A DNA stretch of 34,246 bases from contig JAGCPY010000027.1 of NCBI GenBank assembly GCA_017965425.1, positions 1 to 34,246 of the forward strand, read 5' to 3'. Source of the DNA: Bacteroidaceae bacterium (GTDB taxonomy: Bacteria; Bacteroidota; Bacteroidia; Bacteroidales; Bacteroidaceae). Each line of letters opens with the position of its first letter. Position 1 is the first letter of the stretch. Below the pieces are notes generated by a model that was not told where the DNA came from, did no database searches, and saw only the letters and a program-made list of their open reading frames with translations. Both the position numbers and the translations under genes were made by a program. Shown piece after piece: positions 1 through 34,246 of this stretch.

Positions 1-140
1 ACAAATTTACGCTAAAAGAAGAAAACTGGCAATAGGCGCTTAACGGAAGAAGTTAAGCTAAGTTAAGGGGTAACAGCGATTTACGCGATTCGATTTAAGG
101 TTTGTTTCGGTCTGTTTTGACCCAATTTAATCGGTGAAGA
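1..140. other. Junction sequence abutting truncated traG
   Basis: Reading leftwards from the traG Walker A motif, the coding frame meets a TAA at 127-129. The remaining sequence to position 1 does not continue a TraG protein in any of the three minus frames that I translated by eye: each reaches a stop or loses resemblance. Family members carry several hundred more residues here. The sequence is therefore foreign to traG and could be the end of an insertion sequence or a rearrangement joint. The window edge prevents identification. Confidence 0.5.
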
Positions 141-1500
141 AAGACTTACCGCTTCCAGAAGGACCAAGAATGAAGAAGTTACTATTGTCCGTAATCTTGT
201 TCTTGCCTTCCTTGCCGCTGATGTCGATGGCTACTGGCACTCCCTGTCGGTCTGTGTAATAGACTTTAAGAGGTGTGTCCTCACTATGCTGAATATGCTC
301 CTTGTACATGAGACAAGTGGCTGCATCGCTCAGTGTCAGGAATCGGTCATAGTCTGGGTTCATGCCGTAACAGTTGCCTGGGAATGAGTTCACAAACAGT
401 TCCAACTGATTATATGCCCTTTTGCTGATATGTATGCCCATACGGCCAAAAGAGTTCTCCAGATGGTTGGTGCATTTCTGGATATCTTCGTCGATGGGGA
501 CTGACACGACAAGATTGAAATGGGCATACACAAGTTGCTTGTTCTCTCTGGCAATCACATCCTGTACTTTCTTGATGTCCTCGACAGCAATGAGGTTACT
601 GGGATTGGGCATACTTGCATGGCGATTTTTCTTCTTGTCAAGCAAGGAAAGTTCTCGCTTCTGATTCGGCATAAAAATCATCTGATTGTAGATGACTGTC
701 TCTGCCGTAGGTATGTTGTCCACGATAGACACAAGGTCAACCGGCATTGAGGTGTTATTTACCTCAATGTTGGTATATGGGCGAATGACTCCAGGGAGGT
801 TGATGCAGTCAACATCCACAAGGCTGTATATCTTGCAGCGTTTGTTTCCCATGCTGATACACTCATCGTCAACCTTGAAGTTGGTCATAGAGACTATCTT
901 GTCGGTAAAGTTCATGGAGAAGTAGCGGTCAACATAGTCTCTGGCTGTTGCTCCATCAAGATAAATGGAATCAACACCGCTGTCTTTCAACTGGTCTTTG
1001 ACCTTACGAATCTTCACAAGGAAATCGCGCCATTTCTTGCTATCAAAGGAGAAAAGGCGACTCTTCTTGTTTTCCTGTGTGATAATAAGATAGGTCTGGG
1101 CATCAGTATATGTGCGACCAGTAAAATAGCGGAAGTAGCTTTCACTCAGAAACTCGTGGTTGTCATTGGTCTCATCCTGAAACTTCTTTCTGATAAATAC
1201 ATCCTGCTTATGGATAGCATAGCCTTCACCAAGGGTCTGGGCAAGAGCGGTCAGCAGGTTGGTAAACTCATAATAGTTGTCAATGTTTGCTGAGTATTTC
1301 TGGACGGGGTTCTCTATCTTCAGAACAGCCGAGTATTCGCCTGTCTTGGTATAAAGCACGCCGATGCCATCCACATCCTCCACAGAGAAGTAGATGTCCT
1401 GAAATATCTTCTTGCGCTTACCACCTGTACCGAAAGCCTTGACAGAGGTGAACATACCCAAGAGGATGGCTGTAAATGCTATGAGTACGTACCAAATCAT
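127..1500 (-). CDS. traG: TraG-type conjugation ATPase (VirB4-like), C-terminally truncated
   Basis: This is the N-terminal half of the VirB4-like ATPase that powers Bacteroidales conjugative transposon mating machinery at the inner membrane. Residues 1-20 form a membrane segment (MIWYVLIAFTAILLGMF). The next 400 residues match the TraG N-terminal region, ending in NFFILGPSGSGKSFF, a perfect Walker A at about 446-455. The protein then ends after Thr-Asp at residue 457. Family proteins are about 800 residues or more, with Walker B and the rest of the ATPase core after this point, so the product cannot be a working ATPase. It lies downstream of traE, traF and an unknown ORF on the same strand. 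Family assignment is confident; whether the missing part lies beyond an insertion to the left cannot be seen. Confidence 0.85.
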   Translation of the reverse strand: MIWYVLIAFTAILLGMFTSVKAFGTGGKRKKIFQDIYFSVEDVDGIGVLYTKTGEYSAVLKIENPVQKYSANIDNYYEFTNLLTALAQTLGEGYAIHKQDVFIRKKFQDETNDNHEFLSESYFRYFTGRTYTDAQTYLIITQENKKSRLFSFDSKKWRDFLVKIRKVKDQLKDSGVDSIYLDGATARDYVDRYFSMNFTDKIVSMTNFKVDDECISMGNKRCKIYSLVDVDCINLPGVIRPYTNIEVNNTSMPVDLVSIVDNIPTAETVIYNQMIFMPNQKRELSLLDKKKNRHASMPNPSNLIAVEDIKKVQDVIARENKQLVYAHFNLVVSVPIDEDIQKCTNHLENSFGRMGIHISKRAYNQLELFVNSFPGNCYGMNPDYDRFLTLSDAATCLMYKEHIQHSEDTPLKVYYTDRQGVPVAIDISGKEGKNKITDNSNFFILGPSGSGKSFFTD

Positions 1501-1502
1501 TG

Positions 1503-1961
1503 TTATTCTTCTGTTTCTTCCTCAGGGTCTGAGTATTCGTCAAGAATGTCATCGTCATCTGAGATGAGGTCATAATATCCGAGCCAAATTTCCATGTAGG
1601 TGTCTATATCAAGACAGCCATTTATGGAATAATATGGCTCGTCTGGTTCGCTTACACCTTCATACTTGCCACTGATGAATGTGCTTATGTCGCCGACAAT
1701 CGCTTCCCTGAGTCTTTCAAGTAGAAGCCTTTGACCTTTCTCGCTGAAGTCATCGAGGCTCTTGTACTTGTCAGCATCAATGAAGAAAAAGGAGTAGAAC
1801 AAGGACACATTACTCTTAAAGTCAATGAAGTCCACAAACGCCATATCATTCTCGATGCTGATGTCCACTTTGAAATCACTGGGCAACTGAACAAACCTTG
1901 CACCGTCCGGTAATTGTTTTATTATTGTTAATGGTCTCATTTCAAACTCGGTCTGATTCAT
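1503..1961 (-). CDS. Hypothetical acidic protein between traF and traG
   Basis: A 152-residue protein with no family that I recognise. It has no signal peptide or membrane segment, is acidic, and ends in a strongly acidic tail (DDDDILDEYSDPEEETEE). The stop lies 2 nt before the traG start, so the two are almost certainly co-translated. In CTnDOT-type elements traF is normally followed directly by traG, so this looks like an added member of the transfer operon. A soluble partner or chaperone of the ATPase is possible but is only inference. Confidence 0.7.
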   Translation of the reverse strand: MNQTEFEMRPLTIIKQLPDGARFVQLPSDFKVDISIENDMAFVDFIDFKSNVSLFYSFFFIDADKYKSLDDFSEKGQRLLLERLREAIVGDISTFISGKYEGVSEPDEPYYSINGCLDIDTYMEIWLGYYDLISDDDDILDEYSDPEEETEE

Positions 1962-2060
1962 ATAAAGGTAGGCCCATCCTGTCGAGAGGGTGAGCCTACC
2001 GATTACACATTATTCAAATTGTGACACACTTGCTCATTTGTTTACATTTGAATTTTGGGT

Positions 2061-2363
2061 TTACATCTTCGTTGAGTAGGCATAGATGAACACTCCATGG
2101 TCTTCCTTCTTGGTGTGCAGCCCCTTCTTCTGCTTGAAGAAGATGAGAGCCGCACCAGACAAGAGGGAAACAGCGAGGACTATCAGGCCAGCAACGAAGC
2201 CAAAGATGCAGTACACAATGATGAAGCCGAGGATGGCTCCTCCAACGGCGATAGCCGCCCAAGTGATGTAGCGTCCCTGTATTCCCATGAATTCGAGCGG
2301 CTTCTGGAGTCCCTTGAACATGGGATAACTGACGTACTGGCTGTTTTTAGTCTCTTCTGCCAT
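2061..2363 (-). CDS. traF: TraF-like conjugal transfer protein (DUF4133)
   Basis: A 100-residue inner-membrane protein of the DUF4133 family, the TraF of Bacteroidales conjugative transposons. The opening NSQYVSYPMFKGLQKPLEF and GIQGRYITWAA are typical. Two adjacent hydrophobic segments at about 34-58 and 61-80 form a membrane hairpin, followed by a basic and polar tail ending AYSTKM. By position and topology it corresponds to VirB3-like subunits that sit beside the VirB4-type ATPase. It follows traE by 32 nt on the same strand. The family call is confident; the detailed role comes from family knowledge. Confidence 0.88.
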   Translation of the reverse strand: MAEETKNSQYVSYPMFKGLQKPLEFMGIQGRYITWAAIAVGGAILGFIIVYCIFGFVAGLIVLAVSLLSGAALIFFKQKKGLHTKKEDHGVFIYAYSTKM

Positions 2364-2395
2364 GTCGTTTCACTTTTAAGCCTATTGCCTTACCG

Positions 2396-2752
2396 TTAGA
2401 GTCCGAAGAACAGAGGCAGTGCCTGAGCTGCTGCAACCAGGAAGATACATGCGCCTACGACCATCATGATCTTCTTCTTCACATCCTGCTCCTCGTTGTT
2501 CATTGCGATGTACACGGAAATCGCACCGACAACTGCAACGACACCAGCAATTGCATAACACAACTTAACGACAAAGGGGATGTACTTAGCAATCTCCTCT
2601 GTGACAGTGGCGAGCGCATTGGTTCCTGCTGTGTAGTCACCCGCTGCGTTCTGGGCAAATGTTACTGCCGTTCCGCAAAGGAGCATGAGTGCAGCCATCT
2701 TCATACGATTGGGCTTGAAGATGTTCTTTGCGAACATTTTGATTTTCTTCAT
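2396..2752 (-). CDS. traE: TraE-like conjugal transfer protein (DUF4134)
   Basis: A 118-residue DUF4134 (TraE) protein. It has a basic N-terminus and a long signal-like segment (residues 18-34, ending AVTFAQ). A predicted periplasmic stretch follows, then two membrane segments (about 58-83 and 95-116) separated by the short charged loop NNEEQDVKKK. This size and topology resemble VirB2-type pilin precursors, and TraE is generally considered the pilin-like or channel component of the Bacteroidales mating apparatus. It lies immediately upstream of traF in the usual traE-traF order, and a second, divergent TraE-like gene precedes it. Confidence 0.88.
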   Translation of the reverse strand: MKKIKMFAKNIFKPNRMKMAALMLLCGTAVTFAQNAAGDYTAGTNALATVTEEIAKYIPFVVKLCYAIAGVVAVVGAISVYIAMNNEEQDVKKKIMMVVGACIFLVAAAQALPLFFGL

Positions 2753-2854
2753 TTCGTTTCCTGAAGTTTGATTGTTTTACTGATAAACTTTTCACCATTT
2801 TACACACGATATATTTCTCTTCTGGCCAGTCGAGAGTTGTTTGTTATCCTGTTT

Positions 2855-3202
2855 CTATATGATATTGTAACCGAAGAATGCTGGGAACAGCACATAAGCT
2901 CCAATCATGAATAGACATGCTCCAATGAGCATCATGATGGATTTTGTAATGTCACCTTCACCTGTCTGCATCTTGATATAGATTTGCAAGGCTCCAATGA
3001 TTGCCACCAGTCCTGCTATAGCGTATGACAGATACACCACATAAAGCATCATGGTGACGGTATAGTCATGGGCGTTTGACAGGGCATCAGCTCCCCAGCT
3101 GTAATCGACTCCACCACATTTGGCTGAAGCCAACGTCGGCAAAGAGAGCAGGATGCCCGTCAATACGACACCAAGCAAATGATTGTTTTTACAGATGATC
3201 AC
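2855..3202 (-). CDS. Second TraE-like (DUF4134) protein
   Basis: A divergent paralogue of the neighbouring TraE. I chose the GTG start at 3202 because AAAGGAG lies 7 nt upstream and the protein then begins with a basic N-terminus and clean signal segment (LLGVVLTGILLSLPTLASA). A longer reading from the ATG at 3271 would overlap the upstream gene by 83 nt. With the GTG start the product is 115 residues. Mature-region features match TraE: a soluble stretch, two membrane helices, and a loop with QTGEGDITK. The first codons overlap the end of the preceding gene by 14 nt, indicating translational coupling. Tandem TraE-like genes suggest two pilin-like subunits. Confidence 0.75.
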   Translation of the reverse strand: MIICKNNHLLGVVLTGILLSLPTLASAKCGGVDYSWGADALSNAHDYTVTMMLYVVYLSYAIAGLVAIIGALQIYIKMQTGEGDITKSIMMLIGACLFMIGAYVLFPAFFGYNII

Positions 3203-3680
3203 GGACGTTCTCCTTTTTGATAATTCTTGAATTATGCTTCTCGTTGATGAAATCATAGAAATCATCGGCATACATTGAGTATTGAGCTTCTGGTTCTATG
3301 TCTTCCATGCCGTACTCGTTTTCCTCATTGAGTTCTTCACTCGTCACCTTCTCCTTACCATCAGGAACAGGGTCAGGATCAACAGATGAATCTTCATCTT
3401 CTGGTTCATCGGTAATGGCGCCTGTAGGACTGACAACTCGCAGCCCGTCGTCGGTGATGGTGTCCGTATAGGTCATCCTTCCACCATCAAGGTCGGGCGT
3501 TTCATTGATAACCTTGGGAACTTCAATTCCATCGTCTTTCATTCCTTCCACATCGATGTCTTCTTCTTCGCTCCTCTGACCATCTGCAGGTCTGGCTGTG
3601 AGGTCAAGGGTAATCATTACCGCGAAATAGATGAAGTACCCGAAGGTGAGTACTAAAGCGAATATTGCAAACGGAGTCAT
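3189..3680 (-). CDS. Single-pass acidic membrane protein of the transfer operon
   Basis: A 163-residue protein with one N-terminal membrane helix (residues 3-26, FAIFALVLTFGYFIYFAVMI) followed by a long, very acidic, Pro/Asp/Glu-rich region of low complexity and a short basic C-terminus (IIKKENVRDHL). I do not recognise the family. It is the first gene of the visible transfer operon and its end overlaps the GTG start of the second TraE-like gene. CTnDOT-like elements also carry small less-conserved genes (traA-traD) ahead of traE, so a TraD-like position is plausible but not shown by sequence. Confidence 0.72.
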   Translation of the reverse strand: MTPFAIFALVLTFGYFIYFAVMITLDLTARPADGQRSEEEDIDVEGMKDDGIEVPKVINETPDLDGGRMTYTDTITDDGLRVVSPTGAITDEPEDEDSSVDPDPVPDGKEKVTSEELNEENEYGMEDIEPEAQYSMYADDFYDFINEKHNSRIIKKENVRDHL

Positions 3681-3890
3681 ATTTATTATGTATGATTTTT
3701 AATATTATCTAAATTTTCATACTGACAAATCTTTGCATTTTATGCCTCGCATGTCAGATTTCGACTGCAAAGTAACAGTGTTTTCAGTGAATAGAGAAAA
3801 TTTCGGTCTTTAGGAAGGCCGATATTAAATTTGTTTATGTTTATAGTATGGTATTTCTTCAAAAATCATACTATTAAACTCTGTGGACAC

Positions 3891-3927
3891 AAAAAAAGAG
3901 GAAGTCCCTCATCACTGAGAAACTTCC
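3891..3927 (-). terminator. Rho-independent terminator after primase operon
   Basis: Read on the minus strand, arms GGAAGT and ACTTCC (plus positions 3922-3927 and 3899-3904) enclose an inner CTCA/TGAG stem and are followed by CTC and a run of seven T. It lies about 40 nt past the primase stop codon. It would separate the replication block from the transfer operon, whose first gene starts at 3680. Confidence 0.7.
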
Positions 3928-3968
3928 CCGAAAGAAATAAATAGTCTAATGTTCGTATGAAAAAACTC

Positions 3969-4919
3969 TTATTTGGTTCCTGCTATGAAATCGTTAAGGT
4001 CATTATACCCCTTGTATCGGTGTGACTCGTCTATGGCCATATCAGGAAATGTCTTCATAATAGTCTTGGTTGCGGTCTTGCCAGCATCATCATTGTCAAG
4101 GTAACAATGGATGGAATCGTATTCTTTCAGGTAGGGCAGCAGTTGTTTTACCTCGCCAACTCCATTCAGGACATAATAGTCACAAGGTATTCCTAAACTG
4201 ATACCAGTATCAGGCATCCATTTTTCAATAGTCGCATAGGTTAGCATATCAAAGAATCCCTCAAAGATGCAGCAATTCTTCTGGTGAATTCCCATCGGAT
4301 ATATGGCGGAAACACTCTTTTTCCCAATACAACGCTTATTGATCTTGTTACGGGCTTCCATTCCATTGGCTACATTCATGAAGGCTATGGCATAATATCG
4401 CTTTCCACGAAGGGAATAATGGACTTCCTTGCAGAACCTTTGGGCAATGCTGTAGTCGATACGTCTCTGAATGATATAATCACGAAGGTATGGATGGGAA
4501 AGGGGTATCACCATTTCTACAACTGTTTCCAGGTTCAACTGTTCCTCTCGCTCAGCTCGCTTTCCTTCAATCCATCGTTTCTTCTCTTCTTCCTCTTCAA
4601 GTCTGGCGTTATAGTCTTCACTAAAAGACAGGTTCAAATCCTTTATCTGCCGTTCAAGATACGCCAACACCTGATGTTCAGACCACGTTGGGTTAAGTTG
4701 CTCTACAAGATTGATGATATTACCACCATTATTATTGGAACTACCAAAATCACACCAAAGATTCTTTGCAGTATTGACGGAGAAGGAGGGAGTTCTCTCT
4801 GAGCGAAGTGGGGAACAGAAGAAGTAGTTCAGCCCTTTTCGAGTACCTTCACCATAGTTATTCTCTCGCATCCATTGTAGGATGCTGACAGATTTAATTT
4901 CGTCGATTGTCATATTCAT
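3969..4919 (-). CDS. Toprim-domain DNA primase of mobile element
   Basis: A 316-residue primase-like protein of the type found in Bacteroidales mobilizable and conjugative elements. The N-terminus (about 30-75) resembles a degenerate CHC2 zinc finger: FFCSPLRSERTPSFSV and NLWCDFGS keep the fold signature but not the four metal ligands. A Glu/Lys-rich linker at about 100-130 follows. The C-terminal Toprim-like part contains CCIFEGFFDMLTYA (the Glu motif) and IHCYLDNDDAGKTA (the DxD motif), ending GYNDLNDFI. It probably primes replication of the transferred strand together with the helicase encoded just upstream. It is preceded by a 62-nt gap holding an alternating purine-pyrimidine tract and followed by a terminator. 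Confidence 0.85.
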   Translation of the reverse strand: MNMTIDEIKSVSILQWMRENNYGEGTRKGLNYFFCSPLRSERTPSFSVNTAKNLWCDFGSSNNNGGNIINLVEQLNPTWSEHQVLAYLERQIKDLNLSFSEDYNARLEEEEEKKRWIEGKRAEREEQLNLETVVEMVIPLSHPYLRDYIIQRRIDYSIAQRFCKEVHYSLRGKRYYAIAFMNVANGMEARNKINKRCIGKKSVSAIYPMGIHQKNCCIFEGFFDMLTYATIEKWMPDTGISLGIPCDYYVLNGVGEVKQLLPYLKEYDSIHCYLDNDDAGKTATKTIMKTFPDMAIDESHRYKGYNDLNDFIAGTK

Positions 4920-4933
4920 TATTTTTATTTGTT

Positions 4934-4955
4934 CGTGTATGCGCGCGCGTATGTG
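4934..4955. repeat. Alternating purine-pyrimidine tract (possible Z-DNA)
   Basis: The 22 nt from 4934 to 4955 alternate pyrimidine and purine without a break, including a GCGCGCGCG core, and are followed by an ATATATATA tract. It fills most of the gap between the helicase and primase genes in otherwise AT-rich DNA. Alternating CG/TG runs are classic Z-DNA formers; a function here is inference. Confidence 0.55.
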
Positions 4956-4981
4956 ATATATATACCCTTTAAACCTAAACC

Positions 4982-6133
4982 TTAAACTTGTTTTTCTGAA
5001 GGTGGGTTAGGATTGTCAAAACACTCTGATTTATAAACATATCCATTGCCTTCCTTAACAATTATCCCCTTGCTCGAAAGAAGTTTAAGCAGATTCTTGA
5101 TTCCATTCATTCCGCGTTTGTAGCCAGCTGCTTCATACGCCTGAGAAACAAGTTCAACCAACTCACTGTACTTTGATGGGGCATTCTCCGCAAAGAGCTT
5201 ATTCAAAATCTCTTGGTGAACTTCTTTTTCAAGACTTACAAGCGACTTTTCCCTTGGTTTTACAACCGTAACCGACATACTTGAATCAAGGACAGGAAGC
5301 CTGTCATCATCGATATGAAAGGCAAATGTCGTGAACTCCTTGTCTCGCATGTGCATCGGCTTCACCTCGCTGATGCTGTTGTTCTGAGTGTTCTTACTGA
5401 TAATCAGAACGGTCTCAGCCTTGTTCTCCAGTTCCGTACCAATGTGTCCACGTGGGTTGTTGTCATTCTTGTTCAGATGCAGGACAGTATGTATGTGAAG
5501 GTCATATACACTTGTCCATGCCATCAGAACAGTCATAACGTCGGTGGCTTCCTTGCCATTGTTAATATCGTACATAAGGTCTCTAAGTCCATCAATGATG
5601 ACAAGCCCGACACCATCGTATTTACGTAAGGCATAGTCAATGACTGCTATACGCAGCTTTGGCGTGTATTCTCGCAATCCCCAAAACATGAGACGAGGAT
5701 CATCTTTCTGGAGGGACAGACCAGATAGTTTGTAGATACGTTCTAGAACGGTATGGCAATGGTACTTGCTTTGTTCTGTATCAAAGTACAGGATGTTGCG
5801 TTTCCCTTCAGGAAGGCAAGCACGATAATTCAGTACCGTTGTATTAGTGACAGCAGCTGCTACCATTGCGGATATGTTAAATGTCTTCTTACTTTTAGCT
5901 TTACCAGTCGATGCGCTGAAATTGCCGAATGTGGCAATCGTACAGTCTCCCACAAACAATATCTTTGGAGGGACGGTTATCTCATCACATGCCCGGATTG
6001 CACCTTTGGAAAGATAGGACTCCAATTCTTCGTCGCTGAAGCTATCCTTGTTGAGCATGGACACCTCCAGCGATTGTTGCTCCAACTTATCCTGTTGGGC
6101 GGTCTGTCCTTTCTTTTTAGATTTCTGTTCCAT
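4982..6133 (-). CDS. RepA-like replicative helicase, RecA-fold ATPase
   Basis: A 383-residue AAA/RecA-fold ATPase like the RepA-type hexameric helicases of Bacteroidales mobile elements. The P-loop is the variant GKAKSKKTF at about residues 78-86, which is usual for this subgroup. The Walker B strand is GLVIIDGLRDL at about 175-185. HTVLHLNKND and GHIGTELENKAETV are the sensor and downstream motifs of the family. A short winged-helix-like C-terminus (about 310-375) follows. It would unwind DNA for replication or transfer of the excised element, working with the primase downstream. Its start codon overlaps the end of a 49-aa gene, implying coupled translation. Confidence 0.85.
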   Translation of the reverse strand: MEQKSKKKGQTAQQDKLEQQSLEVSMLNKDSFSDEELESYLSKGAIRACDEITVPPKILFVGDCTIATFGNFSASTGKAKSKKTFNISAMVAAAVTNTTVLNYRACLPEGKRNILYFDTEQSKYHCHTVLERIYKLSGLSLQKDDPRLMFWGLREYTPKLRIAVIDYALRKYDGVGLVIIDGLRDLMYDINNGKEATDVMTVLMAWTSVYDLHIHTVLHLNKNDNNPRGHIGTELENKAETVLIISKNTQNNSISEVKPMHMRDKEFTTFAFHIDDDRLPVLDSSMSVTVVKPREKSLVSLEKEVHQEILNKLFAENAPSKYSELVELVSQAYEAAGYKRGMNGIKNLLKLLSSKGIIVKEGNGYVYKSECFDNPNPPSEKQV

Positions 6134-6266
6134 CTTGTTTATTCTTCTTTGTTTTACGCTTGATGTCCTTGACAGAGATTATACACCTGTCAAGAAGTTC
6201 AACCAGACGGGAGTCTGGAAGATTCGTTCCATCAATGCTGTTTTTCTTGGGAATCTTCTTTTTCAT
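6117..6266 (-). CDS. Small basic protein, 49 aa, coupled to helicase gene
   Basis: An ORF of 49 codons starting MKKKIPKKNSIDGTN and ending KKNKQDGTEI. It fills the gap between the HTH gene (stop at 6281) and the helicase gene and overlaps the helicase start by 17 nt. The protein is strongly basic at both ends with a short amphipathic centre (SRLVELLDRCIISV). The tight packing (14-nt gap before, overlap after) and full use of the space argue that it is a real gene. No family was recognised; nucleic-acid binding is only a guess from charge. Confidence 0.6.
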   Translation of the reverse strand: MKKKIPKKNSIDGTNLPDSRLVELLDRCIISVKDIKRKTKKNKQDGTEI

Positions 6267-6280
6267 TTTTGCAAGAGTCG

Positions 6281-6625
6281 TTAGGTTCTTGACTTTGAGT
6301 TTTTGCGAGTTTTACCAGGACTATGATTTCCATTTTTCTTTATCCACTTGATGAGTTCCTTCTTCTCAAAGAAGATCATCTTTCCATGTGGTTTGAAGTG
6401 GGGAATTTCCTCGTTGCAGGTGAGTTTGTAGAGCATACTTTGGGAAATGTCTAGAAATTGACACACTTCCTTCATATTCAGTATGTCTTTGTTGGTATAT
6501 AACGCATCTTCTATTGATTTGAAACGCTGTTCAATGATGTCCGGCTGCACCGATTCTAATTCTTTGACTTGCATTTCTAACAATTCAATGCGTTTCTCTA
6601 ATCGTTCAATTTCTTTTTTTGCCAT
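6281..6625 (-). CDS. HTH protein (excisionase/MerR-like, HTH_17 type)
   Basis: A 114-residue DNA-binding protein when started at the ATG at 6625 (MAKKEIERLEKRIE). A longer start at 6667 would add 14 hydrophobic residues that do not look like a domain. The N-terminus (about 2-30) is a coiled coil (IERLEKRIELLEMQVKELE). The rest is a winged HTH of the excisionase/AlpA type: NMKEVCQFLDISQSMLYKLT, then IPHFKPHGKMIFFEKKELIKWI. Genes like this sit at the head of replication/mobilization modules in Bacteroidales elements. It is probably a regulator or directionality factor for the operon with the 49-aa protein, helicase and primase. Confidence 0.82.
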   Translation of the reverse strand: MAKKEIERLEKRIELLEMQVKELESVQPDIIEQRFKSIEDALYTNKDILNMKEVCQFLDISQSMLYKLTCNEEIPHFKPHGKMIFFEKKELIKWIKKNGNHSPGKTRKNSKSRT

Positions 6626-6686
6626 AGATATTTGTATTTTGAGTATGAATATGAGGGGAACCCTCATACCTGATGAAATTCAAGTG

Positions 6687-6694
6687 CAAAGATA
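6687..6694 (-). promoter_or_regulatory. -7 element for HTH-helicase-primase operon
   Basis: On the minus strand TATCTTTG at 6694-6687 is a perfect match to the Bacteroidetes -7 consensus TAnnTTTG and lies about 60 nt upstream of the chosen HTH start. No clear TTG was seen at the -33 position, so the promoter may need an activator. Confidence 0.55.
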
Positions 6695-6725
6695 AAGGTA
6701 GTAAGCGAGCTACATTCAGATGACT

Positions 6726-6760
6726 ACTATATACGGGCAGATGTTTCGCGGTTATATAGT
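6726..6760. promoter_or_regulatory. Inverted repeat ACTATATA / TATATAGT
   Basis: Perfect 8-nt arms at 6726-6733 and 6753-6760 lie just upstream of the minus-strand -7 element of the HTH operon. The same arms occur at 7871-7894 before the promoter of the other HTH gene. This suggests a shared operator, although the arm spacing differs (19-nt versus 8-nt centre). Confidence 0.45.
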
Positions 6761-6797
6761 TCACTTTCTTTCTTTTGCTTGGATTCTTTGTCTTTTT

Positions 6798-6816
6798 ACG
6801 TGATTAAATATCACGT
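6798..6816. promoter_or_regulatory. Perfect 7-bp inverted repeat ACGTGAT / ATCACGT
   Basis: Arms at 6798-6804 and 6810-6816 enclose TAAAT in the divergent intergenic region. The symmetry and location between two divergent units fit a repressor operator. No T-run follows on either strand, so it is not a good terminator. Confidence 0.4.
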
Positions 6817-6908
6817 TAGGATGCGAAAAATCGTATGACCTAATACAATTTTTTAGGGCAAAAATCATATTTATTTGTATTATGAAGATAGACTGCACAA
6901 TTACACCA

Positions 6909-6916
6909 TACCTTTG
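6909..6916 (+). promoter_or_regulatory. -7 element for rightward gene at 7027/7064
   Basis: TACCTTTG matches TAnnTTTG exactly and lies 111 nt upstream of the ATG at 7027. A -33 TTG at the correct distance is not obvious. The roughly 340-nt region between the divergent genes (6,720-7,026) holds this, two inverted repeats and no convincing gene. Confidence 0.45.
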
Positions 6917-7063
6917 CAGCTGTATTTTGAAAAGAAATACAATCATGAAGTATGAAATCAGTAAAAAAACAATAATGTTATTGAGATATTCAATTTATAG
7001 TAAAATTTAATTAACACAAGAAGAAAATGACACGGTTAAAGAACAAATCCGTTCTCTCTCTTT

Positions 7064-7825
7064 TTGTGTCCATGCTGTGTAAGCTGTACCAAGAAAACTG
7101 AGATTAAGTTGCCAGAGGACGAACTTTGGCAACTTTGTCGTATTGCTTTCAAGCAGTACAAGTCTGAAATCATCAATGGCGAGAAATCATATTCTCGCTT
7201 TGTTTATGATTACTTTTACTATCATCTTCCAGCATCAGGAATGAGTGAAGCTGACATGCGAACCCATGTCATGCATGTCTGCGAAGTCAAGGAACTGCTT
7301 GAAGAACGTCGCGACCTTGTGGATGTATTCTTCTCAAAAGACAAGTTTGACGAGACGGACTGTCAACAGATGCTCAACTTGTTCAATTCAGGAAAGGGAA
7401 TTGAACCTGAGGCAGATTATCTTGCGCATTTCACAGATGAGCAGATTGCTTGTATTACAGATTTCGCAACTGCTTCCAGTTTGTTTAGGGTAGAGGTAAC
7501 TGAAGAAGACATCAGAAACTTGTTTGAATGTAAACTAAGAAGACCGCTACAGGCAAACAGTAACAGGAATGTCGCCTTGTTCTTTGGTGCTCTTCGCGAA
7601 CATGGCCTTTTACCATTCCAATGGCAGATGATTATGGAGAGGAACAAACTTCTGTCTTCCTCTGCGAACAATGAGCCGCTTCGAGCCAGTCAACTCCGTT
7701 GTAGTCTGTCACAGGCCAGAAATCCAAAGCTCGGTAAAAAGAAGAGATCCAACCTAAAGGACGACGAAGTTGGTTTTGAGTCAACATGCAGAAGTTTTGT
7801 GATAAGACTGAAAGAAAGTATGTAA
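7064..7825 (+). CDS. Unknown element protein, possibly frameshifted near its 5' end
   Basis: The open frame encodes up to 253 residues of a mostly helical soluble protein (LWQLCRIAFKQYKSE; NVALFFGALREHGLLPFQWQ) with a basic C-terminus. I do not recognise a family. The frame has no ATG near its beginning: only a TTG at 7064, and an in-frame stop closes it at 7037. A well-placed ATG at 7027, after an A/G-rich leader, opens another frame (MTRLKNKSVLSLFVSMLC) that ends at 7099-7101. Removing one A from the AAAA run just before that stop would join the two frames into one protein of about 265 residues. So this is a rare TTG start, a mutated gene, or a base error. It has its own strand and promoter, opposite to the helicase operon. 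Confidence 0.6.
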   Translation: MCPCCVSCTKKTEIKLPEDELWQLCRIAFKQYKSEIINGEKSYSRFVYDYFYYHLPASGMSEADMRTHVMHVCEVKELLEERRDLVDVFFSKDKFDETDCQQMLNLFNSGKGIEPEADYLAHFTDEQIACITDFATASSLFRVEVTEEDIRNLFECKLRRPLQANSNRNVALFFGALREHGLLPFQWQMIMERNKLLSSSANNEPLRASQLRCSLSQARNPKLGKKKRSNLKDDEVGFESTCRSFVIRLKESM

Positions 7826-7864
7826 AATGTAAGCAGTATTCCGAACCACCAATAGAAGAACGAT

Positions 7865-7900
7865 ATAACAACTATATAAGAAATCCTATATAGTCGTTAT
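7865..7900. promoter_or_regulatory. Inverted repeat upstream of DUF3853-like gene
   Basis: Arms of 14 nt (7865-7878 and 7887-7900) pair with one mismatch around an 8-nt centre and contain the ACTATATA / TATATAGT half-sites also seen at 6726-6760. It ends 3 nt before the -33 TTG of the next gene, an ideal place for an operator. It could also weakly terminate the preceding gene. Confidence 0.5.
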
Positions 7901-7903
7901 CTG

Positions 7904-7933
7904 TTGGCTTATGATTTATCGGGGCTACCTTTG
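7904..7933 (+). promoter_or_regulatory. Bacteroidetes-type promoter for DUF3853-like gene
   Basis: TTG at 7904-7906, a 19-nt spacer, then TACCTTTG at 7926-7933. Both boxes and the spacing match the Bacteroidetes -33/-7 consensus. The start codon follows 64 nt later. Confidence 0.7.
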
Positions 7934-7997
7934 CAGTAGAATTCATTTATGCACGGAGGTAGTCCCTCCTTAACATCGTATAATAATCATAAGAAAT

Positions 7998-8279
7998 ATG
8001 GACGATAGATTAATACTCGATTTTACGGACAAGAGTGTTACATTTGCTCAGTTTGTTGACTTTCTGGCGACCAAAGTTGCATTAAGAATCCATCAAATAG
8101 AAAAGGGCGAGCTTGAAGTTAGTCAAGCACAAGCTTACAAGTTGTTTGGCAGAGCTGACGTTGAAAGATGGATTAGAAACGGCAAGTTGCATCCAGTCAG
8201 AATATCACCAGGCAAAAAACGATTCAGCCTTGTCGATTTACAGAAGTTAGCCAACATTCAGCAGAATTATCTTTTGTAA
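7998..8279 (+). CDS. Small HTH protein, DUF3853-like
   Basis: A 93-residue protein resembling the DUF3853-type small proteins of Bacteroidales mobile elements. The N-terminal half is short and helical. The C-terminal half is a winged-helix/excisionase-like fold: SQAQAYKLFGRADVERWIRN followed by the wing KLHPVRISPGKKRFSLVDLQKL. Its position beside the integrase gene, in convergent orientation, suggests a recombination directionality factor or a regulator of excision. It has a clear promoter with an inverted repeat in front. Fold assignment is fairly safe; the family name is from memory and the function is inferred from context. Confidence 0.7.
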   Translation: MDDRLILDFTDKSVTFAQFVDFLATKVALRIHQIEKGELEVSQAQAYKLFGRADVERWIRNGKLHPVRISPGKKRFSLVDLQKLANIQQNYLL

Positions 8280-8287
8280 CATATAAC

Positions 8288-8330
8288 AAAAAAACTCAGA
8301 TACGGCACTAAGCTATATCTGAGTTTTTTT
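8288..8330. terminator. Bidirectional terminator between HTH gene and integrase
   Basis: A perfect 15-bp inverted repeat (8288-8302 with 8316-8330) encloses a 13-nt loop. The outer part of the stem is A on one side and T on the other, so each strand reads as a hairpin followed by seven or more T. It lies between the stop codons of two convergent genes. Confidence 0.9.
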
Positions 8331-8349
8331 TATCACATTAAGAATAATG

Positions 8350-9804
8350 CTATGGAACCAGGCGTTGATACATCTGAGAGAGGTTTTTGTCAATATTGGT
8401 TATCTTGAATTGAACACGAGCATTTCTTGTTTTCTTAGGCAGCATGGTAACGAGCTTATCCATAATCTGGTCAACATTAGAGAAACCAGTGTCTTCAATA
8501 GCACAGACCTTCTTACCCATGATAAACGCTTCTGCACGCACATTATTATATTTTGATAATTTCTCGAATGTTTTATCCTCCTTCTCAACATACTTGGATT
8601 CATTATCTGTGAAGAATATGAAATCAATAACCTTCTCGTTCAGAATCCATGCAGGAGTATAATCAACCTTCACATAAACTTTAGCCATCTTATTGATAGA
8701 GTGATTGAGACCAAAGTCAACTTCATTCATTGTCGCGCCACATTCATTCTGGGCTATTGTTGCCCAACTATGACGGAATGCGTACAATGATGCTTTGTAA
8801 TTTGGGTCAACTTTTTCCCATATCTGCTTAATGCCGATATTTACGTTAGCACAAAAAGAGTCAGAAGTTGACAAGCGGTCATGGAAATCGAACAGCCAAG
8901 GAGAATCAACGTTCTTAGATAGATATTTTTCAAAAGTAGGTTTTAAGAACGCTGGCACACGCACCTCAAAGTAACCTTTATCTGCGCGGGTGTTTCTTGT
9001 CTTCCGACGCTCATAATGGAAAATGCCATTGACATACTGATCTTTCTCAGCATTGAAAATATCAACTGCATTCAGACCACACATACAGAATGAGATTAAA
9101 GCAATATCCTGACCTAATTCCATAAGTGGATGGGTGAACCTACTTCTGTCTGGTACGACATTAAAGAACTTACGCAACATACTTGCTGGAATAGCACGTT
9201 TTTCAGGAATGTCACTTCTTGGGATGACAACATTGCACCATGGGTTCTTTAATCTAGCAATTCCTTGTTCCTCATCGTTGTATTCTTTCATCGCAGCCTT
9301 GTAAATTTCCCTTATACAAACAGGGTACTGTTCCTTACAGCGATTAGTTTCAGACAATGACTCAATCCATCGGTTAAGGAAAGCAGATGTAAGGCGAGAG
9401 AACATAATGTTATCTGTAAGGGCAAATCGTTCCATGTGATTGAGTGCCCACTTATAATTACGAGAGGTACGTTCTTGGCCTCTTTTGATTAGTTTCTCAA
9501 TATGCTTTCTCGCATAATCAGAAAACGACATATCCTCAGTTGAAGTCGTAAGGTATGCTACGACCTCTGAAGCTGTCCAGTTTGAAGTGTTAATCTGATT
9601 CAGTGTGCTATAATACCGACTAATCAGATTGGAAGTTTGTTGAATGACGTAAGGATCGATTACGTCCTTACCTTTGACTCCCTTATCGCTTACCATCCAT
9701 GAGGTTCTGATAAAGGAACTCTGTCTGTTATGAACTACTCGGATGTAAACAATGTACATCCCGGTCTTCAATTTTGATTTAACTGTGGGTTTAAGCGTTG
9801 CCAT
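8350..9804 (-). CDS. int: Tyrosine recombinase / integrase of the element
   Basis: A 484-residue site-specific recombinase of the Bacteroidales conjugative-element type. An N-terminal arm-binding-like region (1-90) precedes a SAM-like core-binding domain (about 110-220) and a catalytic domain. Catalytic motifs seen: RHSWATIA (Arg at about 342), GLNHSINKMAKVYVK (second-box His, and the nucleophilic Tyr at about 373), and YERRKTRN for the beta-hairpin Lys. The first-box Arg is absent: CMCGLNAVDIF has Asn where GLR is usual, as in IntDOT-type enzymes that lack the canonical Arg. The tail after the Tyr (about 110 residues) is longer than usual. It lies at the right end of the element beside a candidate attachment region. 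Confidence 0.9.
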   Translation of the reverse strand: MATLKPTVKSKLKTGMYIVYIRVVHNRQSSFIRTSWMVSDKGVKGKDVIDPYVIQQTSNLISRYYSTLNQINTSNWTASEVVAYLTTSTEDMSFSDYARKHIEKLIKRGQERTSRNYKWALNHMERFALTDNIMFSRLTSAFLNRWIESLSETNRCKEQYPVCIREIYKAAMKEYNDEEQGIARLKNPWCNVVIPRSDIPEKRAIPASMLRKFFNVVPDRSRFTHPLMELGQDIALISFCMCGLNAVDIFNAEKDQYVNGIFHYERRKTRNTRADKGYFEVRVPAFLKPTFEKYLSKNVDSPWLFDFHDRLSTSDSFCANVNIGIKQIWEKVDPNYKASLYAFRHSWATIAQNECGATMNEVDFGLNHSINKMAKVYVKVDYTPAWILNEKVIDFIFFTDNESKYVEKEDKTFEKLSKYNNVRAEAFIMGKKVCAIEDTGFSNVDQIMDKLVTMLPKKTRNARVQFKITNIDKNLSQMYQRLVP

Positions 9805-9886
9805 AATTATAATAATTAGTGAAATTGTTTAATACTTTTAGTTGTTGTTTTACATTTCATGAAACCATGAGAAAACAGAATTCAAT

Positions 9887-10004
9887 TTGGTCAACATCGC
9901 CTTAAAATCTGGTCAACATATCGCAAGCAAGGGTGGTTTTTTGCGTCGTTTCTGTTGATACCGTTTTTTGGCTTGGTCAACATGGCCTAAAAATCTGGTC
10001 AACA
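9887..10004. repeat. Four GGTCAACA iterons in two 32-bp direct repeats
   Basis: Two 32-nt direct repeats (9887-9918 and 9973-10004) agree at 30 of 32 positions. Each contains GGTCAACA twice, with starts exactly 22 nt apart (9889 and 9911; 9975 and 9997), placing them on the same face of the helix. They lie between the integrase start and the presumed end of the element, where arm-type binding sites of lambda-like integrases are expected. The role is inferred; the repeats are directly visible. Confidence 0.75.
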
Positions 10005-10027
10005 AATTGGGGTATTTAGCCAACACG

Positions 10028-10050
10028 TTCTGCACATTTAACGTGCAGAA
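10028..10050. other. Candidate attachment-site core (attR)
   Basis: Arms TTCTGCAC and GTGCAGAA, perfect inverted 8-mers, flank a 7-nt centre ATTTAAC. This is the geometry of a tyrosine recombinase core site (two inverted binding arms around a 7-bp overlap). It lies just past the iterons and just before the ppdK terminator, where the element should meet the chromosome. It could equally be a simple hairpin; the left end of the element is not in the window, so the match cannot be tested. Confidence 0.4.
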
Positions 10051-10066
10051 TATGAGCAAAAAGAAC

Positions 10067-10101
10067 CGAGGCAAGAACCTGTTTCCCAAGTCCTTGCCTC
10101 G
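10067..10101 (-). terminator. Terminator of ppdK
   Basis: Perfect 9-bp arms CGAGGCAAG and CTTGCCTCG (10067-10075 and 10093-10101) around a 17-nt loop. On the minus strand they are followed by GTTCTTTTT. It stands 30 nt past the ppdK stop codon and marks DNA that is almost certainly chromosomal. Confidence 0.8.
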
Positions 10102-10130
10102 TATTTCACTAATTATCAGCATTCTGTAGT

Positions 10131-12851
10131 TTATTCCTCTACAGCCGCCTGGGCGGCGGCCAGACGTGCGATGGGCACACGGAAGGGTGAGCAGCTGGCG
10201 TAGTTGAGGCCAATCTTGGCGCAGAACTTGACGGAGGTGGGTTCGCCGCCGTGCTCGCCGCAGATACCACAACGGAGGGTGGGACGTACCTCGCGGCCTT
10301 TCTCGACAGCATATTTCACGAGCTTGCCGACACCGTTCTGGTCGAGAACCTGGAAGGGATCGACCTTCAGGATCTTCTTCTCGAGGTATGCGGGCAGGAA
10401 GCTGGCGATGTCGTCGCGGCTGTAGCCGAAGGTCATCTGCGTGAGGTCGTTGGTACCGAAGGAGAAGTACTCAGCCTCAGTGGCGATGCGGTCAGCCGTG
10501 AGGGCTGCACGCGGAATCTCAATCATCGTACCGATCTCGAAATCGACCTCAATGCCATATTCCTCGAAGACCTCTGCAGCAACTTTCTGTATGATAGCTT
10601 TCTGCTGCTTGAGCTCGTAGAGGATGCCGATGAGGGGCACCATGATTTCGGGCTTCGGGTCGAAACCTTCCTTCTTCAGCTCGCAGGCTGCGCTGAGGAT
10701 GGCGCGTGTCTGCATGGCTGTAATCTCGGGGAAGGTGATGCCCAGACGGCAACCGCGGTGGCCGAGCATCGGGTTGTTCTCTGCAAGGCTCTCTACGCGA
10801 CGCTGGATGGTTTGCAGATCTACACCCATTTCCTTGGCCATCGTTTCCTGACCAGCCAAATCGTGGGGTACGAACTCATGCAAGGGGGGATCCAAGAGGC
10901 GGATGTTCACGGGCAGGCCGTTCATGGCCTTCAGGATGCCCTTGAAGTCAGCTTTCTGGTAGGGCAGCAGTTTTGCCAGAGCCTTCTCACGGCCTTCGGC
11001 ACTGTCAGCCAGAATCATCTGACGCATAGCGATGATCTTCTGGTCGTCGAAGAACATGTGCTCGGTACGTGTAAGGCCAATACCCTTAGCTCCGAATGCG
11101 CGTGCCACTTCTGCGTCGTGGGGTGTGTCGGCATTGGTGCGAACTTGCAGCTTGGTATATTTGTCGCAGAGGTCCATGAGCTCCTTGAAGTCGCCGCTGA
11201 GCTCAGCAGCCTTCGTGGGCACTTCGCCAGCATAAACCTGACCTGTGGTACCGTTGATGGAGATATAGTCGCCCTCCTTATAGACTACGCCGTCGATTTC
11301 CACGGTCTTTGCCTTGTAGTCGACGTTGAGGGAACCTACGCCAGATACGCAGCACTTACCCATACCGCGTGCCACGACGGCAGCATGTGAGGTCATACCG
11401 CCACGAGCAGTGAGGATGCCTTCAGCAGCGCTCATACCAGCGAGGTCCTCGGGCGAGGTCTCGATGCGGACGAGCACCACCTTGTGACCGTCGGCGTGCC
11501 AAGCCTGAGCGTCGTCAGCGAAGAATACGATCTGGCCACAGCCTGCGCCGGGAGATGCGGGCAGACCCTGAGCAATCACCTTGGCCTGTGAGAGCGCCTT
11601 CTTGTCGAAGACGGGGTGCAGCAGCTCGTCGAGCTTCTGGGGCTCGCAGCGCATGATGGCGGTCTTCTCGTCGATCTTGCCCTCGTGGAGCAGGTCGATG
11701 GCGATCTTCACCATGGCAGCACCTGTGCGCTTGCCGTTACGTGTCTGCAGGAACCACAGTTTGCCCTCCTGAACGGTGAACTCCATGTCCTGCATGTCGC
11801 GGTAGTGCTCTTCGAGCTTGTTCTGGATGCCGTCAAGTTCCTTGTAGATCTCGGGCATGGCCTCCTCCATGGAGGGGTACTTGGCCACGCGATCAGCCTC
11901 GCTGATGCCAGCGCGCTCAGCCCAGCGCTGCGAGCCGATCTTGGTGATCTGCTGCGGTGTACGGATACCGGCCACCACGTCCTCGCCCTGTGCGTTCACG
12001 AGGTACTCGCCGTTGAACAGGTTCTCGCCGTTGGCGGCGTCGCGGCTGAAGCAGACACCCGTAGCGGAAGTCTCGCCCATGTTACCGAACACCATAGCCA
12101 TCACGCTGACAGCCGTACCCCACTCGTCGGGTATTCCTTCCATCTTACGATAGAGGATGGCGCGCTCGTTCATCCAGCTGCGGAAGACGGCACAGATTGC
12201 GCCCCAGAGCTGTTCGATAGGATCGTTGGGGAAGTCCTTGCCGGTGCGCTCCTTGATGGCGGCCTTGAACAATGTCACGAGCTTCTTCAGCTCATCCACG
12301 CTTAGGTCCTTGTCCAGCTTGATGCCGCGCTCAGCCTTCACCTTCTCGATGATCTCCTCGAACGGGTCGATATCAGTCTTGTTGGCGGGCTTCAGTTCGA
12401 GCACCACGTCGCCGTACATCTGCACGAAGCGGCGGTAGCTGTCATACACGAAGTGGGGGTTGTTGGTCTTCTTGGCCATGCCCTCGGCAACCTCGTCGTT
12501 CAGACCCAGGTTCAGGATGGTGTCCATCATACCAGGCATGGAAGCGCGGGCGCCGGAACGTACGCTGACGAGCAGCGGGTTCTGAGCGTCGCCGAACTTG
12601 GAGTTCATCAGCTTCTCGATGTGGGCTACGGCAGCCATCACGTCGTCGTTCAGCAGCTCCATGATCTTCTCCTGACCCACCTCGTAGTACTCGTTGCACA
12701 CGTCGGTGGTGATGGTGAAGCCCGGAGGCACGGGAACGCCAATGAGGTTCATCTCGGCCAGGTTGGCACCCTTGCCACCCAGCTGTTCGCGCATCTGCGC
12801 GTTACCTTCTGCCTTACCGTTGCCGAAGGTGTAAACACGTTTTTGACTCAT
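10131..12851 (-). CDS. ppdK: Pyruvate, phosphate dikinase
   Basis: A 906-residue enzyme interconverting pyruvate + ATP + Pi with phosphoenolpyruvate + AMP + PPi, used in Bacteroidales at the PEP/pyruvate node. I chose the ATG at 12851 (MSQKRVYTFGNGKAEG) because it lies about 50 nt after a consensus promoter and matches the family start; an extension to 12935 would be untranslated leader. Domains in order: ATP-grasp nucleotide-binding region with LGGKGANLAEM; swivelling phospho-His domain with GGMTSHAAVVARGMGK (His at about 489); PEP-binding TIM barrel with GITFPEITAMQ and the catalytic CGICGEHGGEP near the C-terminus. Length is normal for the family. It is flanked by a terminator and by a large repeat element upstream. 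Confidence 0.97.
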   Translation of the reverse strand: MSQKRVYTFGNGKAEGNAQMREQLGGKGANLAEMNLIGVPVPPGFTITTDVCNEYYEVGQEKIMELLNDDVMAAVAHIEKLMNSKFGDAQNPLLVSVRSGARASMPGMMDTILNLGLNDEVAEGMAKKTNNPHFVYDSYRRFVQMYGDVVLELKPANKTDIDPFEEIIEKVKAERGIKLDKDLSVDELKKLVTLFKAAIKERTGKDFPNDPIEQLWGAICAVFRSWMNERAILYRKMEGIPDEWGTAVSVMAMVFGNMGETSATGVCFSRDAANGENLFNGEYLVNAQGEDVVAGIRTPQQITKIGSQRWAERAGISEADRVAKYPSMEEAMPEIYKELDGIQNKLEEHYRDMQDMEFTVQEGKLWFLQTRNGKRTGAAMVKIAIDLLHEGKIDEKTAIMRCEPQKLDELLHPVFDKKALSQAKVIAQGLPASPGAGCGQIVFFADDAQAWHADGHKVVLVRIETSPEDLAGMSAAEGILTARGGMTSHAAVVARGMGKCCVSGVGSLNVDYKAKTVEIDGVVYKEGDYISINGTTGQVYAGEVPTKAAELSGDFKELMDLCDKYTKLQVRTNADTPHDAEVARAFGAKGIGLTRTEHMFFDDQKIIAMRQMILADSAEGREKALAKLLPYQKADFKGILKAMNGLPVNIRLLDPPLHEFVPHDLAGQETMAKEMGVDLQTIQRRVESLAENNPMLGHRGCRLGITFPEITAMQTRAILSAACELKKEGFDPKPEIMVPLIGILYELKQQKAIIQKVAAEVFEEYGIEVDFEIGTMIEIPRAALTADRIATEAEYFSFGTNDLTQMTFGYSRDDIASFLPAYLEKKILKVDPFQVLDQNGVGKLVKYAVEKGREVRPTLRCGICGEHGGEPTSVKFCAKIGLNYASCSPFRVPIARLAAAQAAVEE

Positions 12852-12904
12852 TAGAATAATGGTTAATAGTAATGAATAAAGTTGATTGTTTCCTTTTTGG
12901 TGTG

Positions 12905-12936
12905 CAAAAGTAATTCTTTTTCGGCACACAACCAAA
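12905..12936 (-). promoter_or_regulatory. ppdK promoter
   Basis: On the minus strand TTTG (12936-12933), 20 nt, then TACTTTTG (12912-12905) matches the Bacteroidetes -33/-7 consensus. The predicted leader before the ATG at 12851 is about 45 nt. Confidence 0.75.
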
Positions 12937-13052
12937 AGAAATGAGCAAAAAAACCTTCAAACAAACTTATTTTTCATAAGAATCGTGTAGGAAATGGCAC
13001 ATAAGCATAGTCCGGTTCACGATGGCTCATCCCACACAAGGTTTTTCCAAAA

Positions 13053-13431
13053 AAATCCCTCAATCTCTCACCTAACGAGATAAGCGTCTGAAATAAAAGC
13101 TTTTGCCGGTGAGACTTTGGTGAGGAATGGGTGAGGGATGGTGAGGGAATAGCCCCCCACCCTCCCTTCAAGGGAGGGAGCTGTTGCCTTTGCAGACAAC
13201 AGTCCTTCATCCACTCTAACACATTCTGCTCCTTCCTTCACAGGGAGGACGGAGGGGTGTCTATTCCCTCACCATCCCTCACCCATTCCTCACCAAAGTC
13301 TCACCCGTAAATATTTGTATAACAATCCGATGGATAAAGAGGTGAGGGATTGAGGGATTTTGACTCAAATAACATGTATAAAGGAAGTAGCTGTCTGTGT
13401 TTTGACAATACGCATAGAAGGTGTACACGTT
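13053..13431. repeat. Large inverted-repeat element, copy A
   Basis: Inner arms of 45 nt (13108-13152 and 13261-13305) are perfect inverted complements. Outer arms of 21 nt (13053-13073 and 13340-13360) match at 20 of 21. Each inner arm is built of about four degenerate copies of GGTGAGGGAT. The 108-nt centre carries further small inverted repeats. A conserved tail follows, including AAGGTGTACACGTT at 13418-13431. A second copy lies at 21217-21532 in the same orientation. It lies between the ppdK promoter and a candidate sRNA locus. No protein is encoded, so it is a dispersed non-coding repeat of unknown origin. Confidence 0.85.
13161..13250. repeat. Nested small inverted repeats in the centre of copy A
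   Basis: CCTCCCT and AGGGAGG (13161-13167 and 13171-13177) form one small hairpin, and CTGTTG/CAACAG (13181-13186, 13197-13202) another. A second GGGAGG-type stretch follows at about 13243. None of this is present in the 28-nt centre of copy B, so it looks like a secondary insertion. Confidence 0.5.
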
Positions 13432-13534
13432 ACATGCAAACGGTGTGCATGTTCACACGTTTATCAGCACTGGCAGGGAGTGTGCAAAATAGGAATGATG
13501 CTTGATGCCCTATAACATGCAGCTAGACTGGATA

Positions 13535-13680
13535 TAAAAAGAAACCGCCCCCATCCTCACGGACGGTGGCGGCTAAATTTTGTCCGCTACACTCATATAA
13601 AAAGAGTTTCGCGGGAAAAAGAAGGTTGTCTCACGACAACCAACCTTTCATTAACCTTAAATCTAATACCATGAAAAACA
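13535..13680 (-). ncRNA. Candidate small RNA of about 145 nt
   Basis: A consensus minus-strand promoter (13715-13686) would start a transcript near 13680. Three hairpins follow in order: GGTTGTC/GACAACC (13641-13624) with a GTGA loop; a two-part stem with CCGC/GCGG and ACTC/GAGT (13614-13584); and a strong GC-rich terminator stem (13572-13545) followed by TTTCTTTTT. No ORF of any length fits this strand. Promoter, compact folded body and terminator together are the signature of an independent sRNA. 6S RNA or another Bacteroidales-wide RNA family is a possibility that I cannot test. It lies in the gap between the RlmI-like gene and the repeat element upstream of ppdK. Confidence 0.6.
13545..13572 (-). 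terminator. Terminator of the candidate sRNA
   Basis: Arms 13545-13556 and 13561-13572 with a 4-nt loop. In the minus-strand RNA the stem has one G-U wobble and one mismatch, and is followed directly by TTTCTTTTT. On the plus strand no T-run follows closely, which fixes the direction. Confidence 0.75.
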
Positions 13681-13685
13681 CATTG

Positions 13686-13715
13686 CAAATGTACTTCTTT
13701 TTTTCATAAGTACAA
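13686..13715 (-). promoter_or_regulatory. Promoter of the candidate sRNA
   Basis: On the minus strand TTG (13715-13713), a 19-nt spacer, then TACATTTG (13693-13686). This is an exact match to TTG-N19-TAnnTTTG. It lies about 100 nt past the stop of the upstream RlmI-like gene. Confidence 0.7.
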
Positions 13716-13815
13716 GCATTTTACATAGAATATCTTTCCAGAGTGAGGCTCTTTTAGGTTTGTTTAACTAAAAGCGCGGCCATTTTCCCTAAATTGTTAA
13801 GACAATTAACGCAAG

Positions 13816-14997
13816 TTATTCCACATAAAGCACCAATCCTTTGAGATATTCTCCTTCAGGATGATAGATATTGATGGGATGGTCTGCCGGTTGATGGAGT
13901 TGGTGCAAGATACGCACATTGCGTCCGCTTTGAGCCGCAGCCGTAAACACCGCCATACGGAACTGGTCTTTGCTTACCGCCTGCGAACATGAGAATGTGA
14001 ATAAGATACCCCCGGATCGAATCTTTTCGAAAGCACGGCTGTTCAAGCGGGTATAGCCCTTCAAGGCATTGCGCAAGGCGTCTTTGTGCTTGGCAAAAGC
14101 TGGCGGATCGAGAATGATGAGGTCGTAGGCATCTTTATCCATCTGCTGCAAAAACTTGAAAGCATCTTCCGCATAAGCCTCATGACGCTGGTCGCCGGGG
14201 AAATTCAGTTCCACATTTTCATTCACCAGATCCACGGCTTTGGCAGAACTATCTACGGAGTGAACAAGACGAGCCCCGCCACGCATGGCATAGACAGAGA
14301 AACCACCCGTATAGCAGAACATATTAAGAACTGCACGTCCACGCGAATAATGTTCGAGCAAGCTTCGGTTATCGCGTTGATCGACAAAGAAACCTGTTTT
14401 CTGTCCTCGCAACCAGTCGATGTGAAAGCGCAGACCGTTCTCCATTGCCACGTCATCTGGACTTCCACCGAGGAGGAATCCGTTTTCTTGTCCGAGCTCG
14501 GCTTTGAAAGGTAACGTTGTCTCGCTTTTGTAAAAGATGTTCTGGACGGCGTCACCCATCACAACCTTCAAAGCCTTGGCAATCTCCTCGCGGCAAACAT
14601 GCATCCCCACGCTGTGGGCCTGTACGACAGCCGTTTGACCATAGATGTCGATGACCAATCCCGGAAGGTTGTCTCCTTCACCATGCACCAACCGATAGGT
14701 ATCATTCTCCGGATTTCCAGCTACACCGATACCGCACCGGACATCAAGAGCCGTAGACAATCGACGTTGCCAAAAGGCGGCATCAATGGGTTCGTCAACG
14801 AAGGTAAGTATGCGGACGGCGATGGAACCTATCTGCCAATGACCACATGCAATAAATTCATTTTCAGAGGTAAAGACACGAACGAGGTCTCCCTCTGCAG
14901 GTTCTCCGTCAATATGGTGAATGGCACCAGAGAATATCCAAGGATGATAGCGGCGGAGGGATTCTTCCTTGCCGCGCTTCAAATAAATAATACTCAT
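13816..14997 (-). CDS. rlmI: RlmI-like class I rRNA methyltransferase
   Basis: A 393-residue SAM-dependent methyltransferase related to E. coli RlmI (YccW), which makes m5C in 23S rRNA. The start at 14997 (MSIIYLKRGKEESLRRYHPWIF) gives the usual N-terminal PUA domain (1-75, HPWIFSGAI, GDLVRVF); the ATG at 15012 would add five residues. An EEHAD-like region follows (about 80-190). The Rossmann domain contains VLNMFCYTGGFSVYAMRGGA (SAM binding), DAYDLIILDPPAFAKHK (DPPxF catalytic motif) and FTFSCSQAVSK (the SCS catalytic Cys region). Length matches the family. It is the last gene of a three-gene operon after the exonuclease gene. Confidence 0.9.
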   Translation of the reverse strand: MSIIYLKRGKEESLRRYHPWIFSGAIHHIDGEPAEGDLVRVFTSENEFIACGHWQIGSIAVRILTFVDEPIDAAFWQRRLSTALDVRCGIGVAGNPENDTYRLVHGEGDNLPGLVIDIYGQTAVVQAHSVGMHVCREEIAKALKVVMGDAVQNIFYKSETTLPFKAELGQENGFLLGGSPDDVAMENGLRFHIDWLRGQKTGFFVDQRDNRSLLEHYSRGRAVLNMFCYTGGFSVYAMRGGARLVHSVDSSAKAVDLVNENVELNFPGDQRHEAYAEDAFKFLQQMDKDAYDLIILDPPAFAKHKDALRNALKGYTRLNSRAFEKIRSGGILFTFSCSQAVSKDQFRMAVFTAAAQSGRNVRILHQLHQPADHPINIYHPEGEYLKGLVLYVE

Positions 14998-15057
14998 TCT
15001 ATTTATTAACATTTAATGGAATTGAGTTTTCAACTTTCCCTGATCAACAATTATCAA

Positions 15058-15681
15058 TCAAGGCTCATCGTTTGTCGTTATCAGTTGATAGTCACGCGTC
15101 TTCAACAAGCGGTTCACTTCGTCAAAGAGTTGCAGGCACACCCACGCATCGGTTGCCGCATAGCGTTTCTGCTTCTCTGTCAGCACGTCTGCCTCCCAAT
15201 TCGTCAAACGTTGTGTTTTGGAAATCTTATAGCCAAACAGGTTAGCATAAAGCTTCTGGAGGCTCATGTCCAAAATACCCAATGGCTTCACGTAATCCTG
15301 CAAGTCAATATCATTTTCTGGATGAAAATCAGCCCGTTTACGAAGCTGTGCCCAATCGTCATGAAGTGAAAGACCAATCTTCTGCGTTCCCTTGTCCGTG
15401 AAAAGGCGAATGATGCTGGACGGCAAGCCGATACGGTTGAGCCGGAAGAGGAAACAGGCTTCAGGAGTAGAGACCTGCAACAAGGCCACAGGATTCATCC
15501 CGCCTGGCTTGAAGTTGGGACGTGTCTCAGTGTCAATGCCCACACGTGGAAAGGTCAGCAGATAGTCAATTGCCCGACGTGCTTCGCCAGCACTCTGTAT
15601 GACGATGACCCTACCTTCAAACTGGACGACGGGAAGGTTGACAATCTGGTGTTTATCGTATTTGCTATATAATATTTTCAC
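15058..15681 (-). CDS. 3'-5' exonuclease (RNase D/DEDD family)
   Basis: A 207-residue single-domain DEDDy exonuclease related to the RNase D catalytic domain. I chose the GTG at 15681 (reading M-KILYSKYDKHQIV) because it starts 7 nt after the stop of the DUF5063 gene with GAAGAAG upstream. The ATG at 15765 would overlap that gene by 77 nt. Motifs: Exo I VGIDTETRP, Exo II region KIGLSLHDDWAQL, Exo III YAATDAWVCLQL with the Tyr and Asp of DEDDy enzymes. It lacks the HRDC domain of full RNase D. Likely role is RNA 3'-end processing or turnover. It sits between DUF5063 and an rRNA methyltransferase, an arrangement that suggests RNA maturation. Confidence 0.88.
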   Translation of the reverse strand: MKILYSKYDKHQIVNLPVVQFEGRVIVIQSAGEARRAIDYLLTFPRVGIDTETRPNFKPGGMNPVALLQVSTPEACFLFRLNRIGLPSSIIRLFTDKGTQKIGLSLHDDWAQLRKRADFHPENDIDLQDYVKPLGILDMSLQKLYANLFGYKISKTQRLTNWEADVLTEKQKRYAATDAWVCLQLFDEVNRLLKTRDYQLITTNDEP

Positions 15682-15688
15682 AACTTCT

Positions 15689-16198
15689 TCAATTATTGAT
15701 CGTGTAGCGAATCCGGTGGAGCCGCCGCAGAACGTCCACCAAATTTCCTCCCCAGAACAGTTCAAAGTTCTCGTTCAGTGTCCAAAGAGCCTCCTCGATA
15801 TTATCTTCCATGCCACCCCTAAACGTTTCCACGAAATCACGAACAGCCTGATAGATGTCGGACAAGTTCTCGCTGACACTCTGCCAACGCGATTCATCAG
15901 TCTGCATCTGCTCGTCATAGATCAGGTCTTCGTATTCGTCGGCATCCCCCATGACAGCAGCCAAGTTGGCACGAAGCCAGTTATAATCCTGCTCCGTCAC
16001 GAAGGTCTCTGCACCGAAGACACTGCTGCCCTCCACACGAGGAAGCAAGGCCGCTTTGACATATAGCAACGGCAAAAGTTTCAAAAGCCTATCGATGAAA
16101 ACGCCACGCTCACGACCTTCACTCTGTTCAAGGAAAGCGCAGTATTCAGCACCGATTGTCACGAACTCCACCACAGATGAAGAGTACACAATATTCAT
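15689..16198 (-). CDS. DUF5063 domain protein
   Basis: A 169-residue protein of the DUF5063 family, whose function is unknown. I start it at 16198 (MNIVYSSSVVEFVTIGAEYC); the extension to 16222 adds eight polar residues and would run into the promoter. It is predicted soluble and almost entirely helical, with acidic stretches (GDADEYEDLIYDEQMQTDE) and a Trp-rich end (ALWTLNENFELFWGGNL). It heads the operon with the exonuclease and RlmI-like genes, the usual context of this family in Bacteroidales. A structural or regulatory role in RNA processing is only inference from neighbours. Confidence 0.85.
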   Translation of the reverse strand: MNIVYSSSVVEFVTIGAEYCAFLEQSEGRERGVFIDRLLKLLPLLYVKAALLPRVEGSSVFGAETFVTEQDYNWLRANLAAVMGDADEYEDLIYDEQMQTDESRWQSVSENLSDIYQAVRDFVETFRGGMEDNIEEALWTLNENFELFWGGNLVDVLRRLHRIRYTINN

Positions 16199-16219
16199 AT
16201 CAGACCTTGTTTTGGTGTG

Positions 16220-16288
16220 CAAAATTAGTTGTTTTCAGAAAAAAAACGGCAGGAATTGATGAAAACTTAACGAAAATGCCTAATTTTG
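16220..16288. promoter_or_regulatory. Back-to-back promoters for DUF5063 operon and ftsK
   Basis: TAATTTTG occurs on both strands: minus at 16227-16220, 22 nt before the DUF5063 start, and plus at 16281-16288, 28 nt before the ftsK ATG. Both match the -7 consensus. A TTG at 16256-16258, about 22 nt before the plus box, serves as -33 for ftsK. The minus -33 is weak. Confidence 0.6.
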
Positions 16289-16315
16289 CACCCGAATAAG
16301 GAATAGAAGACAAAA

Positions 16316-18910
16316 ATGACGAAGCAAAGCACCTCAAAGGCGCCGCGTAAACGTACCCCGAAACGCAGCGTAGATAATTTTGTTGACACGAATGAACAAA
16401 GCCTCCATGTCGGTGAAGCCATCAAAGGCTACAAAGACGATCCGCTAAAACGTGACGAAGCCATCCGCATGGCTTTCGGAGTCGTCCTGTTGGCACTGGC
16501 CGCCTTCACCCTGCTCAGTCTTGTTTCTCATCTCATCACGGGTGGCGAAGACCAAAAGGTGCTTCAAGGCAGCTACTTCGGCCAAGCCAAGAACTGGGCA
16601 GGCTACATAGGTGCGTTGTGGAGCAACTATTGGATAACCAATAATTTTGGGCTTGGCTCTTTCTTCCTTCCCGTTTTTCTCTTTGCTGCTTCGCTGAAAC
16701 TGACAGGTGCCTATCATATCCGCCTTTGGAAATGGTTCGTCAATTGTGCATTCATGCTTTGCTGGGTGAGCGTTGCGGCAGCTTTCTTCCTCACATCCAC
16801 CTTTGCTTCCAATCCTTCTATCAGTTATATCAGTCCTGGCGGTGACCACGGATTGCATGTCGTGCAGTATTTGGAAGGTTTGAGCGGTCCTGTCGGCACA
16901 TTCATCATTATATTATTGACGCTGCTGGCCTACCTTTCCTACCTTAGTGCCGAAACCATCCGCATCATCAAGCGACTTATGCATCCCCAACAATTGGCAC
17001 GCGATATTTCTGGCCACTACCCCGTGCTTTCACGTATCGCTAAATGGCTCAATAAACTAAAAAAGACGGAAACAGCCCCAGAGGAGAACGTGAAAGGAAC
17101 AACACCCGAAGCCACGGAAACAGAGGTTGCCACGGAGGACGCAACATCCTTATTGGACATTCCTGCAGACGACATACCTTTTGCCACAGTCGCACCAGCC
17201 GAAGCTGAAACAGAAATAGGAACAAAAACCGGAACGAAATCCTCTGTTAATGCGGGTGAAACGTCCTCTTCAGATACGTCATGGATTACAGCTGCCACAG
17301 GAGAAGAGGCGGCTACAGACACTCCAACCACTGAATTCACCATTGAACAACCTGTGGAAGAAGAGGTGGCTGACGAGAAGAGCCAAGTCGCCCTCGAACC
17401 ATACGACCCCAAGCTCGATTTGGAGAACTACCACTACCCCACCCTAGACTTATTGAAGCACTATGACGTCGATCCGCATGCCACGATAGACATGGAAGAG
17501 CAGACGAAGAACAAAGACCAGATTGTCAATGTGCTTCACAACTTCGGCGTCAGCATCTCCAGCATCAAGGCCACTGTAGGTCCCACCATCACCCTTTACG
17601 AAATCACCCCAGCTCCTGGAGTGCGCATTTCCAAGATTCGCAACCTCGAAGACGATATCGCGCTCTCGTTGGCAGCCCTCGGCATCCGCATCATTGCTCC
17701 CATTCCAGGAAAGGGCACCATCGGCATTGAAGTTCCGAACGCCAAGCCACAGATCGTCAGCATGGAAAGCATCCTCAACAGCAAGAAGTTCCAAGAGACC
17801 ACGATGGAACTGCCTATGGCTCTCGGCAAGACCATCACCAATGAAGTCTATATGGCCGACTTGGCAAAGATGCCACATCTGCTCGTTGCCGGTGCAACGG
17901 GTCAAGGTAAGTCCGTCGGCCTCAACGCCATCATCACTTCCCTACTTTACAAGAAGCATCCTGCCGAGTTGAAACTGGTCATGGTGGATCCGAAGAAGGT
18001 CGAGTTCAGCATCTACTCTCCCATCATCAACCATTTCCTCGCACAGATTGAGGACGAAGACGACGAACCCATCATCACTGACGTGCAGAAAGTCATCAAC
18101 ACCCTGAAAAGCCTCTGCGTGGAGATGGACACGCGCTATGATTTATTAAAGAAAGCGCGCGCGCGTAACCTTAAAGAATATAACGAGAAGTTCAAGAGCC
18201 GCCAACTCAATCCCGAGAACGGCCACAAGTTCATGCCTTACATCGTGGTCATCATCGATGAGTTCGGCGACCTCATCATGACAGCCGGTAAAGAGATAGA
18301 GCTGCCCATCGCCCGCATCGCGCAGCTGGCACGTGCCGTAGGCATCCACATGATCATCGCCACACAGCGCCCCACCACCAACATCATCACGGGCACCATC
18401 AAGGCCAATTTCCCAGCCCGCATGGCTTTCAAAGTCAGCGCAATGATAGATTCACGCACCATCCTCGACCGTCCAGGTGCCAACCAACTCGTCGGTAAGG
18501 GCGACATGCTTTTCCTGGCGGGCAACGAACCCGTGCGTGTACAATGCGCCTTTGTTGATACTCCGGAAGTGGAACAGATCTGTAGCTTCATAGCCCGCCA
18601 GCAAAGCTATCTGCGTCCTTTCGCCCTACCTCGGCCACCGATGGAAGACAGCGGTGGTGGAGGCAACGATGTGGATATGGCCAACCTCGACCCCATGTTT
18701 GCCGATGCCGCCCGACTCATTGTCACCTCGCAACAAGGTTCTACAAGTCTCATCCAGCGTAAGTTCTCTATCGGATATAACCGCGCTGGACGCCTCATGG
18801 ATCAACTCGAAAAGGCAGGAGTCGTCGGGCCGGCACAAGGTTCCAAGCCGCGTGACGTCCTCATTCAAGACGAGATGTCATTGGAGATGCTTCTCAACGA
18901 CCTCGGATAA
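16316..18910 (+). CDS. ftsK: DNA translocase FtsK/SpoIIIE
   Basis: An 864-residue septal DNA pump that clears chromosome ends during division and activates dimer resolution. A basic N-terminal tail precedes four membrane segments (about 55-78, 113-133, 143-165 and 193-215). A low-complexity Thr/Glu/Ala-rich linker follows (about 245-375), then the alpha/beta motor domains. Walker A is VAGATGQGKSVGLN at about 525-538 and Walker B is IVVIIDEFGDLIM at about 641-653; ATQRPTTNIITG follows. The C-terminal gamma winged helix (about 800-864) has SLIQRKFSIGYNRAGRLMDQL, which reads the polar KOPS-type sequences. Length and order are normal for Bacteroidales FtsK. Confidence 0.97.
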   Translation: MTKQSTSKAPRKRTPKRSVDNFVDTNEQSLHVGEAIKGYKDDPLKRDEAIRMAFGVVLLALAAFTLLSLVSHLITGGEDQKVLQGSYFGQAKNWAGYIGALWSNYWITNNFGLGSFFLPVFLFAASLKLTGAYHIRLWKWFVNCAFMLCWVSVAAAFFLTSTFASNPSISYISPGGDHGLHVVQYLEGLSGPVGTFIIILLTLLAYLSYLSAETIRIIKRLMHPQQLARDISGHYPVLSRIAKWLNKLKKTETAPEENVKGTTPEATETEVATEDATSLLDIPADDIPFATVAPAEAETEIGTKTGTKSSVNAGETSSSDTSWITAATGEEAATDTPTTEFTIEQPVEEEVADEKSQVALEPYDPKLDLENYHYPTLDLLKHYDVDPHATIDMEEQTKNKDQIVNVLHNFGVSISSIKATVGPTITLYEITPAPGVRISKIRNLEDDIALSLAALGIRIIAPIPGKGTIGIEVPNAKPQIVSMESILNSKKFQETTMELPMALGKTITNEVYMADLAKMPHLLVAGATGQGKSVGLNAIITSLLYKKHPAELKLVMVDPKKVEFSIYSPIINHFLAQIEDEDDEPIITDVQKVINTLKSLCVEMDTRYDLLKKARARNLKEYNEKFKSRQLNPENGHKFMPYIVVIIDEFGDLIMTAGKEIELPIARIAQLARAVGIHMIIATQRPTTNIITGTIKANFPARMAFKVSAMIDSRTILDRPGANQLVGKGDMLFLAGNEPVRVQCAFVDTPEVEQICSFIARQQSYLRPFALPRPPMEDSGGGGNDVDMANLDPMFADAARLIVTSQQGSTSLIQRKFSIGYNRAGRLMDQLEKAGVVGPAQGSKPRDVLIQDEMSLEMLLNDLG

Positions 18911-18939
18911 CACCCCTGACGCTTATCTCTTCTGGCTTT

Positions 18940-19022
18940 AACCGCTATTCACCTTGGTGCACATCTGTCTAACTGGCACCTGTTGGTGTCATGACCATTG
19001 CCAGCTGCGGTGAAGAGCGGTT
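18940..19022. terminator. Shared terminator between convergent ftsK and nadE
   Basis: Arms of 14 nt (18940-18953 and 19009-19022) pair with a single mismatch around a centre that has its own CTGGCA/TGCCAG stem. A T-rich stretch follows on the plus strand. It fills most of the gap between two convergent stop codons. Confidence 0.6.
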
Positions 19023-19033
19023 TCTATTTCATT

Positions 19034-20968
19034 TTAAAGAGCTTCACATTCAGCCAACCAGGCATCCCGGCAGGCATCGCTGGGCATACGCCAATCACCG
19101 CGAGGTGAAAGAGAGAGCGAACCTACTTTTGGCCCGTCGGGCATACAGGAGCGTTTGAACTGTTGCGAGAAGAACCGGCGGTAGAATGTGGTCAGCCAAT
19201 GCTTGATGACGTCGATGGTGTAGGTGGAGGCGAATGCCTGCTGAGCCAAGAAATAGACTTTTGAAGGAGTGCATCCCCAGCGTATGGCATGATAGAGGAA
19301 GAAGTCATGAAGCTCGTAGGGTCCTACCAAGTCTTCTGTCTTCTGCTTGATGTTGCCCTGCTCGTCAGCGGGAATGAGTTCGGGACTGATGGGTGTATCA
19401 ACGATGTCGTTGAGGATAGCCAGCGACGCATCGTGGTCTGCCACCCATTTGACGAGGTGACGTACAAGTGTTTTCGGAATGCCAGCATTGACGCCATACA
19501 TGGACATGTGGTCGCCGTTGTAGGTACACCATCCGAGCGCGAGTTCCGAAAGGTCGCCGGTACCGATGACCAATCCGTTCAGCTGATTTGCGATGTCCAT
19601 GAGTATTTGTGTTCGCTCGCGCGCCTGCGAATTTTCATAGGTGACATCGTGAACGTTAATGTCGTGACCGATATCCATGAAATGCTGTGTGACAGCCTTG
19701 GCAATGTTGATTTCGCGCTGTGTGATGCCAAGACATTGCATGAGTTCAAGTGCGTTATGATAGGTGCGGTCGGTGGTGCCGAAGCCAGGCATGGTCACGC
19801 CGACAATGCCTCGTCGTTCAAGTCCAAGGAGATCAAAGGCACGCACGGTGACCAAAAGAGCCAGCGTGGAATCCAATCCTCCAGAGATGCCGATGACAGC
19901 GGTGTTGGAGTGAGTATGTACAAGTCGTTTGGCCAAACCTTCTGTCTGTATGGCCAGAATCTCTTCACAGCGCTCATCAAGCTCATTCCCCACAGGCACG
20001 AAAGGCCAAGGGTTAATGACACGGCTGAATGTGAAGTCGCGCTGAGTAATCAATGCGGTGTCCACGGTTTCGTATGGACGTGAGCTCTTCTCTTCGACAG
20101 CGTGACTTGCCGCACAGGCAGAGAAGGTGGTATTGGTACGTCGCTGTGTGTCGAGACGTTCGATATCTATTTCCGCCTCCACCATTTGAGCCTCAATGAG
20201 ATGACTCTTTCCCTGTGCAATGAGGGTGCCATTTTCAAAGACGTATGCCTTGCCGGAGAAGACCACGTCCTGTGTACTTTCACCGAATCCACAGGCACTA
20301 TAGACATACCCCGCTATGCAACGTGCACTCTGCTGTGCAAGTAGCTGGAGGAGGTAGGCCTTTTTCCCCACGACGTCATTGTCTGCGCTGAGATTGAAGA
20401 TGACTTGAGCCCCTTCCATTGCCAGTTGGCAAGAGGGAGGAATAGGCGCCCAGAGGTCTTCGCAAAGTTCTACGCCAAAGGTGAACGACGGAGTGCGGAA
20501 AAGCATCCGACTATTGAGCTGCACCTGCTGGCCGCACAGCCAAACCTGCGCCTCAGCAGGGATTTGAGCGGCACTGGTGAACCACCTTTTTTCATAGAAC
20601 TCTTTATAGTTGGGGAGGAACGTCTTAGGCACAAGTCCGAGAATCCGTCCCTTCTGAATCACCGCGGCACAGTTGAGCAGCGATCCCCGGAAAGGGACTG
20701 GAAGACCGACAATGGAGATAATGTCCAGCGATCGGGAGAAGTTCATCAGGTGTATGAGTGCCAGCTCGGCTTCGTCGAGAAGCAGTTTCTGAGCGAACAA
20801 GTCACCACAGGTATAACCCGTTAGCGACAATTCGGGGAAACAGATTACTTCGACGCCGCGTCCTTCGGCCTGAATGACCAGACTTTCAATCTGCTGCACA
20901 TTGTATCGCGGGTCGGCGACTCTGACTTGTGGGACGGCAGAGGCGACTTTGACAAATCCGTAGTTCAT
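19034..20968 (-). CDS. nadE: Glutamine-dependent NAD+ synthetase
   Basis: A 644-residue two-domain enzyme that makes NAD+ from nicotinate adenine dinucleotide, ATP and glutamine. The N-terminal nitrilase-type glutaminase domain has the Glu-Lys-Cys triad: Glu46 in FPELSLTG, Lys115 in PKTFLPNY, Cys169 in GVELCEDLW. The C-terminal ATP-pyrophosphatase domain has the PP-loop [12 protein letters not shown] at 360-371, then [14 protein letters not shown] and [15 protein letters not shown]. Length agrees with the long glutamine-dependent form. Its promoter lies 30 nt upstream and it is transcribed alone, toward ftsK. Confidence 0.96.
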
Positions 20969-20998
20969 TTCTTATTGGTGTTAGTGGTATTGTGGCGG

Positions 20999-21006
20999 CA
21001 AAAGTA
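20999..21006 (-). promoter_or_regulatory. -7 element of nadE
   Basis: TACTTTTG on the minus strand, an exact TAnnTTTG match, about 30 nt before the ATG at 20968. No clear -33 TTG at standard spacing. Confidence 0.55.
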
Positions 21007-21216
21007 GCTAAAATATCCGAGATATATAGCCATTGAGGTGAAAAATTTAAGTCCTCATCCTGAAAATTGCGAGTGCATTCTTTCTTGGCCGTCCAACTGC
21101 GTAAATCTTTACAAGGATCTTCAACCTTTGAAGGACAGGACATTAGCTCTAATTCAATAATGAAAACAATCTTGTTTTTCAGCGTCCGAGACAGCGTTCC
21201 CCCTGTTTTTCGAAGA

Positions 21217-21532
21217 AAATCCCTCAATCCCTCACCTTTTGAGATAATCTACTGAGAGAAAGCCGATTGCAGGTGAGGGATTGGTGAGGAATAGGTGAGG
21301 GATGGTGAGGAATATCTTGCAGAAAGCGCAGAAAAAACAATCCCTCACCATCCCTCACCTATCCCTCACCAAAGTCTCACCTATAAATCACTGATTGGCA
21401 GCCTCGTAGGAGATAAGGTGAGGGATTGAGGGATTTCTGACCAAAAAGCCATGTATAGAAGGAGTGTTGTGTGCAGTGTCTTGATAATCAGCAGGAAAGG
21501 TGTACTCCTTAGTGGCGGAAGGTGTACACGTT
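21217..21532. repeat. Large inverted-repeat element, copy B
   Basis: Outer arms of 22 nt (21217-21238 and 21415-21436) are perfect inverted complements. Inner arms of 42 nt (21271-21312 and 21341-21382) pair with five mismatches around a 28-nt centre. The arms are the same GGTGAGGGAT-based sequence as copy A at 13053, in the same orientation. The tail contains the same AAGGTGTACACGTT (21519-21532). It fills the gap of about 700 nt between nadE and the transporter gene, which otherwise holds no gene that I can support. Confidence 0.85.
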
Positions 21533-21677
21533 CCAAGCATAATGCGTACACATATTTGACCTATGAATGGCACGAAGTCGGTCTGGAGTCAAGAAACGCC
21601 GCAGACGTTTCTTTACTCCGTTTACTGAAGTCGACCATCGTAGACACGCAGGAAAGGGTGGAAACAACGTTGTCTGG

Positions 21678-22616
21678 TTATTGTTCCTTCATTTTCCTGT
21701 ACATGAGGGCGACGAGTGCTCCACTGATATTGTGCCAGACGCTGAAGATGGCACCAGGAATCGTGGCTAAGGGGTAAGCGGCAAAATGAAGAGTTGCCAA
21801 GCTGCTGGCCAGCCCTGAGTTCTGCATCCCCACTTCTATTGAGATGGCTCGTTTTTTGGCTTCTGGAAGTCCTGACAACCGCCCGATGAGATAGCCAAGG
21901 CCTAAGCCAAAGAGGTTGTGAAGCATGACCACCAAGACCACGAGCGCTCCACCCACCATCAAACGCTCGGCATTATGTGACACGACAATGGCGACGACGA
22001 ACGCAATGGCGATGGAGGACGATGCGGGCAGATAAGGGACGACTCGTTTGGTCAGCTTCGGGAGGAAGCGCTGACACAGCAAGCCGACGATGATGGGCGC
22101 AATGACCACATAGACAATACTCAGCAACATGCCGATGGTATCCACTTCGACCATCGTGCCTGCCATGAGCCAGACAAGCAACGGAGTCAGCAGAGGTGCC
22201 AGCAACGTGGAAGTTGCCGTCATGCCAACGGAAAGTGCCAAATCGCCTTTGGATAGATAAGTGATGACATTGGAGGCCGTCCCCCCTGGGCAGCAGCCGA
22301 CGAGGATGACACCCAGAGCCAGTTCTTTTGGGAGAGAGAAAGCCGAGGTCAGACCGTAAGCCAACAGGGGCATGATGGTGAACTGGGCAATGCAGCCGAC
22401 AAGGATGTCGCGGGGTCGGCTGAGCACCACGCGGAAGTCAGCGGGCGACAGCGTCAGCCCCATGCCGAACATGATGACTCCCAGCATGGGGTTGATGGCG
22501 GAGGTGTCGATCCAGGAAAAGGCAGTTGGGCAATACAGCGCAACGCCCGCGAAGAGGAGGACCAAGACGCCAAGAAACTCCGATATGTTAGTGATAGCCT
22601 TGACGATAGCCATCAT
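21678..22616 (-). CDS. Bile acid:sodium symporter (BASS) family transporter
   Basis: A 312-residue integral membrane protein of the SBF/BASS family. Hydrophobic segments run through the whole length (about nine to ten helices). Family motifs are MFGMGLTLSPADF, the discontinuous-helix signature VGCCPGGTASNVITYLSKGD and EVGMQNSGLA, which supply sodium and substrate sites. Family members move bile acids, pantoate, pyruvate or other organic anions with sodium; the substrate here cannot be read from sequence. It begins 31 nt after the rubrerythrin gene on the same strand and may be cotranscribed with it. Confidence 0.92.
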   Translation of the reverse strand: MMAIVKAITNISEFLGVLVLLFAGVALYCPTAFSWIDTSAINPMLGVIMFGMGLTLSPADFRVVLSRPRDILVGCIAQFTIMPLLAYGLTSAFSLPKELALGVILVGCCPGGTASNVITYLSKGDLALSVGMTATSTLLAPLLTPLLVWLMAGTMVEVDTIGMLLSIVYVVIAPIIVGLLCQRFLPKLTKRVVPYLPASSSIAIAFVVAIVVSHNAERLMVGGALVVLVVMLHNLFGLGLGYLIGRLSGLPEAKKRAISIEVGMQNSGLASSLATLHFAAYPLATIPGAIFSVWHNISGALVALMYRKMKEQ

Positions 22617-22647
22617 CTTAACGATAGCAACAACCTAAATAATTGGG

Positions 22648-23190
22648 TCAGAAGTTGTCTATGTGAACTTCAAAATAGGCTTTGGGATGAGCACACGTTG
22701 GACATATCTCTGGTGCCTGCGTGCCAACGACAATATGCCCACAGTTGCGGCATTCCCACACCTTCACCTCGCTTTTCTCGAAGACGGTCGCCGTCTCCAC
22801 ATTCTTCAGCAATGCACGATAGCGCTCTTCATGACGCTTCTCAATGGCTGCCACGAGACGGAACTTGTCGGCGAGTTCCTTGAAACCTTCCTCTTCAGCG
22901 GTCTTGGCAAAGCCCTCGTACATATCCGTCCACTCATAGTTCTCTCCTTCGGCAGCATCCAGCAGGTTCTGTGCGGTGGTGCCGATGCCGTCGTGCAGTT
23001 CCTTGTACCACATCTTGGCATGTTCTTTCTCATTGTCGGCTGTCTTCAGGAACAGCTCGGCAATCTGTTCAAAACCATCCTTTTTTGCTTTCGAAGCAAA
23101 ATAGGTGTATTTGTTACGTGCCATGGATTCCCCGGCAAAAGCCGCTTCCAGATTCTTCTCGGTCTGGGTGCCTGCATACTTGTTAGCCAT
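22648..23190 (-). CDS. rbr: Rubrerythrin
   Basis: A 180-residue non-haem di-iron peroxidase that reduces hydrogen peroxide in anaerobes. The four-helix ferritin-like domain (1-135) carries the ligand motifs [21 protein letters not shown] and [10 protein letters not shown]; the C-terminal rubredoxin-like domain (about 143-180) has CRNCGH and CPTCAHP as the Cys pairs for the iron centre. Length and order are standard. It has its own promoter upstream and precedes the BASS transporter gene. Expression is likely to respond to oxidative stress, as is known for the family. Confidence 0.96.
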
Positions 23191-23241
23191 AAGTTTTGTT
23201 GTTTAGCTGTTTGTTTTCAACATTTATTCAATATTTCGGCA

Positions 23242-23275
23242 TAAAGATAAGGACAAATCTTCATATCCGACAAAG
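23242..23275 (-). promoter_or_regulatory. Probable rubrerythrin promoter
   Basis: Minus-strand CTTTG (23275-23271), about 21 nt, then TATCTTTA (23249-23242), a one-mismatch -7 box, about 50 nt before the ATG. Confidence 0.45.
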
Positions 23276-23298
23276 AAGAGGAAATCTTTTTGAGATTT

Positions 23299-23589
23299 TT
23301 AAGAATATTTGCGATTCGGGTTCTTCGGAAACCATCCTCTCTCGACGCGCTTTTTCTGCTGAAACAGCTCGCCGATGCCCCACAGTGCGGAAGCACCAAA
23401 GACACCGACTGTGGCAGAGATGAGTGTGTTCTGAATGAAGAGTGCAGCGATGATGGAGGCCAATCCAATGACTAAGTATATTATCCAGGGTCGCGTACCC
23501 CAGTAATATTCGGTCTTAATGACAATGGGATGCCAAATCCCGATGATAAGGAATGTGCATACGGCAATGATGATACCTGTGAAATTCAT
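23299..23589 (-). CDS. DUF4491 family membrane protein
   Basis: A 96-residue membrane protein of family DUF4491, function unknown. Started at the ATG at 23589 (MNFTGIIIAVCTFLIIGIWHP), which matches the usual family opening; the ATG at 23601 adds four residues. Three hydrophobic segments (about 4-21, 34-54, 58-77) and a short basic, amphipathic tail (QQKKRVERGWFPKNPNRKY). It follows the EamA transporter gene by a gap of about 50 nt on the same strand. Confidence 0.85.
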   Translation of the reverse strand: MNFTGIIIAVCTFLIIGIWHPIVIKTEYYWGTRPWIIYLVIGLASIIAALFIQNTLISATVGVFGASALWGIGELFQQKKRVERGWFPKNPNRKYS

Positions 23590-23636
23590 TGTTTGTAACA
23601 TCTTATAGTTCTGATAACAGTTAATTCAATGATTAG

Positions 23637-24569
23637 CTATTTCCTGTCAGAGAGCAACATGCCAAGTAGGATGAGGCAGCTGCCCAGGAGGAACCAGCTG
23701 GTGATCTGCTCATGGAGGAGCCACCACGCAAAGAGGATGGTGGTGATGGGATTGAAATAGACCCAGTTGGTTGCGACCACTACGCCCAGCTTGCCTATCA
23801 CCCAGTTCCACATGATGAAGCAGAGCATGGAAGCGACGACGCTCAGAAAGAGCAGATTCCAAAGTACATGGGGTCGCAGGAGGACTTCGAGCGAGGGGAA
23901 GCCTGGCTCGAATATATAATAAGGTATAATGGTGACGAGACCGTAGAAGAATACCTTGCGGGTGATGAAAAGTGTATCGTAGCGTTGTAGAACGGGTTTC
24001 ATCAGCAAGGAATAGAAAGCCCAACAGAGGCACGCTGCCAAAGCCAGCAAATCGCCTTTGGGTGAAAGATGCAACACGAAATGGCCATTGAGCACGACGA
24101 CGGCCATGCCCAGACAAGCAATCAAAGATCCTAAAGCCTGGAGACGTGTGATTTGCTCTGTTTGGCGATACACGATGGCAATGAGCAACATCGCAAAGAG
24201 TGGGCAAGTGCAGACAATGAGCGAGGTGTTGGTGGCAGTGGTGTAGAGCATGGAAGCATTCTCTGTAAGGAAATACATCGAGCCTCCTGTGATGCCCAGC
24301 AAGAGCATCACGAACTCATCAAGCCAAGAATCGGCAAGCAACTTGAAGCGTCGGTCTGCGACCAAGCTGCCAATCAGCATCAGCACGTAGGCAACGATGA
24401 AGCGCAGGGTGAAGATCTGAGCCGGGGAAAGCCCGTTCTGGAGCAGCATCTTTGTGAACACGAACGTACTGCCCCAAATGACGATCGTCAAGAATGCAAG
24501 AAAATGGTATCCAATCTTTGACGGCACGACGTGCCTTAGTTGATGCCTGATATTTAGCGGATGATACAT
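23637..24569 (-). CDS. EamA/DMT-family transporter
   Basis: A 310-residue inner-membrane transporter with two EamA repeats and ten hydrophobic segments. Signature stretches are FLTIVIWGSTFVFTKMLL in the first helix and GVVVATNWVYFNPITTILFAWW in the second repeat (shown here in parts across about 260-285). Family members export amino acids, nucleosides or other metabolites; the substrate is not predictable. It starts 8 nt after the DUF418-DUF4838 gene, so it belongs to the glycan-type cluster by position. Confidence 0.9.
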   Translation of the reverse strand: MYHPLNIRHQLRHVVPSKIGYHFLAFLTIVIWGSTFVFTKMLLQNGLSPAQIFTLRFIVAYVLMLIGSLVADRRFKLLADSWLDEFVMLLLGITGGSMYFLTENASMLYTTATNTSLIVCTCPLFAMLLIAIVYRQTEQITRLQALGSLIACLGMAVVVLNGHFVLHLSPKGDLLALAACLCWAFYSLLMKPVLQRYDTLFITRKVFFYGLVTIIPYYIFEPGFPSLEVLLRPHVLWNLLFLSVVASMLCFIMWNWVIGKLGVVVATNWVYFNPITTILFAWWLLHEQITSWFLLGSCLILLGMLLSDRK

Positions 24570-24577
24570 TGTTTCTC

Positions 24578-27511
24578 TTATTGTTCAAATTCGCGGATGA
24601 AACGCTCTTGCGGATATCCCTCACGGTGCATGGCCTTGTAGAGTTTCATCAAGCGTAGCAGTTCTTGCCAGGTTCCATCGTTGAGAGATTGGGACTTGTG
24701 ACGCATACATTGAAGGTAGAGAGGCTGCATCCTGACACGGTCAACGCGTTGGCGAATCTCATCGCTGTTGGAGGACTGACGTGCTTTTCGGAGAATGTCA
24801 AAAGCTTTTTGAATGAATGCGTCGGAGTAGATTTCGTGATTTTCGCGAATATAGATACCGAAATGTACGTCGGGTTTCACGAGGCTCTGGCAGAGGCGGT
24901 AATAATCCATAATGTGCGGTGCAGCCTCGCGGTAGAAACCTTGACAGAAAATGTTGACGAGGGAATCGACATCTTGATAGGGGTTCCATAACAACTGGTT
25001 GACGGTCCACGCTTTCATCTCGTCGAACTCAGCTCCGGCTGACTGATATTGGGCTTCCTCGAAGACTCCGATGGCTTTGTTTTTGCCAAAGACACGGATG
25101 TTGGGTGCGAGCACCTGAAAGTTTGGCCAAGGAGCGATGTATTGAGCATAATCCACGATGTAGTCCCAGATAAAAAGGTGCGGAGCCAACTGTGCCCAAC
25201 CGCGCAGGTCTCGCATGAATGCTTGGTTCTGAGGACATCCGGCATCCAGCGGATGAGCGAAGCAGCACTCAATGCTACAAAGGCGAATGACGACGTTGTC
25301 GCGTGGCTTGATGCCCGTTGGCGGCTGCCGAGAGTACTGATAAGCGAAGGTTCCGACAAACTTGTCAGGAAATTCTTCCTTGACAGCATCTGCCACCTGA
25401 TTGACGAACCATAATATGATGCCTGAGTGTCCGCCATACTGTTGCTCAATGGCGGCACACTTCTCACATTCGCAGAAGCGAAAGTTGTCGTTTTGCGAAA
25501 GACTGTAGATGCGGTAAGCGGGATTCTCTCGGATCCGTTGTTTCAGCCGTGTCTTACAGAGTTGCAGCACATCGGGGTTTGAGAGGCATAACTGACCATA
25601 GCCATTGTATCGTTGTCCGTCTCGGAGGCAGAAGTATTCGGGATGAGTGGCAAAAAACTCATTGGCAGGAACGAGCCAGTCCATGGTGTGAGCGCCATAG
25701 TAGGCCTCGATGTTGCCGTAGTCGTTGGTGACTGGATCCCATTTTGTATTCTCGCGAGTGTGTGCGCTCCATTCTGGTGCGCCTCCAGCCACGTAGTAGT
25801 TACTATAGCGGTAGGCGATGAAGGGGTGTTCGGTGTGATTGAGTCGGGGTAGTTTGTAACGCTTTAGCTGAGGAATGACGGTACATTTGGGGGTGAACCA
25901 ATGGATGCCGAGTTCGCGTTCAAGGAAAGTGAATACACCGTACATGGTGCCTCGCTGAGCTCCTCCCCAGATCAGAAGGTCGTGCCCGACAGTGCGGTAG
26001 GTGAAACTCTCATCATTGGCTTCAGGCTGGCGTGAATTGGTCAGAGCAGAAACGCGCTCGTTGAAACCGATGATGATGGATGGGGTTGTGGTGTGGAGAT
26101 CGGAAGTGATGGGCAGATGAACACCGCTGACCTGATGGATGTAGTGCTGTAACTCTCTTGCTGCAGTTTGTTCGGAGGCAGAGGCTTCTGGGTGTAGGAC
26201 GATGCTATAGTTGCTTTTTCCGTTGCGGAAGAGCCAGTCGGCAGGATATGCCGAGAGGGGGAGGAAAAATGGTACTAATTTGAGAATCTTGAAGTACCGA
26301 CCGTAAGTACAGATGCGCCAGAACCATTCCAAAGGCCCAAAAAGAAAGTGGGAAAGCCAAAGGCGACTAAAGAATATCTGCAGAAGGAAAACCGCCAAGG
26401 CAGTAAGCAGGATGTAGATAAGGCCGAAGCTTGTTCCGAGACCGAAACCAAGACCATAGAAGAGGAGGATGCCGATTAGGGACTGTAGGATGTAATTGGT
26501 CAAGGCCATGCGTCCAGGTGCGGCCATAAGGGTGAAGACAGAGGTTGGACGTTGTCGCTCACCTTTTTTGGTAAAGAGCAGACAGAAGGCGGCCACATAA
26601 CAGAATGCCAACGGGATGACGCTGAATGCGTAGAGGATGGAATGGATTGTGAGTCCCCACGGTCGCCCGTGTGTGGCACTGAAGGCATAGAGAGCGGAGA
26701 GGAAGAGGGCTGGCAAGGTTGCACAACGTAGGAAACGAGACAGGGGCAGGTCTGTGAGACGGGCAAAAAGACGGTGCTTGCCGATGAGATAACCGACGAT
26801 AAAAAGAGCCAGCACTTTAGGAAGGCGATGGCCTGACACGAACTCCCAGAGGCGTTCGTAGGCTCCTTGACAGAGGAAAGCAAACATTTGAGGATAGGTC
26901 TCTGCATCGCGCAACCACGTGGCGAAGTTCTCTTCCGAGATGCCGCGTTCTGCCGCTTCGTCCCACCAAGCGGCGTGGAACGGAGCGGCAAAGTCGATGG
27001 CGAAGAACGCTGTGAGGACATCAAACCCAATTGGCAGGAAGATGAGGATGACAGCCAACCAGGACAAAGTTCGGTCTGAGCATGATACGAAGAGCGTGAG
27101 CAACAAGCCGGCAATGGCATATAGCAGGAGGATGTCGCCGCTCCAGATAAAGAACAGATGGATCGCACCAAAGAGCATCAACAAGAGCATCCGCCGAAGG
27201 AAACGCCCACGGCTGTGACGAGCCAGGAAAAGCGAGAAACCGATGCCGAAGAGAAGGGAGAAGATGGTGTAGAACTTGCCATCAACAAACATGTAAAGCA
27301 GGAAATAGAGAACACCATCAACCTCTGCCGTGGGCAGCTGTGACTGCTCCTCTGTCGTGAGGAACGTCCACAAGCCGAACTCGGGGAAGTTGGCCAGAAC
27401 AATGCCTAAGAGCGCGAAGCCGCGCAATGCATCAAGCACGAGGTATCGGTCACGCCCCGTCGTAGGACCGTCTGATGAGGTCGGTGTACTGCTCGGTGGA
27501 ATTCCTTTCAT
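24578..27511 (-). CDS. DUF418 (YeiB-like) membrane protein fused to DUF4838 domain
   Basis: A 977-residue fusion. Residues about 20-405 are a complete DUF418/YeiB-like membrane domain: it opens RYLVLDALRGFALLGIVLAN, has about ten helices, APGRMALTNYILQS, and ends GPLEWFWRICTYGRYF, the usual end of stand-alone DUF418 proteins. Residues 408-424 (KILKLVPFFLPLSAYPA) look like a bacterial signal peptide without its Met. Residues about 430-977 are a secreted-type DUF4838 protein with an alpha-glucuronidase N-terminal-like subdomain (SEQTAARELQHYIHQVSG, YGVFTFLERELGIHWFTP) and SLSQNDNFRFCECEKCAAIE. So two ancestral genes appear joined in one frame, tethering a putative carbohydrate-active domain to the membrane. 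No stop or start separates them. Catalytic activity is not established for DUF4838. Confidence 0.9.
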   Translation of the reverse strand: MKGIPPSSTPTSSDGPTTGRDRYLVLDALRGFALLGIVLANFPEFGLWTFLTTEEQSQLPTAEVDGVLYFLLYMFVDGKFYTIFSLLFGIGFSLFLARHSRGRFLRRMLLLMLFGAIHLFFIWSGDILLLYAIAGLLLTLFVSCSDRTLSWLAVILIFLPIGFDVLTAFFAIDFAAPFHAAWWDEAAERGISEENFATWLRDAETYPQMFAFLCQGAYERLWEFVSGHRLPKVLALFIVGYLIGKHRLFARLTDLPLSRFLRCATLPALFLSALYAFSATHGRPWGLTIHSILYAFSVIPLAFCYVAAFCLLFTKKGERQRPTSVFTLMAAPGRMALTNYILQSLIGILLFYGLGFGLGTSFGLIYILLTALAVFLLQIFFSRLWLSHFLFGPLEWFWRICTYGRYFKILKLVPFFLPLSAYPADWLFRNGKSNYSIVLHPEASASEQTAARELQHYIHQVSGVHLPITSDLHTTTPSIIIGFNERVSALTNSRQPEANDESFTYRTVGHDLLIWGGAQRGTMYGVFTFLERELGIHWFTPKCTVIPQLKRYKLPRLNHTEHPFIAYRYSNYYVAGGAPEWSAHTRENTKWDPVTNDYGNIEAYYGAHTMDWLVPANEFFATHPEYFCLRDGQRYNGYGQLCLSNPDVLQLCKTRLKQRIRENPAYRIYSLSQNDNFRFCECEKCAAIEQQYGGHSGIILWFVNQVADAVKEEFPDKFVGTFAYQYSRQPPTGIKPRDNVVIRLCSIECCFAHPLDAGCPQNQAFMRDLRGWAQLAPHLFIWDYIVDYAQYIAPWPNFQVLAPNIRVFGKNKAIGVFEEAQYQSAGAEFDEMKAWTVNQLLWNPYQDVDSLVNIFCQGFYREAAPHIMDYYRLCQSLVKPDVHFGIYIRENHEIYSDAFIQKAFDILRKARQSSNSDEIRQRVDRVRMQPLYLQCMRHKSQSLNDGTWQELLRLMKLYKAMHREGYPQERFIREFEQ

Positions 27512-27543
27512 GCTAATTTAATGATGTTGAACAATCATTCTAT

Positions 27544-29907
27544 CTAATACCATTTCCCAACGTCCGTGCTCGACGGTTTCCCCGTCGAGTCTCCAGCCTG
27601 CGTCTTCAATTTAATTTCTGCTGCTTTCAGTCCTTTTCCCTGAACGCTGACCGTCACTGTTCCTTTTTTCCCTGTGCTCCTGACAACCAACAAAGCACGG
27701 CCTTTCCATGCCCTGTGCCTATTGTCCGTCAAACGGTCACAGTCTTTGATGTCTGCATTGCCAAAGGCCACCATAGATGCCGGACCGGTGACTGTCGCGG
27801 TCAGTTCATCAGCTGCGTTAGGGTTCAGACAGCCTTTTGCATCTGTCAGTTCCACAGTGATGAACGCCAAATCTTGTCCATCAGCACACAAGGTAGTACG
27901 GTCGGCGCTTAGACGAATGGACTTCGGGGCGCTGGCCGTTTTTAGGACCACATGTTCCCCTCCTGCCTCGGCACGTAGCGTGCCTGCCTGATAAGGTAAT
28001 GTGAAAAGTGCCTTGCATTCTTTCACCAGCTCCTCACCGATAAGATGGTCGTTCAGGAATAGCTGCACTTTCGGAGCCCGTGTATAGACCTCTACCTGGA
28101 TGGGTTTACCTTCATGACCTGGCCACGTCCAGCTCTCGAAAGTCGGCCATGTTCCCCACATGGTCGTCTTTATGACTCCATTGTAGCCGTCCGGCTCTCT
28201 GACAGCCATATACAGCGGTTCTGTCTTGAGCCCCCAAAGCAGGGAACGGTAGTGACTGATAGGCTTGCGCATCCCAATAAGGTCGATGTCACCGCAGTAA
28301 GAAGCGTGCCAGGGGAATAGCGGTTGCACCCAGTGTTCGCCCGGCGTATCGCCCTCATAATACCAACGCCCTATGCCCGACTCACCCAGGTAGTCCATCG
28401 CCGTCCAGACGAAATCGCCAATGACGTATGCATTCTCCGCCACCTTCCGATGATTCTGCCAGGCATCACGCGGGTAGCTCTCTGTCTGCATCATGACGCG
28501 ATGTGGCACACGAGCGTGGTCGCTCTGTGACTTATGAATCATGTAATTGTATCCAACAATGTCATGCTCTGCAGCCAAGGGGTCATAGATATCCCAGTCG
28601 CTGTCCCATGCACAAAGAGCCGAGGTTACCGGACGATGCTGACCGTCAAGCTCGCGGCACAGCGTGGCGAGCTGATGCGCCGTCTTCACCACTTCAATCT
28701 TCTTACGCTCGATTACCTCGTTTCCTGTGCTCCAGCAAAAGACAGAGGGATGATTCCGGTCTCGCAACACCATCGCACGCACATCTTCCTCCCACCAGCG
28801 GTCAATCAGCGTTGAGTAGTCGTGATCGTTCTTCTTCTCACGCCAACCGTCGAAGACCTCGTCTATGACCAACATGCCCAGTTCGTCGCAAGCTCGCAGG
28901 AAAGCCTCTGACGGAGGATTATGCGACGTACGCACAGCATTGAAACCGGCCTCCTTCAACAGCTTCACCCTGCGGTATTCAGCGGCGTCAAAGGCCGCTG
29001 CACCGAGAATGCCGTTGTCGTGGTGAACACAGCCGCCATTGAGCACAATCGGCTGGCCGTTCAACAATAATCCTTTCTCCGCAGAGTACTCGATACTGCG
29101 GATGCCGAAGGTAACGGGCAGCCTGTCGCCCTCCGCCTCTATCGTGGTCGTGTAAAGGTATGGATCGTCTGGCGACCAGAGCCGTGGATTTTCAATACGA
29201 AGCGTCTTCTCGATGGGCTTGCGCAATCCATCCTCCACCACAACCTCCGCTTCGATATGCACCGTTTCCCCGTGACTGTGCTCGACGGTTTCCCCGTCGA
29301 GTTTCCTGCCTGAGTCTTTATTTGTCTGCATATCCCGCGTAGTCACCCGCACGCTCCACTCATCAATGTATCTCCGACCCGTCGTCAGCAACCATACATG
29401 ACGATAGATTCCCGAACCACTGTACCATCGGCAATTCTTCTGACGAGAGTTATCCACACACACTTCCACCACGTTGTTACCCTTCTTGATGAAAGGCGTC
29501 ATATCCACGAAAAACGATGAATAGCCGTAAGGATGACCACCTGCCCGATGGCCGTTCACATAAACGTCGGAATTCATATATACACCTTCGAAATACAGAC
29601 GCATCACCTTTCCATTTTCCATACCCGCGTCTTTCAGACCTTCCTCAAACGCCAAGCTCTCCACATAAAACGTCTTACGATACCACCCCCTGCCCGTCGG
29701 CAAATAGGCACCATCATTGCCAGCAGGAGCCTCCTTGTCAAACACGCCTTCAATGCTCCAGTCATGCGGCAGGCTGACTGGCCTCCACTCAATACTGTCT
29801 AAAGAGAAGCTCCAATCCGCATCGAAGAGTTGCTTGCGAACTGGCGTGGCAGCTTGAATGGCAACTGACAAGGCGAGAAATAAAAAGGGTGAGAATAGCT
29901 TTTTCAT
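27544..29907 (-). CDS. Glycoside hydrolase family 2 protein (beta-galactosidase-like)
   Basis: A 787-residue secreted GH2 enzyme. A signal peptide (1-19, LFSPFLFLALSVAIQA) precedes the sugar-binding jelly roll (about 25-185), an Ig-like domain, and the TIM barrel with HNPPSEAFLRACDELGMLVIDE and WSTGNEVIERKK (acid/base Glu). QTESYP is the likely nucleophile Glu. DUF4982-type and Ig-like C-terminal domains follow, as in many Bacteroidetes beta-galactosidases. The start ATG overlaps the gpx stop (ATGA). Two copies of a 25-bp palindrome interrupt the gene at about residues 202-210 and near the last 15 codons. The second Ig-like region around 200-235 looks shorter than usual. Substrate is uncertain among beta-galactosides, glucuronides and mannosides. 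Confidence 0.92.
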   Translation of the reverse strand: MKKLFSPFLFLALSVAIQAATPVRKQLFDADWSFSLDSIEWRPVSLPHDWSIEGVFDKEAPAGNDGAYLPTGRGWYRKTFYVESLAFEEGLKDAGMENGKVMRLYFEGVYMNSDVYVNGHRAGGHPYGYSSFFVDMTPFIKKGNNVVEVCVDNSRQKNCRWYSGSGIYRHVWLLTTGRRYIDEWSVRVTTRDMQTNKDSGRKLDGETVEHSHGETVHIEAEVVVEDGLRKPIEKTLRIENPRLWSPDDPYLYTTTIEAEGDRLPVTFGIRSIEYSAEKGLLLNGQPIVLNGGCVHHDNGILGAAAFDAAEYRRVKLLKEAGFNAVRTSHNPPSEAFLRACDELGMLVIDEVFDGWREKKNDHDYSTLIDRWWEEDVRAMVLRDRNHPSVFCWSTGNEVIERKKIEVVKTAHQLATLCRELDGQHRPVTSALCAWDSDWDIYDPLAAEHDIVGYNYMIHKSQSDHARVPHRVMMQTESYPRDAWQNHRKVAENAYVIGDFVWTAMDYLGESGIGRWYYEGDTPGEHWVQPLFPWHASYCGDIDLIGMRKPISHYRSLLWGLKTEPLYMAVREPDGYNGVIKTTMWGTWPTFESWTWPGHEGKPIQVEVYTRAPKVQLFLNDHLIGEELVKECKALFTLPYQAGTLRAEAGGEHVVLKTASAPKSIRLSADRTTLCADGQDLAFITVELTDAKGCLNPNAADELTATVTGPASMVAFGNADIKDCDRLTDNRHRAWKGRALLVVRSTGKKGTVTVSVQGKGLKAAEIKLKTQAGDSTGKPSSTDVGKWY
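27566..27590. repeat. Intragenic 25-bp palindromic repeat, copy 1
   Basis: Contains CTCGACGG and CCGTCGAG arms around a short centre. It lies at the very 3' end of the GH2 gene and is read as about STGKPSST in the tail before the stop. An identical 25-mer occurs at 29278-29302. Confidence 0.85.
29278..29302. repeat. Intragenic 25-bp palindromic repeat, copy 2
   Basis: Identical to the 25-mer at 27566-27590 and with partly similar flanks (GCCTG-N-GTCTT follows in both), but here it is read in another frame as about LDGETVEH. A degenerate half copy follows immediately on the coding strand, giving a second GETV. It sits in the linker between the jelly roll and the Ig-like domain. Confidence 0.85.
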
Positions 29908-30446
29908 AACATGCCCTCTATGTCCTTCTCAAAATCCTTTGGTTCAGTGGTGGGGGCATAGCGTTTAATGGTCTTCCCATCCTTGGAAATCAAGAATTTC
30001 GTAAAGTTCCATTGGATGTCGCTATCCTTCTCCACACTATTGCTGATGGTCTTGAAGAGGGCTTTCGCGGCTTTAGCCTTCAACCCTTTATACTCCTCGG
30101 TCGGTGCTTGTGCTTTCAGATACTCGAAGATGGGGTCGGCTGCGGGGCCGTTCACATCGATTTTCTTCATTATCTGGAAGGTCACGCCATAGTTCAACTG
30201 ACAGAATTCCTCAATCTGGCCGTCTGTGCCGGGATCCTGCTCCTTGAACTGATTGCAGGGGAATCCGATGACGACAAGTCCTTTGTCCTTATATTTCTGG
30301 TTCAACGCTTCCAGCCCTGCGAATTGAGGCGTGAAGCCACATTTACTGGCGGTGTTGACAATCAACAAAACCTTACCTTCAAACTGTGAGAAATCAAGTT
30401 CCTTTCCCTTGCTCGTCAGAGCTTTAAAATCAAAAATGTTTTCCAT
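29904..30446 (-). CDS. Glutathione peroxidase family protein (Cys type)
   Basis: A 180-residue thiol peroxidase of the GPx family, reducing peroxides in the cytoplasm, probably with thioredoxin as donor as in most bacterial Cys-GPx. The catalytic tetrad is visible: Cys36 in NTASKCGFTPQF, Gln66 in GFPCNQFKEQDPG, Trp146 and Asn147 in WNFTKFLI. A second Cys in the 60-75 region and one in FCQLNY could resolve the sulfenate. No signal peptide. It overlaps GH97 by 17 nt upstream and GH2 by 4 nt downstream, so it is translated as part of the glycosidase operon, an unusual setting. Confidence 0.95.
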   Translation of the reverse strand: MENIFDFKALTSKGKELDFSQFEGKVLLIVNTASKCGFTPQFAGLEALNQKYKDKGLVVIGFPCNQFKEQDPGTDGQIEEFCQLNYGVTFQIMKKIDVNGPAADPIFEYLKAQAPTEEYKGLKAKAAKALFKTISNSVEKDSDIQWNFTKFLISKDGKTIKRYAPTTEPKDFEKDIEGML

Positions 30447-32958
30447 AAAATAAAAATGTTTGGTTATTATTGCGGTTTATATAAATGCCTTTTGAACGTG
30501 GGTTCGACAGCTTGCGGCCATCGAGTGTATAGAATGCATGGGACTCAGAAGTGCCGGGAATCCTGTTGAACTTGACTTCCTGAATCTGCGTCTCTTCTTC
30601 CTCATTGGGAAGACGGTGGATGGTGATGCGGTCGAAATTCGGTGCCCAGAGGTCATCGAACGACTGAATGGTGATGGTGTTCTGCCTTCCAGCCTTCAAA
30701 GAGACTGGTATCATCTTCCAACTCATGCCCTCTGGATTCCAAGTGCTGGTGCAGTCGCCATTATCTCGGAAAATGATGGTGTCTCCCACCTGTTGGTCAT
30801 TCACCAGAAGCTTGGCCGTTCGAGTGCCGGCTGTGATGAAATAAAGGGTCAGCAAGTAAAGACCTGTGCTTTCAACGTTGATGCGGTTGAATTGCAGCTT
30901 CCCACCCAAGCCAAGATCGCCCACGAAACCTCCTCCTGAGGCATGAAGAGACGAGTAGGACTTGCGAGTCGCCTTTCCCGTGAGGGTGTTGGCACCTGCC
31001 TCGGCCTCGTAAGTGATTCGTTCCAAGGGGGCATCGAGATTGTCATCTGGCGAAATCTGCATGAGGAAGCCGCCTTCACTGAGCTCCTTGATGCTAAGTG
31101 AACTGCCTTTCTTTACTTCACGTTTGTCGAACTTCAGGTCACTGCGACAGGAACCGTCTCGATAGAGATAAGCGGTGTATGTGATTCCCTCTTCCAGAAA
31201 GTCCAATTTCAACCTACAAGTGCGTTCCCCCACGCTAATGCCCGACACCCACCAATCGCCGCCTTTTCTTCGGGCTATGGTAGCGTATGATGCCGGATCT
31301 CCTTCCAGCAGTAGGCTCTCGTCCCACGCTGCGGGCAGACGCTTCATGATATCGCGACCTATGAAATAACGCAGGTTCTCGGGACTCTCTGCAATGTGTA
31401 CAATGCCGCTCTCGAAAGCCGTCAGCAAGGCCATGTGGTGTCCTTGACTACGCTGGGTGAGGAGGCTTCCACGCCAAGTGGCTACATCGCCTGGAGTAAA
31501 ATCCATCGCACCTACCACATTACGCGTGAAAAGGACATCAAGATGGTGCCGTGCATCGTTGAGCTGGGGGTTCCAGAATTGCTGTTCGCCGCCATAGATG
31601 CCTTCCTGAGTCATCAAGTGGGGATAAGTGCGGCGAAGACCTGAAGGACGTGTACAACCGTGCAGGTTCACCATCATCTGGTATTTGGCGGCCGTCTTGT
31701 AGAGATTCTCCATGCGGGTCATCGTCTCCTTTGAATCGTCTTCCCAAAAATCGACCTTGATGCCTCTGATTCCCCATGCCCTCCATCTACGCAGCGTGGC
31801 ATCCATATTATCGTTCGAGAAATCCTGATTATAAGTGAGATTGCCGTGCTGCCACAGCAGGCATTGCACGCCTTTCTCCTTGGCCTGATCGGTGAAGCCG
31901 GGAAACCACGACGAACTCCAACCTGCATCGATGAGATAATAGGGCCAACCCATGTCGGCAGCCAGCTCACAATGTGCCCATTCGCCTGCTCGAAGGCCAC
32001 CGTATGCATCCTGAACTTCACGCTTGCCGCCGTCTGAACCTCCCCAATACCACGCCGCCACACCGGGTTGAATCCAGTCGAGGTCGGTGATGGCGGTCGG
32101 AGGACAGAGATTCTCGGTCATCGTCGTCTCGAAGATGGTCTTGATGGAACCGCAAACGGCCATCCTCCACGGAGTGTAGGCGGGCAAGGTGCACGAGATG
32201 CGGTGGGCCTTGTCCGTGGCATAATCCTTCGTCGAACCCGTCCAACTAAAAGAGAACTCGCCTTCCTGCTGCTCTGCCTTCATCAACGAAGTGCAGAAGA
32301 AACCACGATTGTCGGCTTCGGAAATGAGCATATAGTCCTTGCCATTAAAAAGCAGCGTGGGTGTGTTATAACGTGCATCACCTGTCGTAGTGAGCGTCGT
32401 CCAGTCGGTATATGTCGTATAGAGACCTTCGTAGGGATAGTTAGGGTCATTGCCGCCCGAATTTCCTAAAAAACGACACGCCGTGCAGCTCTTCAGGTTA
32501 GCTACGCGAAGGCGACTGGCTTCGGCGGTAAAGGCTGCCGACGTGTGACCGCCCTCTCGGGGTATCACATACCGGAAAGCAAAACCATCGTCGTAAAGAC
32601 GAAACAGGACATTCAGCTTCCAAGTGTCTTTTTGGGTTTCCACGGAAAGTGTGTTGCAGCAATCCCTGTACTGGCTGCGCTTGCCTACGGGCAACCAATA
32701 GGCATCGTCAACGGAGCCTTTCTCTACCTCCAAAAGCTCCAAACCCGATGTCAGGTCAATGGAGGAAAGTTTCAAACCCAAGGGGGATTCTTCGACAAGA
32801 ACCCTGTCATCACGGCTCACGATATAACTCAGTCTGCCGTCCACCATACGCACAAGGACCTCCAGATGACCATCTGGAGAACTAACGCTAAAGTCTTCCG
32901 ACCTGACCAACAACGTCTGGAGCAACAAAGCACAACAACAAAAAATCCTTATGCGCAT
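30430..32958 (-). CDS. Glycoside hydrolase family 97 protein, retaining-type
   Basis: An 842-residue secreted GH97 enzyme. A signal peptide (1-20) precedes the N-terminal beta-super-sandwich (about 23-270), the TIM barrel (PGVAAWYWGG, YYLIDAGW, GIKVDFWEDD) and a C-terminal beta domain. Asp403 in KVDFW fits the nucleophile of the retaining alpha-galactosidase branch, and Glu452 in TQEGIYGGEQ fits the acid/base; the inverting alpha-glucosidase branch uses Glu instead. A CBM6/35-like domain follows (about 645-780, YEAEAGANTLTG, GGGFVGDLG), ending with a secretion-type tail FYTLDGRKLSNPRSKGIYI. The last codons overlap the gpx start. Alpha-galactosidase activity is the best guess. Confidence 0.92.
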   Translation of the reverse strand: MRIRIFCCCALLLQTLLVRSEDFSVSSPDGHLEVLVRMVDGRLSYIVSRDDRVLVEESPLGLKLSSIDLTSGLELLEVEKGSVDDAYWLPVGKRSQYRDCCNTLSVETQKDTWKLNVLFRLYDDGFAFRYVIPREGGHTSAAFTAEASRLRVANLKSCTACRFLGNSGGNDPNYPYEGLYTTYTDWTTLTTTGDARYNTPTLLFNGKDYMLISEADNRGFFCTSLMKAEQQEGEFSFSWTGSTKDYATDKAHRISCTLPAYTPWRMAVCGSIKTIFETTMTENLCPPTAITDLDWIQPGVAAWYWGGSDGGKREVQDAYGGLRAGEWAHCELAADMGWPYYLIDAGWSSSWFPGFTDQAKEKGVQCLLWQHGNLTYNQDFSNDNMDATLRRWRAWGIRGIKVDFWEDDSKETMTRMENLYKTAAKYQMMVNLHGCTRPSGLRRTYPHLMTQEGIYGGEQQFWNPQLNDARHHLDVLFTRNVVGAMDFTPGDVATWRGSLLTQRSQGHHMALLTAFESGIVHIAESPENLRYFIGRDIMKRLPAAWDESLLLEGDPASYATIARRKGGDWWVSGISVGERTCRLKLDFLEEGITYTAYLYRDGSCRSDLKFDKREVKKGSSLSIKELSEGGFLMQISPDDNLDAPLERITYEAEAGANTLTGKATRKSYSSLHASGGGFVGDLGLGGKLQFNRINVESTGLYLLTLYFITAGTRTAKLLVNDQQVGDTIIFRDNGDCTSTWNPEGMSWKMIPVSLKAGRQNTITIQSFDDLWAPNFDRITIHRLPNEEEETQIQEVKFNRIPGTSESHAFYTLDGRKLSNPRSKGIYINRNNNQTFLFYGKHF

Positions 32959-32983
32959 AGAATACCTCCTTTACTCCATTCTC

Positions 32984-33919
32984 TTATAATTCCACCGCAT
33001 CCCAGCCAGCGTCTTGATAATAACGCACAGGGAGTTCATGGCGACGGACATACTCTTGAAGTTGTTCCTTCCGCACGGCTTCACGGACTTCTTGCCTGGA
33101 ATGCATGTTCTGATAGATGTCATAGTGTTGGCCAAAAATACGCTTCGCACTTGCTTCATTGCCACGCCCATCGGCGGTCTGCTCAAAAGACGTAATGGAC
33201 ATTACGCCTTGCTCATTGTGCAACGTCATACATCCTGCATGATTACCTCCAGAGACGGTCTTGAGCGTATCGCCGGAAAACTGATACCAATATATCCAGA
33301 AGTCACCCCATATTCGTGTCTCCACGGAATCCAATTCTTCCGTCATCACCATCATCAACGTGGGGATGCAGACATCACCTCGCAGGTATTGAGGGCCTAT
33401 TTCTTTCACAAGATAGTCACAAATGGCATCGCGCTGTGCCTGCTCCTTACGGTTGATCGCGATATGACGCACGCAGTCTTGCTTGTGACCGTCAAAATCC
33501 GACATCAACCACTGCCCATCCACCTTTTCCATGTACAAAAGGTGCTCCTCGATATCATTCTCTTCGTCAAAAGAGCCGTCTTCCCATTGCTGTCGTACGA
33601 TGATCGTCGCAACGGCATGGCAATCATCGGTCTGTTCCACGCCTTTCACTTCATAATCTGCAATGGTGCCGCCATTGCCAGTCACAAAGTAATAGAGCCA
33701 CTCATGGTCCATCGCCTCATGCTCAGGCAGATAATGGAACATGGTGTCCAGAACGGCATAAAAATCTGCCGTAAGGTATTCCTTTGAGGTCTCCAGCAGT
33801 TCGTGGTCTGGGATATATTGACACAACTCGGCAGCACGCCTCCGCAGTTGTTCTCCACTGCGGTTGCAAGCCGTCAGCAAGGCCGAGGCGAGCATAAAAA
33901 GAAGAAATCTGTTCATCAT
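32984..33919 (-). CDS. Hypothetical lipoprotein
   Basis: A 311-residue predicted lipoprotein. The signal peptide ends in the lipobox LTAC with the acylated Cys at about residue 18. The mature part is soluble, mixed alpha/beta, with Trp/Tyr-rich stretches (WGDFWIYWYQFSGDTLKT) and a charged helical end (VREAVRKEQLQEYVRRHEL). No family recognised. A second Met at residue 2 could be the start. It begins 5 nt after the MBL-fold gene and ends 25 nt before GH97, so it is part of the same operon. Confidence 0.85.
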   Translation of the reverse strand: MMNRFLLFMLASALLTACNRSGEQLRRRAAELCQYIPDHELLETSKEYLTADFYAVLDTMFHYLPEHEAMDHEWLYYFVTGNGGTIADYEVKGVEQTDDCHAVATIIVRQQWEDGSFDEENDIEEHLLYMEKVDGQWLMSDFDGHKQDCVRHIAINRKEQAQRDAICDYLVKEIGPQYLRGDVCIPTLMMVMTEELDSVETRIWGDFWIYWYQFSGDTLKTVSGGNHAGCMTLHNEQGVMSITSFEQTADGRGNEASAKRIFGQHYDIYQNMHSRQEVREAVRKEQLQEYVRRHELPVRYYQDAGWDAVEL

Positions 33920-33924
33920 GATCG

Positions 33925-34246
33925 CTATTCGTAGTGTCTGATTCTCACGTCTATATCCTCCCCGCTCAGCAGCGACGGAATGGTGCTGACATCCGTCTGG
34001 CCGTAATGGTAGGGAAACAGGACCTTGGGCTTGATCGTCCGTGCCGCACTTATCAACTGCTCAGGGGTCATCGTATAAGGCTGGTTGCAGGGCAGGAAGG
34101 CAATGTCAATGTCCTTGATGGCCGACATTTCGGGGATATCCTCGGTATCGCCGGCGATATAGATTCTCAGGCCATCGAGGGTCAGGATATATCCGTTGTC
34201 TCGACCTTTCGGATGGAACTGGAGGTGGCCTTCAGTGGTATTGTAA
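33925..34246 (-). CDS. MBL-fold metal-dependent hydrolase, partial (N-terminus beyond window)
   Basis: The open frame runs off the right edge; the visible part is about 107 residues: NTTEGHLQFHPKGRDNGYIL, IYIAGDTEDIPEM, DIAFLPCNQPYTMTPEQL and KVLFPYHYGQTD. This is the second half of the UlaG/YcjY-like metallo-beta-lactamase fold, with GDT supplying the bridging Asp and PYHYG the last His. The first metal motif (HxHxDH) lies outside. An internal ATG at 34128 should not be taken as the start because the protein clearly continues upstream. First visible gene of the operon that continues with the lipoprotein and GH97. Substrate unknown. Confidence 0.85.
   Translation of the reverse strand, partial: YNTTEGHLQFHPKGRDNGYILTLDGLRIYIAGDTEDIPEMSAIKDIDIAFLPCNQPYTMTPEQLISAARTIKPKVLFPYHYGQTDVSTIPSLLSGEDIDVRIRHYE

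Follow-up and report, generated by a model that had tools for sequence, protein, structure and literature searches.

A dispersed family of REP-type hairpins in Bacteroidales genes and a long RAYT as its likely mobiliser

RAYTs cut REPs in vitro, and DprA binds single-stranded DNA and loads RecA. To our knowledge, how REPs move is still an open question, their insertion being hard to catch. Several described systems resemble the palindromes reported here. According to one study (PMC6006769), TnpA_REP proteins of subclass 2.4 have REPs inserted in frame in the section that separates HuH from Y, the median lengths of the subclasses run from 148 to 325 aa, and a few unexpectedly long proteins were discarded. 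In Di Nocera et al. 2013 (PMC3733652), RPE-4 and RPE-6, which are CGTC REPs, are counted among intragenic REPs, CGTC REPs are reported without a transposase, and many intragenic GTAG REPs lie in genes of DNA synthesis and repair; most REPs are intergenic. Literature searches that fell short of most subscription journals found nothing relevant on RAYTs in Bacteroidetes or on intragenic REPs or REPINs beyond these two papers, and no paper on the cyanobacterial SDR5 elements. Among the matches listed for Prevotella with palindromic repeats, nothing was to the point.

We analysed a stretch of Bacteroidaceae DNA of 34,246 nt (the window), in which one gene contains two copies of a palindrome, and found that they are members of a dispersed REP-type hairpin family. 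With TnpA_REP subclass 2.4 (RAYT group 4 REPtrons) this family shares in-frame REPs between HuH and Y. However, the tag reads TGTG here and GT[AG]G in the subclass 2.4 REPtrons, genes are barely avoided, and the long RAYT open frames of about 300–590 aa, with a C-terminal half predicted to be DprA-like, stand against the subclass medians given above. The earlier note on this DNA had likened the palindromes to Rickettsia palindromic elements. The likeness concerns the effect, and it named the right class, since RPE-4 and RPE-6 count as intragenic REPs in PMC3733652, and in-frame palindromes within unrelated genes, inserted into coding DNA, are common to both; but here there is no CGTC tag, a likely transposase was identified, and the closer family is a REP with its RAYT. 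Intragenic GTAG REPs likewise occur in ORFs that include those of DNA synthesis and repair (here a UmuC-type gene), but they belong to a mostly intergenic family, whereas the copies described here lie in genes about as often as random positions do. Unlike DprA or ShosA, the DprA-like part is fused to an HUH transposase, the similarity being one of predicted fold. What sets it apart from described REPs is the TGTG tag, the frequency inside genes and the RAYT half predicted to be DprA-like.

Two palindromes in a GH2 gene

The features of the window that concern us are the following.

27544..29907, minus strand: host gene, GH2 glycoside hydrolase (GH2 by Pfam), 787 aa
27569..27589, plus strand: hairpin copy 1, REP-like, 8-bp arms and 5-nt loop
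29281..29301, plus strand: hairpin copy 2, REP-like, 8-bp arms and 5-nt loop
27549..27611, plus strand: 63-nt repeat unit enclosing copy 1, 83% identical to 29261-29323
29261..29323, plus strand: 63-nt repeat unit enclosing copy 2, 83% identical to 27549-27611
29264..29323, plus strand: 60-bp in-frame insertion containing copy 2, edges ambiguous by about 2-3 nt

An identical 25-nt segment with 8-bp arms, occurring twice in one GH2 gene, had been claimed from the letters of the window. Direct reading placed GTGCTCGACGGTTTCCCCGTCGAGT at 27566-27590 and again at 29278-29302, each segment enclosing a perfect hairpin, and Pfam confirmed the gene as GH2. The flanks, described as partly similar, proved to be alike over a longer distance than stated (63 nt, 83%). 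The pattern CTCGACGG-N5-CCGTCGAG, allowed up to 3 mismatches, matched the window only at these two sites, and 100 dinucleotide shuffles of the window gave a mean of 0.16 matches and at most 1. Copy 2 carries the family tag TGTG directly before the hairpin (29277-29280), and the 4 nt preceding copy 1 are CGTG (27565-27568). The REP orientation of copy 1 is the plus strand, antisense to the GH2 gene, and both copies belong to the less common antisense class of the family. The peptide readings given earlier were correct: copy 2 is translated as LDGETVEH from residue 203, between domains, and copy 1 as DSTGKPSST from residue 773, near the C-terminus.

The 60-bp stretch with copy 2 was missing from all four close GH2 orthologues aligned (76–79% identity), so the residues at this place are not shared with them. 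The proposal that the palindrome enters coding DNA and leaves the gene unbroken is therefore supported for copy 2, whose insertion is in frame. Copy 1 sits in a C-terminal end that could not be aligned with these four orthologues; since this end is not common to them, an insertion of copy 1 is likely but unproven.

The hairpin family and its positions in genes

In REP orientation, the consensus of the family reads A[GC]TGTG and then YYCGNCGG-TTTYC-CCGNCGRR. Over 153 unique copies, conservation was confined to the 21-nt hairpin plus 6-7 adjacent nt, that of the hairpin core and of the first 3-4 flanking bases being partly imposed because the search patterns demanded them; the same holds in part for the TGTG tag, conserved at 91–98%. 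Seven copies with no more than one mismatch came from a tag-free search of the genome to which the window belongs (G000, 3.73 Mb in 96 contigs), and 6 of them have CAC/GTG adjacent to the hairpin, always on one side of it. The arms covary. At arm position 4:16, which the pattern left free, we counted 71 G-C, 44 A-T, 16 T-A and 8 C-G pairs and 14 others, with a mutual information of 1.16 bits (shuffle maximum 0.12), and both single strands of the hairpin fold at -9.5 to -11.6 kcal/mol. The family thus consists, as expected of REPs, of a short palindrome (20-40 bp) in many dispersed copies; the 5' foot tag GT[AG]G or CGTC of REPs is absent and the tag present reads TGTG.

The occurrence of the element was not restricted to the GH2 gene, and it recurs across its own genome and in relatives. 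Neither of the two findings named in the earlier note as speaking against its proposal was made. In G000 the hairpin with up to 2 mismatches was found at 24 places (2 in the backwards control), at 35 when the flanking side was added to the pattern and up to 3 mismatches were allowed (control 0), and at 52 with a looser pattern and up to 2 mismatches (control 0). The looser pattern gave 140 matches in 36 genomes of the same genus (G001-G036) against 13 in the backwards control, so that counts of 1 to about 3 per genome may be due to chance; 18 of these genomes had no match and five had at least 8 (G018 63, G029 19, G015 14, G019 9 and G016 8). Twenty-four genomes from other families gave 3 matches against 4 in the control. 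Across 84,980 named genomes, a scan returned 94 stretches from 39 accession prefixes, many of them from rumen or other ruminant samples. Nearly all of their record titles name Bacteroidales, Bacteroidetes, Bacteroidaceae, Prevotellaceae or Prevotella, the exceptions being one 'uncultured bacterium', a Clostridia, a Ruminococcaceae and a lake actinobacterium. The genomes examined are MAGs of uneven completeness. The scan of viral contigs gave 1 match. Two family-like hairpins were noted within a 1449-aa open frame of the viral contig IMGVR_UViG_3300032007_000258 (L218).

Sites that are empty in relatives were also found outside the GH2 gene. A UmuC-type polymerase gene of G000 contains four 66-bp units with one hairpin each (264 bp, adding 88 residues in the IMS domain), and these units are missing from all nine homologues aligned, eight from other genomes and one a paralogue from the same genome. 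The glutamate synthase gene of G000 and G016 has 21 bp, as many as the hairpin itself, that by DNA alignment are missing from 6 other relatives, which were picked after viewing a protein alignment of 21 loci. In that protein alignment the peptide is shared by G016 alone; at the other loci the loop is shorter in some and longer in others, and holds unrelated inserts. The GH2, polymerase and glutamate synthase inserts are all in frame, with lengths that are multiples of three. The same glutamate synthase loop has taken unrelated inserts, since in G019 and G015 (L311 and L318) it carries a different, longer one, TLSPLSRKxEG.... Differences in hairpin content are not always clean insertions: in one orthologue pair (L005/L161) the hairpin is present in one member and absent from the other in a gap-free alignment, which fits decay or in-place change. 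The array with 66-bp spacing on contig C70 had been considered as CRISPR-like, and this was rejected as the array reads in frame within the UmuC-type polymerase gene. A hairpin variant, CGCGGCGGGGAAACCGCCGCG, was seen in arrays of 66-bp period at L224 1960-2180 and L225 1237-1404, two unrelated places, one of them in the polymerase gene.

Since the sets include orthologous copies from related genomes, the following position counts are not independent events. By ORF length, 34 of 42 copies in the stretches of G000 and 91 of 117 in the named loci lie in ORFs, compared with 85% and 87% of random positions. A codon-usage test on both flanks, trained on 14 G000 ORFs taken as real genes, placed 16/42 and 44/112 copies in one coding frame (random 39% and 46%); it misses many coding positions, as its self-test was correct at 302 of 400 gene positions. 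Both tests indicate that genes are avoided little or not at all, and the family is not mainly extragenic as REPs are expected to be.

A clade of long RAYTs linked to the hairpins

On contig C63 of G000, five family hairpins cluster over 1.4 kb at a 415-aa ORF; one hairpin is untagged and two lie inside the ORF. Pfam does not recognise this ORF. With the NCBIfam model REP_Tyr_transpos (NF047646) it scored 22.9 bits (E 6e-5), under the curated cut-off of 80; at E ≤ 0.01 this model matches 34 of 35 RAYT members (best 6e-13), and Pfam Y1_Tnp just 10 of the 35. Y1_Tnp was rejected as a route to the transposase, the two matches in G000 having no nearby family hairpin beyond chance. The hairpin-bearing G018, G029, G015, G019 and G016 gave no Y1_Tnp match either, but this does not count against RAYTs, as Y1_Tnp misses the C63 RAYT. 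All 35 aligned RAYTs share the HuH motif MPxHxH and one tyrosine without variation, and the sequence separating the two is hypervariable. The HuH motif and the single putative catalytic Tyr in a Y1 fold that characterise RAYTs are thus both present. The two hairpins inside the C63 RAYT (residues ~140 and ~170) belong to a low-confidence segment, with pLDDT<50, located between H96 and Y212; in-frame REPs at this place in the transposase gene are the trait of subclass 2.4.

The C-terminal half of RAYTs of this type has a predicted fold like that of DprA. Compared by sequence, this half showed no significant similarity to DprA chains (E 0.74-0.83), and no DprA family was among the Pfam matches. 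No paper joining DprA with a RAYT, or with an HUH and tyrosine transposase, was found in a search short of most subscription journals.

We then compared the distributions of RAYTs and hairpins. Relatives of the C63 RAYT (E ≤ 1e-5) were detected in 23 of the 41 genomes searched, G000 included. At least five hairpins were found in 7 of 20 RAYT-positive genomes and in 0 of 17 RAYT-negative ones (rank test p 0.005), and hairpins were absent from 7 of the 20. All 10 hairpin-bearing named genomes examined, which were hand-picked, contain long RAYTs. The association was closest within one clade, defined by best matches with at least 46% identity to the C63 RAYT: family hairpins were present at 7 of its 9 loci, or at 5 of 7 once two loci that had been located by way of their hairpins are set aside, versus 0 of 41 other long-RAYT loci, 15 of which come from the same hairpin-bearing genomes. 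Outside this comparison there is one exception, the distant RAYT L268 of G018, which holds a single family-like hairpin; in G018, the genome richest in hairpins, only distant RAYTs were found (best E 3e-15). The hairpins are thus tied to a single clade of long REP-associated tyrosine transposases, their likely mobiliser, and the association with a cognate RAYT gene that is typical of REPs is present.

A second hairpin family of the genus, with GTAT, GTGT or GTTT as the tag in most copies, was found at RAYTs of G029, G018 and G002. By ORF length 17 of 25 copies lie in ORFs versus 1075 of 1200 random positions, and the codon-usage test leaves 5 of 29 strictly coding. In G007, a RAYT (L284 224-1918, G007:C175) is flanked and entered by another palindrome, GTATTCTTCGACC-AGG-GGTCGAAGAATAC-like, at three places, with a shorter variant besides.

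Explanations for the hairpins, and other repeats

We consider it probable (about 0.85) that the palindromes are REP-type elements of a Bacteroidales genus, mostly of the ruminant gut, that are likely mobilised by their cognate long RAYT. A different origin, which we regard as unlikely, is that replication slippage, templated (quasi-palindrome) repair and gene conversion spread the hairpins and keep them perfect, the RAYT not being the mover and its disordered insert being the reason why hairpins gather in its gene. Tandem arrays whose unit includes host sequence, such as the 4 × 66 bp of the polymerase gene, fit this explanation, as do the indels by which the flanks of orthologous copies differ and the CGTC REPs reported without a transposase in PMC3733652. 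However, the hairpins keep to a single RAYT clade (7/9 versus 0/41 loci), though other RAYTs also have variable inserts, and insertions of 21 and 60 bp occurred at single sites.

The orientation of the copies bears on two further explanations. Among 60 strictly coding copies the REP strand is the coding strand in 57, and 48 use the frame read as SVxxGFPxx. Judged by ORF length, 103 copies are sense and 22 antisense (n=125), some of the latter perhaps being false ORFs, and the frames giving arginine-rich peptides are the rarest (6/125). When a preference for a replication strand was sought through the direction of neighbouring genes and GC skew, the antisense copies divided 12 versus 9 by neighbours. 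The earlier statement that conservation lies in the DNA rather than the peptide thus holds for the two GH2 copies, but across the family most strictly coding copies share strand and frame; we infer that selection on the added peptide produces this bias. A role as an mRNA hairpin selected for stability, translation or processing, with a secondary link to the RAYT, would give the strand bias too. We hold this to be slightly less probable than spread by slippage and repair: the bias is also one of frame, which better fits a peptide, the copies lie in unrelated genes and places and are patchy across species, and Rfam had no match in the 10 hairpin loci searched. That the peptide motif SVxDGFPVx was itself selected and the palindrome is a by-product is very improbable despite the shared frame, since residues covary as reverse complements (P/G, L/E, D/V, G/A), which is unexpected under peptide constraint, and copies also occur in other frames, on the opposite strand and outside coding sequence.

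If the hairpins are REPs moved by their RAYT, the mobile unit would be about 25 nt, a TGTG tag with its hairpin, scattered through the genomes. The RAYT would be laid out as an N-terminal HUH/Y1 domain, a disordered insert carrying REPs and a DprA-like C-terminal domain. The first of these would bind the hairpin as single-stranded DNA and nick beside the tag, with TGTG as guide and Tyr212 as the cutting residue, and the DprA-like half may handle the single strand or recruit RecA. Copies would land within and between genes; those breaking a gene would be lost, those retained would lie in frame at loops, linkers and chain ends tolerant of extra peptide, and slippage would amplify some into tandem arrays. 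More tentatively, RAYT-DprA fusions of ruminant-gut Bacteroidales might mobilise tagged single-stranded hairpins, the DprA-like domain guiding them into genes, perhaps via RecA, each hairpin family being served by its own RAYT clade and REPs forming a steady source of in-frame peptide. That a RAYT is fused to a DprA-like domain points to a specific partner for the reaction, namely single-stranded DNA handling and possibly RecA, and in-frame REPs that add 7 to 88 residues are a natural experiment on which loops of proteins accept additional peptide or benefit from it.

Other repeats were noticed in the course of this work. The window contains long inverted repeats of GGTGAGGGATT-like 11-nt units at 13041-13361 and 21205-21447, with arms of 87 nt (80% identical) and 43 nt (88%); the unit is also tandem in L222 (4772-4814 and 5090-5129) and is probably another dispersed repeat. 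Two 35-nt direct repeats, 91% identical and 86 nt apart (9887-9921 and 9973-10007), adjoin the ORF 8350-9804, by its look a tyrosine recombinase, and are perhaps its attachment region. In L223 (6300-8520), an ORF that looks like a transposase lies between two near-identical segments, each ending in a family hairpin (6442 and 8490), an arrangement that would be expected if an insertion had broken up and duplicated a gene end.
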